A DNA stretch of 64,000 nt. Origin: Rhodospirillales bacterium (GTDB lineage: Bacteria; Pseudomonadota; Alphaproteobacteria; Acetobacterales; Acetobacteraceae). This document shows positions 1 to 64,000 of this stretch, in pieces. Each line of letters begins with the position of its first letter. Positions within the stretch are counted from its first letter, which is position 1. A model generated the notes under the pieces. That model saw nothing but the letters and a program-made list of their open reading frames with translations. It was not told the DNA's origin and ran no database searches. The DNA lies in assembly GCA_025359905.1 (NCBI GenBank), contig JANYDF010000114.1:110077-174076 (forward strand), in the 5' to 3' direction. The position numbers and the translations under genes were made by a program.

Positions 1-1
1 G

Positions 2-551
2 GGTGTCGGGCCGATGGGGCTGATGCATGTGCTGAAGGCGCATATTCTGGGCGCCGGCAAAATCATCGCCATCGACCGCTCGGACTTCCGGCTGCAAATG
101 GCCAAGGATTTCGGCGCCGACGACGTGATCTCACTGAACGGCACCACGCAGCGGGAGCGCGTGCAGGCAGTGCGCGACCTGACCGAAGGGCGCGGCGCCG
201 ATGTAATCGTCGAATGCACCGGCGAGGCCTCGGCGATTCCGGAAGGCATGGAGATGGTGCGGCGCGGCGGCACCTATGTGGTGGCCGGCGTGTACGCCGA
301 TGTGCGACATCCCGATCAACCCGCACCGGCATTTGCTGGCCAACCAGATCCGCCTGATGGGGATGACCAATCACCCGCCGACCGGCTATGTCAACAGCAT
401 GAAACTGCTGAACAAATTCAAAAAGACGTTCCCGCTGGAAAAATTCGTGACCCACGCATTTCCGGTCAACGAGGTCGAAAAGGCGATGGCGCAGGCGTTC
501 GACATCGATCGCTGCATGAAGGTGGTGCTAACGCCGAGCACGCAAGCGTAG
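2..551 (+). pseudogene. Zinc-dependent alcohol/polyol dehydrogenase, 3' part, frameshifted
   Basis: C-terminal part of a medium-chain (MDR) zinc-dependent dehydrogenase; the 5' end lies outside the window. The first frame reads a GVGPMG nucleotide-binding loop, an IAIDRSDFR segment and GRGADVIVECTG, typical of the Rossmann domain of threonine/sorbitol-type dehydrogenases, up to about base 302. Homology then continues in the next frame (DIPINPHRHLLANQIRLMG) to a stop at 549-551. The junction lies in the run GATGTGCGACATC near 300-307. Loss of two G residues from a GTGGGCGAC-like original would explain it and restore V-G-D-I. It is either a real inactivating mutation or a sequencing error. Substrate cannot be told from this fragment. 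Confidence 0.72.
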
Positions 552-610
552 CATACGCCTCCACCAATGAACGGTCAGCACCGCTTGAGCTCGCCCTGAC
601 GAAATAAATA

Positions 611-1099
611 CTACCCCTTCTCGCGCATCAGCCGCGACTTATCGCGCTGCCAATCGCGGTCGGCCACTGCGTGACGCTTGTCGGACTTATTGCGCCCTTC
701 GGCCAGCGCAAGCGTGACCTTCGCAATGCCCTTTTCGTTGAAGTGAATATCGAGCGGCACCAGCGTTTGCCGCAGCCGGGCAATCGCGCCGAGGAAATGG
801 TTGATCTGCTTGTGCTTCAACAACAGCTTGCGCGGCGAGCGCGGCTCGAAGCGGCTTAGCACGCCGCCTTGGTATTCCGGGATGTAGCAGTTGAACAGAA
901 ACAACTCGCCATCCCGCTCGCCCGCCCACGCCTCGGTCAGCGTGGCGCGGCCATGGCGCAGGCTTTTCACCTCGGGGCCGCGCAGCACCAGCCCGGCCTC
1001 GACGGTTTCCTTGATCGTGTAGTCGTAGCGGGCCTTGCGGTTTTGCGCCGCGATGCCGTGGGAGATCAGGCCCGCTTTTTTCTTGTCTTTGACCGCCAT
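611..1099 (-). CDS. smpB: SsrA-binding protein SmpB
   Basis: Binds tmRNA and delivers it to stalled ribosomes for trans-translation. The 162-residue product has the family features: an N-terminal GIAAQNRKARYDY segment, EAGLVLRGPEVKSLR, the central LFLFNCYIPEY, and a basic C-terminal tail with RNKSDKRH and DWQRDKSRLM that enters the ribosomal A site. I start at the ATG at 1099; this gives the usual MAVKDKK beginning and leaves one base after the dapA stop, so the two genes are almost certainly cotranscribed and translationally coupled. dapA-smpB adjacency is common in alphaproteobacteria. An upstream in-frame ATG at 1117 lies inside dapA and is unlikely to be the start. Confidence 0.95.
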   Translation of the reverse strand: MAVKDKKKAGLISHGIAAQNRKARYDYTIKETVEAGLVLRGPEVKSLRHGRATLTEAWAGERDGELFLFNCYIPEYQGGVLSRFEPRSPRKLLLKHKQINHFLGAIARLRQTLVPLDIHFNEKGIAKVTLALAEGRNKSDKRHAVADRDWQRDKSRLMREKG

Positions 1100-1100
1100 G

Positions 1101-1979
1101 TCAGTTGAGCAACCCAACCTCGGTCAGCGCCGCACGCACCCGCGCCTTGGAGCTTTCGGCAATCGGCGCCATCGGCAGGCGCGCGTGTTCGGTGCCGTGG
1201 CCCAGCAGGCTGGCGGCGTATTTCACCGGGCCGGGGCTGGTCTCGCAGAACATCGCGTCGTGCAGCGGCACCAGCCGGGTCTGAATGGCCATCGCGTCGG
1301 CGGTGCGGCCTTCCTGCCATGCCATGTGCATCTGGCTGAGCAGGCGCGGCGCGATGTTGCCCGACACGCTGATGCAGCCGTGGCCGCCGGAGGCCAGATA
1401 GGCAATCGCGGTATGGTCCTCGCCGGACAATTGGCAGAAATCGGGGCCGCAAGCGCGGGTGGTGTGCAACGGGCGGGTCAGGTTGGCGGTGGCATCCTTC
1501 ACGCCGACAATGTTCGGGTGCTTGGCCAGCCGGGCCATGGTCTCCACGCTCATGTCGACAATGCTGCGGCCAGGAATATTGTAGATAATCACCGGGATGT
1601 CGCAGGAATCGGCAATAGCCATGTAATGCAGGAACAGGCCTTCCTGGGTTGGCTTGTTATAGTAGGGCGTCACCACCAGCGCCGCGTCCGCCCCGGCCTG
1701 CTTGGCGTGCTGGGTGAGTGCGACGGCCTCGGAGGTCGAATTTGAACCTGCACCCGCGATCACCGGCACCCGCCCGGCGGCAACCGAGATGGCGATCTCG
1801 ACCACGCGGCGGTGTTCATGATGCGACAGTGTCGGTGACTCGCCGGTCGTGCCAACCGGGACGATCCCGTGGGTGCCCTCGGTAATCTGCCAGTCCACGA
1901 AACGGGCAAACGCTTCCTCGTCCACCGCGCCGTCCGCGCGCATGGGCGTGATGAGCGCGACGAGCGACCCCTTGAACAT
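1101..1979 (-). CDS. dapA: 4-hydroxy-tetrahydrodipicolinate synthase
   Basis: Condenses pyruvate with aspartate semialdehyde in the diaminopimelate/lysine pathway, in the cytoplasm. The product has 292 residues, the same as the E. coli enzyme. The active-site residues are in the expected places: the GTTGES loop (residues 43-48), Tyr133 in IIYNIPGR, and the Schiff-base Lys161 in VGVKDAT. The start is the ATG at 1979 giving MFKGSLVALITPM; the longer reading frame upstream adds a non-homologous arginine-rich stretch. It is the first gene of a dapA-smpB pair and is divergent from the lytic transglycosylase, with about 90 bases between them. Confidence 0.95.
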   Translation of the reverse strand: MFKGSLVALITPMRADGAVDEEAFARFVDWQITEGTHGIVPVGTTGESPTLSHHEHRRVVEIAISVAAGRVPVIAGAGSNSTSEAVALTQHAKQAGADAALVVTPYYNKPTQEGLFLHYMAIADSCDIPVIIYNIPGRSIVDMSVETMARLAKHPNIVGVKDATANLTRPLHTTRACGPDFCQLSGEDHTAIAYLASGGHGCISVSGNIAPRLLSQMHMAWQEGRTADAMAIQTRLVPLHDAMFCETSPGPVKYAASLLGHGTEHARLPMAPIAESSKARVRAALTEVGLLN

Positions 1980-2069
1980 GGCAGCGCAACCTTCCCCGAA
2001 CCTTAGCAGGAGGCGGAAGCTAAGCGCGCGGGGGATGGGCCGCAAGGGCGCGGCGGGTTAGAAGGCGGA

Positions 2070-4004
2070 ATGCGCGCCATGTTGTTGCCCATCCTGCCCG
2101 TTCTGTTCCTCACCAGTGCAACGTATTCGGCGCGAGCCGACGACCCAATGGCGTTCATACGCGCCGACCAGTGGGGCGAAGCGGCCGCACAGGTGGCGGG
2201 CGACCCCGATCCGGTACCGCAAAAGCTGGTGACGTATTACCGCCTGCTAGCGCCGAACGCCGCGCGGGCCAGCGAGATTGCCGCTTTCATCGCCAGCAGC
2301 CCGGATTGGCCGCAACAGCCCACGCTGGCCAAGCGCCGCGACGAAGCACTGGCCGCCGAGACGGACGACGCCGCCGTGCTGCCGCTATGCGGCGACAGCA
2401 CCGAACTGGCCACCGCCCTGACCCGTTGCGCCGAAGCGCACGCCAATCTCGGGCGCACCGCCGAGGCCGCGCTGTTCGCCCGCCGTGCCTGGGTGGTGCT
2501 GCCGCCGGACGCGGCGCAGGAAGCCAAATTCCTGCCGCACTGGCAAAACGCCATCGGCCGTTCCGGTCAGTGGCTGCGCTTTGACCGGCTGGCCTGGAGC
2601 GATACCAGCGCCGCCGCGCGGCAAGCGCCGCGTCTGGATGCCGGCGACCGAGCCGAAGCCGAAGTGCGGCTGGCGCTGCGGCGTGACGATCCGAATGCGC
2701 TGACCCCGCTCGCCGCCTTGCCGGCCGACGCACGTGCCGACCCGGCGCTGGCGCTGGAACAGGCGCGCTATCTGCGCCGCGCCAATCAGGATGCCGAAGC
2801 GGTCAAGCTTTGGGCCGTGCGCGGTGCCGCAGCCGAACGCGCCGTACCTGCGGAGCACCTCACGGCGTTCTGGGACGAGCGCAACATCCTGGCTCGCCGC
2901 CGCCTGCGCGATGGCGATCCCGCTGGGGCGTACGCCGTGGCGGCAGGCCATGCCCAGCAAGGTTCGGAACAAATCGCCGACGCGGCATTCCTCGCCGGGT
3001 TCATCGCGCTGCGCAAATTGAACGACCCGGCAGCGGCGGCAGAGCACTTCCGCACGCTGGCCGTCGCATCGAAGGCCACCATCACGCAGGGCCGGGCGCA
3101 TTATTGGCTGGCCCGCGCGGCGGCCAGCCCAGCGGCAGCGCGCGCCGAATACGCGCTGGCGGCCGCCTACCCCAGCACGTTCTATGGCCAACTCGCCGCC
3201 CTTGCCCTGGCCGAGGGTTCGGCCGGGATGGCCGCCCGCATTACCTCGGCGCAAGACCCGCAATGGAATTCGGCTCAGGCGCTGGACTTCGCCGGGCGCG
3301 AACTGGCGCGGGCCGCCGCCTACCTGGCCGGATGGGGCGAACCGCGCCGGGCGCAGAGTTTTCTGCTGCGGCTTGCCGATATCGTGCCCGACCCGGTTGA
3401 CCGCGCCATGGACGCAAGGCTGGCCAGCGGCTTCGGCCTGGAGGAAACCGCCATCACGCTGTCGCGCCGCGCCGGGCGCGACGGGGTGATCCTGTTGCAG
3501 GCCGGCTGGCCAGAGGCGGTGCAGGTGCCGCCCAATTCCCCCGCCGAACCGGCGCTGGCGCTTGGCATCATGCGCCAGGAAAGCAGCTTCGACACCACCA
3601 CGGTCAGCCCGGTCGGCGCGCGCGGGCTGATGCAATTGATGCCGGGCACTGCGGCGCAGGTCGCCAAGCAGATCGGCCTGCACGGCCCGGTGCCGAACCT
3701 GACCGCCGACCCTGAAGCCAATATGCGGCTCGGCACGGTGTATCTGCGCGGCCTGCTCGACCAGTTCGACGGCTGCGTGCCGCTGGCCGTGGCCGCCTAC
3801 AATGCCGGTCCAAGCCGGGTGAGCGAGTGGCTGAGCACCTATGGCGATCCGCGCACCGGGGCGGTGGATATGCTCGACTGGATCGAACAGATCCCGTTCA
3901 GCGAAACCCGAAACTACGTGCAGCGGGTGATCGAGAACACCGTGATCTACCGCGCCAAGCGCCACGAGGCCAAGGCGCATCCGCTGGAGCAGTGGCTCAA
4001 ATGA
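2070..4004 (+). CDS. slt: Soluble lytic murein transglycosylase (Slt70-like)
   Basis: Cleaves the MurNAc-GlcNAc bond of peptidoglycan to give 1,6-anhydro products in the periplasm. The 644-residue protein starts with a signal peptide (residues 1 to about 23, ending SARA). A long helical superhelical U/L-type region follows, rich in alanine and TPR-like, and a C-terminal SLT domain starts near residue 495. Glu504 in IMRQESSFD is the predicted catalytic acid; GARGLMQLMPGTA and AYNAGPSRV complete the family motifs. It heads a four-gene run in which every junction is an overlap or direct abutment: its TGA overlaps the pgpA ATG. Confidence 0.93.
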   Translation: MRAMLLPILPVLFLTSATYSARADDPMAFIRADQWGEAAAQVAGDPDPVPQKLVTYYRLLAPNAARASEIAAFIASSPDWPQQPTLAKRRDEALAAETDDAAVLPLCGDSTELATALTRCAEAHANLGRTAEAALFARRAWVVLPPDAAQEAKFLPHWQNAIGRSGQWLRFDRLAWSDTSAAARQAPRLDAGDRAEAEVRLALRRDDPNALTPLAALPADARADPALALEQARYLRRANQDAEAVKLWAVRGAAAERAVPAEHLTAFWDERNILARRRLRDGDPAGAYAVAAGHAQQGSEQIADAAFLAGFIALRKLNDPAAAAEHFRTLAVASKATITQGRAHYWLARAAASPAAARAEYALAAAYPSTFYGQLAALALAEGSAGMAARITSAQDPQWNSAQALDFAGRELARAAAYLAGWGEPRRAQSFLLRLADIVPDPVDRAMDARLASGFGLEETAITLSRRAGRDGVILLQAGWPEAVQVPPNSPAEPALALGIMRQESSFDTTTVSPVGARGLMQLMPGTAAQVAKQIGLHGPVPNLTADPEANMRLGTVYLRGLLDQFDGCVPLAVAAYNAGPSRVSEWLSTYGDPRTGAVDMLDWIEQIPFSETRNYVQRVIENTVIYRAKRHEAKAHPLEQWLK

Positions 4005-4453
4005 CCCTTGCGCGCCTGATCGCCAGCGGTTTCGGCAGCGGTTACGCGCCGAAAGCACCCGGCACCGCCGGTTCGCTGGTGGCGGCGGTTGTGGGTGCGG
4101 CGCTGTTGTGGCTGTCGCCGTGGGTGCTGCTGGCGGCGGCCCTCCTGGCCAGCGTGGGCGGCGTTTGGGCGATCCGCGCTGCAAAGGTTGGCAACGATCC
4201 GGGCTGGGTGGTGATCGACGAATTCGCCGGGCAATGGATTGCACTGCTCGGCCTGTCCAGCGCCTCGCCGCTCGGCGTGGCGCTGGCGTTTGCACTGTTC
4301 CGGCTGTTCGACATCACCAAGCCCGGCCCGGTTGGCTGGGCAGACCGGCAGCATGGCCCGGTGGCGGTCATGGCCGACGACGTGATCGCCGGGGCGCTGG
4401 CGGCGGTGCTGCTGCTCATTGCGCAGATCGTCCGCCCGGGATTGCTCGACTAG
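4001..4453 (+). CDS. pgpA: Phosphatidylglycerophosphatase A
   Basis: Dephosphorylates phosphatidylglycerophosphate to phosphatidylglycerol at the inner membrane. The start is the ATG at 4001, overlapping the slt stop as ATGA. The 150-residue product shows the family motifs GSGYAPKAPGTAGS (residues about 11-24) and GNDPGWVVIDEFAGQW. Three or four hydrophobic segments follow, including one at the C-terminus (ALAAVLLLIAQIVRP). Its stop is followed with no gap by the DUF2252 ATG. pgpA beside a pncC/cinA-type gene is a conserved alphaproteobacterial arrangement; here a DUF2252 gene lies between them. Confidence 0.93.
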   Translation: MTLARLIASGFGSGYAPKAPGTAGSLVAAVVGAALLWLSPWVLLAAALLASVGGVWAIRAAKVGNDPGWVVIDEFAGQWIALLGLSSASPLGVALAFALFRLFDITKPGPVGWADRQHGPVAVMADDVIAGALAAVLLLIAQIVRPGLLD

Positions 4454-5848
4454 ATGTCGCGTTGGAGGCAGCATCTCGACATGCACATGGTCAATCCACC
4501 GCCGCAGAGTTTGCTCAACACGGCGGATCGCCGGGCCGCCGGGCGCGCCATCCGCCAGCGTTTGCCGCGTGGCGCACATGCCATTTGGCAAGCCCTGGCC
4601 GGGCGTCCCGACCCGGTGGCGCTCCTGCAAGCCGCCGGCCAAGGCCGCATCGCCAGCCTGCTGCCTGGGCGATATGGGCGGATGGCCGCCGATATTTTCG
4701 GCTTCCTGCGCGGTGCCGCCCCGGTGATGGCCGCCGACCTCGGCGGGATGGCGCATAGCGGGCTGATCGTGCAGGCCTGCGGCGATTGCCACCTGATGAA
4801 CTTTGGCGCCTACGCCTCGCCGGAAGGTGCGGCGGTGTTCGACATCAACGACTTCGACGAAACCCAGCCCGCCCCGTTCGAATGGGACTTAAAGCGGCTG
4901 GTGAGCAGCGTGGCGGTGGCCAGCCTTGTGCGTGGCGGCACGGCCAAGTCGGCCCGCGCACTGGCCCGGCGCACCGCGCACGCCTACCGCCAGCACATGC
5001 ACGATCTGGCGCATATCGCCCCGCTGGACGCTTGGCGCTCGCGCATCGATCTGGCGGCGGCGGTCGAGGACATCGGCGCTGCCGATGTGCGCAAGCGGGA
5101 GCGGCAGCGGCTCACCGAGGCGGTCGAGGCCAGCCGCGACGCCTACCGCCATCTTGTCTGGCACGGCAAATTGCGGCTGCGCGAGGATAGGCCAGGCATG
5201 TTCCGCCTGCCGCCGCACGAACAAGTCGCGCACGCCGCCTTTGCCAACTACCGCGACAGCCTGCCGGAGGAGCGGCGCATTTTGCTGGAGCGCTACCGGT
5301 TGCACGACGTGGCATTCAAGGCGGTCGGCGTTGGCAGCCGTGGCACGTTCTGCGCCATCGGGCTGCTGGTCAGCGGCGACGGCGACCCGCTGCTGCTGCA
5401 GTTGAAGCAGGCGCAAGCCTCGGTGCTGGCGCCGTATTGCGCCGATAGCCGTTACGCCAATCACGGCGAACGCGTGGTGACCGGCCAGCGCGTGCTGCAA
5501 GCCGCCAGCGACATTTTCCTCGGCTGGGCGCAGGGCAACACGCCGGACATGCACTTTTACGTCCGCCTGCTGCGCGACCAGCGGCTTGCCGCCGTCGGCA
5601 GCGCCATCGCACGGGACGCGCTGCGCTTCTACGCCAAGCTGTGCGGCCGCACCCTGGCCCGCGCCCACGCCCGCAGCGGCGACGCCGCCGCAATCAGCGG
5701 CTATCTCGGCGAGAGCGTCGCAATGGACGATGCGCTGGCCGAATTCGCCATTGCCTATGCCGGACAAACCCGCGCCGACCACGCCGCCTTGGTGGACGCC
5801 ATCAATCAAGGCCACATCGCTGCTGAAGCCGTGCAGCCCGCGCCATGA
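4454..5848 (+). CDS. DUF2252 family protein, possible kinase-like fold
   Basis: A 464-residue DUF2252 protein of unknown function. The diagnostic stretches are GDCHLMNFGAY, FDINDFDET and PFEWDLKRLVSS, in that order between about residues 112 and 155, with LRDQRLAAV and a C-terminal AR(A/S)HARSGD-type segment. The GDxHxxNFG then DxNDFDE pattern recalls the catalytic HxxN and metal-binding acidic residues of aminoglycoside-phosphotransferase/kinase-like folds. That similarity is my inference, not an established activity for this protein. No signal peptide is visible, so it is probably cytoplasmic. It sits between pgpA and pncC with zero-base and 4-base (ATGA) junctions, so it is cotranslated with envelope and housekeeping genes. 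Confidence 0.85.
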   Translation: MSRWRQHLDMHMVNPPPQSLLNTADRRAAGRAIRQRLPRGAHAIWQALAGRPDPVALLQAAGQGRIASLLPGRYGRMAADIFGFLRGAAPVMAADLGGMAHSGLIVQACGDCHLMNFGAYASPEGAAVFDINDFDETQPAPFEWDLKRLVSSVAVASLVRGGTAKSARALARRTAHAYRQHMHDLAHIAPLDAWRSRIDLAAAVEDIGAADVRKRERQRLTEAVEASRDAYRHLVWHGKLRLREDRPGMFRLPPHEQVAHAAFANYRDSLPEERRILLERYRLHDVAFKAVGVGSRGTFCAIGLLVSGDGDPLLLQLKQAQASVLAPYCADSRYANHGERVVTGQRVLQAASDIFLGWAQGNTPDMHFYVRLLRDQRLAAVGSAIARDALRFYAKLCGRTLARAHARSGDAAAISGYLGESVAMDDALAEFAIAYAGQTRADHAALVDAINQGHIAAEAVQPAP

Positions 5849-6396
5849 TCGGCGAAGCCGAACTCACCCTCGCTGAGACCGTGCTGGCCCAGTGCCGCGC
5901 GGCCGGGTTGCGGGTGGTCACGGCGGAAAGCTGCACCGGTGGGCTGATCGCCGCCGCACTGACCGCCATCGCCAGCAGTTCGGACGTGGTGGATCGCGGC
6001 TTCGTCACCTATTCCAACGCCGCCAAGACCGCGATGCTCGGCGTGCCGGCCGACCTGATCGCCGAGGCCGGCGCGGTCAGCGAGCCGGTGGCGCGGCTGA
6101 TGGCCGAAGGCGCGCTAGCGGCCTCGGACGCCGATCTGGCCGTGGCGGTCACCGGTGTCGCCGGTCCGGGCGGCGGCACGGCGGCCAAGCCGGTTGGTCT
6201 GGTTTGGTTTGGCCTCGCCCGTCAAGGATTGGCCCGTCAAGGATTGGCCCGTAAAGGATTGGCCCACAAAGGATTGGCGCATAAGGGCTATGCCACACAG
6301 ACACTACACCTTGTGTTGCCCGGTGGCCGCGCCGAGGTTCGCAGGGCCACGGTCGCGCAGGCATTGACGATGCTGCTCGCCGCCGCAAGGTGCTGA
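5845..6396 (+). CDS. pncC: Nicotinamide-nucleotide amidase (CinA C-terminal family)
   Basis: PncC-type enzymes deamidate nicotinamide mononucleotide in the pyridine nucleotide cycle. The 183-residue protein is the stand-alone CinA C-terminal domain. VVTAESCTGG carries the predicted nucleophile Ser29, FVTYSNAAK carries Tyr56, and VTGVAGPGGGTAAKPVGLVW is the family glycine-rich motif. Between that strand and TQTLHLVLPGGR the protein has an unusual insert, residues 123-147, made of five near-identical pentapeptides (GLARQ/GLARK/GLAHK). The family normally has a short loop there. The motifs on both sides are intact, so activity is likely kept. The gene overlaps the DUF2252 stop by four bases and ends the operon. 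Confidence 0.88.
   Translation: MIGEAELTLAETVLAQCRAAGLRVVTAESCTGGLIAAALTAIASSSDVVDRGFVTYSNAAKTAMLGVPADLIAEAGAVSEPVARLMAEGALAASDADLAVAVTGVAGPGGGTAAKPVGLVWFGLARQGLARQGLARKGLAHKGLAHKGYATQTLHLVLPGGRAEVRRATVAQALTMLLAAARC
6211..6285 (+). repeat. Five tandem 15-bp units inside pncC
   Basis: Five in-frame copies of a 15-base unit of the form GG(A/C)TTGGCCCGTCAA occur back to back, starting at 6211, 6226, 6241, 6256 and 6271. Later copies diverge by one to four bases (CGT to CAC or CAT, CAA to AAA or AAG). Each unit encodes Gly-Leu-Ala-(Arg/His)-(Gln/Lys). The next 15 bases (GYATQ) look like a decayed sixth unit. The unit is a multiple of three, so expansion or contraction keeps the frame. Confidence 0.95.
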
Positions 6397-6417
6397 TCCA
6401 CCCCACACTCAACAAAA

Positions 6418-6468
6418 CGTCACAAATATGACGTGCCTTGTGGTCACTTTCCCGTTATCGTGGTGACC
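6418..6468 (+). promoter_or_regulatory. Two inverted repeats upstream of the two-component operon
   Basis: Two dyads lie in the 82-base space before the response regulator. One is CGTCA-N6-TGACG at 6418-6433; the other is GGTCAC at 6442-6447 paired with GTGACC at 6463-6468. The second ends 10 bases before the ATG at 6479. Autoregulation by the response regulator is possible but inferred from position only. Confidence 0.4.
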
Positions 6469-6478
6469 GGAGCATGCG

Positions 6479-7174
6479 ATGCGAATCTTGCTGGTCGAGG
6501 ACAATCCCAAATTGTCGGCGCTGTTGCAGCGGCAGCTGACCGAGCACGCCTATGCCGTCGACACCGCTGCCACCGTTGAAGCGGCCCGCGAGGCGTTGGC
6601 GGTCGCGACTTACGATCTGGTGATCCTCGATCTGTCGTTGCCGGACGGCGACGGCAACACCGTGCTGCGCGAACTGCGCGCCAAGGGACGCGACGTGCCG
6701 GTGCTGGTTGCCACCGCGCGCGGCAACGTGGTGGACCGCGTGAGCACGCTGGACCGGGGGGCGGACGATTATCTGGTCAAGCCGTTCTCGCCGGACGAAA
6801 TGCTGGCGCGCATTCGCGCCCTGCTGCGCCGGCCAGCGCAGACGCTGAACCCAGTGCTGACGGCGGGCAATGTCACACTGGACCCAGCGCAATCCATCGT
6901 CTGTATCGCCGATTTGCCAATCGACATGCCGCGCCGCGAAGTCGTGCTGTTGGAGGTGCTGATGCGGCGCTTCGGCCATGTGGTGACCCGGCAAGCCCTC
7001 GATTCGGCGTCGCACGGCTTTGGCGAGGAAGTGACGCCCAACGCCATCGAGGCCGCCGTGTCACGCCTGCGCCGGCGGCTGGATTCGCAAGGCGCCTCCG
7101 TCACGGTCGCCGCCATGCGCGGCCTTGGCTACATCTTGGCCGAGCGCCACGCGAGCGCGGCAGGCGGCAGGTGA
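6479..7174 (+). CDS. OmpR/PhoB-family response regulator
   Basis: DNA-binding response regulator of 231 residues. The receiver domain (residues 1 to about 115) has the acidic pair E7-D8, phosphoacceptor Asp51 in VILDLSLPDGDG, the conserved Thr79 and Lys101 in DDYLVKPF. The C-terminal winged helix (about 125-225) ends with ALDSASHGFG...NAIEAAVSRLRRRLD and GLGYIL, typical of the OmpR class (QseB/TctD-like). The stop codon overlaps the GTG start of the histidine kinase (GTGA), so the two proteins are a cognate pair. The signal they sense is unknown; no obvious target operon is adjacent apart from the pair itself. Confidence 0.92.
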   Translation: MRILLVEDNPKLSALLQRQLTEHAYAVDTAATVEAAREALAVATYDLVILDLSLPDGDGNTVLRELRAKGRDVPVLVATARGNVVDRVSTLDRGADDYLVKPFSPDEMLARIRALLRRPAQTLNPVLTAGNVTLDPAQSIVCIADLPIDMPRREVVLLEVLMRRFGHVVTRQALDSASHGFGEEVTPNAIEAAVSRLRRRLDSQGASVTVAAMRGLGYILAERHASAAGGR

Positions 7175-8547
7175 CCCTCGTTCAGCGGCTTGCCCTGCGC
7201 ATGGCCATTGCGGCATGCGCCAGCGCTGCCGGGTTGCTGCTGATTATCGGCCTGCAATATGGCCTGGAAACTGAAACACTGCGACGTCAGACACTGGTCC
7301 TGGAAGCTGCCGCAATCGCCAAGGCCATTGCCAACGGGCAGAATCCCGCGTTGCGGCCGCTCTACGCCCAGTATCCAAACGCCTACGCGTTCCGGGTTTT
7401 CGACCAGGCGCTTGGCCATATCTGGGGCACAATGCCCTCGGCCAACTCCACCCTGCTGCCGCCGTTGCCGCCCGCGGTGGAGGACCCGGACGATCCGGTG
7501 CTGCGGCGCGACGAACAGTTCGGCTCGCTGCCGCAAAGTGCGGCGCCGCGCGACGACGCCTGGATGCTGACCGTGCGGATGACAGCGCGCGGACGCGGCT
7601 TCTGGGTGCAGACCGCGATGATCGGCGACCCGGCGTGGCAATGGCGGTTCACGATTGGAAAAGAATTGCTCGGCGACGGGTTGCTGCCGGTTGGCGTGCT
7701 GGTGCCCAGCCTGACCCTGGCGATCCTGCTGACCACCTACCGCGCGCTGCGGCCGCTGACCCGCATTGCCGAACAAGCCCGCGCACTGGGTGAAGCAGCC
7801 GCCAGCGGCCGCGCGCTGACGCCGCTGTCGGCGGAGCGGCTGCCGCGCGAATTCGCCGACGTGGTCAGCGCGTTGAACGCCATGATCGACCGGCTCGACC
7901 GCTCATTGGCGCGGCAACGCCAGTTTGCCTCGGACACCGCGCATGAGTTGCGCACGCCGCTGGCGGTGCTGCGGCTGAAAGTGGCCGAGCTGCCTGATCG
8001 GGCCCAAGCAGCGCAACTGGACGAAGAACTAGCCGGGCTCGCCCAATTGATCGGCGAAATGCTGCGTTTCGCCCATGCCGAGGACGTCATGGCGACCGAG
8101 CGGCAGCCGATGGATATTGCCGCCGTGGTGCGCGACGCGTGCGGCAGCTTGGCGGCGCGGGCAGTGGCGCGCGGCATCGAACTCGAACTGATTGCGCCGG
8201 ACGAGGGGCTGACACTGCCTAGCCACGCCGAGTTGCTAACCGCCCTGGTGCGCAATCTGGTGGACAACGCCCTGAGCATCGCGCCGCCGGGCAGTACGGT
8301 AACGATCCGCGTTGAGCCGCCTGGCCGGGTCATTGTGGAGGACGAAGGCCCCGGCGTGCCGGATGCCCAGAAAACGGCGCTGTTTGCCCGGTTGTGGCGC
8401 GCCGAACGGCAGCGGCGCGACGGTGCCGGCATCGGCTTGGCGCTGGTACGGCGCATCGCCCAGTTGCACGGCGGCGACGTGTGGGTGGAAGACCGGCCCG
8501 GCGGCGGCGCGCGCTTTGTGGCCCAGCTTACCGGTGCTGCGGCTTAG
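7171..8547 (+). CDS. Sensor histidine kinase
   Basis: Membrane sensor kinase of 458 residues, starting with GTG at 7171 in overlap with the response regulator. Two transmembrane segments (about residues 10-27 and 168-188) bracket a roughly 140-residue periplasmic sensor region. A HAMP-like linker (TYRALRPLTRIAEQARAL) follows, then the HisKA helix with His258 in DTAHELRTPLAVL. The ATPase domain carries the N box LVRNLVDNALS, the G1 box VEDEGPGVPD and the G2 box GAGIGLALVRRI. It resembles the QseC/TctE subfamily. Its last 20 bases overlap, tail to tail, the 3' end of the PEP-CTERM gene on the opposite strand. Confidence 0.92.
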   Translation: MTLVQRLALRMAIAACASAAGLLLIIGLQYGLETETLRRQTLVLEAAAIAKAIANGQNPALRPLYAQYPNAYAFRVFDQALGHIWGTMPSANSTLLPPLPPAVEDPDDPVLRRDEQFGSLPQSAAPRDDAWMLTVRMTARGRGFWVQTAMIGDPAWQWRFTIGKELLGDGLLPVGVLVPSLTLAILLTTYRALRPLTRIAEQARALGEAAASGRALTPLSAERLPREFADVVSALNAMIDRLDRSLARQRQFASDTAHELRTPLAVLRLKVAELPDRAQAAQLDEELAGLAQLIGEMLRFAHAEDVMATERQPMDIAAVVRDACGSLAARAVARGIELELIAPDEGLTLPSHAELLTALVRNLVDNALSIAPPGSTVTIRVEPPGRVIVEDEGPGVPDAQKTALFARLWRAERQRRDGAGIGLALVRRIAQLHGGDVWVEDRPGGGARFVAQLTGAAA

Positions 8548-9475
8548 CCGGCCGCGTGCGGCGGCGTGCCCGCCACAATGCCGCCAGCCCCAATCCCAGG
8601 ACGCCCACCGTACCCGGCTCCGGCACCGCAGCGAAATTCGGCAGCGTGCCGTTGAAGGTGAAGTTGTGAATCTCGCCGCCGCCGATGAACCCGGCGGATG
8701 CCACCGTGCCGTTGATCGCGCCGTTCTGGATCGCCACGATGGCGCCCTGCGCCAGCATCGAGCTTTGCCAATTGCCAACGGTGACTTTGTTGAAGCCGGT
8801 GAAATTGAACAGCACGTCGCGCAGCGGCGAGCCGTTCCAGTTGACCCCGCTCGGCTCGACAAAATCGCTGTGAATGTCGTTCATCACATCGACGACGACC
8901 GAGCCGACGCCAGCGCCGATATTGAAGGCAATATTCGAAACGCTCGCCATTGCGGTTTCCAGCGCCGACGCGTTGACGACGATCACCGTGGCGCCCGCGC
9001 CGCCGGTGGCATTGAAGGTCAGCGTGTTGTTAGCGATAGTGTACGATCCGGTATTGGGCAGCGCGGCCAGCGCGGTGGCCAGTTGCGCCACTGGCGTGGT
9101 GTAGTCGGTGACCGGGCGCGGCGGACCGCTTGCAACCAGCCTGCCACCGCCATTGTAATTGACCGTACCGTTCACAGTATTGGCAGTGTAAAGGCTACCA
9201 CCGCCATTGATATTGAAATTGCCACTTTCGGTGCCGTACAGATAGACAACTGGGCTAGCCGGCACGTTGTTATTGAAAAACGTGCCATTGCCGCTCAGAT
9301 TGCCGCCAATGACCGATGAACCTTCAACATCCTGCGATTGATTAACGTCGACCGTGGTAATGAGGTTAAACGTGGACAGCACATCGGACGCCGCCAGCGG
9401 CGACGCCTGGGCAGGCCCGCCGAGCGAGAGCGCCGCCAGGAAGCCAAACGCGCCGAATTGCGCCGAAAACCGCAT
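8528..9475 (-). CDS. PEP-CTERM protein with choice-of-anchor A domain
   Basis: Secreted surface protein of 315 residues. The ATG at 9475 gives a clear signal peptide (residues 1-24, ending PAQA). The body starts with LSTFNLITTVDVNQSQDVEGSSVIGGNL in overlapping parts, the pattern of the choice-of-anchor A domain, and is rich in Asn, Gly, Thr and Val like a beta-helix or adhesin. The C-terminus is a textbook exosortase sorting signal: VPEP, a hydrophobic helix, then RARRRTR. The family is processed by exosortase and linked to exopolysaccharide or biofilm surfaces; no exosortase gene is in this window. Function beyond that is not known. Confidence 0.88.
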   Translation of the reverse strand: MRFSAQFGAFGFLAALSLGGPAQASPLAASDVLSTFNLITTVDVNQSQDVEGSSVIGGNLSGNGTFFNNNVPASPVVYLYGTESGNFNINGGGSLYTANTVNGTVNYNGGGRLVASGPPRPVTDYTTPVAQLATALAALPNTGSYTIANNTLTFNATGGAGATVIVVNASALETAMASVSNIAFNIGAGVGSVVVDVMNDIHSDFVEPSGVNWNGSPLRDVLFNFTGFNKVTVGNWQSSMLAQGAIVAIQNGAINGTVASAGFIGGGEIHNFTFNGTLPNFAAVPEPGTVGVLGLGLAALWRARRRTRPAKPQHR

Positions 9476-9532
9476 GCACCGAACTCCCGAACCAACCCGC
9501 CGTGGATAAACAACACGACGGTTGCCGGGTTC

Positions 9533-9561
9533 TATATGCATCATCCTTAGCAAAACGTCAA
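9533..9561 (-). promoter_or_regulatory. Possible sigma70-type promoter of the PEP-CTERM gene
   Basis: On the minus strand, TTGACG (9561-9556) is followed after 17 bases by CATATA (9538-9533). This gives a leader of about 50 bases before the ATG at 9475. It is a match by eye only. Confidence 0.45.
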
Positions 9562-9776
9562 GAATGCGTATACGAACATTAACGCGACGCCAGGCATGCG
9601 CGGCGGATTTGTACCCACCGGGCATCGTACGTCACAATATGCGTGATGCTGCAAAATGCGCGGGCGGCGTCAGCTTCACGTCAGCCTCGGGTCGCATAAC
9701 CGTCTCGTCACTGGCGGATCGATCCCCCCGCCGATTGCCGCCCCGGCCGTTAGAGCCAGGACGGCAGCCACCTAAG

Positions 9777-9812
9777 CCCTGACCGGTCGCCCCAGCCGGT
9801 CAGGGATTTTTT
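9777..9812 (+). terminator. Rho-independent terminator without an upstream gene
   Basis: A perfect 10-base stem, CCCTGACCGG (9777-9786) with CCGGTCAGGG (9796-9805), and a 9-base loop are followed by ATTTTTT. Only the plus strand has the T run. The nearest plus-strand gene ends at 8547, with an opposing gene in between, so a short intergenic transcript is the likely client. Confidence 0.85.
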
Positions 9813-9862
9813 GTTTTGGTGCTATTCCCAGCAACATCTGCACCGTCATGCGCGGACTTGAT

Positions 9863-9946
9863 CCACGCATCCTGGCCGCCCGACGATGCGTGGCATTCTC
9901 CCAGCAATCTTCGCGCAACCCTGGATTGCCGGGTCAAGCCCGGCAA
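9863..9946. repeat. Dispersed palindromic repeat, copy 1
   Basis: Two hairpins. CCACGCATC (9863-9871) pairs with GATGCGTGG (9885-9893). TTGCCGGG-TCAAG-CCCGGCAA at 9926-9946 is a perfect palindrome with a 5-base loop. The second, GCCGGGTCAAGCCCGGC, recurs at 29004-29022 with the same loop and in variant form at 28942-28964. Repeats of this look are common between genes in alphaproteobacteria. Confidence 0.7.
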
Positions 9947-9996
9947 AGACGGACATCCTGCTGGCGAGGCGCTTACTCCACCACGCTTTGCTTGCC

Positions 9997-11004
9997 CTAA
10001 GGGCTGGTCCACTCCCCGCTAGCGCCCGCGCGGAACGTGGCGTCAATCACCTGCATGTTCAGCACCGCGTCCTCAATCGGGTATTCCAACGCCGCCTCGC
10101 CGCGCACCACGCGGGAAAATGCGTCGCCTTGCAGCGCGTATTGATCGGCAATCGGGAATTCCTCCACCCGCGCCCCGCCGCCGAACAGATCGCGCCCGTC
10201 GTCGACCACAATCTGGCAAGGCCGCTGGTTCGGCGCGTTGAACGGCACCAGCACTTCCACACGGCCTTTGGTGCCGACGATAGTCACCCGCTGGTGCGGC
10301 GAAAGCTGGGTGGAGCAGGTGAAGGTCAAATGCCTAGCGCCGGGGAATTCCATCAATGCGCTGGTCAACCGGTCAGTGCGCATCACCGGGTCACGGTCGA
10401 TCAAGGCAGCGATGCGGCTGGGTTCTGCGCCGAAGATATAGCGTGCGGTGACAATGGCATAGCAGCCGATATCCATCAGCCCGCCGCCGCCGATATCAGC
10501 CTGATTGCGCACGTTGGCCGGGTCGAGCAGAAAATACGTGAACAGCGTCTGCACCGCCCGCACGTCGCCGATTTCGCCGGATTGGGCGATGGCGCGGGCG
10601 CGCTGCCATTGCGGGTTCTGCCGCACCATGAACGCCTCGGCAACGATCTTGCCGGTGCGCTCACGCGCATCGATCAATAGGCGGGCTTCCTCGGCAGTCA
10701 GCGCAATCGGCTTCTCGCACAGCACGTGTTTGCCCGCTTCCATCGCCTTGATGGTCCAGGGCACATGCAAATGGTTGGGCAGCGGGTTGTAGATCGCCTC
10801 GATGGCCGGATCTTCCAGCAGTTCCTCGTAACTGCCGTAAGCGCGCGGAATGCCAAGCTCATTGGCGGTGGTCTGCGCGGTCGCCAGATCGCGTGAAGCG
10901 ATGGCGTCGATCCGGCAGCGCTCGGAGCGCTGCATGGCCGGAATGACTTTCGCGGTGCCAATATTGGCGGTGCTGATGACGCCCCAGGCGATTTTGTTTG
11001 CCAC
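9997..11004 (-). CDS. Gfo/Idh/MocA-family oxidoreductase
   Basis: NAD(P)-dependent sugar-type dehydrogenase of 335 residues. The N-terminal Rossmann domain begins WGVISTANIGTAKV, and the conserved HVLCEKPIAL motif (about residues 93-102) supplies the Lys that contacts cofactor and substrate. The C-terminal alpha/beta domain has the GGGGLMDIGCYAI segment, the usual position of the substrate-contacting Asp and Cys/His. The family oxidises or isomerises sugars and polyols; the substrate cannot be told. It stands alone, with clpP upstream on the same strand and a non-coding spacer downstream. Confidence 0.88.
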   Translation of the reverse strand: MANKIAWGVISTANIGTAKVIPAMQRSERCRIDAIASRDLATAQTTANELGIPRAYGSYEELLEDPAIEAIYNPLPNHLHVPWTIKAMEAGKHVLCEKPIALTAEEARLLIDARERTGKIVAEAFMVRQNPQWQRARAIAQSGEIGDVRAVQTLFTYFLLDPANVRNQADIGGGGLMDIGCYAIVTARYIFGAEPSRIAALIDRDPVMRTDRLTSALMEFPGARHLTFTCSTQLSPHQRVTIVGTKGRVEVLVPFNAPNQRPCQIVVDDGRDLFGGGARVEEFPIADQYALQGDAFSRVVRGEAALEYPIEDAVLNMQVIDATFRAGASGEWTSP

Positions 11005-11060
11005 GTTCGCTCCTCCCGTTGGATTACGGGAGGAGCAATAGCGCGGGCGGCGGTTTGCCG

Positions 11061-11714
11061 CTAGGCAGCCAAGAGCTCGGCGGCCGAGGTGATCACCTTG
11101 GTGACCATGCCGTAGGCGATGGCTTCGTCGGGCCCCATCCAGTAGTTGCGGTCGGTATCCAGCGTGACCTTCTCAAGCGTCTGGCCGGTTTCGTCGGCAA
11201 TCAGCCGGTTCAGCCGCTCACGCATTTTGCCGATCTCGCGGGCTTCGATGTCAATGTCGGTCGCGGGGCCCCGCACGCCGCCCATCGGCTGATGCAGCAG
11301 GAAGCGGGTCTTGGGCAGGCAGAAACGCTTGTCCTTGGCACCCGCCAGGAAGATCAGCGCCCCGGCCGACGCCACCCAGCCAGTGCCGATCACCCGCACC
11401 GGGCATTCGGAGCCGACGAAGCGGATCATGTCGTGGATGGTGTCGCCACTTTCCACATGCCCGCCGGGCGAGTTGATGTAGACGTCGATGGGCTTGGACG
11501 ACGCGCCCGCCAGCGCCAGCAGGCGGCCGGTAACATCGCGGGCCAGCTTATCGTTGATCGCGCCGAACACCAGCACCTTGCGCTGGCTGAACAGCCGCGA
11601 TTCGAGCTCGTTGATCGGCGAGGAAAGTGTTTTGTTGTCGTCCGGCTCCTTCGGCTGCGGGCCGTCCGGCTCGGGCACATCGGGGTCGTCGTCGTCATTG
11701 CGGATATAGGCCAT
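11061..11714 (-). CDS. clpP: ClpP-family serine peptidase, divergent form
   Basis: Proteolytic subunit of a Clp-type protease, 217 residues. The predicted catalytic residues are Ser116 in GWVASAGA, His141 in FLLHQPMGG and Asp186 in TLDTDRN. YINSPGGHVESGDTIHDMI matches the family oxyanion region. The nucleophile motif differs from the common QAASMGA. The N-terminus carries an unusual acidic, proline-rich tail (residues 6-28), where housekeeping ClpP proteins have a short processed propeptide. No Clp ATPase is adjacent, so this is probably a second, accessory ClpP. The start is the ATG at 11714, with an AGGAGG ribosome site just upstream; the longer frame to 11792 has none. Confidence 0.85.
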   Translation of the reverse strand: MAYIRNDDDDPDVPEPDGPQPKEPDDNKTLSSPINELESRLFSQRKVLVFGAINDKLARDVTGRLLALAGASSKPIDVYINSPGGHVESGDTIHDMIRFVGSECPVRVIGTGWVASAGALIFLAGAKDKRFCLPKTRFLLHQPMGGVRGPATDIDIEAREIGKMRERLNRLIADETGQTLEKVTLDTDRNYWMGPDEAIAYGMVTKVITSAAELLAA

Positions 11715-11788
11715 GCTTGTCCTCCTAGACGGTGAGGTTAAGTGGCCCGCCGCTGAGAACAAGTCCACCCTGCCAGATAGCTGATGCG

Positions 11789-13348
11789 TCAATGCGCCCC
11801 GCCGGTCGCCATTTTCGGCTTGGCCATCAGCAGCGTCAGCGGAATGGCGACGAAGAACGCCGCCGCCATCAGCAGCAGCACGTCGTTATACGACAGCGTC
11901 AGCGCCTCACGCTGCACCATCAGCGCCATGCGGCGCAACGCGCCCGCTTGGGCGTTGCTGTTCAGGCCGGGTGTTAGCGCCCAAGTCATCTCATTGAGCA
12001 TGTTGATCGCGGCCGGGCGCGACCACGTGACCTGCTCGTTCAAATGCTCGGTGTGGATTGCCATGCGGGTCGAAGCGATGGTGTTGATCAGCGCCAGCCC
12101 GATGGCCCCGCCGAGGTTTCGCATCAGGTTGTACAGCCCGGACGCATTCTTCACCTGCTGCGGCGGCAAGGTGCCGAGTGCGAGTTGGTTGGTCGGCAGC
12201 ATGACGAACATCATCGAGAAGCCGCGCAACGCCTGCGGCAGCAGCATTTCCCAAAACGACGACTGGTTGGTCAGGTGCCCAAGCCACCACAGCGACACGC
12301 CGAACATCAACAGCCCGGCGGCCAGCATGCGGCGCAAATCTACCTTGGCCGCCAGTTTGCCGGCGATGGGGGCGGCCATGAACATGGTCAGTCCGGTGAC
12401 GAACATCGTCTCGCCGATTTGCAGCGAGTTGTAATGCCGCACCCGGCCCAGAAACAGCGGGGTGACGTAGACCGAGCCGTACAGCCCAATCCCCATCACC
12501 AAGGAAAACGCGCAGCCATTGGTGAAGTTGATATTGCGGAACGCCTTCATATCCACCAGCGGATCGGCCTGCGTCAGCATACGCCACAGAAACAGTCCGC
12601 CGCTGACCACGGCTACCAGACACAGCCAGCCAATCGTCTCGTCTTGCAGCCAGTCGTTCTTGTTGCCTTCCTCCAGCACGTATTCCAACGAACCCAGGAA
12701 GACGCCCATCAACGCCAGCCCCAGCGGGTCGAAACTGCGCAGCAGAGCGTAATTCGGCTTGTCGATATGCAGCAGCAGCCACACTGCCACCACGACGGCG
12801 ATCCCGAACGGAATGTTGATCAGAAACAGCCAGTGCCATGACAGCGCCTGGGTCAGCCAGCCGCCCAGCGTTGGCCCGATGGTCGGCGCCAGCGTCGCGG
12901 TCAGGCCGATCACCACCGACATTTGCGCCCGCTTATTGGGCGGGAACAGCAGGAACGTGGTGGCGAATACCGTCGGGATCATCGCCCCCCCGGTGAAGCC
13001 TTGCAGGGCGCGGAAGACGATCATTGCGCTCAGCGAGGTCGAGAACGCACAGGCCAATGAGAACAGTGTAAAACCTGCGCAACTCAGCACGAACAGCACG
13101 CGCGTGGACAGCAGGCGCGACAGCCAGCCGGATAGCGGGATCATCACGATCTCGGCGATCAAGTAGCTGGTCTGCACCCAGGCGGCTTCGTCTGGGCTGG
13201 CGGACAATCCGGCCTGGATCTCACTGATCGAAGCGCTGACGATCTGGATGTCCAGAATCGCCATGAACATCCCGAACACCATGGCCATGAACCCGGCCCA
13301 GTCACGCCACGTGAGTGGCCTCGTGCCCGGCGGCAGCGGCGGCGCCAT
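11789..13348 (-). CDS. emrB: DHA2-family MFS multidrug efflux permease (EmrB-like)
   Basis: Proton-driven drug exporter of the 14-helix DHA2 family in the inner membrane, 519 residues. It starts with helix 1 (AGFMAMVFGMFMAILDIQIV), followed by SYLIAEIVMIPLSGWLSR and the family motif RALQGFTGGAMIP. GPTLGGWLTQALSWHWLFLIN is the motif C region typical of antiporters. It is the second gene of an operon: five bases separate the emrA stop from its ATG. With emrA and an outer-membrane factor encoded elsewhere it would form a tripartite pump. Substrates are unknown. Confidence 0.92.
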   Translation of the reverse strand: MAPPLPPGTRPLTWRDWAGFMAMVFGMFMAILDIQIVSASISEIQAGLSASPDEAAWVQTSYLIAEIVMIPLSGWLSRLLSTRVLFVLSCAGFTLFSLACAFSTSLSAMIVFRALQGFTGGAMIPTVFATTFLLFPPNKRAQMSVVIGLTATLAPTIGPTLGGWLTQALSWHWLFLINIPFGIAVVVAVWLLLHIDKPNYALLRSFDPLGLALMGVFLGSLEYVLEEGNKNDWLQDETIGWLCLVAVVSGGLFLWRMLTQADPLVDMKAFRNINFTNGCAFSLVMGIGLYGSVYVTPLFLGRVRHYNSLQIGETMFVTGLTMFMAAPIAGKLAAKVDLRRMLAAGLLMFGVSLWWLGHLTNQSSFWEMLLPQALRGFSMMFVMLPTNQLALGTLPPQQVKNASGLYNLMRNLGGAIGLALINTIASTRMAIHTEHLNEQVTWSRPAAINMLNEMTWALTPGLNSNAQAGALRRMALMVQREALTLSYNDVLLLMAAAFFVAIPLTLLMAKPKMATGGAH

Positions 13349-13353
13349 CGGGG

Positions 13354-14517
13354 TTAGCCCGCCCCGAACAGCGCCGCGAGGCTGCCGAACAGGCCATGGC
13401 GCACCGCTTGCGGGCCGCGCGTATCGACCTCAGCCGTAACCGACAGCCCGGCGCGCAGCCATGCCGCCTGCGCGGCGGTGGCGGCGGGAATAACGATCCT
13501 GACCGGCACGCGCTGCACCACTTTGGTAAAATTGCCGGTGGCGTTTTCCGGCGGTAGCAAGGAAAACAGTGCACCAGTGGCTGGCGCCAGACTATCCACC
13601 CGCGCTTCGATGGCGTCCGCACTGTTGATATCCGGGGTCAACAGCACCTTCTGGCCCGGCTGAATGGCGCGCAGTTGGGTTTCCTTGAAGTTGGCCACCA
13701 CGTAAAGCTGACTGCGCAGCGGTGTCACCGCGATCAACTGCAACGCCGGATTGATATGCTGGCCGAGTTGCGCCGCACGATTGCCCACGATGCCGTCGAA
13801 CGGCGCACGGATCACGGTATAGCTCAGGTTGCGCTCAGCCAATTGCACGGCCGATTCCTGCGTCAGCTTATGCGCTTGCGCCTGCGCCACTGCGGCGCGG
13901 GCCACGCCGAGCGCCTGGGTGGCGCTGTCGCGCTGGGCGCGTGCGGAGGCGACCGAGGCGACCGATTTGCGCTGATCGGCGATCTTGGTCTCGTTGGTCT
14001 GGCGCGACGCCCACCCGGCGCTGGCCAGCGTGCCGGTGCGCCCGGCATCAGCATCGGCGCGCGCCCACTCGGCCTGCGCCTGATCGATCATCGCATCGGC
14101 CTGGGCGATAGCCGATCCGGCCTGCTCCAACTGCCGCTGCGCCGTCTCGATGCCGGCGGCGGCTTCGGCGGCGGCGGCACGCGCCTGCTCAAGCCGCAAT
14201 TTCCAGTCCGCTGGGTCAAGCGTGATCAACGGGTCGCCCGCGTGGACAATCTGATTGTCGGTTACATGAATGGCCGCCACGTCGCCTTCGAGTCGCGCGC
14301 CGAGCACCGCGATATCGCCTTGCACATAGGCGTTGTCGGTGCTCTCGATCCAGCGGCCTTCGCGCAGCCACCAGTTCAACGTCAGCCCGAAGCCGAGCAG
14401 CACCACGGCCAGAGCCGCCACCTGGATCGCCCGCTTGCGGGTCCGGCCGGGTGCTGGCGAAACAGTCATGTTGGGGGCCGCCGGGGCTGGCGCGGGCTTG
14501 TCGCTCACGGCATTCAT
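13354..14517 (-). CDS. emrA: HlyD-family membrane fusion protein (EmrA-like)
   Basis: Periplasmic adaptor of a tripartite efflux pump, 387 residues from the ATG at 14517. One N-terminal transmembrane helix (AIQVAALAVVLLGFGLTLNWW, residues about 29-49) is followed by STDNAYVQGDIAVLGARLEG. The biotinyl-lipoyl-like half domain comes next, then a long alanine-rich coiled-coil hairpin (residues about 100-215) and the beta barrel VIRAPFDGIVGNRAAQ...VVANFKETQL. It is the first gene of emrAB. The longer upstream frame would run across the operator region and is rejected. Confidence 0.92.
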   Translation of the reverse strand: MNAVSDKPAPAPAAPNMTVSPAPGRTRKRAIQVAALAVVLLGFGLTLNWWLREGRWIESTDNAYVQGDIAVLGARLEGDVAAIHVTDNQIVHAGDPLITLDPADWKLRLEQARAAAAEAAAGIETAQRQLEQAGSAIAQADAMIDQAQAEWARADADAGRTGTLASAGWASRQTNETKIADQRKSVASVASARAQRDSATQALGVARAAVAQAQAHKLTQESAVQLAERNLSYTVIRAPFDGIVGNRAAQLGQHINPALQLIAVTPLRSQLYVVANFKETQLRAIQPGQKVLLTPDINSADAIEARVDSLAPATGALFSLLPPENATGNFTKVVQRVPVRIVIPAATAAQAAWLRAGLSVTAEVDTRGPQAVRHGLFGSLAALFGAG

Positions 14518-14534
14518 CCGCTGATCCTTACGGT

Positions 14535-14553
14535 AAACCGAACGGTTCAGTTC
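14535..14553. promoter_or_regulatory. TetR-type operator, second (imperfect) site
   Basis: AAACCGAAC-G-GTTCAGTTC matches the stronger site at 14597-14615 with two arm changes. It is centred at 14544, 18 bases upstream of the emrA ATG and 62 bases (about six helical turns) from the stronger site. Confidence 0.7.
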
Positions 14554-14586
14554 AGCTGCCCGGAACATGAGGGCGGTGCTGCAGTG

Positions 14587-14625
14587 CGTCAAGACTAAAC
14601 TGAACCGTTCAGTTTCGTCTTGACG
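14587..14625. promoter_or_regulatory. TetR-type operator, 39-bp near-perfect palindrome
   Basis: The core AAACTGAACCGTTCAGTTT (14597-14615) is a perfect 9-1-9 palindrome. Symmetry extends to 14587-14625 (CGTCAAGAC outside left, GTCTTGACG outside right) with only the pair 14596/14616 mismatched. It lies between the emrA and tetR starts, so it is the likely binding site for the adjacent TetR protein, repressing both directions. Confidence 0.85.
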
Positions 14626-14655
14626 ACACCGTGACCGCAGCGCCACTTATCCGGC

Positions 14656-15288
14656 ATGGGACAGTCCCTGAGCGACGCGGCCACCGAATGCTCCCCCAAA
14701 CGCCTCCAGGTGCTGGACGCGGCGGAGAAGCTGTTTCTGGCGTATGGCTATGGCGCGGTCAGCATGGACGCGGTGGCGCGCAGTGCCGGCGTGTCGAAAG
14801 CCACGCTGTACGCGCATTTCACATCGAAGGATCAGCTATTCGCAATGATCGTCTCGGAGCGCGGCGTGGTGGCCCAGATCGAGGATCTATTGCCACCGGG
14901 GCCGGTGACGGATTTGCGCGCGGCGCTGGAAGCGATCGGCCAGCGGGTGCTGAGCTTCATGATGAGCCCGCGCACGCTGTCGATATTCCGCATCACTATT
15001 GCTGAAAGCGTCCGATTTCCGGAACTCGGCGCGGCCTTTCACGCGGCGGGGCCGCAGCGCTTCTGCGACCGGGTCGGCGGCTGGCTGACCGTGCAGCAAG
15101 CCGCAGGGCTGATCGGCCCAGCCGATCTGGACGTGGCCACCCAGCAATTCATGGCGCTGTTGCGCAGCAGTCTATTCCTGCGCGCCAGCCTGGGGCTGCC
15201 GCCCGAACCCACGACGCACGATATTCAAGCCACTGTGGCGGCGGCCGTCGATACTTGGCTCGCCGCGTTCGGCGCGAAAGTGGCGTAG
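14656..15288 (+). CDS. TetR/AcrR-family regulator of emrAB
   Basis: Transcriptional repressor of 210 residues. The N-terminal helix-turn-helix reads LDAAEKLFLAYGYGAVSMDAVA then GVSKATLYAHFTSKDQLF, a classical TetR DNA-binding domain (residues about 18-62). The C-terminal ligand domain resembles the AefR/TetR_C_33 type (LSFMMSPRTLSIFRITIAES). It is transcribed away from emrAB, and its ATG is 31 bases after a strong palindrome, so it very likely represses the efflux operon and itself, with release by a toxic ligand. The ligand is not predictable. Confidence 0.9.
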   Translation: MGQSLSDAATECSPKRLQVLDAAEKLFLAYGYGAVSMDAVARSAGVSKATLYAHFTSKDQLFAMIVSERGVVAQIEDLLPPGPVTDLRAALEAIGQRVLSFMMSPRTLSIFRITIAESVRFPELGAAFHAAGPQRFCDRVGGWLTVQQAAGLIGPADLDVATQQFMALLRSSLFLRASLGLPPEPTTHDIQATVAAAVDTWLAAFGAKVA

Positions 15289-15295
15289 CCCGCGA

Positions 15296-15330
15296 GCTCT
15301 CTCCCCTCCGCGATACGGCGGAGAGAGAGC
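15296..15330. terminator. Hairpin between convergent tetR and EF-hand genes
   Basis: GCTCTCTC (15296-15303) pairs with GAGAGAGC (15323-15330), with further pairing of TCCGC and GCGGA inside. No T run is present, but the position between convergent genes suggests a bidirectional stop. Confidence 0.5.
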
Positions 15331-15354
15331 GGCAGGCCGCCGAACAGCCGTGGG

Positions 15355-15816
15355 TTAATTGTTGGTGGCCGGAGCAGCCGGCGCGGCGGCGGCCGGAGCT
15401 TTGGTCTTGGTCTTGGTGGCGTGCTTGGTCTTGGCGTAGCCGCGGATGTCCTCGACGGTCACGTAGCCTTTGTGATCCTTGTCGATCTTGCTGAAGCTGC
15501 TGGTGACGTAGCCCCACTTGGCGGCGGTGGCCTGATCCTTGGTCAGATGGCCATCATGCGTGGTGTTGGCGGCGTCGAAGCGCTGTTGCAGCGTCTGGCT
15601 GTGCTTCTTGGCGGTTGCCTTCGGCGTAGTGGCGGGCGCCGCCGCTGCCGGGGCAGCGGATGCCGGGGCAGCGGATGCCGGAGCAGGTGCTGCGGCCGGC
15701 GCCGGGGTCGCAGGGGCGGGCGCGGTCAACGGCGCAGAGGTGATCGGGGCGGTGGTCTGCGCGGACGCCTGAACGGCGAACAGCAGCAGGGCAGCGGCGG
15801 GAAGTGCGAAGCGCAT
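15355..15816 (-). CDS. Small secreted EF-hand-like protein with Ala/Pro-rich region
   Basis: A 153-residue exported protein. The ATG at 15816 gives a signal peptide ending QASA (residue 19). An Ala/Pro-rich low-complexity stretch (about residues 20-65, PASAAPASAAPAAAAPA) follows. Two EF-hand-like loops come next: NTTHDGHLTKDQ and DKDHKGYVTVED. The first has N at position 1 and D at 5; the second has D at 1 and 3 but Lys at 5, so calcium binding may be weak. The C-terminal tail is again Lys/Ala rich. Periplasmic or surface location is likely and function is unknown. Its neighbours give no clue. Confidence 0.75.
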   Translation of the reverse strand: MRFALPAAALLLFAVQASAQTTAPITSAPLTAPAPATPAPAAAPAPASAAPASAAPAAAAPATTPKATAKKHSQTLQQRFDAANTTHDGHLTKDQATAAKWGYVTSSFSKIDKDHKGYVTVEDIRGYAKTKHATKTKTKAPAAAAPAAPATNN

Positions 15817-15919
15817 CGAATCGAGTCTCCTGGCGGAATGCGGCGGCACCTTAGCTCAGATGGCGCCGCAGATGGGATGGCGAAGCTGTTGGTCGCCGGA
15901 TATTGGTTGGGCTGCGTGG

Positions 15920-16987
15920 TTACGCCGCCAGTACCTGCTGCATTGCAGCGACCGCCTCATCCACCTGTGCCCGCGTCACGTCAAGATGCGTGCACGCGCG
16001 CCCGCGATACGTGCCCATCACCGAGACCATCACGCCAAGCTGGCGCAGCGCTCCGGCAATATCGCTGGCGTTGCGCCCGGTGCCGGTGGTGTCGAAAAAT
16101 ACCAGATTGGTTTGCGGCGACTGGACTGCGAGGCCCGGGATTTGCGCCAAGCCGCGCGCCAGCACGCGGGCGTTGTCGTGGTCGTCAGCCAGCCGGTCGA
16201 TATTGTGATCCAGCGCGTACAGACAGGCGGCCGCACAGATGCCGCCCTGGCGCAGCGATCCGCCGAGCCGCTGCTTCCAGCGCCACGCCCGGTCGATGAA
16301 CGCCGCCGAGCCGCACAGCACCGCACCGAGCGGCGCACCCAGGCCCTTGGTGAAATCCAGCCACACGCTGTCGTAACCGGCGGCCATTTCATGCGCCGGC
16401 ACGCCTGCGGCAACAACGGCGTTCATCAGCCGCGCGCCGTCCATATGCGTGGCGATGCCGCGCGCATGCGCCAGATCGGCCACCGCGTTCAACGCCGCCA
16501 GCGGCCACACCGTGCCGCCGCCCAGATTGGCGGTTTGCTCCACTTCGACCAGCGTTTGCGGCATGTCGTAGCGCGAGCCGCCATTGAACGCCGCCAGCAG
16601 CGTGTCCGCCGTGTACTGCCCGCCCTCGCCTTCCAGCGGCATGATCTGCGCGCCGGTCAGGGCGGCGGCGCCGCCGCCCTCAGCGGTCAGGATATGGGCG
16701 GTGCGATGCGCCAGCACCGCGTCGCCGGGGCGGCAATGCGTCAGGATGGCGACCTGGTTGCACATGGTGCCCGACGGCAGAAAGATCGCCGCTTCTTTGC
16801 CGAGCAAGGCGGCCATGCGGTCGCACAGCGCGTCGATGGTCGGGTCCAGCCCCGCCTGCTCGTCGCCGACCTCGGCCTCCAGCATGGCCGCTTTCATGGC
16901 CTGGGTCGGGCGGGTCTGGGTGTCGGAGTAAAGGTTCACGCGAACCGGCGGCAAACCGGGCGTGGGACGCGACGGGGCATGAACCAT
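15920..16987 (-). CDS. ltaE: Low-specificity L-threonine aldolase-type PLP enzyme
   Basis: Cleaves threonine (and usually allo-threonine) to glycine and acetaldehyde, using pyridoxal phosphate. The 355-residue protein has the family start NLYSDTQTRPTQAMKAAM, the PSGTMCNQVA cofactor-phosphate loop, and HMDGARLMNA with the Asp that pairs with the PLP nitrogen. Lys214 in DFTKGLGAPLG is the predicted Schiff-base residue. DTQT replaces the more usual DTVT. It is separated from coq10 by about 30 bases on the same strand, so it may be read from the upstream lipA-coq10 transcript. Confidence 0.9.
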   Translation of the reverse strand: MVHAPSRPTPGLPPVRVNLYSDTQTRPTQAMKAAMLEAEVGDEQAGLDPTIDALCDRMAALLGKEAAIFLPSGTMCNQVAILTHCRPGDAVLAHRTAHILTAEGGGAAALTGAQIMPLEGEGGQYTADTLLAAFNGGSRYDMPQTLVEVEQTANLGGGTVWPLAALNAVADLAHARGIATHMDGARLMNAVVAAGVPAHEMAAGYDSVWLDFTKGLGAPLGAVLCGSAAFIDRAWRWKQRLGGSLRQGGICAAACLYALDHNIDRLADDHDNARVLARGLAQIPGLAVQSPQTNLVFFDTTGTGRNASDIAGALRQLGVMVSVMGTYRGRACTHLDVTRAQVDEAVAAMQQVLAA

Positions 16988-17019
16988 ATGGGGTGCTCTC
17001 TGGGGCGAAAAGGGGAAGC

Positions 17020-17505
17020 TCAGGCGTCCTGCGGGGTAGCCGGAATGGCGCGCGGGGGGGCAGACGTCACGGCCGACGGGCCGTAGACTTCGCGCGCCCG
17101 CTTGATGAAGGCATTGACCATCAGCCGCACCGCTTCATGGAACACCACGCCGATGGCGGCTTGCAGGATGCGGCTGCGGAATTCGAAATCGACGAAGAAA
17201 TCCACTTTGCTGCCGCGCGGGTCGGGCGCGAAGGTCCATTGGTTTTTCAGATACTTGAACGGTCCGTTCTCATAGCGCACGCGCACCGCGTGCGGCCGGT
17301 CGAGCACCACGCGGCTGGTGAAGCTCTCGCGGAACGGGCCGAAGCCGATGGTCAGGTCGGCCACCAGTTCCGCCGCCGTCTTGCTGCGGATGCGGGCGCC
17401 AACGCACCACGGCAGGAACTGCGGATACTTGGCCACGTCGGCCACCAAGTCGAACAACTGTTCCGAGGTGTACGGGATCACTTTGGTTTCAGCGTGCGTC
17501 GGCAT
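17020..17505 (-). CDS. Coq10/RatA-family ubiquinone-binding START-like protein
   Basis: A 161-residue SRPBCC (START-like) protein of the Coq10 family. These proteins bind ubiquinone and help its delivery to respiratory complexes; the E. coli homologue RatA has been reported as a ribosome-associated toxin. The family signature is clear: PYTSEQLFDLVADVAKYPQFLPWC at the start, split by a beta sheet region, then NQWTFAPDPRGSKVDFFVDFEF and a long C-terminal helix. The start codon lies three bases past the lipA stop, placing it in the same transcript as lipA, a link often seen in alphaproteobacteria. Confidence 0.88.
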   Translation of the reverse strand: MPTHAETKVIPYTSEQLFDLVADVAKYPQFLPWCVGARIRSKTAAELVADLTIGFGPFRESFTSRVVLDRPHAVRVRYENGPFKYLKNQWTFAPDPRGSKVDFFVDFEFRSRILQAAIGVVFHEAVRLMVNAFIKRAREVYGPSAVTSAPPRAIPATPQDA

Positions 17506-17508
17506 GGC

Positions 17509-18486
17509 TTAGGCGCTGGCCCCGGCTAACTGGTGACTGCGCGCCGCCTGCAACGCCGCGAAATCAGCGTCAGCGTGATACGAACTACGGGTCAACGGCG
17601 TGGCCGACACCAGCAGGAAGCCCTTGGCGCGCGCCACCCTGGCGTAATCATCGAACCCCTCCGGCGTGACGAACTCGGCCACTGCGGCGTGCTTGACGGT
17701 CGGCTGCAAATACTGCCCGAGGGTGAGGAAATCGACGTCCGCCACCCGCAGATCGTCCATCACCTGCATGATCTCTGGCCGCGCCTCGCCCAAGCCCACC
17801 ATCAGCCCGGACTTGGTGAAGATCGCCGGGTCGAGCCGCTTCACGTTGTCGAGCAGGCGCAGCGATTGGAAATAGCGCGCGCCGGGCCGGATCGTGGGAT
17901 ACAGCCGAGGCACGGTTTCCAGATTGTGGTTGAACACATCCGGCCGCGCCGCCACCACAACCTCGACCGACCCCGTCTTGCGCAGGAAGTCCGGCGTCAG
18001 CACTTCGATGGTGGTCGCGGGCGCTGCCGCGCGAATGGCGCGGATCACAGCGGCGAAATGCGCGGCGCCGCCGTCGGGCAGATCGTCGCGGTCTACCGAG
18101 GTGATGACCACATGGCGCAAGCCGAGCTTGGCCACCGCGTCCGCGACCCGATTCGGCTCACCGGCGTCCAGCGCGTCCGGCTGGCCAGTAGCCACATTGC
18201 AGAAGCTACAGGCCCGCGTGCAGGTCTCGCCCATAATCATCATGGTGGCGTGCCGTTGCGACCAGCATTCGCCGATATTCGGGCAGGCGGCTTCCTCGCA
18301 CACTGTCACCAGCCCATTGGCGCGCATCAGCGCATGGGTCTCGTGATAGATCGGGCTGTTCGGGGCCTTCACCCGAATCCAGGACGGTTTGCGCTGGATC
18401 GGGTTATCGGGCCGGTGCGCCTTCTCAGGATGGCGGACCAGTTTCGGTTCGCCCGCGCGATGGTCGACCAGGACTCGCACGGTCAT
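17509..18486 (-). CDS. lipA: Lipoyl synthase
   Basis: Radical SAM enzyme that inserts two sulfurs into octanoyl groups on lipoyl domains, the cofactor of the pyruvate dehydrogenase encoded just upstream. The 325-residue product has the auxiliary cluster motif [12 protein letters not shown] (CX4CX5C), the radical SAM motif CTRACSFCN (CX3CX2C) and the C-terminal RSSYHA serine that completes the auxiliary cluster. I start at the ATG at 18486; the open frame reaches a TTG two codons earlier. Its position behind lpdA makes functional sense, because PdhB and PdhC here both carry lipoyl domains. Confidence 0.95.
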
Positions 18487-18516
18487 CGTCAATCATTCCC
18501 TAGCGGATTGTGCCGC

Positions 18517-19914
18517 CTAGAAGTGGATGGCGCGGCCGTACGCGTCAAGCACCGCTTCGTGCATGGTTTCGCTGACCGTGGGATGCGGAAACACCGTGTG
18601 CATCAGATCGGCCTCGGTGGTTTCCAGCGTGCGGGCGATCACGTAACCCTGGATCATCTCGGTCACTTCGGCGCCGATCATGTGTGCGCCGAGCAATTCG
18701 CCGGTCTGCGCGTCGAACACGGTTTTGACCAAGCCATCCGGCTCACCCATGGCGATGGCCTTGCCGTTGCCGATGAACGGGAAGCGGCCGACCTTCACCG
18801 CGTGCCCCGCCGCCTTGGCTTTGGCTTCGGTCATGCCGACCGAGGCGACTTGCGGGCGGCAATAGGTGCAGCCGGGGATGTTGCCGAAATCCATCGGGTG
18901 CGGATGCTTGCCCGCGATGGCTTCCACGCAGATCACCGCCTCATGGCTCGCCTTGTGCGCCAGCCACGGCGGGCCGCACAGATCGCCGATGGCGTACACG
19001 CCCGGCTCGCCGGTGCGGCAGAATTCGTCGATCAGCACATGGGTGCGATCCACTTTTACCCCGGTGCCTTCGAGACCGAGGTTTTCCACATTGCCGACAA
19101 TGCCGACGGCGGAAATCACCCGGTCCACCACGATTTGCTGCGACTTGCCGTCCGCTTCAACGGTGACGGTCACATTGTCGGCCCCTTTGGTGACGCCCTT
19201 CACGGCGGCCGAGGTGATGATCTTCATGCCCTGCTTTTCGAACGCCTTGCGGGCGAGCGCCGAGATTTCCTCGTCCTCGACCGGCAGCACGCGGTCCAGC
19301 ATTTCCACCACGGTCACTTCGGCGCCCATGTTGCGATAGAAGCTGGCGAATTCGATGCCGATGGCCCCGGAGCCAATCACCAGCAGCGACTTCGGCATCG
19401 CGGTGGGCACCATGGCTTCCTTGTAGGTCCAGATCAGCTTGCCGTCGGCCTCCAGGCCCGGCAATTGCCGCGCCCGTGCGCCGGTGGCCAGCACGATGTG
19501 CTTGGCGGCGAGCGTGGCAACCGGTTTGCCGTCCTTCTCGACCGCAACCGTGCCCTTGCCGGCCAGTTTGCCCGCGCCGTCGAACACGGTCACCTTGTTC
19601 TTCTTCAGCAGATGCGCCACACCGGACGACAACTGCTTGGCGACGCCACGCGAACGCTTCACCACCTTGGCCAAGTCGAAGCGGATATTGTCGGCGGCGA
19701 AGCCGAATTCATCCAAATGTTGCAGCATGTGGTTGACTTCGGACGAGCGCAGCAGCGCCTTGGTGGGGATGCAGCCCCAGTTGAGGCAGATGCCGCCCAA
19801 GTGCTCGCGCTCCACCACGGCGGTTTTCAGGCCGAGTTGGGCCGCACGAATGGCCGCGACATAGCCGCCGGGTCCGCCGCCGATCACCACGAGGTCGAAG
19901 GTTTGCTCGGCCAT
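18517..19914 (-). CDS. lpdA: Dihydrolipoamide dehydrogenase (E3)
   Basis: FAD enzyme that reoxidises dihydrolipoamide and passes electrons to NAD+. It has 465 residues. The FAD motif VVIGGGPGGYVAAIRAAQLG is followed by the redox-active disulfide in GGICLNWGCIPTKALL. The NAD motif reads VIGSGAIGIEFASFY, and the C-terminal interface HAHPTVSE-like segment appears as VFPHPTVSETMHEA with the catalytic His. It is the E3 component for the pdhABC complex encoded upstream in the same direction, with only the GNAT gene between. It may also serve other 2-oxoacid dehydrogenases. Confidence 0.95.
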   Translation of the reverse strand: MAEQTFDLVVIGGGPGGYVAAIRAAQLGLKTAVVEREHLGGICLNWGCIPTKALLRSSEVNHMLQHLDEFGFAADNIRFDLAKVVKRSRGVAKQLSSGVAHLLKKNKVTVFDGAGKLAGKGTVAVEKDGKPVATLAAKHIVLATGARARQLPGLEADGKLIWTYKEAMVPTAMPKSLLVIGSGAIGIEFASFYRNMGAEVTVVEMLDRVLPVEDEEISALARKAFEKQGMKIITSAAVKGVTKGADNVTVTVEADGKSQQIVVDRVISAVGIVGNVENLGLEGTGVKVDRTHVLIDEFCRTGEPGVYAIGDLCGPPWLAHKASHEAVICVEAIAGKHPHPMDFGNIPGCTYCRPQVASVGMTEAKAKAAGHAVKVGRFPFIGNGKAIAMGEPDGLVKTVFDAQTGELLGAHMIGAEVTEMIQGYVIARTLETTEADLMHTVFPHPTVSETMHEAVLDAYGRAIHF

Positions 19915-19974
19915 GTCATATTCCTTCCTGCTACGTTCGGTCTCGTCACCCCGGCGCAGGCCGGACTGATCGGT

Positions 19975-20454
19975 TCAGGCGGCCAGCGCCGTCAGCGCGT
20001 CGCCGGTCAGCCGTTGGCCAGTCCAGCCCTCGATCGGCTTGGCCCCGATGCTGCGGTAGAACCCAATGGCAGGCGCGTTCCAGTCCAGCACCGACCAATC
20101 CATGCGCTTGCAGCCTTGCGCCAGCGCAATGCCGGCCAAGTACTTGAACACCGCGCGGCCAATACCGCCGCCACGGTGCGCCTCATGCACATAGACGTCT
20201 TCGACATACAGGCTCGGCGCACCGCTAAACGTGCTGAAACTGTAGTGCCAGAGCGAGAAGCCCACCGGCCCCGAGTCCGTCTCGATGATCAGCGCCTCGG
20301 CGCGCTGCTTCGGCCCGAACAGCGCGCGCTGCAGCGCTGCCTCGTCGGTTTCGACCTGATCGAGCATGTTCTCATAGGTGGCCAATTCCCGGATGAAGCG
20401 CAGGATCAGCGCCTCATCGCCGGGAACGGCGTCACGAAACCGGAAGCTGCTCAC
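19975..20454 (-). CDS. GNAT N-acetyltransferase, SSAT/thialysine-like
   Basis: Acetyl-CoA-dependent N-acetyltransferase of 159 residues. I use the GTG at 20454, which overlaps the pdhC stop as GTGA and gives a start just before the fold ([20 protein letters not shown]). Core motifs are [20 protein letters not shown] (the acetyl-CoA loop, split R-G-G-G-I-G) and [21 protein letters not shown]. These resemble the spermidine/spermine and thialysine acetyltransferase group. The substrate is probably a small amine, by family analogy. It sits between pdhC and lpdA in the pyruvate dehydrogenase transcript, where it could tap the acetyl-CoA that the complex makes, though that link is only suggestive. 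Confidence 0.85.
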
Positions 20455-21746
20455 AGCATCAGACTCAACGGATCTTCGACGATGCGTTTGAACTCGGCCA
20501 GCCATTCGGCCCCGAGCGCGCCATCGACCACGCGGTGATCCACGCTCAGCGTGCACGTCATCACGGTGGCAATCGCCAACGCGCCGTCCTTGACCACCGC
20601 GCGCTGGGTGCCAGCGCCCACGGCCAGGATGCCCGCTTGCGGCGGATTGATGATGGCGGCGAAGCTGGACACGCCATACATGCCCATGTTGGAGATCGAG
20701 AAGCCGCCGCCCTGGAATTCCTCAGGCTTCAACTTGCCCGCCTTGGCGCGTGCGGCGAGATCTTTCATCTCGTTGCTGATCGCTGACAGACCCTTCAGGT
20801 CGGCCTTGCGGATGATCGGCGTGATCAGTCCGTCGGCGATCGACACCGCCACCGAGATGTCCACATCGTGGTACAGAACCGTGTTGTCCTCGGTGTAGCT
20901 GGCATTCACCTTGGGGACACGGCGCAGCGCGATGGCGGCAGCCTTGATGACCAAGTCGTTGACCGACAGCTTGAAGGCGTTCGGACCGTCCTTGGCGCTG
21001 CGGGCATTCAGATCGGCGCGCAGTTTGAGCAGCGCGTCGATTTCAATGTCCATCGACACGTAGAAATGCGGCACCGTCTGCTTGGCTTCGGACAGGCGGC
21101 GGGCGATGACTTTGCGCATGCTGCTGTTCGGCACCAGCGTGTGCGGTGCGGTGATAACGGCTGCCGGCGCTTTCGGGGCCGATGCAGCGGCAGGGCCCGG
21201 GGCAGCGGCAGGTGCCGGCGCTGCGGCAACCGCCGCCGGCGCGGGCGGACGCGACTGCGCGGCTTCGATGTCGGCCTTGACGATCCGGCCGCCGGGGCCG
21301 CTGCCAGTCACGCTGCCAAGGTCAATGCCCGCTTGCAGCGCCATCCGCTTGGCCAGCGGCGACACAGCGATGCGCTCGGACGAGGCTGCCGCTGGGGCGG
21401 AATGCACGGCCGGGGCGACGGCCGCGAGCGGCACGGCAGGTGGCGTTGCAGCTGTGGCAGCGACTGACGCCGGAGCGCTAGGCGCCGCGGCGGGCACCGA
21501 CTCGCCCTTCTCGACCAGCACGGCAATCGGGTCGTTGACCTTCACGCCTGCCGTGCCGTCCGGCACCAGGATCTTGCCCAGGATGCCCTCATCGACCGCC
21601 TCGACCTCCATGGTCGCCTTGTCGGTCTCGATCTCAGCGATCACGTCGCCCGCCTTGATCACGTCGCCTTCTTTCTTGAGCCAGCGCGCCAGCGTGCCCT
21701 CGGTCATCGTCGGGCTGAGCGCCGGCATCAGGATATTGGTGGCCAT
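20451..21746 (-). CDS. pdhC: Pyruvate dehydrogenase E2, dihydrolipoamide acetyltransferase
   Basis: Core acetyltransferase of the pyruvate dehydrogenase complex, 431 residues. The N-terminal lipoyl domain (about 1-77) has the lipoylated Lys in [15 protein letters not shown]. An Ala/Pro linker leads to the E1/E3-binding domain ([22 protein letters not shown] in overlapping parts, about 125-160). After a second linker comes the catalytic domain from about residue 205, with the C-terminal active-site motif [14 protein letters not shown] (His and Asp). The first 30 residues are nearly identical in sequence to the lipoyl domain on PdhB, so the two domains are recent duplicates or under concerted change. 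Confidence 0.96.
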
Positions 21747-21777
21747 TGGCTGCGGTTCCCTCGTTCGGCGCTTTGTC

Positions 21778-23118
21778 TCAGAATAGCTTCTTCACGGCGG
21801 TCACAACCCAGTCGGGCTGCGGCAGCGCCAGCTTTTCCAGATTGGCGGCATATGGCAGCGGGACGTCCAGCCCGGTGACGCGCACCGGTGGCGCATCCAG
21901 CCAGTCGAAGCACTGCTCAATGATCTGCATATTGACTTCGGCGCCGATGCCAGCAAACGGCCAGCCTTCTTCCACCGTGACAATGCGATTGGTCTTTTTC
22001 ACGCTGGTCACGATGGTTTCGGTATCCAGCGGGCGCAGCGTGCGAAGGTTGATCACTTCGGCGCTGATGCCCTGTCCGGCCAGCAAGCCGGCCGCCTTCA
22101 TCGCCACGCCGACCATGATGGAGAACGCCACGATGGTCACATCGGTGCCGGCACGCTCGACTTTCGCCTTGCCGATGGGCAGCACGAAATCATCGGCGGT
22201 CGGGCAGTCGAAGGTCTGCCCGTACATGATTTCGTTTTCGAGGAACACCACCGGGTTCGGGTCGCGGATCGCCGCGCGCAGCAGGCCCTTAGCGTCGGCG
22301 GCGGACCATGGGGCCACCACTTTCAGGCCGGGGACGTGCGCGTACCACGAGGCATAGCACTGGCTATGCTGCGCGCCGACGCGCGAGGCGGCCCCGTTCG
22401 GGCCGCGGAACACGATGGGGCAACCCATCTGGCCGCCGGACATATACAGCGTCTTGGCCGCCGAGTTGATGATGTGGTCAATCGCCTGCATCGAGAAGTT
22501 GAATGTCATGAACTCGACAATCGGCTTGAGGCCGTTCATCGCCGCACCCACCGCCATGCCGGTGAAGCCGTGTTCGGTGATCGGCGTATCGATCACCCGG
22601 CGGTCGCCGAATTCAGCTAGCAGGCCCTGGCTGATTTTGTAGGCGCCCTGATACTGCGCGACTTCCTCGCCAAGCAGGAACACGCGGTCGTCGGCGCGCA
22701 TCTCGGCAGCCATCGCATCGCGCAGCGCTTCGCGCACCGTGATCGGCGCGGTTGGCCCCCAATCCTTGTCCTCGCTGACCGGGGCGGCGACCGGGGCGAC
22801 GACTGGGGCGACGACTGGGGCGGCGGCAACGGGGGCTGGGTGCGCCACCGGCGCCGGGGCAGCGGCGACGGACTCCGCACCGCCGGCCAATTCGGCAATT
22901 GGCGTGTTCACCGCGACGCCCTCAGCACCTTCCGGCACCAGAATCTTGGCCAGGATGCCCTCGTCCACCGCCTCGACCTCCATGGTCGCCTTGTCGGTCT
23001 CGATCTCGGCGATCACTTCGCCCGCCTTGATGTCGTCGCCGACCTTCTTGAGCCAGCGCGACAGCTTGCCCTCGGTCATCGTGGGCGACAGCGCCGGCAT
23101 CAGGATTTGGGTGCCCAT
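21778..23118 (-). CDS. pdhB: Pyruvate dehydrogenase E1 beta with N-terminal lipoyl domain
   Basis: Beta subunit of the thiamine-diphosphate E1 component, 446 residues. An N-terminal lipoyl domain (about 1-77, Lys in [15 protein letters not shown]) and a Val/Ala/Pro linker built from 12-base DNA repeats ([13 protein letters not shown]) precede the E1 beta fold. The fold starts [15 protein letters not shown] and continues with [18 protein letters not shown] and [16 protein letters not shown] lipoyl domain on E1 beta is a known alphaproteobacterial variant. The gene starts three bases after pdhA stops and precedes pdhC by about 30 bases. Confidence 0.96.
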
Positions 23119-23121
23119 CGC

Positions 23122-24138
23122 TCAGCCCTCCAACAGAATATCGGTCCAGAGTTGCGACACATCCGGCTCTGGGCTGGACTGGGCGAAATCGGCAGCCTCC
23201 TGCACGATGCGCTTCACCTCGTCGTCAATCGGCTTGAACGCAGCGTCCTCGACGCCGAGCGCTTCGAGCTTAAGACGGGTGTGCTCCAGGCAGTCCCGCT
23301 CGGAGCGCATTTTCTGCACTTCCTCGCGGGTGCGGTACTTGGCCGGGTCGGACATCGAGTGTCCGCGATAGCGGTAGGTTTTCATCTCCAGCAGGAACGG
23401 GCCCTTGCCGGCCCGGCAGTGCGCCACCGCCTGCAACGCCGCCTCACGCACCGCCTCGACATCCATGCCATCGACCTGCAAGCCCGGAATGCCCCACGGC
23501 GCGCCGTTCTTGGACAGATCGCGTGAGGCGGTGGAGCGCTCGACGCTGGTGCCCATACCGTACTTGTTATTCTCGATCACGAAGATGGTCGGCAGCTTCA
23601 TCAGCGCCGCGAGGTTGAAGCTTTCGTACACTTGGCCCTGGTTGGACGCGCCGTCGCCGAAATAGGTCACCGATACCCGGTCGTTGCCTTTGTACCAGTT
23701 CGAGAAGCCCAGGCCGATGCCCAGCGCGACTTGCGCGCCGACGATGCCGTGGCCGCCGAAGAAGTTCTTCTCCTTGCTGAACATGTGCATAGAGCCGCCC
23801 TTGCCGCGCGAATAGCCGCCCGAGCGCCCGGTAAGTTCGGCCATCACACCTTTGGCATCCATGCCGCAAGCCAGCATGTGGCCATGATCGCGGTAAGACG
23901 TGATCAACTCATCGCCCTGGCCGAGTGCGGTCTGCATTCCGACCACCACGGCTTCCTGGCCGATATACAGGTGGCAGAAACCGCCGATCAGACCCATGCC
24001 ATATAATTGACCGGCCTTTTCTTCAAAGCGGCGGATCAGCAACATGTCCCGGTAAGCTTGCAACAGCTCTTCGCGGTTCATCGCGGAATTGCTCTCGCGC
24101 GGTTTGCCGCGCTTCTTCGCCTCAGCCGCCTGCGCCAT
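23122..24138 (-). CDS. pdhA: Pyruvate dehydrogenase E1 alpha
   Basis: Alpha subunit of the E1 component, 338 residues from the ATG at 24138. It has RRFEEKAGQLYGMGLIGGFCHL, the TPP-binding motif VTYFGDGASNQGQVYESFN (GDG...N), and the phosphorylation-loop-like region YRYRGHSMSDPAKYRTREE of the PDH family. It is the first gene of pdhA-pdhB-pdhC-GNAT-lpdA-lipA-coq10, all in one direction with short spacings. The 250-base space upstream, behind ftsB, is the likely promoter and contains an 8-base inverted repeat. Confidence 0.96.
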   Translation of the reverse strand: MAQAAEAKKRGKPRESNSAMNREELLQAYRDMLLIRRFEEKAGQLYGMGLIGGFCHLYIGQEAVVVGMQTALGQGDELITSYRDHGHMLACGMDAKGVMAELTGRSGGYSRGKGGSMHMFSKEKNFFGGHGIVGAQVALGIGLGFSNWYKGNDRVSVTYFGDGASNQGQVYESFNLAALMKLPTIFVIENNKYGMGTSVERSTASRDLSKNGAPWGIPGLQVDGMDVEAVREAALQAVAHCRAGKGPFLLEMKTYRYRGHSMSDPAKYRTREEVQKMRSERDCLEHTRLKLEALGVEDAAFKPIDDEVKRIVQEAADFAQSSPEPDVSQLWTDILLEG

Positions 24139-24252
24139 GCCTACGCTCTCCTGCTCGGTTGCCGGACTAATGCGGCACACCTAACGGCAGCATTTGCGCG
24201 CGGCAAGCGTAATCGCAGGGGAAAACCCTGATGTTGCAATGCAATAGGGTGG

Positions 24253-24273
24253 GTTAACCGAAAAGCGGTTAAC
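24253..24273. promoter_or_regulatory. Perfect inverted repeat upstream of pdhA
   Basis: GTTAACCG (24253-24260) and CGGTTAAC (24266-24273) with a 5-base AAAAG centre lie 115 bases upstream of the pdhA start and behind ftsB. There is no T run, so an operator is as likely as a terminator. The binding protein is unknown. Confidence 0.45.
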
Positions 24274-24388
24274 TGCTTGTCCCGCTATCGGGTCCGCCGC
24301 TGCTGCGCGCCGGGTGTTGCCGGCGACGGCGGCGCGTCCGACATTAAATTGCGGCTGAGCGGCGAACTTCGCACGGTCCTTGCCGCCG

Positions 24389-24715
24389 CTAGAACAGCTT
24401 GCGGCCCTTGTCGTACTGCACAATCACGTCATTGGGGTCGGATAGATCGAGTTGCGCGCGGGCCCGCTCGTCCAGCGCATCGATATCCAGCCGCGATAGC
24501 AGGCCCGTGACGCGGCGTTCCCACACCGCCGCCTCGGCCGATGCGTTTTCCTGCCCGGCTTGCGCCTGCTGCAATTCCAGGCGGCGCTGCGGCAGACCTT
24601 GCAAGCCACGGTCGCCCTGCGCGGCGTTGGAAATGAAGTAGCCGATCAGCGCCATGAACACCGCCAGCGGAATGGCCGCCCGCGCCTTGCGCCGAATTGT
24701 CCGCCCGAACGCCAT
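24389..24715 (-). CDS. ftsB: Cell-division septum protein FtsB/DivIC family
   Basis: Bitopic inner-membrane protein of the divisome that works with FtsL and FtsQ. It has 108 residues from the ATG at 24715. A basic N-terminus (GRTIRRKAR), one transmembrane helix (AAIPLAVFMALIGYFISN, about 12-30) and a coiled coil (RRLELQQAQAGQENASAEAA) are followed by DALDERARAQLDLSDPNDVIV, the conserved FtsB tail. The neighbourhood eno-ftsB-pdhA is conserved in alphaproteobacteria, which supports the call. The longer frame upstream overlaps the divergent glycine-rich gene's promoter and is not used. Confidence 0.88.
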   Translation of the reverse strand: MAFGRTIRRKARAAIPLAVFMALIGYFISNAAQGDRGLQGLPQRRLELQQAQAGQENASAEAAVWERRVTGLLSRLDIDALDERARAQLDLSDPNDVIVQYDKGRKLF

Positions 24716-24872
24716 CCAGCCCCCCGCAAATGCTGCCAGCCGCACCTGCGACTCGGCGACACCCAAGCACATTTTGCCGTGTCTTTGCACGGCCAAAGTC
24801 TGGCCAAGGTTCGGACAAGTTTGCCGCGTTAGATGCCAATGCGGCCCAGATGGCCGCTGCGGAGACATAGCC

Positions 24873-25379
24873 ATGACGACGCGCACGCTGATGCTGAGCC
24901 TACTCACCGCCGCAGCGTTGCTGGTCATCCCCAGCTTGGCGCACGCGGCCCACGATGGCGCCGACTGGCAACATCATGGCGGCGGCGGCGGCGGCCACCA
25001 GGGACATCAAGGCGGATGGGGCGGTGGTGGCGGGCACCAAGGCAGCGGCTATGCCGGTGGAGGTGGCGGCCATCACGGCGGCTGGGGCGGTGGCGGCGGT
25101 TGGGGCGGCCACGACGGCGGCGGCGGGCGGCGCTGGGATCGGCAGGAGTGGCGCGGCGGCGGCGGCGGGTGGCAAGGCGGCGGATGGCAAGGCGGCGGAT
25201 GGCAAGGCGGCGGGTGGCAAGGCGGCGGATGGCAAGGTGGTGGCGGGGAATGGGCTGAAGGTTACGGCTATGAGCCGTGGCGCCACCATCATCACCGTCG
25301 CCCCTATTGGGAGCAGCCGTATTGGCAGTATGCCCAGCCGCCGGTCTATGACGGCAGCTATTATTATCCGTATCCGTAA
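24873..25379 (+). CDS. Secreted Gly/His/Tyr-rich repeat protein
   Basis: A 168-residue exported low-complexity protein. The ATG at 24873 gives a signal peptide (residues 1-25, ending LAHA). The mature part is glycine-rich with GGGGGHQGHQGGWGG-type runs, then five tandem GGGWQ units (about residues 99-123). The tail is His/Arg/Tyr/Pro-rich (WRHHHHRRPYWEQPYW, then a Tyr-Pro end). No domain is recognised. Such sequences suit a disordered, metal- or surface-interacting envelope protein, by inference. It lies on the opposite strand between eno and ftsB, an insertion into a usually compact neighbourhood. Confidence 0.7.
   Translation: MTTRTLMLSLLTAAALLVIPSLAHAAHDGADWQHHGGGGGGHQGHQGGWGGGGGHQGSGYAGGGGGHHGGWGGGGGWGGHDGGGGRRWDRQEWRGGGGGWQGGGWQGGGWQGGGWQGGGWQGGGGEWAEGYGYEPWRHHHHRRPYWEQPYWQYAQPPVYDGSYYYPYP
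25168..25242 (+). repeat. Five tandem 15-bp units in the glycine-rich gene
   Basis: The unit GG(A/G)TGGCAAGGCGGC occurs five times, starting at 25168, 25183, 25198, 25213 and 25228. Only the third base varies in the first four units, and the last has two T changes. The low divergence suggests recent expansion. Each unit codes Gly-Trp-Gln-Gly-Gly in frame. Confidence 0.95.
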
Positions 25380-25388
25380 AGTCTAGCC

Positions 25389-25416
25389 GGTCCGCGCTGG
25401 CTTCCCAGCGCGGACC
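25389..25416. terminator. 12-bp perfect hairpin between convergent genes
   Basis: GGTCCGCGCTGG (25389-25400) and CCAGCGCGGACC (25405-25416) with a CTTC loop sit between the glycine-rich gene's stop and the eno stop. No T run is present; it may stop both directions. Confidence 0.7.
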
Positions 25417-25427
25417 AACCGCTGCAA

Positions 25428-27100
<1,673 letters not shown>

Positions 27101-27107
27101 CCGCCTC

Positions 27108-27239
27108 TCAGAAGTGCTCGTCGAGGGTTGCCCAAGTCGCTTCCAGCATCGGCCTTTGCACGCGCGCCCAGGCGAGCATTTCGGCAATTTCAGCATCGCG
27201 CGCCTGCCCAGCGATCACGGCCAGATCGGCAATACGCAC
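27108..27239 (-). pseudogene. Possible C-terminal remnant of a DUF4160-like toxin
   Basis: A 43-residue frame from GTG at 27239 to TGA at 27108, ending seven bases before the antitoxin-like ATG. It reads RIADLAVIAGQARDAEIAEM then LAWARVQRPMLEATW and LDEHF. The end resembles the last helix of DUF4160 proteins (VQAWIE...ELLADWE type). A full DUF4160 is about 80-90 residues, so the first half is missing. The frame is the same as that of the amidase that stops at 27261, so it could also be a readthrough tail of that gene. Low confidence. Confidence 0.35.
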
Positions 27240-27260
27240 CAGCTCCTGAAACGTGGGCCC

Positions 27261-28754
27261 TCACGAAAACCCGAGGAACCCCGGCATCGCCGAAATCGGC
27301 CCCGCTTTACCCAGCGCCGCCACGTCCGGCACCGGGCGCGCGGTGCGGGGATCACCGGCCAATGCCTGCTCCAGCGCCGCCGCCACTTGCAGCACCAGCG
27401 CATCGCCGCCGCGCGGGCCGGTGATTTGCAGGCCGAACGGCAGGCCGTGGGCGTCGCGCCCGACCGGCAGGCTCAGCGCCGGATGGCCCGGCAGCGTCAC
27501 CGCGTAGACCAGCGCCAGCCAGTGGAAATAACTTTTCGTTGCCACACCATCGATTTGCGTCGGGTACAACTCCGACCACGGGCGCGGCGAGATGGTGACG
27601 GTGGGCGACAGCACCACGTCGTAATTCTGGAAGAAGTCCTGCCAGCGCCGGTACAGTGCGGTTTGCAGCGCCAGCGCGCGGGCCACGTCGGCGGCAGAGT
27701 AGCGCAGCCCTTCCTCGACATTGGCGCGCACGTTCGGCCCGACATCCTGCGGGCGGGCCGTCACCTTTTCCAGATGCGCGCCGAGGAAACTGGTGGCGCG
27801 CAGCACGGCGAACGCTTCGTCCGCACCCGCGCAATCCGGCGTGGTGAAATCAACCTGGCCGAACAGCCCGGCGAACAGGCCGGTCTTCTCGGTCAACGCC
27901 GCGCGCACAATGCTCTCGGTCGGCGCAAAGCCGAAATCCGGGGTGATCGCCACGCGCAACCGCGACAAGTCGGCCGGCGCCAGCGGGTGGAACTCGCTCG
28001 CACTCCGCACCTGACGGCCATGCACGCTGAACGCCAGCGGGTCGCGCACATCGTCGGACACCATGGCCGACAGCATCAGCGCCAAGTCGGGCACGTTGCG
28101 CGCCATCGGCCCGTTCACCGCCAGCGGCGACCAGCCGTGGCCGTGCTTTTCGGTGGCGACCAGACCCGGCGACGGGCGGAAGCCGACAATGCCGTTGAAC
28201 GCCGCCGGATTGCGCAGGCTGCCGCCCATGTCGCTGCCGCTGGCCAGCGGCACCATGCCGGTGGCCAGCGCCACCGCCGAACCGCCGGACGAACCAGCCG
28301 CCGAGCGCGACGGATCGAACGGATTGCCGGTCGCGCCATACACGGCGTTGCGGGTGTTGGCCCCGGCCCCGAACTCCGGCGTGTTGGTCTTGCCGAGCAC
28401 GATGGCCCCGGCTGCGCGCAGGCAGGCCACGCTGCGGTCGTCGATCTCCGGCACGTGGTGGGCAAAGATCGGGCTGCCGAAAGTGGTGCGCAGGCCTTCG
28501 GTTTCCTCCAGATCCTTGATGCCCACCGGCAGGCCGTGCAGCGCGCCGAGCGCGTCGCCGCGCATCACCGCCTGCTCGGCCTGCTTCGCGGTGGCGAGCG
28601 CGCGGCCGAAATCGCGCGCCACCATGGCGTTGACTGCGTGATCGACCGCCTCGATACGGGCGATGCAGCTTTCGGTGAGCTCCACCGGCGAGAGCCGCTT
28701 GGCGCCGATCAGGGCACGGGCATCGAGCGCGGTCAGGTCGCAGGGTTCGGTCAT
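27261..28754 (-). CDS. Amidase-signature family hydrolase
   Basis: Amidase of the Ser-cisSer-Lys class, 497 residues from the ATG at 28754. Catalytic Lys80 is in GLPVGIKDLEE, the cis-Ser in SAAGSSGGSAVALA (about residue 155) and the nucleophile Ser179 in SGSDMGGSLRNPA. The family includes aliphatic and aryl amidases, AtzF-like allophanate hydrolases and GatA; this protein lacks the gatB neighbourhood, so it is an amidase of unknown substrate rather than GatA. The frame extends upstream to 28850, but that part is proline/arginine-rich and unsupported. Confidence 0.9.
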   Translation of the reverse strand: MTEPCDLTALDARALIGAKRLSPVELTESCIARIEAVDHAVNAMVARDFGRALATAKQAEQAVMRGDALGALHGLPVGIKDLEETEGLRTTFGSPIFAHHVPEIDDRSVACLRAAGAIVLGKTNTPEFGAGANTRNAVYGATGNPFDPSRSAAGSSGGSAVALATGMVPLASGSDMGGSLRNPAAFNGIVGFRPSPGLVATEKHGHGWSPLAVNGPMARNVPDLALMLSAMVSDDVRDPLAFSVHGRQVRSASEFHPLAPADLSRLRVAITPDFGFAPTESIVRAALTEKTGLFAGLFGQVDFTTPDCAGADEAFAVLRATSFLGAHLEKVTARPQDVGPNVRANVEEGLRYSAADVARALALQTALYRRWQDFFQNYDVVLSPTVTISPRPWSELYPTQIDGVATKSYFHWLALVYAVTLPGHPALSLPVGRDAHGLPFGLQITGPRGGDALVLQVAAALEQALAGDPRTARPVPDVAALGKAGPISAMPGFLGFS

Positions 28755-29047
28755 GGGTGGCTCGTGCAATGGGTGACGCATTGCAGGCCATGGGCGAGGC
28801 GGGCGCAAGATGGTTGACGGGGACCCGGCTGGTAAGTTGCCATTACCCAATGACGAGAATCATCTTCGCCATCGTCTATGACGCTCAACAGCGGACAGCG
28901 CACCGGCGAATTGTTCGGTCAATGAAGCTAAATATGCCGTCATTGCCGGGCATGACCCGGCAATCTCTCAAGCCACGAAAAGCTGACGCCTGACAAAATC
29001 GACCGCCGGGTCAAGCCCGGCGATATCCAACCCGTTCTGCTAACTAC
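28755..29047. repeat. Spacer with dispersed palindromes, copies 2 and 3
   Basis: The roughly 290-base gap between ggt and the amidase holds two palindromes: ATTGCCGGG-CATGA-CCCGGCAAT at 28942-28964 and CGCCGGG-TCAAG-CCCGGCG at 29004-29022. The second shares its core and loop with the repeat at 9926-9946. No gene is visible in the gap. Confidence 0.65.
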
Positions 29048-30646
29048 TCAATACCCCAACGCCATCCCATCCTTGCGCGGATCGGACCCGCCGATCAGCA
29101 CCCCGCGCTGGCGGTCGATCAGGATCGCCTGCCCGCCGCCGTGCGGACGGTCGATACGGTCCACCAAGTGGCCCAGGCGCGACAACTGATCGATCAGCGC
29201 GACGGGCACGCCGCGTTCGGCTTCCACTCGGCCGGCAAACGGCATCACGCGCGGCAGGTCGATGGCTTCCTGCACGTCCAGCCCGTAGTCGAAGTGATTG
29301 GCCAGGAACCAGGTTTGCCCCATCGGCTGATAATGCCCGCCCATCACGCCGTAGCTCAGCACCGCTTCGCCGTCCTTGGTGACCATGCCGGGGATGATGG
29401 TGTGCATCGGGCGCTTGAACGAGGCGATGCAGTTCGGATGGCCCCGCTGGAGGCGGAAACCCAGGCCGCGATTATGCAGCATGACGCCCGACTTCTCGGC
29501 CAGAATGCCGCTGCCGAAGCTTTCGAACAGCGAGTTGATGAAGCTGACCGCGTTGCCGTCGCGGTCCACCACCGTCAGGTACACAGTGTCCTTGTGGCGC
29601 GGCAGTTCCGCCTCGCCGGCGCGCGGCAGGTCACGCAGCGCCACATCGTCGCGGATCAGCCGACGCAGGCCGTCCAGATATTCCGGGCTGGTCAGATGCG
29701 CCACCGGCACCTCAGTTTGCAGCGGATCGGCCAGGAAGGCGTCGCGGTCGCGGTAAACCATGCGGGCGGCTTCCAGATGGCGGTGATAGCGCGTCACCCC
29801 CATCGCACCGTCGGGTGCCGGGTCCCAGCCGCCGACGATGCCGAGCAGCATCAGCACCAGCAGTCCCGAGCCGTTCGGCGGGCACTGCCACACATCGTAG
29901 CCGCGATACTTGGTGTGAATCGGTTCGACGAAATGCGCTGCGGTGCGGGCGGCGGCGAAGTCCGCCTCGGTGTGCAGACCGCCACGGGCGCGCAGAGTGG
30001 CCACCATATCGGCGGCAATCGGCCCCTCGTAGAACGCCGCCGCGCCGCCGCTGGCAATCGCCTTCAGCGTTTCGGCCAGTTGCGGCTGTACAAAGCGGTC
30101 ACCGGCCACTGGGGCCTTGCCGCCGGGGAGGAATTTTGCAGCACCACTGGCCTTCAGCTTCTCGACCACATGCGCCCAGTCCATCGCCACGCGCGGGGTG
30201 ACGATGAAGCCTTCCTCGGCAAAGCGGATCGCCGGTTGCAGCAATTCGCGCAGGCTGCGGGTGCCGTGCGCCGACAGCAGCGTCTCCCACGCCGAGACCG
30301 CGCCCGGCACCGTGACGGCGTGCGGCGAGATATTGGACAGCGCGGTGATGCCCTGCGACTCGAAATAGTCGATGCTGGCCCCGGCCGGGGCGCGGCCCGA
30401 GCCATTCAGCGCGATAACCTTGTTTGTGCCGGCGGGGGCATACAGACAAAAACAGTCGCCGCCGATGCCGGTGGATTGCGGTTCCACCACGCACTGCACC
30501 GCCACCGCCGCAATCGCCGCGTCCATCGCGTTGCCGCCAGCGCGCAGCACATCCAGCGCGGTCAGCGTCGCGGCGGGCACCGAGGTCGCCGCCATGCCGT
30601 TGGCTGCATAGGCCGGGCTGCGGCCCGGCAGGTGGAAGTCGCGCAT
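29048..30646 (-). CDS. Gamma-glutamyltransferase-family protein
   Basis: Ntn-hydrolase of the gamma-glutamyltransferase family, 532 residues. Family features are GMAATSVPAATLTALDVL at the start, GGNAMDAAIAA, QSTGIGGDCF, and the autoprocessing site: Thr354 in KDTVYLTVVDRDGNAVSF is in the place of the nucleophile Thr. The oxyanion-type motif GVMGGHYQPMGQ is also present. I see no N-terminal signal peptide, whereas classical Ggt is periplasmic, so it may be a cytoplasmic member with another acyl substrate. It is divergent from csaA. Confidence 0.88.
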   Translation of the reverse strand: MRDFHLPGRSPAYAANGMAATSVPAATLTALDVLRAGGNAMDAAIAAVAVQCVVEPQSTGIGGDCFCLYAPAGTNKVIALNGSGRAPAGASIDYFESQGITALSNISPHAVTVPGAVSAWETLLSAHGTRSLRELLQPAIRFAEEGFIVTPRVAMDWAHVVEKLKASGAAKFLPGGKAPVAGDRFVQPQLAETLKAIASGGAAAFYEGPIAADMVATLRARGGLHTEADFAAARTAAHFVEPIHTKYRGYDVWQCPPNGSGLLVLMLLGIVGGWDPAPDGAMGVTRYHRHLEAARMVYRDRDAFLADPLQTEVPVAHLTSPEYLDGLRRLIRDDVALRDLPRAGEAELPRHKDTVYLTVVDRDGNAVSFINSLFESFGSGILAEKSGVMLHNRGLGFRLQRGHPNCIASFKRPMHTIIPGMVTKDGEAVLSYGVMGGHYQPMGQTWFLANHFDYGLDVQEAIDLPRVMPFAGRVEAERGVPVALIDQLSRLGHLVDRIDRPHGGGQAILIDRQRGVLIGGSDPRKDGMALGY

Positions 30647-30647
30647 G

Positions 30648-30675
30648 TGTCACCCTCGCCCGATCTCTGGTGACA
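30648..30675. promoter_or_regulatory. Inverted repeat next to the ggt-family start
   Basis: TGTCACC (30648-30654) and GGTGACA (30669-30675), 14 bases apart, lie in the 113-base divergent space between the ggt-family gene and csaA. A regulator site is possible; no candidate regulator is adjacent. Confidence 0.35.
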
Positions 30676-30759
30676 ACTTGCTGGCACGCCCGCCCCCCAT
30701 TGGCAACTGGGCGGCTTCGCAGGAAACTGCGCGGCTTAACCGCAGAGGGACTCCGTCCC

Positions 30760-31092
30760 GTGGCCACCATTGAAGACTTCGACAAGCTGGACATTCGGGC
30801 CGGGCGCATCGTGGACGCCAAGGCGTTCCCCGAGGCGCGCAAACCGGCGTTCAAGCTGTGGATCGACTTCGGCGAGGAGCTCGGCACCAAACAGTCCTCG
30901 GCGCAGATCAACGTGCATTACCGGTTGGACCAGTTGATCGGGCGGCAGGTGCTGGCAGTGGTGAATTTCCCGCCGCGCAAGATCGGCAGCTTCGTCAGCG
31001 AGGTGCTGACGCTGGGCGTGCCGGACGAAGACGGCGCGGTCGTGTTGATAAAACCGGACTTTCAAGTTCCGAACGGGGGGCGTTTGTTCTGA
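30760..31092 (+). CDS. csaA: CsaA-type tRNA-binding domain protein
   Basis: A 110-residue stand-alone tRNA-binding (OB-fold) protein, the same length as B. subtilis CsaA, which has been described as having export-related chaperone activity. It begins with GTG at 30760 ([20 protein letters not shown]). The family motif [19 protein letters not shown] and [19 protein letters not shown] are present, with VPNGGRLF at the C-terminus. The longer open frame upstream is not homologous. Its stop shares one base with the start of the next gene (TGATG), so the two are translationally coupled. Confidence 0.9.
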
Positions 31093-31571
31093 TGGCCACG
31101 CATTATTACACGGTCACCTGGGACCAGTTACACCGCGACGCCCGCGCCTTGGCTTGGCGGCTGATGCCGCTGCGCCCGTTGACCGGCATCGTAGCGATCA
31201 CCCGCGGCGGGCTGATCCCGGCGGCAATTATCGCTCGCGAACTCGACGTGCGGCTGATCGAAAGCGTGTCCATCGTGACGTATGACGAGGAACACAAAGG
31301 CGAGCCGCGCGTGACCAAAGCCCCGTCGGCGGCGGGCGACGGCGAAGGCTTTCTGATCGTCGACGATTTGGTGGACACCGGCACCACCGCCCGCGTGGTG
31401 CGCGCATTGTTGCCGAAGGCGCATTTTGCCTGCGTCTACGCCAAGCCGCTCGGCAAGGAACTGGTCGACAGTTTCGTCACCGAGGTTTCGCAGGACACCT
31501 GGATTTTGTTCCCGTGGGACACCGAGCCGCAGTTCTCGGTGCCGCTGGCCAAGCGCCCGCCGGTGACCTGA
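31092..31571 (+). CDS. gpt: Xanthine/guanine phosphoribosyltransferase
   Basis: Purine salvage enzyme that makes XMP or GMP from the base and PRPP. The 159-residue protein resembles E. coli Gpt (152). It has [19 protein letters not shown] at the start, [19 protein letters not shown], and the PRPP-binding motif [17 protein letters not shown]. The C-terminus has [12 protein letters not shown], the Gpt hallmark. It overlaps the csaA stop by one base. Confidence 0.92.
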
Positions 31572-31690
31572 CTGGCGCGCGGAAACTAAGCAAAGCGCGC
31601 GATCTGGGCGTTGCAGGCAAAGCGTAGTAGACCACCTTTAACAGGTATGCCCGCGCGTACGGAACGAAGCGGGTCAATGGGGAGAGAACG

Positions 31691-32911
31691 ATGCAAAACG
31701 CCCGACGTTCGCTGCTGGCCGCCGCTGTGCTGGCCGCGCTGACCGCCACCCTGCCACTGACCGCACGCGCCGCCGACCCGATCAAAGTGGGCCTCAGCGG
31801 CCCGTTCACCGGCGGGTCCGCCTCGATGGGCGTGTCCATGCGCGATGGGGTCAAGCTTGCGGTCACTGAGATCAACAAAGCCGGCGGCGTGCTGGGCCGG
31901 CCAATCCAATTGGTTGAGCGCGACGATGAGGCGCGCAATGAACTGGGCGTGCAGATCGCCCAGGAACTGATCAACAAGGAACAGGTCGCGGCCACGCTGG
32001 GCTACATCAACACCGGCGTTGCCCTGGCCAGCCAGCGCTTTTACCAGGAAGCCGAAATTCCGGTGCTGAACAACGTCGCCACCGGCACCATCGTCAGCCA
32101 TCAGTTCGAGCCCGGCAAAGCCGAGCATAACTATATTTTCCGCACCTCGGCGAACGACGCTATCCAGTCCAGCATGATCGCCGAAGAAGCGGTGGTGCGG
32201 CAGGGCTTCAAGGCCCCGGCGATCCTGGCCGATAGCACCAACTACGGCCAGCTTGGCCGCAAGGATCTCGTCGCGGCGCTGGACAAGCGCGGCATGAAGC
32301 CGGTTGCTGAAGAGAAATTCAACGTCGGCGACACCGACATGACCGCGCAGCTGCTCAAGGCCAAGCAAGCCGGGGCGGATGTGATCCTGACCTACGCCAT
32401 CGGTCCGGAACTGGCGCAGATTGCCAACGGCATGGCCAAGCTGGGCTGGAAGCTGCCGATGATTGGTAGCTGGACGCTGTCGATGGCGACGTTCATCGAC
32501 AATGCGGGGCCGAACGGCGACGGCGCGATGATGCCGCAGACCTTTATCCAGTTGCCGAGCACGCCGAAGCGCAAAGCTTTTATCGAGGCGTATCAGGCCG
32601 CCTACAAAATCGACCGCATCGCCAGCCCGGTTTCGGCCGCGCAGGGCTATGACAGCGTGTATCTGCTGGCTGCCGCCATCACCCAGGCGGGCGGCACCGA
32701 GGGCGACAAAATTCGCGCCGCGCTGGAAGATCTGAAAGGCAAGGTTGAAGGCGTGGTGACCACCTACGATCATCCGTTCACGCCGACCGACCATGAGGCG
32801 ATCAGCGGCAATATTCCGGTGTTCGGGTTGGTGAAGGCCGGCCGCGTGGTGCCGGCGCATCCCGAGGATCTGGAAGGCGACAAGGCGCTGCGCGTCAAGA
32901 CCAGCGGCTAA
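31691..32911 (+). CDS. livK: Branched-chain amino-acid-type ABC transporter, binding protein
   Basis: Periplasmic substrate-binding protein of a HAAT-family ABC transporter, 406 residues. The signal peptide ends ARAA (residues 1 to about 26) and the mature part starts PIKVGLSGPFTGGSASMGVSM. A type I periplasmic fold continues with LVERDDEARNELGVQIAQEL and YGQLGRKDLVAAL. It begins with a GGGGAGAGAACG ribosome site. The operon follows: permease, fused permease-ATPase, ATPase. The family binds leucine-type amino acids but also urea, amides and aromatic acids, so the substrate is uncertain. Confidence 0.9.
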   Translation: MQNARRSLLAAAVLAALTATLPLTARAADPIKVGLSGPFTGGSASMGVSMRDGVKLAVTEINKAGGVLGRPIQLVERDDEARNELGVQIAQELINKEQVAATLGYINTGVALASQRFYQEAEIPVLNNVATGTIVSHQFEPGKAEHNYIFRTSANDAIQSSMIAEEAVVRQGFKAPAILADSTNYGQLGRKDLVAALDKRGMKPVAEEKFNVGDTDMTAQLLKAKQAGADVILTYAIGPELAQIANGMAKLGWKLPMIGSWTLSMATFIDNAGPNGDGAMMPQTFIQLPSTPKRKAFIEAYQAAYKIDRIASPVSAAQGYDSVYLLAAAITQAGGTEGDKIRAALEDLKGKVEGVVTTYDHPFTPTDHEAISGNIPVFGLVKAGRVVPAHPEDLEGDKALRVKTSG

Positions 32912-32963
32912 GGCGGCCGGGCGGTCCGTAGCGGGCCGCCCCTCATTGCGCGACGGAGCCTGT

Positions 32964-33836
32964 ATGCAAATCCTGGCACAGCTAATCGTCAGCGGCATCG
33001 CCGTTGGCATGATCTACGGTGTGATCGCGTTCGGTTATCAGTTGACCTTCGCCACCTCGAAGACATTGAACTTTGGCCAGGGCGAAGCGTTGATGCTTGG
33101 CTCTCTCGTTGGCTGGTCGCTGGTGGCGTACACCGGCTACCTGATCATGCTGCCGGTGGTGCTGGCGTTCGGGCTGCTGCAAGGCGCCGTGGTGGAACGC
33201 CTCGGCGTGCGGCAGGCGATCAAGACTAAGTCCGAAGCGGGCTGGATCATGGCGACCATTGCGCTGGGCATCATCTTTCGCAATCTGGCGGAGAATATCT
33301 GGGGCCGCGATGCGCTGAAATTCCCCTCGCCGCTGCCGGAAGCGCCGCTGTCGTTCATGGGCGTCAATGTGCTGCCGATGGAACTGGTCATCGTGGTCGG
33401 CGCGCTGGCGATGATGCTGGCGGTGGAAGTGTTCAACCGCCGCTCGATCTATGGCCGCGCCTTCGTCGCCACCGCAGGCGACCGCGATGCGGCCGGGCTG
33501 GTTGGCGTCAATACCTCGCTGGTGATTACCTTCTCCTACGCCATGTCGTCGATGGCGGCCGCTTTCGCCGGTGTGTTGATCGCGCCCGTAACACTGACCG
33601 GCGCGTCGATGGGCGGCGTGCTGGGCTTGAAGGGCTTCGCGGTGGCGATCATCGGCGGGCTATCCAGCGGCTTTGGCGTGGTGGTCGGCGGGCTGATCTT
33701 GGGCATCACCGAGAATCTGACGGGGTTTTATCTGTCCACTGGTTACAAGGATGTGCCGGGATTGCTGCTGCTGCTGCTGGTGCTGTCGCTGAAACCCTCC
33801 GGGTTGTTCGGCAAAGCCGCAATCAAGAAGGTTTAG
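32964..33836 (+). CDS. livH: Branched-chain amino-acid-type ABC transporter permease (LivH)
   Basis: First inner-membrane permease, 290 residues from the ATG at 32964. It has about eight hydrophobic helices with the family segments LIVSGIAVGMIYGVIAFGYQL, TLNFGQGEALMLG and GGVLGLKGFAVAIIGGLSSG. The last is the EAA-like cytoplasmic loop that contacts the ATPases. Its stop is four bases before the next gene's ATG. Confidence 0.92.
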   Translation: MQILAQLIVSGIAVGMIYGVIAFGYQLTFATSKTLNFGQGEALMLGSLVGWSLVAYTGYLIMLPVVLAFGLLQGAVVERLGVRQAIKTKSEAGWIMATIALGIIFRNLAENIWGRDALKFPSPLPEAPLSFMGVNVLPMELVIVVGALAMMLAVEVFNRRSIYGRAFVATAGDRDAAGLVGVNTSLVITFSYAMSSMAAAFAGVLIAPVTLTGASMGGVLGLKGFAVAIIGGLSSGFGVVVGGLILGITENLTGFYLSTGYKDVPGLLLLLLVLSLKPSGLFGKAAIKKV

Positions 33837-33840
33837 GGCG

Positions 33841-35805
33841 ATGCTGAACAGCAGCCTGAAAGCCTTGGCGCTAGCGGCCCTCGCGGTGTTCCCATTCGCG
33901 ATCAGCAGCCCGTATTACCTGCACTTGCTCGTCGTCATCATGATCTATTCGGTGGTGACGCTCGGGCTCGACGTGGTGTTTGGCTACACCGGTGAGGTTT
34001 CGGTGGGCCATGCAGCGCTGTTCGGCATTGGCGCTTATACGGCGGGTGTGCTGGCGGACAGCCTGGGCATCAATTTCTGGTGGGCGCTGCCGGCTGGGGT
34101 TATCGTCGCTGCCGGGTTCGGCGCGCTGCTGGCCCTGCCCGCCCTGCGTGTCACCGGCCCGTACTTGGCGATGGTAACGCTGGCATTCGGCACCATCGTA
34201 CAAATTCTGATTAATGAAATGACCTTCCTCACCGAAGGCCCGCTCGGCATCGCGCTGAAGCGTCCGCTGGTGTTCGACTGGCGGCCATTCGCCGATGTGC
34301 TGCCATTCTTGAAAATGCCCGCCAAGAAAATGGCCGACGTGCAGTTCTACTACATTGTCGTCATTGCCCTGGTGCTGACGCTGCTCGTGGTCAGCCGTCT
34401 GCTCGCTTCGCGCTTCGGCCGGGCGTTCGAGGCGCTGCGCGACAGCCCGATCGCCTGCGACTGCATGGGCGTGTCGGTCTACAAACACAAAGTGCTGGCC
34501 TTCGTGATCAGCGCGGGCTTCGCCGGATTGGGCGGCGTGCTGTTCGCCTATTCCGAGCTGTACATCGCGCCAAACAACTTCGGCTTCGACCTGTCGATCA
34601 CCTTCCTGCTGGCCGTCACGATGGGCGGGCGCAAGTCGCGCGCCGGCCCGATCATCGGCGCCGCCGTTGTGGTGTTCCTGCCGAATCTGCTGGCCGACAT
34701 TCAACTATTCCGTATCGCGGCGGGCATCGTGGCCGCCGTGGCGGTAGCGGGTGGTGCGGTGCACATGTTCCGCAAACCGGAGGAGCGGGGGCGCATCGCC
34801 ATTCCGGTGGCGCTGTGCGTCGCGTTCTTCGTGTTCGCGCTGTACCTGGAACGCATCACCGACTACAAACTCACCATCTTCGGCCTGATGATCCTGTTCG
34901 TGGTCTACTATTTGCCCGATGGCATCTACGGTTTCGTGCGGCAAATCCTGCCGTCGCAGCGGCTGAAGCACGGCATCGCAGGCAACGAAGCCGCCGCCTG
35001 GGCAAGTGCGGCACCCGCCACCGGCGGCGAAGCGCTGCTTGAAGTGCAGCAGATCGTCATGCAATTCGGCGGCTTGAAGGCGCTCGACCGGGTGGATCTG
35101 TCGATCCGCGCGGGCACCGTGCACGGGCTGATCGGCCCGAATGGCTCCGGCAAAAGCACCATGATGAACGTACTGACTGGCATCTACACGCCGACGGCGG
35201 GCAGCGTGGTGTTCCTCGGCAGCCCGGTCGGCGGGCACACGCCGTCCGACATCGCCGGGCGCGGCATCGCGCGCACCTTCCAAAACGTGCAGTTGTTCGC
35301 TGAGTTGACGCTGCTGGAAAACGTCATGGTCGGGCTGCATCATACCTACAAGGGCGGCATGGCCGGGGCTGCGCTGTGCAGCCCGCGCGAACGGCGTGAG
35401 GAACTGGCCGCGCGCACCCGCGCCGCTGGATTGCTGCGGTTCGTCGGGTTGGACGGCGCCGCCCACGAAGAAGCCCGCAACCTGCCGTACGGCAAGCAGC
35501 GCCTACTGGAAATCGCCCGCGCGCTGGCGCTCGACCCCAAATTGCTGCTGCTCGATGAACCCGCCGCCGGTCTTACCGCGCCAGACATTCAAGACCTGAT
35601 GCGGATCATCCGCAAAATCCGTGACCATGGCATCACCATGGTGCTGATCGAACATCACATGGATGTGGTGATGAGCGTGTGCGACACCGTCAGCGTGCTG
35701 GATTTCGGCCAGAAGATTGCCGAGGGCACACCGGGCGAAGTGCAGCGCGACGAGAAAGTGCTCAGCGCCTATCTTGGTGGCAGCCATGCCACGGTGGCGG
35801 CCTGA
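33841..35805 (+). CDS. Fused LivM permease and LivG ATPase
   Basis: A 654-residue fusion of the second permease and the first ATPase. Residues 1 to about 310 are LivM-like (VVTLGLDVVFGYTGEVSVGHA, LPALRVTGPYLAMVTLAFG, DSPIACDCMGVSVYKHK). About 310-390 adds further hydrophobic helices and a linker. From about 400 comes a complete ABC ATPase with Walker A GPNGSGKST (432-440), TFQNVQLFAELTLLENVMVG, the degenerate signature LPYGKQRLLEIARAL, Walker B LLLLDEPAAGL and switch EHHMDVVM. In most genomes livM and livG are separate. There is no internal stop, so one polypeptide is expected. Confidence 0.93.
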   Translation: MLNSSLKALALAALAVFPFAISSPYYLHLLVVIMIYSVVTLGLDVVFGYTGEVSVGHAALFGIGAYTAGVLADSLGINFWWALPAGVIVAAGFGALLALPALRVTGPYLAMVTLAFGTIVQILINEMTFLTEGPLGIALKRPLVFDWRPFADVLPFLKMPAKKMADVQFYYIVVIALVLTLLVVSRLLASRFGRAFEALRDSPIACDCMGVSVYKHKVLAFVISAGFAGLGGVLFAYSELYIAPNNFGFDLSITFLLAVTMGGRKSRAGPIIGAAVVVFLPNLLADIQLFRIAAGIVAAVAVAGGAVHMFRKPEERGRIAIPVALCVAFFVFALYLERITDYKLTIFGLMILFVVYYLPDGIYGFVRQILPSQRLKHGIAGNEAAAWASAAPATGGEALLEVQQIVMQFGGLKALDRVDLSIRAGTVHGLIGPNGSGKSTMMNVLTGIYTPTAGSVVFLGSPVGGHTPSDIAGRGIARTFQNVQLFAELTLLENVMVGLHHTYKGGMAGAALCSPRERREELAARTRAAGLLRFVGLDGAAHEEARNLPYGKQRLLEIARALALDPKLLLLDEPAAGLTAPDIQDLMRIIRKIRDHGITMVLIEHHMDVVMSVCDTVSVLDFGQKIAEGTPGEVQRDEKVLSAYLGGSHATVAA

Positions 35806-35806
35806 C

Positions 35807-36529
35807 ATGCTGATTGTGCAAGGATTGGTGGCGGGATACGGCCGGGTGAAGGTGCTGCACGGCATTTCGCTGGAAGTCGCCGAGGGCCAGTTGGTGACGC
35901 TGATCGGCTCAAACGGCGCCGGCAAGACCACCACGCTGCGGGCGTTGTCGGGCATGATCAAGCCCGAGGCGGGGAAGATCACGCTGGCCGGGGCCGATAT
36001 TACCGGTCTGCCGAGTTTCCAGATCACCAAACGCGGTCTGGCGCATTCGCCGGAAGGCCGCCGGGTGTTCGCCAACCTGCCGGTCGCCGACAATCTGCTG
36101 CTCGGCGCGTTCACGCGCCTCACCGGCAGCCGCCCGAAAGGCGATGTGCTGCGTGACCGTGACCGGATGTACGAGCTATTCCCCCGCCTCGCCGAGCGCC
36201 GCGCGCAATATGCCGGCACGCTGTCCGGCGGCGAACAGCAAATGCTGGCGATGGCGCGCGCCTTGATGCTGAACCCGCAAGTACTGCTGCTCGACGAACC
36301 CAGCATGGGTCTGGCGCCGAAACTGGTCGAGGAAGTGTTTGTGATCATCGCACGCCTGAAGCGCGAGCGGGTGACGATGCTGCTCGTCGAACAATTCGCC
36401 GCCGCCGCACTCGATGTCGCGGATTTCGGCTATGTGATGGAAAACGGCCGTCTGAGTGTATCGGGCCCGGCCGCGGCGTTGAAAACCGACCCCGCCGTGC
36501 GCGCCGCCTATCTGGGTGCCGCACACTAG
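35807..36529 (+). CDS. livF: Branched-chain amino-acid-type ABC transporter ATPase (LivF)
   Basis: Second ATPase, 240 residues from the ATG at 35807, one base after the fusion gene's stop. Walker A is GSNGAGKTT, the signature LSGGEQQMLAMARAL, Walker B VLLLDEPSMGL, and VEQFAAAAL carries the switch position, where the usual His is Gln-Phe in this family. LAHSPEGRRVFANLPVADNL is typical of LivF. It pairs with the LivG domain of the preceding fusion to energise the two permeases. Confidence 0.93.
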   Translation: MLIVQGLVAGYGRVKVLHGISLEVAEGQLVTLIGSNGAGKTTTLRALSGMIKPEAGKITLAGADITGLPSFQITKRGLAHSPEGRRVFANLPVADNLLLGAFTRLTGSRPKGDVLRDRDRMYELFPRLAERRAQYAGTLSGGEQQMLAMARALMLNPQVLLLDEPSMGLAPKLVEEVFVIIARLKRERVTMLLVEQFAAAALDVADFGYVMENGRLSVSGPAAALKTDPAVRAAYLGAAH

Positions 36530-39182
<2,653 letters not shown>

Positions 39183-39193
39183 TCCGGACCAAA

Positions 39194-39223
39194 CGTCACC
39201 CGGCGCGGTTGCGCCGGGTGACG
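39194..39223 (+). terminator. 13-bp hairpin terminator after katG
   Basis: CGTCACCCGGCGC (39194-39206) and GCGCCGGGTGACG (39211-39223) form a perfect stem with a GGTT loop, 11 bases after the katG stop. Only a weak T-rich tail (TGTCTTG) follows. Confidence 0.75.
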
Positions 39224-39295
39224 TGTCTTGCCCAGCCCACAGCCGCGCATGGCTGAACCGGTCAGACTGATCGCGCGAGGAGTTTTCGCTGCACC

Positions 39296-40594
39296 ATGGC
39301 CTCCGCCCCCCGCCCGCCCGGCTTCGACACGCTCAGCCTGCACGCGGGCCAGGTGCCCGACCCGGTGCACGGGGCCCGGGCGGTGCCGGTCTATCAAACC
39401 ACGTCGTACGTGTTTCAGGACGCCGATCACGCAGCGGCGCTGTTCAATCTGGAACGCCCCGGCCACATCTACAGCCGCATTTCCAACCCGACGGTCGCGG
39501 TGCTGGAAGAACGCCTCGCGGCGCTGGAAGGCGGCGTGGGTGCCGTCTGCACCGCCAGCGGCATGGCGGCGCTGCATCTGGCCATCGCCACGCTGCTGAA
39601 TGCCGGCGATCACATCGTCGCCTCTGCCTCGCTGTATGGCGGCACGGTCAACCTGCTGGCGGCGACACTGCCGCGCTTCGGCATCACCACCAGTTTCGTC
39701 AAGCCGCGCGACCTCGATGCGCTGCGCGCCGCGATCCGCCCCGAAACCCGGCTGGTGATCGGTGAGACGCTGGGCAATCCCGGCCTGGAAGTGCTGGACA
39801 TCCGGGCGGTGGCGGACATCGCCCACGCGGCCGGGGTGGCGTTGCTGATCGACAACACCTTTGCCACGCCGTATCTGTGCCGCCCGATCGAACTGGGCGC
39901 CGACATCGTCATGCACTCGGTGACCAAGTGGATCGGCGGCCACGGCATCGCCATTGGCGGCGTGCTGGTGGATGGCGGCCAGTTCGACTGGGACAAGTCA
40001 GGCAAATTCCCGACCCTGTCGGCACCCTACCCCGGCTATCACGGCCTTATTTTCACCGAGCAATACGGCCCCGCCGCTTTCATCATGCGCGCCCGCACCG
40101 AGGGCCTGCGCGACTTCGGCGCCTGCCTGTCGCCCACCAACGCGTTCCATTTGCTGCAAGGCGTGGAAACCCTCGGCCTGCGCATGGCGCGGCATGTGGA
40201 GAATACCGCGAAAGTGCTGGACTTCCTCGGGGCCAACCCGGCGGTGGCCTGGGTGCTGCACCCCACGCTGGCCAGCCACGCCGACCACGAGCTGGCGGCG
40301 CGGGTACTGCCGAAAGGGGCGGGTTCCATCGTCAGCTTCGGCATCAAGGGCGGCCGCCCGGCCGGGCGCAAGTTCATCGAAGCCGTCCGCCTCGCCTCGC
40401 ATCTGGCCAATGTCGGCGATGCGAAAACCCTGGTGATCCACCCGGCCAGCACAACGCACCAGCAAATGACCGCCGAACAACTCGCCAAGGCTGGCGTCGG
40501 TGAGGACATGGTGCGCCTGTCGGTCGGCATCGAAGCCGCCGAGGACATCATCGCCGACCTATCCCAGGCGCTGCGCGCCTCGCAAAAAGGCTGA
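39296..40594 (+). CDS. metY: O-acetylhomoserine sulfhydrylase-type PLP enzyme
   Basis: Cys/Met-metabolism PLP enzyme, 432 residues, most like O-acetylhomoserine (thiol)-lyase. It starts [24 protein letters not shown] in overlapping parts. It has the [22 protein letters not shown] segment, the cofactor loop [30 protein letters not shown] with the Asp, and Lys211 in [12 protein letters not shown]. The long C-terminal half with [12 protein letters not shown] and SFGIKGGR separates this group from cystathionine gamma-synthase. It would assimilate sulfide into homocysteine. A GAGGAG site precedes the ATG; the next gene starts five bases after its stop. Confidence 0.9.
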
Positions 40595-40599
40595 GCGCG

Positions 40600-41385
40600 A
40601 TGTTGATCGAGGTTGCGGGCCATAACGCCCACATCGCCACCGGCGGCGTTACGCTGGACACATCGCGCCCGGCGATGGTGCTGATCCACGGCGCCAGCCT
40701 CGACCATTCGGTGTGGGCGCTGCAAAGCCGCTATCTGGCGCATCACGGCCACGCGGTGCTGGCGGTCGATCTGCCCGGCCACGGCAAGTCCGGCGGCGCG
40801 CCGCTGACAAGTATCGCCGCCATGGCCGAATGGATCGCGGCCCTGCTGGATGCCGCCGGGATCGCGCAAGCAGCCCTGATCGGCCATTCGATGGGCTCGC
40901 TGGTGGCGCTGGAAACCGCGCACCGCTTCCCGTCGCGCGTGCGGGCGCTCGGCCTGATCGGCACCACGGCGGCAATGCCGGTGGCGCCGGACCTGCTGAA
41001 CGCCGCCGCCGCCAACAGCCACGACGCCATCGCGATGCTGTCGCGCTGGGGCCACGGCTACGCGGCGGCACTGGGCAATTGCAAAGCCCCCGGCATGTGG
41101 ATGACCGGCAGCGCCGAGCGCGTGCTGGAACGCGCCGCCCCCGGCCTGCTGCATACCGACCTGCTGGCCTGTGCCAACTACGCCGGCGGCCCGGCCGCCG
41201 CCGCCGCCATTACGTGCCCCACCGTGATCGTGCAGGGCACCCGCGACGCGATGACCCCGCTGAAAGCCGCCACCAGCCTGGCCGCCGCGATCAAGGGCGC
41301 GAAGCTGACGGTGCTGGATGGGGCGGCGCATATGCTGCTGGCCGAACGGCCGGATGCGGTGTTGCAGGCGATTGCGGCGCTGTAG
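40600..41385 (+). CDS. Alpha/beta hydrolase
   Basis: A 261-residue alpha/beta-fold hydrolase. The oxyanion segment reads MVLIHGASLDHSVW, the nucleophile elbow GHSMGSLVAL carries the Ser, GTRDAMTPL the acid and LDGAAHMLLAE the His. The substrate is unknown; esters, lactones or thioesters are all possible for the family. It starts five bases after metY, the same pattern seen for homoserine O-acetyltransferase next to metY, but this protein is shorter than MetX and lacks its long lid, so I do not call it MetX. Confidence 0.85.
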   Translation: MLIEVAGHNAHIATGGVTLDTSRPAMVLIHGASLDHSVWALQSRYLAHHGHAVLAVDLPGHGKSGGAPLTSIAAMAEWIAALLDAAGIAQAALIGHSMGSLVALETAHRFPSRVRALGLIGTTAAMPVAPDLLNAAAANSHDAIAMLSRWGHGYAAALGNCKAPGMWMTGSAERVLERAAPGLLHTDLLACANYAGGPAAAAAITCPTVIVQGTRDAMTPLKAATSLAAAIKGAKLTVLDGAAHMLLAERPDAVLQAIAAL

Positions 41386-41396
41386 GGTCGGCGCGC

Positions 41397-41428
41397 AAAA
41401 AAGAAGGGCGCCCGTTGCCGAGCGCCCT
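41397..41428 (-). terminator. Rho-independent terminator for the minus-strand operon
   Basis: Read on the minus strand, AGGGCGC (41428-41422), a 10-base loop and GCGCCCTT (41411-41404) are followed by CTTTTTTG (41403-41396). It lies 73 bases after the stop of the minus-strand oxidoreductase at 41501 and just beyond the plus-strand hydrolase stop. Confidence 0.8.
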
Positions 41429-41500
41429 GCATAGGTGATGGTAAGGTTGGTAACAACAATCTGGCCGCAATTGCCTACCAAGTCAATCTGCATTAAATGT

Positions 41501-42646
41501 TTACACAGCCACGCTCTCCCACTGCCGCGACCGTGCCGAGGTCAGCACCGCGTCGGTCACCCGGTCGGTCGCCAGCCCCTCGCGGAACGTCGGGCTGGCC
41601 ACCGCCCCGCCGTCCAGCGCGGCAATAAAGTCCGCCGCTTGATGGATAAACGTGTGCTCGTAGCCGATTTGCAGGCCGGGCACCCACCAGTGCTTCATGT
41701 AGGGATGATCGCCGTCCGAAATATGCACGTTGTGCCAGCCGCGCGTGCGCCCGGAATCGCTGTGATCGAAGTATTGCAGCCGGTGCAGATCGTGCAGATC
41801 CCAGGAAATCGACGCCTTCTCGCCGTTGATCTCCAGCGTGTACAGCGCCTTGTGGCCACGCGCATACCGCGTCGCCTCGAACGTCGCCAGCGATCCATTG
41901 TCGAACCGCGCCAGGAACGCGCTGGCGTCGTCGATGGTCACCGGCTGCACGGCACCGGTCAGCGTGTGGGTGCGCTCCTTGATGAAGGTCTCGGTCATCG
42001 CCGAGACCTCGGTGATGCCGCCGTTCAGCCACATCGCGGTGTCGATGCAGTGCGCCAGCAAATCGCCGGTCACACCGCTGCCCGCAACACTGGCATCGAG
42101 CCGCCACAACCCGGCGCCGCCCTGCGGCAGATCTTTCGAAATCGTCCAGTCCTGCAAGAACTTGGCGCGATAGTGGAAGATCCGGCCAAGCTTGCCTTCG
42201 TCGATCAACTGCTTGGCCAGCGTCACCGCCGGCACGCGGCGATAATTGTACCAAACCATGTTGGGCACGCCGGCCGCTTCCACGGCCGCGACCATTTGCA
42301 GCGACTCGGCGGCGGTGCGGCCGAGCGGCTTTTCGCATAGTACCATCTTGCCCGCCGCTGCAGCGGCCAGCGCGATGTCCAGGTGGGTGTCGTTCGGGCT
42401 GGCGATGTCGATCAGGTCGATATCGTCGCGTGCCACCAGTTTGCGCCAATCCGTCTCCACCGAGGCATAGCCCCAGTTATCGGCAAACGCCTGCACCGCC
42501 GTGGCGTTGCGGGCGCAGATTGCCTGCAACACCGGGCGGCGCGGCAGGTCGAAAAACTGGCTGACCTGCTTGAAGGCGTTGCTGTGGGTGCGGCCCATGA
42601 ACCCGGTGCCGACCATGCCGATGCGAAGCGGTTGCTTGCTGCTCAT
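41501..42646 (-). CDS. Gfo/Idh/MocA-family oxidoreductase
   Basis: Sugar-type dehydrogenase of 381 residues. The Rossmann motif is [16 protein letters not shown], the catalytic Lys motif [14 protein letters not shown], and [16 protein letters not shown] marks the substrate domain with the usual Asp and His. It ends [11 protein letters not shown], much like the oxidoreductase at 55444-56562 (AHERRWVTV), so the two are paralogues of one subgroup. It follows a TIM-barrel isomerase-type gene by 11 bases on the same strand, a frequent pairing for sugar or inositol catabolism. Confidence 0.9.
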
Positions 42647-42657
42647 CTCGCGGCCCC

Positions 42658-43707
42658 CTACTCGCGCCAGCCGTGCGCGTCGCGCACTTTGATCATCGCC
42701 GCCAGAATGCTGTTCCAGGTCTCCGGCAGCGCCATCGTCTCATTGGGGAACATGCAGCCGTCCCAGCAGATATGATGGAACGCCTTGGTCGGTTGGCCAT
42801 CGGCGCCGCGCAGCCAGTAACCGGCGTCGTGCACGATATCGAGCTTGCCGTTCGGATCTTCCGGCAGGCAATGGCGGCCGGTCTTGTCGTGGCTGCCCAT
42901 GCCCTTCACCGTGGCGTCGTTCTGCGCCACATGGAAATCGATGGTCCACGGCCGCAGCGCGTCGGTCATCGTTTTCAGCGCCGCACTCAGTTCATCCCGG
43001 TCCCAGTTGAAATCCGGCCCAACAATTCGGTTTTCCGGCGCATTGAAGCCCTGGGTGTAGAGCAGCGTGTGCGCCATGTCAGCCTGAAAGCCGATGATGC
43101 CTTTGCGGTCGGTCTGTTCCAGCAGCTCCAGCATGTGCTTCCAGCCATGCATGCCGCCCCAGCAAATCTCGCCCTCGGCGGCCAGTTGCTCGCCGTAATC
43201 CGCCGCCACGTCGCAGGCAGCGCCGAACGTCTTGGCCATGATCTTGGTGTTGCCCACCGGATCGGCCGCCCAGGCGTCCACGCCGGTCGCGGTGTCGATG
43301 CGGATCACGCCGTATTTGCGTACGCCGAGATCGCGCAGAATGGCGCCGATGCGGCAGGCTTTGCGCACGTTCTCGACAAACCGCGCCCGCTCCTCCTCGC
43401 TGCCCATCGCCGAGCCGCCGCCGACCGGCGGCCAGACTGGGGCGACAATGGAGCCGACCTGCAAGTTGAGCCGATGCAGCTTATCGGCGAGCGGTTTGAT
43501 GTCTTCCACCGTCGCGTCGATATTGGTGTGCGGATCGGCGGCGAAGATATCGATGCCCTCGAACTTCTGGCCGTCCACCTCGGCGGCGGCGGTGAGTTCG
43601 ATCATCGTGTCCAGGCTGATCGCGGGCTCCGAATCTGAGCCTTTGCCGACCAGACCCGGCCACATCGCGTTGTGCAGCTTGGGGAAATTATTGCTGGCCG
43701 CCGTCAT
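42658..43707 (-). CDS. Xylose-isomerase-like TIM-barrel protein
   Basis: A 349-residue AP-endonuclease-2/xylose-isomerase-like TIM barrel. I start at the ATG at 43707, which has GGGAG eight bases before it; another ATG at 43725 has none. Visible motifs are [53 protein letters not shown] and [22 protein letters not shown] in overlapping parts, with Glu, Asp, His and Glu positions typical of the metal site. It is upstream of a Gfo/Idh gene and probably acts on the same sugar-like compound. The exact reaction is unknown. Confidence 0.85.
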
Positions 43708-43787
43708 GTCCGTTGCTCCCGCCATTGGCTTTCGTTGCCGGCAGTAGAGCGCCGGAACGGCGGGGTTTCAAGCGAGCGCAGCAGCAT

Positions 43788-44429
43788 TCAGTTCGGCGAT
43801 ACCGGAATCGCCACCTCATTTCGCCGCAGTTGCGGCAATGTCCAGGGCGGATCGAAGAACCACGCCACCGGTGCCCCGGCGGGCCGCCAAGCGCTGCCTT
43901 CCAGGGCTGCCACCAACTCGCCGGTCTTTGCCGCCACCGCGCCCGGCGCCGGTGTGCCCGCGAAGCGAAGCACCGCCATGCTTTCCGGCGGCACGCTCAC
44001 CAACTGCACCAGCTTATCGTCCGGCGACGGCAAGGCCGCCATTGTGGATCCCGCAGGCATAAAGAAGCGGATGCGCCAGCGCCCTGCCTCGTCCTGGGCC
44101 TGCGCGACCGGCGTGGTCATGGCAATCTTTGCACCCGCCAGCTCCCCCGCCGGTTCCTGCGTGACCGGCGCCGTCATGGCAATCTTGGCGGCAGCGTGAT
44201 TGGCGCCGGCGATATAGTCGAACAGCCGGCGAAAGCCGGTATTGCGCGCCGCCAGTTCCTCGCCTTCAACCACCGTCTCGGCAGCGACCCGCGCGCCGTA
44301 CTGGCGAATTTCCACCAGCCCGATATGGCCGGTCACGGTGAATTTCGGTTCCTCAGTATCGCGCACGCCGACCGCCGTGCAGGCGAACAGCGACAGCGCG
44401 GACAACAAGGCGGCGACCCGTGCAAACAT
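43788..44429 (-). CDS. SOUL-family haem-binding lipoprotein
   Basis: A 213-residue SOUL-domain protein. The ATG at 44429 gives a lipoprotein signal with lipobox LFAC (Cys17). The SOUL fold begins VTGHIGLVEIRQYGARVAAET and includes the repeated AAAKIAMTAPVTQE and GAKIAMTTPVAQ segments, then RFFMPAGSTMAALPSPDD. SOUL proteins bind haem or tetrapyrroles; an outer- or inner-membrane anchor is predicted. It is divergent from a c-type cytochrome gene, with an FNR-like box between them, which supports a haem or redox-linked role. Confidence 0.85.
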   Translation of the reverse strand: MFARVAALLSALSLFACTAVGVRDTEEPKFTVTGHIGLVEIRQYGARVAAETVVEGEELAARNTGFRRLFDYIAGANHAAAKIAMTAPVTQEPAGELAGAKIAMTTPVAQAQDEAGRWRIRFFMPAGSTMAALPSPDDKLVQLVSVPPESMAVLRFAGTPAPGAVAAKTGELVAALEGSAWRPAGAPVAWFFDPPWTLPQLRRNEVAIPVSPN

Positions 44430-44620
44430 GCTTTTGCGCTCCCGGCAAGCTTGGCGGTGGCAGTGTAGCAAACACCACGCGAAAAGGCGCGGCTGCAACG
44501 CCTCGGCGGGCATCGCCTGCCATTTCGCCACCCTGGCGCAGCTCAGAATGAAGCTGGGCGGGCGGCGAGGGATTCGGGGCTCGTACCCTACTCCGAATCC
44601 ATCGATTGCCGAGCGCCGGA

Positions 44621-44634
44621 TTGATGTACATCAA
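44621..44634. promoter_or_regulatory. FNR/CRP-type box in the SOUL-cytochrome intergenic region
   Basis: TTGATGTACATCAA is a perfect match to the FNR consensus TTGAT-N4-ATCAA. A possible -10 element, CATAAA at 44659-44664, would place the box near -43 for plus-strand transcription, near the usual class II position. The downstream cytochrome gene starts at 44815. Regulation of the minus-strand SOUL gene is also possible. Confidence 0.75.
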
Positions 44635-44814
44635 GGCGATAATCTGCGGCTACCCCAACATAAAAAGTAGTTAATTCTGGCGCATGGCGTCTGCCAGATC
44701 AATCCCGTGTCGTGCAGAACTTAGTCCAGTGGTTTGTCTGAATTGCGCGGCTACCAAAATATGGCGGCGCAGCGCCGGGTCTTGTTATCACACAACACCA
44801 AAGGAGATCACCCT

Positions 44815-45300
44815 ATGCCAAATTTTCGTCACGCGCTGCTTGCAGCCGGGTGCATCGCATTGCTCGGTGCAACGTCTCATAAAGTCCATGCGGCGGAATG
44901 GCTGCAAGGCACCCCGGATGAAAAAGCTGACAAACTTGCCGAGATTCAGCCTGGCCTGGGCACCGTTATGCTGGAGTATTCGTTCCGGTTCGGCACAATG
45001 TATTATGCCGCGCAAGGCGGCAACTGGAAATTGGCTGACTATCAGATGAAGGAAATGTTGGAAATCCAGGAAGTCGGCGAAACCACGCGCCCGGCCCGCG
45101 CCAAGCCGTTGAAGGACTTCGAGGAGAAATTCCTCAACCCGCTTGAAGCCGCGATCAAGGCGGCGAACCTGAAGGACTTCAACGCCAAATTTGCCGCCGC
45201 CCAAACGGGCTGCAACGAATGCCACACCGACCAGAAATTCGGCTTCATCCACTACGAGTTGCCGAAAGTCTCGCCGTCGCCGCTATCGAACAAGCCGTAA
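44815..45300 (+). CDS. Periplasmic c-type cytochrome, cytochrome c'-like
   Basis: An exported haem protein of 161 residues. A strong ribosome site (AAGGAGAT) precedes the ATG at 44815. The signal peptide ends VHA (about residue 26). The mature part is helical (EIQPGLGTVMLEYSFRFGTMYYA, WKLADYQMKEMLEIQEVGE) and a single haem-c site CNECH lies near the C-terminus, as in cytochrome c' and related four-helix cytochromes. It differs from classical cytochrome c' in detail, so electron transfer, NO binding or another role is open. The perfect FNR-like box upstream suggests induction at low oxygen. Confidence 0.82.
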   Translation: MPNFRHALLAAGCIALLGATSHKVHAAEWLQGTPDEKADKLAEIQPGLGTVMLEYSFRFGTMYYAAQGGNWKLADYQMKEMLEIQEVGETTRPARAKPLKDFEEKFLNPLEAAIKAANLKDFNAKFAAAQTGCNECHTDQKFGFIHYELPKVSPSPLSNKP

Positions 45301-45313
45301 GCCAGCCTGATGC

Positions 45314-45340
45314 CCCGCCGCTGTCAAATCCAGCGGCGGG
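45314..45340. terminator. Hairpin between convergent cytochrome and acyl-CoA synthetase genes
   Basis: CCCGCCGCTG (45314-45323) and CAGCGGCGGG (45331-45340) form a perfect 10-base stem with a 7-base loop, immediately next to the acyl-CoA synthetase stop. Confidence 0.65.
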
Positions 45341-47014
45341 TCAGCCGCCGGTCAATTTTTCCTCCATCGCGGCCCGCATCAAATACTTCTGCATCTTGCC
45401 GGTTACCGTCATCGGGAATTCATCCACGAAGCGTACGTAGCGCGGCACTTTGTAATGCGCGATCTGGTCGCGGCAGAAATCGCGCACCTCAGCCTCGGTC
45501 ATCGCCTCATCGGCGCGCAACTTGATCCAGGCGCATAATTCTTCGCCGTACCGCGCATCCGGCACCCCGAACACCTGCACATCGACGATCTTCGGGTGCT
45601 GATACAGAAATTCTTCGACCTCGCGCGGATACACATTCTCACCGCCGCGGATCACCATGTCCTTGATCCGCCCGACGATGGCGCAATAGCCCTGCGAATC
45701 GATGGTCGCCAGATCGCCGGTGTGCATCCAGCCCGCCGGGTCGATGGCCTGTTTGGTGCGCTCGGCGTCATCCCAATAGCCCAGCATCACCGAATAGCCG
45801 CGCGTGCAAAGCTCGCCCGGCGTGCCGACCGGCACCACCCGGCCATCGCTGCCGACGATCTTGCATTCCAAGTGCGGATGCACCTTGCCCACGGTCGACA
45901 CCCGGCGCTCGACCGGCGAATCGAGGCCGGTCTGGAAGCTCACCGGGCTGGTTTCGGTCATGCCGTAGGCAATGGTGATGTCGCGCAAATGCATCTGGCT
46001 GATCGCCTTGCGCATCACCTCAATCGGGCACGGCGAACCCGCCATGATGCCGGTGCGCAGGCTTGAGAGGTCGAAGCTGTTGAAGTCGGGGTGCGACATC
46101 TCGGCGATAAACATGGTTGGCACGCCGTACAGCGCGGTGCAGCGTTCCTCGGCGATGGTTTGCAGCACCGCCAGCGGGTCGAAGCCCTCGCCGGGGAACA
46201 CCATCGCGGCCCCGTGGGTCACGCACCCCAGCACGCCCATCACCATGCCGAAGCAGTGGTACAGTGGCACCGGAATGCACAGCCGGTCGTCCTCGGTCAG
46301 TTGCAGCCCTTCGGCAGTGAAATAGCCGTTATTCAGGATATTGTGGTGGGTCAGCGTGGCGCCCTTCGGCGAGCCAGTGGTGCCAGAGGTAAACTGGATG
46401 TTGATCGGGTCATCGAATTGCAGCGTGCGCCCCAGATCGATCAGCCGGGCCCGTTCGTCCTCGCCGGACAGCGCAGGCACCGCTTCGAACGCAAAACTGC
46501 CGGGCAGGCCGTGCGCTCCGATCTGGATCAGGATTTCCAGCGACGGCACCTTCGCCGCGCGCAGCTTGCCGGGCGCGCAATGCGCGAGCTCAGGCAGCAA
46601 AGTGGTCAGCATGGCGGCGTAGTTGCTGGACTTGAACGCGGTGGCGGTCACCAAAGCGCGGCAGCCGGCCTTATTGAGCGCAAAATCCAGCTCATGCAGC
46701 CGGTACGCCGGATTGATGTTGACCAGGATCAGCCCGGCCTTGGCAGTGGCGAACTGGGTGATCACCCATTCGGCGTTGTTCGGCGACCAGATGCCCACCC
46801 GGTCGCCCGGCCGCAACCCCAGCGCCAGCAGCCCGGCGGCGAAGGCGTCAACCTCGATCTGCAATTCGCGCCATGTCAGCCTTATGTTCTGCTGGCGTAC
46901 CACCAAGCCCAGCCGGCCGCCCCACCGTTCCACAGTACGGTCGAAATGCTGGCCAATGGTGTCACCCAGCAGCGGCTTGTCCGATACCGTGCTGACATAG
47001 CTCATCGTGCCCAT
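45341..47014 (-). CDS. Acyl-CoA synthetase (AMP-forming)
   Basis: Activates a carboxylic acid as acyl-AMP and then acyl-CoA. The 557-residue protein, from the ATG at 47014 with a GGGAGG site, has the P-loop-like motif [79 protein letters not shown] and the catalytic Lys in [12 protein letters not shown]. It belongs to the medium-chain/FACL-like group; chain length is not predictable. It is a single gene, divergent from an orphan response regulator across 334 AT-richer bases. Confidence 0.92.
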
Positions 47015-47348
47015 CGCCCGCCTCCCGACCGTCCAACGCGCTATGGTTAGCCGCAGCGGGGTTCCCCGACAACGCGATTTGGCTTCGAAGCAGCGGCCGG
47101 ATGGGCAATTGCTATAATTGCAGTAAATGCAACCAAATTTGTGCCAAAATTGATACAATCCGTCGATATTTGCGGATCAGCTTAGCGAACGCATCACAAG
47201 CTGCTCAGCCCGCGTAGCCGAGGCTGCAAGAGGCAGCTAACATACAGCAAGATGATTACCGGCGAACCGTTAAAGGATAACTAACAGTTGGTAAGCTGAA
47301 CAATTGTTGCTAACGTCTCACACGTAAGTCCCGTGATAGTGTGGAATA
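47015..47348. other. AT-richer divergent promoter region
   Basis: A 334-base region between the acyl-CoA synthetase and response-regulator starts, visibly richer in A and T than its surroundings. It contains a TATAAT at 47113-47118 and a weak CACAC-N15-GTGTG dyad at 47319-47343, five bases from the regulator ATG. No complete promoter or known operator can be assigned with confidence and no gene is seen. Confidence 0.4.
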
Positions 47349-48119
47349 ATGTCGGCTGACACGCCCACCCCGCTGCCAAATCCCCGCATCCTCCTGATCG
47401 AGGATAACGTGGCCGTGGCCGAGACACTGCAGAAATTCATCGAACGATCCGGGATGCGAACCGCCTGGGCGCAAACCGGCGCGATGGCCATCGAACTGAA
47501 AAACAGCTTCCGGCCCGATGTGGTGCTGGTGGATCTCGAACTGCCAGACACCAACGGCGTCGATCTCATCGGCTGGCTGGCCAGCCAGCGCGATTGCGGG
47601 ATCATTGTGGTGTCGGGCCGCGGCGAGGAAGCCGAGCGGATTGTTGGGCTGGAGCTTGGCGCCGACGATTATATCGCCAAGCCGCCGCAATTGCGCGAGA
47701 TGGTCGCCCGCATCCGCGCGGTGCACCGCCGCTCCTACCCCCGTGCGCTGGCCGCGGCCGAGCAAGCGCCGCCCCCACTCATCGTTGCCGTCCCGCCAGC
47801 CCAGCCGCCGCTCCAATTCGGCCCTTGGAAACTCGACCTGATGCGCCGCACCGTCACTGGCGATGACGGCAAGCAGGCCGCAATCACGGCAGCGGAATTC
47901 GCCGCATTGCAGGAATTGGCGTCCGCCAACGGACAGGCTGTCACCCGCGAACGGCTCAGCGAGGCGGCGTTGCGCCGCCCCTGGCGGCCGGAAGACCGTA
48001 GTATCGACCAACTGATCTTCAACCTGCGCCGCAAACTTGGCGATGGAGAAGGCGGCGTGCGGCTGATCCAATCGGTGCGCGGCGCCGGGTATATCCTCAT
48101 CGCCAGTTCCACCGCCTGA
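47349..48119 (+). CDS. Orphan OmpR-family response regulator
   Basis: A 256-residue response regulator. The receiver has acidic E18-D19, phosphoacceptor Asp62 in VLVDLELPDTNG and Lys111 in DDYIAKPPQLRE. A proline-rich linker (AAEQAPPPLIVAVPPAQPP) leads to a winged helix with FAALQELASANGQAVTRERL and VRLIQSVRGAGYIL. No histidine kinase lies nearby, so the partner is elsewhere. The linker is longer than usual for OmpR proteins. Likely targets, by position only, are the divergent acyl-CoA synthetase or the hyuAB genes downstream. Confidence 0.88.
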   Translation: MSADTPTPLPNPRILLIEDNVAVAETLQKFIERSGMRTAWAQTGAMAIELKNSFRPDVVLVDLELPDTNGVDLIGWLASQRDCGIIVVSGRGEEAERIVGLELGADDYIAKPPQLREMVARIRAVHRRSYPRALAAAEQAPPPLIVAVPPAQPPLQFGPWKLDLMRRTVTGDDGKQAAITAAEFAALQELASANGQAVTRERLSEAALRRPWRPEDRSIDQLIFNLRRKLGDGEGGVRLIQSVRGAGYILIASSTA

Positions 48120-48212
48120 CCCCTCGTTCGAGCGGCTTGTCCCGTCAGGCAAGTTGCGGTCCCGCCAGGAAACGTTAGGTTAGCCCCGGACCAGCGGGAC
48201 AGGACCGGCTTT

Positions 48213-50285
48213 ATGCGGATGATCGGCATCGACGTGGGTGGCACTTTCACCGATCTGGTGTTTGCCGACACCGGCTCTGGACAGGTGACCATCCATAAGG
48301 TCTCGACCACGCCCGCCGACCCGTCGCAGGGCATGATGACCGGCATGGAGCAGTTGTGCGCCCGCGCCGGAGTGAAGCTGTCCGACATCGACACCGTGCT
48401 GCACGCCACTACCATCGCCACCAACGCGGTGCTGGAACATAACGGCTGCGAGGCCGGGATGATCACCACCGAGGGCTTCCGCGACGTGCTGCATATCGGC
48501 CGCCACCAGCGCCCGCAGCACTACTCGATCCGCCAGGAAATCCCGTGGCAAAGCCAGCCGCTGGTCAAGCGGCGGCACCGCCTGACCGTCAAGGAACGCC
48601 TCACCGCCGACCGCAGCACCGTGCTGGAACCGCTTGACGAAGCAGGCGTGCGCAACGCGGCGCGGGTGTTGAAGGCCGCCGGGGTGGAAGCCATCGCCAT
48701 CTGTTTCCTGTTCTCCTACCTCAACCCCAGCCACGAAAAGCGCGCGGCTGCCATCGTGCGCGAGGAATACCCCGCGTGCTTCGTCACCACGTCGTCGGAT
48801 ATCGCACCGCAATTCCGTGAGTTCGAGCGCTTCACGACAGCGGCGATGAACGCGTTCATCGGCCCGAAAGTCCGCAAATACATTGCGCGGCTGGCCGAGG
48901 AGTTGGCGGCGCGCGGACTGACCGCCGATCTGCGCATCATGCGCTCCAACGGCGGCATCGCCACCGCGGCGCTCATCGGCGCATTGCCGGTGCTGACGCT
49001 GCTATCCGGGCCTGCGGCGGGCGTGCTGGGCGGCGCCTGGTCGGGCGCGCTGTCGGGCCGTAAGAACCTGATTACCTTTGATATTGGCGGCACCTCGGCG
49101 GATATCGGCATCGTGCTGAACGGCGGCTTCATCGAGTCGGCGGCGCGCGACACGCAAATCGGCGGCTATCCGGTGCTGGTGCCGATGCTGGATATCCACA
49201 CCATCGGCGCCGGCGGCGGCTCGATTGCGCATCTGGATACCGCCGGGGCGTTCCGCGTCGGCCCGCGCAGCGCCGGGGCGGTGCCCGGCCCCGCCGCCTA
49301 CGGGCGCGGCGGCACGCTGCCGACGGTGACCGACGCCAATCTGGTGCTCGGCCGCCTGGACGCGGCGCATTTCCTCGGCGGCGGCATGCGGCTGGATGAA
49401 GCGGCGTCGGCCAAGGTGATCGGCGAGCTTGCCACGCAACTGCACCTCAATGCGCAAGCGGCAGCCGAGGGCGTGCTGACCGTGATCAATGCCAACATGG
49501 CCAACGCCATCCGCAGCCGCACCGTCGAAAAGGGCCTCGACCCGCGCGATTTCTGCCTGGTGGCCTTCGGCGGCGCCGGGCCGCTGCATGGCGCGGAAGT
49601 CGCGGCCATTCTCGGCATTCCGGAAGTGCTGGTGCCCTCGCATCCCGGCATCTGCTCGGCGATGGGGCTGATGACCACGGATTTGAAATATGACACCGTG
49701 CGCACCGTGTTCGCCCGCTCCGACCGGCTCGACCCGGCGACGCTGGCTGCCGATTTCCAGGCGATGGCCGGCGATCTGGAGGCGCAGGTGCGCCAGGATG
49801 GCATCGACCCCGCCGCCGCCACGTTCCGCCGCGCCGCCGATCTGCGCTATTTCGGCCAGGGCTACGAACTGCGCGTCGATGTGCCGGACGGCGATCTGGA
49901 TGCCGCCAAACTCACTGAGATGGTTGGCGATTTCCACGCCCGCCACGCCACGGAATACGGCCACGGCTTCCCTGACAAGCCGGTCGAAGTGGTCAACGTG
50001 CGTCTGACCGGCACCGCGCCGAGCGAGACGCTGCGCGCTGTGCCGGCCCCCACCGGCGGCTCGCTCGCCGCCGCCCTCGCCCGCCGCGCGCCCTGCGTGT
50101 TCCGCACCGCCGCGGGCCTGCGCGAGTTCGATACACCACGTTATGAGCGCGACCTGCTGCCGATTGGCGAGCCGATCCCCGGCCCAGCCATTGTGCTGCA
50201 AACCGACAGCACGACGGTTGTACCGCCGGGTGCAACCCTGACGGCGCTCGCCGACGGCAACCTCATCATCCGGCTGGGAGCGTAA
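48213..50285 (+). CDS. hyuA: Hydantoinase/oxoprolinase family, subunit A
   Basis: Large subunit of an ATP-dependent hydantoinase or 5-oxoprolinase-like enzyme, 690 residues. It begins MIGIDVGGTFTDLVF, the phosphate-binding motif of the ASKHA fold, followed by LHATTIATNAVLEHNG. The second half has LLSGPAAGVLGGAW, ITFDIGGTSADIGIV and HTIGAGGGSIAHLD. HyuA works with HyuB, encoded two bases downstream. Possible substrates are hydantoins, N-methylhydantoin or 5-oxoproline; acetone-carboxylase-like roles occur in relatives. No racemase is adjacent. Confidence 0.92.
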   Translation: MRMIGIDVGGTFTDLVFADTGSGQVTIHKVSTTPADPSQGMMTGMEQLCARAGVKLSDIDTVLHATTIATNAVLEHNGCEAGMITTEGFRDVLHIGRHQRPQHYSIRQEIPWQSQPLVKRRHRLTVKERLTADRSTVLEPLDEAGVRNAARVLKAAGVEAIAICFLFSYLNPSHEKRAAAIVREEYPACFVTTSSDIAPQFREFERFTTAAMNAFIGPKVRKYIARLAEELAARGLTADLRIMRSNGGIATAALIGALPVLTLLSGPAAGVLGGAWSGALSGRKNLITFDIGGTSADIGIVLNGGFIESAARDTQIGGYPVLVPMLDIHTIGAGGGSIAHLDTAGAFRVGPRSAGAVPGPAAYGRGGTLPTVTDANLVLGRLDAAHFLGGGMRLDEAASAKVIGELATQLHLNAQAAAEGVLTVINANMANAIRSRTVEKGLDPRDFCLVAFGGAGPLHGAEVAAILGIPEVLVPSHPGICSAMGLMTTDLKYDTVRTVFARSDRLDPATLAADFQAMAGDLEAQVRQDGIDPAAATFRRAADLRYFGQGYELRVDVPDGDLDAAKLTEMVGDFHARHATEYGHGFPDKPVEVVNVRLTGTAPSETLRAVPAPTGGSLAAALARRAPCVFRTAAGLREFDTPRYERDLLPIGEPIPGPAIVLQTDSTTVVPPGATLTALADGNLIIRLGA

Positions 50286-50287
50286 CC

Positions 50288-52030
50288 ATGGTCGATCCCG
50301 TCACCGTCAGCGTCATTCATGGCGCCTTGGAAACCATCGCCGTCGAGATGGGTTTCAAACTGATGCGCATGGCGCACTCGTCGATCATCCGCGAGTCGGA
50401 AGATTTCGGTGCGGCGATCATCGACCGGCATGGGCGCGGTCTGGCCGAATCGGCCCAATCCACCCCGCTGCAATCCGGCCCGATCCCCGGCTACATCCGC
50501 GGCATCAAGCGGCAGATGGAAAAGCGCGGCGAAACGCTGCGGCCGGGGGATGTTATCATGCATAACGACCCGTACGGCGGCGCCAGCCACGGCCCAGACG
50601 TGGCGTTCGTGGTGCCGGTGTTCATCGGCGAGCAACTGGTGGGCTTCACCGCCACCACCGCGCACCATCTGGATATCGGCGCGCTGACCCCCGGCAGTTG
50701 CGGCATCGTGGACGCCATCGACGCCTATGCCGAGGGCCTGCAATTCAAAGCCATCAAGGTCTACGACCGTGGCGTGCGGGTGGAGCCGGTCTGGCAAATT
50801 CTGCACGATAACATCCGGGCCCCGGAACTGGTGGTCGGTGACATGGAGGCGCAGGTCGCCGCCGCGCGCATCGGCGCCGAGCGGTTGCTGGATTTGATCG
50901 GCCGCTACGGCATGGCGACGTTCGACGCTGCCTGCGAAGCGGCGCTTGCCCACACCGAAAAGCTGATGCGCCAAGCCATTGCGTCGTTGCCCGATGGCTC
51001 ATGGACGGCGCACACCTTCATCGACGGCTTCGAGGACAGCGACGACCCGGCACGGCGCGATCTGCGGATTCAGGCCACGGTCACCATCGCCGGCGACAGC
51101 CTGACCGTGGACCTGACCGGCACCGCGCCACAGGTCAGCGACCGGCCGATCAACATGCCGTTCGAAGGCACCGTTGATATCGCAGTGTGGCTGACCATCC
51201 GCTCCATTTTATTGGATACGGCGGTGTTCGGTCACATTCCGGTGAACGAGGGGCTGACCCGGCCGATCACCATCACCGCGCCGAAAGGCTGCCTCGCCAA
51301 TCCGATCTTCCCGGCGCCGACCATCGCGCGCTTCTCGCCGGGCAACCAATTGGCCGACACGGTGATGAAGGCGCTGGCGCAAGTGGTGCCGGAGCGCGTC
51401 TCCGCTGGCATCGGCAATCTGCGGGTGATGGCGTTTTCCGGCGAGACCGCCGACGGACCGTGGGTGCACATGGAGATTTTCGAGGGCAGCTACGGCGGCC
51501 GCCAGGGCAGCGATGGGATGGATGCGGTGGATACACTGTTCGCCAACACCCGCAACAACCCAGTGGAGGACGTGGAGTCGCATCTGCCGTTGCGAGTGCG
51601 GCGCTATGAGTTGCGCGAGGGCGCCGTGGGGGCCGGGCGCTGGCGCGGCGGGCTGGGCTCGGTGCGTGAATTCGAACTGCTGGCCGACGGCGGCGTTTCC
51701 ATTGAAGGCGATGGCCACACCTACCGGCCCTGGGGCTTCGACGGCGGCAGCGACGGGCACACCGCCAATATGCAACTCATCTCCGGCAATATCTCGACCA
51801 ACATGCCGTCGAAAATGCCGTATCGCCGCCTGCGTGCCGGCGACCGATTTCAATGCGCGGGGCCGGCCGGCGGCGGCTACGGCCCGCCCCGGCAGCGCGA
51901 CCCGGAGTCGGTGCGCGCCGACGTGCTGGACGGCTTACTCACGTCCGACGCCGCGCGCACGGCGTTCGGCGTCGCACTGACCGCGACATTGGCCGTCGAT
52001 GTGGCAGGAACTGCGCTGTTACGCGAATGA
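50288..52030 (+). CDS. hyuB: Hydantoinase/oxoprolinase family, subunit B
   Basis: Partner subunit of HyuA, 580 residues. The family motifs include SIIRESEDFGAAIIDRHGRG, GDVIMHNDPYGGASHGPDV, TATTAHHLDIGALTPGS (metal-like His/Asp), YGGRQGSDGMDAVDTLFANT and RYELREGAVGAGRWRGGLG. It follows HyuA after two bases and ends the pair; the sugar-type ABC transporter begins 174 bases on. The substrate is as uncertain as for HyuA. Confidence 0.92.
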   Translation: MVDPVTVSVIHGALETIAVEMGFKLMRMAHSSIIRESEDFGAAIIDRHGRGLAESAQSTPLQSGPIPGYIRGIKRQMEKRGETLRPGDVIMHNDPYGGASHGPDVAFVVPVFIGEQLVGFTATTAHHLDIGALTPGSCGIVDAIDAYAEGLQFKAIKVYDRGVRVEPVWQILHDNIRAPELVVGDMEAQVAAARIGAERLLDLIGRYGMATFDAACEAALAHTEKLMRQAIASLPDGSWTAHTFIDGFEDSDDPARRDLRIQATVTIAGDSLTVDLTGTAPQVSDRPINMPFEGTVDIAVWLTIRSILLDTAVFGHIPVNEGLTRPITITAPKGCLANPIFPAPTIARFSPGNQLADTVMKALAQVVPERVSAGIGNLRVMAFSGETADGPWVHMEIFEGSYGGRQGSDGMDAVDTLFANTRNNPVEDVESHLPLRVRRYELREGAVGAGRWRGGLGSVREFELLADGGVSIEGDGHTYRPWGFDGGSDGHTANMQLISGNISTNMPSKMPYRRLRAGDRFQCAGPAGGGYGPPRQRDPESVRADVLDGLLTSDAARTAFGVALTATLAVDVAGTALLRE

Positions 52031-52061
52031 TACACCCGACGATAAGACGGATAATTCGTAT

Positions 52062-52090
52062 TTGACCGTCCGCGCAAGTTTGCGTATGCG
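52062..52090 (+). promoter_or_regulatory. Possible promoter of the sugar ABC operon
   Basis: TTGACC (52062-52067), 17 bases, then TATGCG (52085-52090). A good -35 and a weak -10 lie about 115 bases before the ATPase start. Confidence 0.4.
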
Positions 52091-52116
52091 ATCTAGCAGA
52101 TGGGATATGCATCTCA

Positions 52117-52142
52117 CGGATGGCTCGGCAGCGAGCCATCCG
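52117..52142 (+). other. 11-bp perfect hairpin in the transporter leader
   Basis: CGGATGGCTCG (52117-52127) and CGAGCCATCCG (52132-52142) with a GCAG loop lie between the candidate promoter and the GTG start at 52205. It could be a dyad operator or an mRNA stem; no T run follows. Confidence 0.55.
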
Positions 52143-52204
52143 GTCTCATATCCTTGGCTGGATCGAACAATAGCACCCGGAAATCCGGGGAATGGAAACG
52201 TACA

Positions 52205-52948
52205 GTGGCGGTGCTCCAACTCCGGAACATCTCAAAGAGCTTTGGCGCCATCCGGGCGCTGAACGATGTGAATCTGACGCTTGAACCCGGTGAGGTGCTT
52301 GGCCTGATGGGTGACAACGGCGCGGGCAAGTCCACGCTAGTGAAGATCATCGCGGGCAATTTCCCACCGACAAGCGGGAAAATTGTTCTCGAAGATGGCC
52401 AGGAAGTGGTATTTCACGCACCGGTCGAAGCACGGCAGAAGGGCATCGAAATCGTTTATCAGGATCTCGCACTTTGTAATAATTTGACCGCCGCCGCCAA
52501 TGTGTTTCTCGGACGCGAGGAAAAGAACAGTTACGGCTTGTTGAGTCTGCTCAATTTCCGGGCGATGTACGATCGTTCGGCCGAATTGTTCAACGAACTC
52601 AAGAGCGAGACGCGGCCGCGCGATTTGGTGCGCCGCATGTCCGGCGGCCAGCGGCAGGCGGTGGCGATTGCCCGCACCCGGCTGTCCAACTCCAAGATCG
52701 TGCTGCTCGATGAGCCGACGGCGGCGATTTCGGTGCGCCAGGTGGCCGAGGTGCTCGACCTGATCCGCCGCCTGCGCGACCAGGGTGTCGCGGTGGTGCT
52801 GATCAGCCATCGTATGCCGGACGTGTTTGCCGTGTGCGACCGCGTGTTTGTCATGCGGCGCGGCAACAAGGTGGCTGAAAAGCCGATTAGCGAATCCAGC
52901 CCGGAGGAAGTGACCGGCCTGATCACGGGAGCGATCCATGCCGCCTGA
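52205..52948 (+). CDS. Ribose/fructose-type sugar ABC transporter ATPase
   Basis: A single-domain ABC ATPase of 247 residues from the GTG at 52205 (VAVLQLRNISKSFG). It has Walker A GDNGAGKST (residues 36-44), EIVYQDLALCNNLTAAANVF, the signature MSGGQRQAVAIART, Walker B IVLLDEPTAA and switch ISHRM. Single-domain members such as FrcA serve CUT2 importers, unlike the double RbsA. The 3' end overlaps the permease gene by 11 bases. The frame is open upstream to 52100, but that part runs across the hairpin and is not homologous. Confidence 0.9.
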   Translation: MAVLQLRNISKSFGAIRALNDVNLTLEPGEVLGLMGDNGAGKSTLVKIIAGNFPPTSGKIVLEDGQEVVFHAPVEARQKGIEIVYQDLALCNNLTAAANVFLGREEKNSYGLLSLLNFRAMYDRSAELFNELKSETRPRDLVRRMSGGQRQAVAIARTRLSNSKIVLLDEPTAAISVRQVAEVLDLIRRLRDQGVAVVLISHRMPDVFAVCDRVFVMRRGNKVAEKPISESSPEEVTGLITGAIHAA

Positions 52949-54167
52949 ACCCTCCCGCCCGGCTGCCTCCGGCAACGTCAGCTCCGCGATCTCCGACGTC
53001 GTCGGCATCAAGGAGAGCACTGCGCTCCAACAGATTTTTTCGAATCAGGCGCTGTGGGTGGCGCTGGCGGTTGCGCTGATCATGGCGCTGATGAGCGCCC
53101 GCTACCCGGACCAGTACGGCACGCGGGAAAACTTCTTCAACATTACCCGCAACTTCTCGTTCATCGGCATCATGGCGCTTGGGATGACGGCGGTGATCAT
53201 CACCGGCGGCATCGACCTGTCGGTCGGCTCGGTGATGGGCGTGGTCGGCATCGTGGTCGGCGTGGTGATGCACAGCGGCGACGGCGACCTGTTCTCGATC
53301 GTGATGGGCCTGTCCGGCGCGGCCGCAGCCGGCCTGATCGTGGGGCGCGTGTTAGTGCGTGGCGGCAAGACCTGGACTATGGCAGGCATCGGCGGTGCCG
53401 TCGCAGGCGCCGTGGCCGGAATTGTGGCGTATTTCCTGTTCGCCACTGTGCTGAGCAGTTTTGCGGCGGCCGCAGGCAACCACTGGGCGTTCGGCGTCTA
53501 TTGCGGCTTGGCGGCGGGCATTCTGTGCGGCCTGTTCAACGGCGTGCTGATCACTCAAATCGGGCTGCCGCCGTTCGTGACCACACTTGCGACTTTGGCG
53601 GCGCTGCGTTCGGTGGCGGTGGTGCTGTCGCAGAACAAGATGATCTATCAGCTTGGCCCGTCGGCCGACCAGTTCTTTAGCTGGTTCGGTGGCGAGTTCA
53701 TTGTCGCCAACTCGGTCTGGCTGTTGGCGATCCTGACCGTCGGGTTTGCTTTCATCCTGAACACCTCGGTGTGGGGCCGCCATCTGTTCGCCATCGGCGG
53801 CAACGAGCATGCGGCACAATTGACCGGTGTGCCGGTGGTGCGGGTGAAGTTGCAGGCCTACGTGTTCTGCTCGCTGTGCGCCGCCGTCTCTGCCATCATG
53901 CTGCTGGGCTGGCAGGGTTCGGCGATCAACGCGCTGGGCACCGGCTACGAACTGCGCGTGATTGCCTCGACCGTGATCGGCGGCACCAACCTGATCGGCG
54001 GTGAGGGCGGCGCGCTTGGCGCGTTTGTCGGCGCGGCGCTGATCGAGGTGATCCGCAACGGGCTGATCCTCGCTGGGGTCGATTCGAGCTGGCAAGGTAT
54101 GTTTGTCGGCGCGTTTATTATTCTCGCGGTTCTGCTGGAGCGGGTCCGCGGGCGTAAGCGTGAATGA
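52938..54167 (+). CDS. CUT2 sugar ABC transporter permease
   Basis: Inner-membrane permease of 409 residues, FrcC/RbsC-like. After a hydrophilic N-terminus the helices include NFSFIGIMALGMTAVIITGG, IDLSVGSVMGVVG and GVYCGLAAGILCGLFNGVLI. The conserved GLPPFVTTLATLAALRSV and LTGVPVVRVKLQAYVFCSLC follow, then TVIGGTNLIGGEGGALGAFVG. The region GLIVGRVLVRGGKTWTMAGIG adds extra helices relative to RbsC. It overlaps the ATPase gene by 11 bases and precedes the binding protein. Confidence 0.92.
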   Translation: MPPEPSRPAASGNVSSAISDVVGIKESTALQQIFSNQALWVALAVALIMALMSARYPDQYGTRENFFNITRNFSFIGIMALGMTAVIITGGIDLSVGSVMGVVGIVVGVVMHSGDGDLFSIVMGLSGAAAAGLIVGRVLVRGGKTWTMAGIGGAVAGAVAGIVAYFLFATVLSSFAAAAGNHWAFGVYCGLAAGILCGLFNGVLITQIGLPPFVTTLATLAALRSVAVVLSQNKMIYQLGPSADQFFSWFGGEFIVANSVWLLAILTVGFAFILNTSVWGRHLFAIGGNEHAAQLTGVPVVRVKLQAYVFCSLCAAVSAIMLLGWQGSAINALGTGYELRVIASTVIGGTNLIGGEGGALGAFVGAALIEVIRNGLILAGVDSSWQGMFVGAFIILAVLLERVRGRKRE

Positions 54168-54232
54168 CGCGAGAGTTGACCGCGCCATTCACTGCTGGAC
54201 TAGCAACAAGAGTAGTAAAGGAAGGAAACTAA

Positions 54233-55249
54233 ATGAAGAAAATTCTCCTCGGCGCGGCGCTCGCTGCGTTCGCTTTGACCTTCGCGGCGCATGACGGCCA
54301 CGCGGCCGACAAGAAGCTGATCTTCGCGCTGGTGCCGAAGAACACCAACAACCCGTTCTTCGACCAAGCCCGCGACGGCTGCAAGAAGGCCGAAAAGGAA
54401 GCCAACGGCGCGTTCGAGTGCCTGTACATTGGCCCGGACGAGCATGGCGGCGGCGACGAAGAAGTTCAGGTCGTGGCCGACTTGATCGCCAAGAAGGTCG
54501 ACGGCATCGCCGTTTCGCCGTCCAACGCGGCCGCCATGGGCCATGTGCTCGTGGAAGCCAAGAAGGCCGGCATCCCGGTTCTGACCTTCGACGCCGATCT
54601 GCTCGCGGCCGACAAGGGCCTGCGCGTTGCCTTCGTCGGCACGCACAACTACGAAATCGGCGTGAACCTCGCCAAGATGGCGCAGAAGATCAAGCCGAAG
54701 GGCGGTTCGATCTGCATTCAGTCGGGTGGTGCGGCCGCGGCCAACCATAACGAGCGTATGCAAGGCATCCGCGACACGCTGGCCGGCCGCGCGATGGCTG
54801 GCGACGCCCCGGGCGCCCGCCTGAACGGCGAGAATGGTTGGAAGGAAGCGGACGGTTGCCCGCTCTACACCAACGACGACTTCACCGTGGCCCTGCAGCA
54901 GATGCAGGACATCATGGGCAAGTACCCGAACCTTGACGCCTTCATCCCGACCGGCGGCTTCGCCGAGTTCCTCGGGCAGGCATACAAGACCACCGCCGCG
55001 AAGTGGAAGGACAAGATCGCCAGCGGCGCCCTGGCCCTGCCGTTCGCCGATACCCTGGCGATCCAGATCGACGACCTGAAGCTCGGCCTCGCCTCGGGCA
55101 ATGTCGGTCAGCGTCCGTTCGACATGGGCTACAAGTCCATGTTCTACCTGAACGACATGGCGCACGGTAAGCCGGGCCCGAAGGACCCGACCTATACCGG
55201 CCTCGACGTCTGCACCCCGGAGAACGTCAACACCTGCATCGGCGGCTGA
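54233..55249 (+). CDS. CUT2 sugar ABC transporter binding protein
   Basis: Periplasmic sugar-binding protein of 338 residues with a strong AAAGGAAGGAAA ribosome region. The signal peptide ends GHAA (about residue 25). The type I fold starts LIFALVPKNTNNPFFDQARDG and continues with VDGIAVSPSNAAAMGHVL, IPVLTFDADL and GSICIQSGGAAAANHNERMQGI. It is the last gene of the transporter operon and is followed by a strong intrinsic terminator. Pentoses, fructose, inositol or similar polyols are typical ligands. Confidence 0.92.
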   Translation: MKKILLGAALAAFALTFAAHDGHAADKKLIFALVPKNTNNPFFDQARDGCKKAEKEANGAFECLYIGPDEHGGGDEEVQVVADLIAKKVDGIAVSPSNAAAMGHVLVEAKKAGIPVLTFDADLLAADKGLRVAFVGTHNYEIGVNLAKMAQKIKPKGGSICIQSGGAAAANHNERMQGIRDTLAGRAMAGDAPGARLNGENGWKEADGCPLYTNDDFTVALQQMQDIMGKYPNLDAFIPTGGFAEFLGQAYKTTAAKWKDKIASGALALPFADTLAIQIDDLKLGLASGNVGQRPFDMGYKSMFYLNDMAHGKPGPKDPTYTGLDVCTPENVNTCIGG

Positions 55250-55275
55250 TTTATTCAGCCTGGCGAACAGGAAGG

Positions 55276-55308
55276 GCGGGCGGGGAGCGATCCCCGCCCG
55301 CTTTTTTT
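55276..55308 (+). terminator. Rho-independent terminator of the sugar ABC operon
   Basis: GCGGGCGGGGA (55276-55286), a GCGA tetraloop and TCCCCGCCCGC (55291-55301) are followed by seven T residues (55302-55308). It lies 26 bases after the binding-protein stop. Confidence 0.95.
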
Positions 55309-55443
55309 GTTTGAGACCGCCGGTCTGGTCTGAACTGCATCACCAACGCTCGCCATTCTTGCTTGGGCGCGGTCATAGTCGGGCGCGGGTCTGGCAACCA
55401 TAAGTCCGGCTCGCCAAAATTCTGGTTTGGGAGAAATTCGTCA

Positions 55444-56562
55444 ATGAAACGTATCGGCATTGGTCTTGTTGGCAGCGGCTTCATGGGCCGTAGCCATGCT
55501 ATCGCCTTTCATGCCGTCACCAGTATTTTTGGACCAAGCGTGGTACCCGTGTTGGAACTGCTGGCCGATGTGAACAGCGAAACTGCCGCGCGGGCGGCCA
55601 AGTCGCTGGGGTTCGCCCGCTCCACCGATGACTGGCGGGCGCTGATCGCCGACCCGGCGGTCGATCTGGTCGATATCACGGCCCCCAACTTGCTGCATAA
55701 GCCGATTGCGCTCGCCGCGATTGCCGCCGGTAAGCCGGTGTATTGCGAGAAACCGCTGGCGGCCACCGCCGCGGATGCGCAGGAAATGGCCGATGCCGCC
55801 AAGGCGGCCGGCGTGCAGACCTTTGTCGGGTTCAACTATCTGAAAAATCCGATGATGGCGTTTGCCCGCGATGTGATCCTGAACGGTGAGATTGGCGAAG
55901 TGGTGAGTTTTCGCGGCATCCATGCCGAAGACTACATGACCGACCCGCTGAATCCCTGGACCTGGCGGCTCGATCCGGCCGGCGGGCATGGCGCCGTGGC
56001 CGACATCGGCAGCCATATCCTGTCGGTGGCGCGCTTCCTGATGGGCGATATCGTCGAGGTCAGCGGCCAAGTCGTCACTGTTGTGCCGCAACGCCCTGCG
56101 GGTCCGGGATCGCACGAAATGCGCGATGTGCTGGTGGACGATCAGGCGCGCGCGCTGATCCGCTTCGCCAACGGCGCCACCGGCTCCATCGAAGCCAGTT
56201 GGGTGGCGGCGGGCCGCAAAATGACGCTGGCGTTCGAAGTGACCGGCACCAAGGGCACCATTGCCTTCGATCAGGAGCGGATGAACGAGATCCAGATCTT
56301 CTTCACCGGCCAGCGCCGTGGCCGCGAGGGCTTCAAGACCATCCTGTCCGGCCCCGACCATCCGAACTACCGCGAATTCTGCCCGGCCCCCGGCCATCAC
56401 CTGGGGTTCAACGACATGAAAACCATCGAGGTGAAGGCCATTCTGGATGCGCTATCGGGCGGTGCGGCGTTCATGCCGGATTTCCAGGAAGCGGCGCGCA
56501 TTCAGGCGACGGTCGATGCCATCGTGCTATCGGCGCATGAGCGGCGCTGGGTGACGGTGTAG
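55444..56562 (+). CDS. Gfo/Idh/MocA-family oxidoreductase
   Basis: Sugar-type dehydrogenase of 372 residues from the ATG at 55444. The Rossmann motif is GLVGSGFMGRSHAIAF, the Lys motif PVYCEKPLAATAADA, and HGAVADIGSHILSVARF marks the substrate domain (Asp and His). It resembles the gene at 41501-42646 along its length. It follows the sugar ABC operon after its terminator, in the same direction, so it probably oxidises the imported compound or a close product. A GGGAGAAA site precedes the ATG. Confidence 0.9.
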   Translation: MKRIGIGLVGSGFMGRSHAIAFHAVTSIFGPSVVPVLELLADVNSETAARAAKSLGFARSTDDWRALIADPAVDLVDITAPNLLHKPIALAAIAAGKPVYCEKPLAATAADAQEMADAAKAAGVQTFVGFNYLKNPMMAFARDVILNGEIGEVVSFRGIHAEDYMTDPLNPWTWRLDPAGGHGAVADIGSHILSVARFLMGDIVEVSGQVVTVVPQRPAGPGSHEMRDVLVDDQARALIRFANGATGSIEASWVAAGRKMTLAFEVTGTKGTIAFDQERMNEIQIFFTGQRRGREGFKTILSGPDHPNYREFCPAPGHHLGFNDMKTIEVKAILDALSGGAAFMPDFQEAARIQATVDAIVLSAHERRWVTV

Positions 56563-56581
56563 CCCAATTTAGGGCCGAAAT

Positions 56582-56605
56582 GCGGCGGCCACTCGCGGCC
56601 GCCGC
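56582..56605 (+). terminator. Hairpin after the Gfo/Idh gene
   Basis: GCGGCGGCC (56582-56590) pairs with GGCCGCCGC (56597-56605) 20 bases after the stop. There is no T run. Confidence 0.5.
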
Positions 56606-56721
56606 GCATGTCGCGCGCCGCAGCGTCCCGTAAAACGTGATACGGAAAGCTTGAACGTCAGCCGCCATGGCGCATATGGTGCGGTGCAGCATAATTGAGC
56701 TGCGTTGCAACGGAGGGCCCC

Positions 56722-56946
56722 ATGGCCTCGCATGTAATCGACTCGACTGGATCTTCCGTCTTCGCGCATATCGCGCACGCTTGGCATGGCTTCGCCGAGC
56801 GCCAAGCCGCCGCGCGCATCGTGCGTGCGCAGAAGCGCAAGGTCGCGCTTGAACTGTCGACCTATACCGACCGCGAGCTCTGGGATCTCGGCATCAGCCG
56901 CGACAACATCCCCGACATCGTCGCCGGCACGTTCCACCGCGCCTGA
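56722..56946 (+). CDS. Small DUF1127 protein
   Basis: A 74-residue DUF1127 (YjiS-like) protein from the ATG at 56722, preceded by GGAGGG. The family core is RKVALELSTYTDRELWDLGISRDNIPDIV at the C-terminus, shown here only in part. Members of the family have been linked to RNA binding and regulation in alphaproteobacteria. It is a single gene between two dehydrogenase genes. A possible -10 element, CATAAT, is at 56690-56695. Confidence 0.85.
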   Translation: MASHVIDSTGSSVFAHIAHAWHGFAERQAAARIVRAQKRKVALELSTYTDRELWDLGISRDNIPDIVAGTFHRA

Positions 56947-56964
56947 CCTGACCTGACGCAGCCG

Positions 56965-56991
56965 CCGCCCGGACGAGGATCGTCCGGGCGG
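56965..56991. terminator. Hairpin between convergent DUF1127 and SDR genes
   Basis: CCGCCCGGAC (56965-56974) and GTCCGGGCGG (56982-56991) form a perfect 10-base stem with a 7-base loop, without a T run. Confidence 0.6.
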
Positions 56992-57019
56992 GCTGCCCCT
57001 CAACGGGGCAGGATTTCGG

Positions 57020-57856
57020 TTAGGCCGGATCGGGCAAGCGGCGCTGCGGATGCGCCGGGGTATCGCCCGCACCGATGATCTGCTGATCGAAGTCGATGAC
57101 CGAGCCGGTCATCAGTCCGCTTTCGTCGCTGGCCAGATAGGCCACCGCGCGCGCCACTTCGGCGGTTTTGATCAAGCGGCCAAACGGCTGCTTGGCTTCG
57201 GCGGCGGCCAGCCAATTGGCGTCGCTGCGGTGGTATTCGGTCTGAATCCGGTGCTCGCCGGGGCTGTCCATCCAGCCGATGTTCAGGCCGTTGACGCGGA
57301 TGCGGTCGGCCATCAGCGCGAAGCCGACATTCTTGGTCATGGTGGACAGCGCGCCTTTCGACGCGCAGTACGCCGAGATGAACGACTGGCCGCCATGACC
57401 GGAAATGCTCTGGATGTTGACGATGGTTCCCGCAATTTTCTCGCGGCGCATCAGCTTGGCGGCATCCTGGATCAGGAAGAACGGCGCGCGCGTGTTGACC
57501 GCGAACATGCGGTCGAACAGTTCCTCGCTGGTGTCCAGAATTGTGCCCCGATCGGTGATCGCCGCCGCGTTGACCAGCACATTGAGCTTGCCGAATTCGC
57601 TATCGGCGGCGGCAATCACGCGGCGGCAATCCGCCACATGCTCCAGATCGGCCTGCACGTAGACGGTGCGGCAGCCTGCGGCGGTGATTTCGGCTGCCAC
57701 CTTGGCACCGCGATCCGCATTGCGGCCGCAAATCACCAGCCCGGCCGCGCCGCGCGCCGCGAATAGCCGGGCGATGGACTCGCCCAAGCCCTGCGTGCCG
57801 CCGGTCACCACCGCCACTTGGCCCGCGAATTGTTGTGCGAAGCTGCTATCGGTCAT
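57020..57856 (-). CDS. Short-chain dehydrogenase/reductase
   Basis: Classical SDR of 278 residues from the ATG at 57856. The cofactor motif is VVTGGTQGLGESIA, followed by LVNAAAI. The catalytic Ser is in NIQSISGHGG and the Tyr-Lys pair in SAYCASKGALS. The C-terminal VIDFDQQIIGAGD replaces the usual VDGG end. It is divergent from the inositol-dehydrogenase-like gene and may act on the same sugar or polyol path. Cofactor preference was not determined. Confidence 0.9.
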   Translation of the reverse strand: MTDSSFAQQFAGQVAVVTGGTQGLGESIARLFAARGAAGLVICGRNADRGAKVAAEITAAGCRTVYVQADLEHVADCRRVIAAADSEFGKLNVLVNAAAITDRGTILDTSEELFDRMFAVNTRAPFFLIQDAAKLMRREKIAGTIVNIQSISGHGGQSFISAYCASKGALSTMTKNVGFALMADRIRVNGLNIGWMDSPGEHRIQTEYHRSDANWLAAAEAKQPFGRLIKTAEVARAVAYLASDESGLMTGSVIDFDQQIIGAGDTPAHPQRRLPDPA

Positions 57857-57930
57857 CGTTGTTGCCTCCCTGTGCTTGGCGAGCAATCTACGCAGATGCA
57901 CAATGGCGGCAAAGCTGGGGAGAACATCAA

Positions 57931-58932
57931 ATGCTCAATTTCGCGCTGTTCGGCGCCGGGCGCATCGGCGCCATGCATGGGGCCAATATCGCCCATAACC
58001 CAGGATCGCGGCTGCACACGGTGTACGATGTGCAAACCGGGCTGGCCGAACGGGTCGCCGCAGCACACGGCGCGAATGTGGCCGCCAGCCCGGCTGCGGT
58101 GATGGCCGATCCGTCGGTCGACGCGGTGCTGATTGCGTCCTCCACCAGCACGCATATCGAACTGCTCACCGCCGCCGTGAAAGCCGGCAAGCCGGTGCTG
58201 TGCGAAAAGCCGATCGACTTGGACATTGCCCGTGTCGAGCAGTGCAAGCGCGATATCGCCGGCAGCGATGTGCCGGTGCAACTCGGATTCAACCGCCGCT
58301 ACGACGCCACGCTGCGCGCGATGCACGACGCAGTGCGGCGCGGTGAGATCGGGCAGTTGCAATTACTGGTGCTGACCAGCCGCGACGCCGATATCGCGCC
58401 GATGGAATATATGAAGGTGTCAGGCGGCATTTTCCGTGACTGCACCATCCATGATTTTGACTATGCGCGTTATGTGCTGGGCGAAGACCCGGTGGAAGTG
58501 TTCGCCACCGGCAGCGTGATGATCGAGCCGGATCTGGCGTCGTATGGCGATGTCGATACGGCGATGGTGGTGCTGAAAGCGCCGTCCGGCGCGCTGGTGC
58601 ACATCAACAACTCGCGCCGCGCGGTCTACGGGTTCGATCAGCGCATCGAGGCGTTCGGCAGCAAGGGCATGATCCAGTCGGAGAATTTCCACGCCACGCA
58701 TCTGCGGCGCTGGACGCCCACATCCACCAACTCGTACGACAAGCCGGTGCATTTCTTCATGCAGCGCTACGCCGAGGCTTACATGCAGGAACTCAATGAG
58801 TTCATCGCGCTGATCCACAACAAAACCGCGCCCGCCGCGAGTTTCGAGGACGGGCGCCGCGCCTTGATTATCGCCGACGCCGCTACCGAATCGCTGCGCA
58901 GCGGCCGGACAGTGCGGATCAGCTACGATTAG
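57931..58932 (+). CDS. iolG: Inositol 2-dehydrogenase-like oxidoreductase
   Basis: Gfo/Idh-family enzyme of 333 residues, most like myo-inositol 2-dehydrogenase: FALFGAGRIGAMHGANIAHN, the Lys motif PVLCEKPIDLDIARV, LGFNRRYDATLRAM, and GGIFRDCTIHDFDYARYVLG with the Asp and His pair typical of IolG. A GGGGAGA site precedes the ATG. The iol symbol is by similarity; other cyclitols or sugars are possible. It ends with a 4-base tail-to-tail overlap with the hydantoinase-family gene on the other strand. Confidence 0.85.
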   Translation: MLNFALFGAGRIGAMHGANIAHNPGSRLHTVYDVQTGLAERVAAAHGANVAASPAAVMADPSVDAVLIASSTSTHIELLTAAVKAGKPVLCEKPIDLDIARVEQCKRDIAGSDVPVQLGFNRRYDATLRAMHDAVRRGEIGQLQLLVLTSRDADIAPMEYMKVSGGIFRDCTIHDFDYARYVLGEDPVEVFATGSVMIEPDLASYGDVDTAMVVLKAPSGALVHINNSRRAVYGFDQRIEAFGSKGMIQSENFHATHLRRWTPTSTNSYDKPVHFFMQRYAEAYMQELNEFIALIHNKTAPAASFEDGRRALIIADAATESLRSGRTVRISYD

Positions 58933-60188
58933 AGCGCCCGGTCGGCATACCGCTGGTCGGTATCCAGCACGGCGCGCAACAGCACGTTGGCGCCGGCGGT
59001 GACTTCCTCCGGCTGGGTGCTTTCGGCCTCGTTGTGCGACAGGCCGCCAGCGCACGGCACGAAGATCATCGAGGTCGGGGCCACGCGGGCAACGTACGCC
59101 GAGTCGTGGCCGGGGCCGGAGACGATGCGCCGCGCGGGCAGCCCTTCGGCCTCGGCGGCGCGCGCCACGGCGTCGATGCAAGCTTCGTTGAAGTGTACCG
59201 CGGGCGAGTCCCACACGCGCTCCACCGCTGCCGTCACCGCACCATCGGCGACGATGGCGGCGATGGCAGCGCGCACGTCGTCTTCCATCTGCGCCACCAC
59301 CGCATCGCTCGGGTGGCGCAGGTCGATGGAGAAGAATACTTCGCCCGGCACCACGTTGCGGCTGTTCGGGCGGCATTCGACCAAGCCGACGGTGCCGACC
59401 GCGAGCGGGGCGTGACGCAGGGCGACGTCGCTGACCGCGACAATCATCCGCGCAGCGGCCACCATCGCGTCGTGGCGCAGCGGCATCGGGGTGGACCCGG
59501 CGTGGCTTTCAGCGCCGGTTACAGTGACTTCGAACCAGCGCATGCCTTGCACGCCGGTGACGATGCCGATGGTCTTGCCTTCGGCTTCCAGGATCGGCCC
59601 CTGCTCGATATGCAGTTCGAAATGCGCGCCGAGCTTGCGGGTGCCGACTTTTTCTGCGCCGCGATAGCCGATGGCGTCCAGCGCATCGCCGAAGCTGACG
59701 CCGTCGCGGTCTTTGCGGGTGTCGGCGTATTCGCGGTTGAACACGCCAGCGAACACGCCCGAGCACAGCATGGCCGGCGCGAAGCGGCTGCCTTCCTCGT
59801 TGGTCCAGTTGATGACTTCGATGGGCGCGTTGGTCTCGATGTGCAGATCGTTCAGCGTGCGCAGCACCTCCAGACCGGCCAGCACGCCGATCACGCCGTC
59901 GAACTTGCCGCCGGTTGGCTGGGTGTCCAGATGGCTGCCCATGGCAATCGGCAGCAGCGAATTGTCGCGGCCGGGGCGGCGGGCGAACATGTTGCCGACG
60001 TCGTCGATGGTCACGGTGCAACCGGCGGCTTCGCAGGCGGCCTTGAACCAGTCACGCACTTGGCGGTCCAGATCGGTCAAGGTCAGCCGCTTGATGCCGC
60101 CCTTCGCGGTGCCGCCGATCTGGGCGGTCTCCATGATCGTGTCCCACAGCCGCGCGGCGTTGACGGCGATATTGGCGGGAACACTCAT
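58929..60188 (-). CDS. hyuC: N-carbamoyl-amino acid/beta-ureidopropionase-type hydrolase
   Basis: Zinc- or manganese-dependent M20-family amidohydrolase, 419 residues, of the AmaB/HyuC/beta-ureidopropionase group. Metal ligands appear in IAMGSHLDTQP (His), GGKFDGVIG (Asp), NWTNEEGSRF (Glu), ELHIEQGP (His) and LSHNEAE (His). In this setting it most likely hydrolyses N-carbamoyl-beta-alanine, the last step of reductive uracil degradation. Its ATG overlaps the preA stop (ATGA). Confidence 0.9.
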   Translation of the reverse strand: MSVPANIAVNAARLWDTIMETAQIGGTAKGGIKRLTLTDLDRQVRDWFKAACEAAGCTVTIDDVGNMFARRPGRDNSLLPIAMGSHLDTQPTGGKFDGVIGVLAGLEVLRTLNDLHIETNAPIEVINWTNEEGSRFAPAMLCSGVFAGVFNREYADTRKDRDGVSFGDALDAIGYRGAEKVGTRKLGAHFELHIEQGPILEAEGKTIGIVTGVQGMRWFEVTVTGAESHAGSTPMPLRHDAMVAAARMIVAVSDVALRHAPLAVGTVGLVECRPNSRNVVPGEVFFSIDLRHPSDAVVAQMEDDVRAAIAAIVADGAVTAAVERVWDSPAVHFNEACIDAVARAAEAEGLPARRIVSGPGHDSAYVARVAPTSMIFVPCAGGLSHNEAESTQPEEVTAGANVLLRAVLDTDQRYADRAL

Positions 60189-61465
60189 TCGGCGGCCTCC
60201 GGCACGTACATCGGGTTATTCGGATGGTTGCCCCAGACGAGTTTGGGCTTCGCCGCCGGCTGTGGCTGCATGGTGATACAACTTTCCACCGGGCAGACAT
60301 GGGCGCACAGATTGCAACCCACGCATTCCTCCTCGATCACTTCGTAGCGCCGCTTGCCGTCGACCCGCAGCGCCGCGATGGATTGGTGCGAGGTGTCTTC
60401 GCAGGCGATATGGCACAGGCCGCACTTGATGCAGAGGTCTTGGTCGATCTTGGCGATCGTTTTGAAGTTCAGATTCAAATCGCTCCAGTGCACATAGTTC
60501 TTCACAGCGCGGCCCTGGAAATCGGCAATCGTGGCGTAGCCTTTGCTGTCCATCCAGTTGGACAACCCGTCGATCATGTCATCGACAATGCGGAATCCAT
60601 AGTGCATCGCCGCCGTGCAGACCTGCACGGTGCCAGCGCCGAGGGCGATGAATTCCGCTGCGTCGCGCCAGCCGGAAATCCCGCCGATGCCGGAAATCGG
60701 CAGGCCGCGCATCTCGGTGTCGCGGGCGATGTCGCCGACCATGCGCAGCGCAATCGGCTTCACCGCCGGCCCGCAATAGCCGCCATGCGAGCCCTGCCCG
60801 TCCACGGTCGGCTCCGGCGCCATCAGGTCGAGATCGACGGCGGTGATCGACATGACAGTGTTGATCAGGCTGACCGCATCCGCTCCACCCGCCAGTGCGG
60901 CGCGCGCGGGTTTCAAAATATCGGTGATGTTTGGCGTGAGTTTCACGATCACCGGCATCTTGCTGTAGTGCTTGCACCACGCGGCGACCATCTGCACGTA
61001 TTCGGGAACCTGTCCGACGGCCGCCCCCATGTTGCGCTCGCTCATGCCATGCGGGCAGCCGAAATTCAGCTCGATGCCGTCGCAGCCAGTGTCTTCGACG
61101 TGCGGCAAGATCTTTTTCCAGGCGTCCTCGGTGCACGGCACCATGATGGAGACCACCACGGCGCGATCCGGCCAGTTGCGCTTGACCCGGCGGATTTCAT
61201 CCAGATTGACCTGCAACGGCCGGTCGGTAATGAGCTCGATATTGTTGAACCCGGCAATGCGCTGGCCGCCCCAACTTACCGCGCCATAGCGGCTGGACAC
61301 GTTCACAATCGGCGGGTCCTCGCCAAGAGTTTTCCACACCACGCCGCCCCAGCCCGCCTCGAAGGCGCGCACGACGTTGTATTCCTTGTCGGTCGGCGGT
61401 GCGGAGGCCAGCCAGAACGGGTTTGGTGAGCGGATGCCGGCGAAATTGGTGCGAAGATCGGCCAT
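60185..61465 (-). CDS. preA: NAD-dependent dihydropyrimidine dehydrogenase subunit PreA
   Basis: Catalytic subunit that reduces uracil and thymine, 426 residues. An FMN TIM barrel (MADLRTNFAGIRSPNPFWLA; active-site Cys in NFGCPHGM) is followed by a C-terminal ferredoxin domain with two 4Fe-4S motifs, CIKCGLCHIAC and CVGCNLCAHVCP. GGISGWRDAAEFIALGAGTVQVC matches the flavin site. It works with PreT, encoded 11 bases upstream, and shares an ATGA junction with hyuC. Confidence 0.95.
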   Translation of the reverse strand: MADLRTNFAGIRSPNPFWLASAPPTDKEYNVVRAFEAGWGGVVWKTLGEDPPIVNVSSRYGAVSWGGQRIAGFNNIELITDRPLQVNLDEIRRVKRNWPDRAVVVSIMVPCTEDAWKKILPHVEDTGCDGIELNFGCPHGMSERNMGAAVGQVPEYVQMVAAWCKHYSKMPVIVKLTPNITDILKPARAALAGGADAVSLINTVMSITAVDLDLMAPEPTVDGQGSHGGYCGPAVKPIALRMVGDIARDTEMRGLPISGIGGISGWRDAAEFIALGAGTVQVCTAAMHYGFRIVDDMIDGLSNWMDSKGYATIADFQGRAVKNYVHWSDLNLNFKTIAKIDQDLCIKCGLCHIACEDTSHQSIAALRVDGKRRYEVIEEECVGCNLCAHVCPVESCITMQPQPAAKPKLVWGNHPNNPMYVPEAAE

Positions 61466-61476
61466 GCTAGGTCTCC

Positions 61477-62814
61477 TCAGCCCATCAACTGACGGTGAAT
61501 GGCCAGGGCGGCGACTTTGCCGTCCTGCACGGCGGCGACAGTGAGATCGAGGCCCGCCACGCAGTCGCCGCCGGCGAACACGCCGGGCAGCGAGGTGCGG
61601 CGGTCGGCATCGACCGCGATGCGGCCATCTTCCACCGCCAGCGCCAGACTGCCGTCGCTCTTGAGCGGATCGGCGATGAACACCTGCCCGACTGCCTTCA
61701 GCACCATGTCGGTTTCCAGCGTAAAAGTATCCCCGGCCGGCACCGCGCGGCCGTTGGCGCCGGGTTGCGTGCGCATGAACTCAATCCCGGTCACCTGCCC
61801 ATCGCGGCCGAGCAGCCGGTGCGGCGTCGCCCAATGGCGGATGCGCACCCCGTTGGTTTGCGCCCAGTCCTGCTCATCGGCGGTGGCGGACATGTCGCCC
61901 GGGCCACGGCGATAGACAATGGTAACGTCCTCGGCCCCCAGCCGCCTTGCCTGCGTGGCGGCGTCGATGGCGGTGTTGCCGCCGCCGATCACCACGACGC
62001 TGCGCCCGACCGGCAAGTTGGCCTTGTTGCCGGACTGCCGCAATTCAGCGATGAAATCGACCGCATTGCGCACACCAGCGAAACTCTCGCCTTCCAGTTC
62101 CAACGCCCGAACGCCGGACAGGCCGATGGCGAGAAACACTGCGTCGAAACGGCGCTGCAGCGTGGCGAGGTCGAAGTCACGGCCCAATTGCTTGTCGTGC
62201 TCGATATGAATGCCGCCGACCGACAGCACGAACGCCACTTCGCGCTGGGCGAAATCATCCGCCAGTTTGTAAGCGGCGATGCCGTATTCGTTCAGGCCGC
62301 CGGATTTCGGCCGCCCCTCGAAGATCGTCACCTCATGGCCGTGCAGTGCTAGGCGATGCGCGCAGGCCAGACCGGCAGGACCGGCGCCGACAACGGCGAT
62401 GTGCTTGCCGGTGGCTGGGCCGCGTTGAAACGGCGCCGGATCGTGCTCCATCAGCCAATCGGTGGCGCGGCGCTGCAACGCGCCGATGCGCACCGGCCGC
62501 TCCTCCTCCGCCATACGGACACAGGCGCGTTCGCAGAGGATTTCGGTCGGGCAAACGCGCGCGCAACTGCCGCCCAGGATGTTCTGTTCGAAGATTGTCA
62601 GCGCCGAGCCGCGCAGATTGCCGGTGCCGATCTTCTTGATGAAGCTCGGAATATCGATGCCGGTCGGGCAGGCTTCCATACACGGGGCATCATAGCAGTA
62701 ATAACAGCGGCTCGCTTCAACCACCGCTTCGTGCGGCGTCAACGGCGGATGCGCGTCGGCAAAATTAGCGGCGATTTGGGCGGGCGGCAGCCGCCCGGCG
62801 GCAATATCGGTCAC
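61477..62814 (-). CDS. preT: NAD-dependent dihydropyrimidine dehydrogenase subunit PreT
   Basis: Electron-input subunit related to the GltD/DPYD N-terminal half, 445 residues. The N-terminal Fe-S region has CYYCYDAPCMEACP and GGSCARVCPTEILCERAC. An FAD motif AVVGAGPAGLACAHRL and an NAD motif VVVIGGGNTAIDAATQ follow, and GVFAGGDCVAG is at the end. I choose the GTG at 62814, which has CGGAGG upstream; an ATG at 62835 has a poor site. First gene of preT-preA-hyuC. Confidence 0.93.
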   Translation of the reverse strand: MTDIAAGRLPPAQIAANFADAHPPLTPHEAVVEASRCYYCYDAPCMEACPTGIDIPSFIKKIGTGNLRGSALTIFEQNILGGSCARVCPTEILCERACVRMAEEERPVRIGALQRRATDWLMEHDPAPFQRGPATGKHIAVVGAGPAGLACAHRLALHGHEVTIFEGRPKSGGLNEYGIAAYKLADDFAQREVAFVLSVGGIHIEHDKQLGRDFDLATLQRRFDAVFLAIGLSGVRALELEGESFAGVRNAVDFIAELRQSGNKANLPVGRSVVVIGGGNTAIDAATQARRLGAEDVTIVYRRGPGDMSATADEQDWAQTNGVRIRHWATPHRLLGRDGQVTGIEFMRTQPGANGRAVPAGDTFTLETDMVLKAVGQVFIADPLKSDGSLALAVEDGRIAVDADRRTSLPGVFAGGDCVAGLDLTVAAVQDGKVAALAIHRQLMG

Positions 62815-62891
62815 GGCGGCGCGCCTCCGTTGCATTCCACTGACATGCCGAAGCTAACGGCAGGCCATGCATTCCCGTCAATGCAGAATCT

Positions 62892-62905
62892 TGACCGGAC
62901 GGTCA
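62892..62905. promoter_or_regulatory. RutR-like operator
   Basis: TGACCG-GA-CGGTCA is a perfect 6-2-6 palindrome in the divergent space between preT and the TetR gene. It resembles the RutR box (TTGACCA-N2-TGGTCAA) with two changed symmetric bases, and it lies 46 bases before the regulator ATG. Confidence 0.75.
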
Positions 62906-62917
62906 GATTCGGTTTGA

Positions 62918-64000
<1,083 letters not shown>

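Follow-up and report, generated by a model that had tools for sequence, protein, structure and literature searches.

The closest described relatives of the gene studied here are the PncC/CinA C-terminal NMN deamidases. According to the available parts of PMC5384747 and PMC3855486, R145 of Agrobacterium CinA binds the substrate phosphate, and S31 and K63 are catalytic. The available part of PMC8231969 assigns roles to the residues that correspond to S29, Y56, and K61 of the protein described below. PMC3855486, in the part available, also describes PncC domains split by spacing sequence; these were judged to be probable mobile-element insertions and are unlike the array reported in this study. 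No information on the hairpin of the enzyme was found in the available part of PMC4246079, and no report of a repeat in PncC or CinA was found among the best-ranked titles of the literature.

The window analyzed in this study is a stretch of 64,000 nucleotides from a Rhodospirillales bacterium. It contains a pncC gene whose coding sequence carries five tandem 15-bp units. The features on which the analysis is based are as follows.

5845 to 6396, plus strand: pncC, encoding a single-domain amidase of the CinA C-terminal family, 183 aa plus stop (PF02464, TIGR00199)
5929 to 5931, plus strand: codon of the catalytic Ser29 (invariant column; role taken from the available parts of PMC8231969 and PMC5384747)
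6199 to 6225, plus strand: codons of strand 1 (LVWF) and unit 1 (GLARQ), where the sister species has its native tip GLARR (sister comparison; AlphaFold2 strand E119-127)
6211 to 6285, plus strand: array of five 15-bp units (unit positions, TRF)
6226 to 6285, plus strand: four units that the sister, with its single unit, does not have, 60 bp and 20 aa (comparison with the sister locus)
6286 to 6315, plus strand: native hairpin resumes and runs into strand 2 (GYATQTLHLV, aligned to GHATSTLHAV of the sister; AlphaFold2 strand E149-157)
6328 to 6330, plus strand: codon of R162, which corresponds to the phosphate-binding R145 of Agrobacterium CinA (invariant column; phmmer alignment to 2a9s; available part of PMC5384747)

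The PncC enzyme and its predicted fold

The window protein scored 162.2 bits against the PF02464 profile (cut-off 23.5) and 133.9 bits against TIGR00199 (cut-off 68.9). It missed the cut-off of 212 for the NCBIfam equivalog NF002975 (nicotinamide-nucleotide amidase), against which it scored 151.5 bits. The protein of the sister species, which is without the array, was also under this cut-off (171.6 bits), so that the low score cannot be attributed to the array alone. An alignment (A1) was built from the window gene and 60 of 80 loci, omitting truncated and near-duplicate matches as well as several Brucella/Ochrobactrum and two Phyllobacterium loci. In these 61 sequences, the columns of S29, Y56, K61, and R162 were invariant, and that of T103 was nearly so. 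The catalytic serine and lysine, the tyrosine of block P-III, and the phosphate-binding arginine expected of a PncC/CinA protein were all present, and the enzyme most likely still performs NMN deamidation. A second, distant PncC-like frame was observed in the same genome (L002, G000:C110:34433-34771), with 39% identity over residues 7-119.

The best solved relative of the window protein identified by phmmer was 2a9s. An AlphaFold2 model built from the 61-row alignment had a mean pLDDT of 88.6, and its predicted fold agreed with the alpha/beta fold of 2A9S (Foldseek against 2a9s_A, TMt 0.90 and rmsd 2.0). The strands flanking the loop, residues 119-127 and 149-157, were kept in the model, and pLDDT was below 50 at residues 130-135 and 137-145. 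Judging from this low confidence, the inserted residues are probably flexible or disordered. R162 comes after the second strand and is separated from the tip by roughly the length of a strand (9 residues) plus a short turn, and this placement in the single-chain model would keep the loop well away from the phosphate site of its own monomer. The sequence-only reading had described an otherwise ordinary enzyme with a loop between two strands, and this description was borne out by the alignment, the AlphaFold2 strands, and the loop measurement given below.

The array and the single-unit tip of the sister species

The five units, with starts at 6211, 6226, 6241, 6256, and 6271, keep the reading frame of the PncC ORF (5845-6396). 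They encode, in order, GLARQ, GLARQ, GLARK, GLAHK, and GLAHK, and are followed by GYATQ. TRF reported the array at 6217-6278 with a period of 15, 4.1 copies, 93% matches, and a score of 96. A pattern consisting of one unit and most of the next had two matches in the window and none in 100 shuffles. The G+C content of the array was 58.7%, compared with 70.6% in the rest of pncC. The period is a multiple of three, there are several copies, and the frame is kept, as in other in-frame tandem repeats. The sequence, the ORF, and the TRF output all agreed with the sequence-only reading on coordinates, unit length, reading frame, and the numbering of Ser29.

The ancestral form of the loop was sought in one same-genus genome (n = 1), here called the sister. 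Its orthologous pncC encodes 163 aa and has a single unit at the tip (WFGLARRGHATS). The tip reads WFGLARRGHATSTLH, in which the GLAR(R/Q) unit is present once. The two PncC proteins are 81% and 71% identical across two aligned segments. Gene order is common to both species: pncC is flanked upstream by the gene of a DUF2252 protein (69% identical over residues 25-446) and downstream by that of a response regulator (71% identical over residues 1-228). Outside the array, dS between the two pncC genes was 0.78 and dN was 0.16. As the sister has one unit, the window gene contains four extra copies, and the addition of about 20 residues suggested earlier amounts to exactly 20 (183 aa vs 163 aa). 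The old copy cannot be told among the five, and the boundary at 6226 to 6285 is therefore one of several equivalent choices. The comparison clearly points to one tip unit as the ancestral state, a direction of change based on one same-genus genome together with the family outgroups.

Since the seed unit is the beta-hairpin tip of the enzyme itself, local tandem amplification, rather than the arrival of foreign DNA, is indicated. The locus had been read as an inserted minisatellite; an in-frame coding array does lengthen the loop, but the sister sequence suggests that it was amplified from the native tip GLARR-G and not inserted. We consider it highly probable that the native tip was duplicated locally and in frame in the lineage of this species and that the change was tolerated, with the core and active site kept. 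In this process, the 15-bp stretch for the hairpin tip GLAR(R/Q) would have been tandemly duplicated in frame via replication slippage or unequal exchange, either in the lineage of the species after its split from the sister or earlier, with the array lost in the sister. The outcome would be a flexible, basic loop, longer by about 20 residues, on an enzyme whose alpha/beta core, Ser/Lys active-site pair, and phosphate-binding Arg remain in place. Such growth may have been tolerated because each 15-bp unit adds exactly five codons and the tip forms the turn that joins two strands.

Assembly errors are known to arise at tandem arrays (available part of PMC6868369), and the genome is a draft of 162 contigs. 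However, each unit differs from its neighbor, the frame is kept, and the gene and its neighbors align to the sister on both sides, so that an array created by misassembly is very unlikely. The copy number of the array could be off by one.

Distribution among relatives and the repeat background

The sister protein was used to search 397 genomes of the family. Matches at E <= 1e-15 were obtained in 353 of them, and the best 150 were examined. The match of the window gene itself breaks at the array. All 149 other listed matches, including the sister, span the hairpin with a net length difference of -1 to +3 residues (-1 in 24, 0 in 116, +1 in 8, and +3 in 1). Matches beyond the best 150 score lower, and a lengthened pncC would score lower too and could be among them; for this reason, 20 further, mostly weaker family genes were checked. 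Eighteen of these had ordinary hairpins, and two (L218 and L219) were unreadable by the pattern. The stretch between two hairpin motifs was 41 residues in the window gene and 11 to 24 residues in the others, as measured in 107 of 112 loci, some of them duplicates (L019, L074, L079, L087, and L120 were left out). The three loci at 11 residues (L092, L107, and L126) were judged to represent earlier motif matches within an ordinary hairpin. In the alignment, the 27 columns of window residues 123-149 contained 7 residues in 59 of the 60 other rows and 10 in the remaining one.

The search was extended with a 60-aa peptide to 299 genomes of the order. No second lengthened PncC hairpin was found in the nine loci read (L201-L209), eight of which were PncC genes with ordinary hairpins and one of which was not PncC. 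Peptide matches of 53-57 residues in this search were considered as inserts and rejected, as they reflected an alignment shift in the eight PncC loci read. A search of viral contigs gave 0 matches, and a search of plasmids matched 23 records, none over 80% of the query. An insert shared by all close relatives, which the sequence-only reading had named as the result that would speak against a variable repeat, was not observed: it was missing from the same-genus genome and from the 148 other family members listed. Because the hairpins that could be read in the relatives are ordinary, the lengthened loop appears, as far as examined, to be private to the species, and it may be described as a repeat expansion, confined to this species, of a loop that tolerates growth.

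We also considered whether pncC acquired the units from a 15-bp minisatellite family that is dispersed or mobile. The array DNA matched five other family genomes at E <= 0.001 outside pncC, and four of these five hold 15-bp TRF arrays of 2.3 to 4.3 copies, which resemble it in their core and likewise lie outside pncC. In contrast, the reversed query matched 2 of the 397 genomes, against five others for the array, and the exact two-unit core occurred in 9 of 397 genomes and its backward control in 5, with the own genome included in both counts. When up to two mismatches were allowed, the unit gave 25 hits in its own genome, 4 of which are the array itself, and the control also gave 25. The counts are thus near background, with the two genome comparisons leaning slightly towards enrichment on small numbers, and the sister carries the seed unit natively. 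A dispersed or mobile origin is weakly refuted by these results, and we regard it as most improbable, although numbers this small would leave room for a weakly dispersed family. Short 15-bp arrays with a ATTGGCCC-like core were seen at mid-locus in L179, L180, and L183, at or just before the starts of other genes, which were named by eye as FAD-type oxidoreductase, purM-like, and general-secretion-like.

The tandem-repeat background of the genome was sampled in 455.6 kb, comprising the window and 20 further stretches (L158-L177). TRF rows with a score of at least 50 numbered 61, of which 21 had period 15. At a score of at least 40, period 15 was the commonest (36 of 129 rows), and the period was divisible by three in 97 of the 125 rows of period 7 or more. 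Nine rows, two of them overlapping, had a period of 9-100 and at least 3.5 copies; all their periods were divisible by three, and the pncC array ranked third among them by score. Two sets of loci from relatives had 21 and 22 period-15 rows per Mb, compared with 46 here, and 80 and 136 TRF rows of all periods per Mb, compared with 134 here; the comparison is rough, since these sets are stretches around a conserved gene. Arrays of the 15-bp type are a common product in this genome and not exceptional.

Two other arrays were noted in the window. A stronger 15-bp coding array at 25161-25237 (5.1 copies, TRF score 140) encodes GGGWQ repeats in a glycine-rich ORF (24654-25379), which matched no Pfam family and in which an inner Met starts a stretch that resembles a signal peptide by eye. 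A 12-bp array of 3.8 copies, with the unit GACCGGGGCGAC, lies at 22777-22822.

Unit divergence and comparison with known systems

Adjacent units differed at 9/60 sites (15%), mostly synonymously, and the homologous codons of the two species differed at 117/486 (24%). Six synonymous changes over 15.2 sites gave a pS of 0.40, and three non-synonymous changes over 44.8 sites gave a pN of 0.07. A Fisher test on these changes gave P = 0.005, which is overstated because the test treats the units as independent, and a simulation of neutral change (kappa 2, no codon bias) gave P = 0.018 for so few non-synonymous changes. These results suggest that the array is aged and perhaps mildly constrained, rather than slipping often. 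The units appear to resemble neither fresh copies nor the products of random drift; nine changes among non-independent copies are thin evidence for this.

The divergence of the units bears on whether pncC is a living variable-number locus, in which copy number would vary by strain and tune the enzyme. The unit length, a multiple of three, would allow such variation, and units 2 and 3 are only one base apart. However, frequent slippage would be expected to keep adjacent units more alike than the 15% observed, against 24% between species, and the divergence argues against frequent recent slippage. A cytoplasmic recycling enzyme is also not known as a usual contingency locus. A living variable-number locus is therefore unlikely, and the unit divergence favors a stable species feature over variation between strains.

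The same changes raise the question of whether the extra residues, as a basic and flexible arm in contact with a partner, nucleic acid, or the other subunit of the dimer, were recruited to a function and are kept by selection. The array contains 3 Arg, 3 Lys, and 2 His, and GLA is common to all five units despite silent changes in its codons. The difference between pS and pN hints at a degree of constraint, and so at something beyond tolerance of the insert. Against this, the nine changes are few and come from non-independent units, a pressure on base composition at third positions could produce the same pattern as constraint, the stretch is of low confidence in the AlphaFold2 model, and the array was absent from every other gene examined. 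We consider a selected arm improbable. There is likewise only a small chance that a young, lineage-specific arm, flexible and basic, on a core enzyme of the NAD cycle is already under purifying selection unit by unit; if true, the array would be a slippage product caught during recruitment to a function, such as a partner, nucleic-acid, or inter-subunit contact.

Local duplication of the native tip remains the preferred explanation. The change is real but fairly ordinary, a familiar type of event in an enzyme already described, and it leaves the knowledge of PncC and NAD recycling unchanged. Its value lies in illustrating cleanly, through the ancestral state seen in the sister, how a conserved enzyme gains a probably flexible loop by duplicating its own turn, and in providing a natural test of the loop growth tolerated by the PncC fold.

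The sister PncC shares the native tip GLAR and the neighboring genes with the window PncC and differs in having one tip unit, 163 aa, and no array. With Agrobacterium tumefaciens CinA (PDB 2A9S), the window protein has in common the fold, the single-domain form, the Ser/Lys active site, the phosphate-binding Arg, and the hairpin preceding the last helix, whereas it has 20 extra residues at the hairpin tip between strands 119-127 and 149-157. Like other in-frame intragenic repeats (coding minisatellites) of bacteria, the array has a unit length that is a multiple of three, imperfect copies, and probable flexibility, but unlike coding minisatellites generally, it lies in a core metabolic enzyme, within a loop. 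It also differs from Periscope Proteins, whose repeats, as described in the available part of PMC8201768, are folded surface domains.
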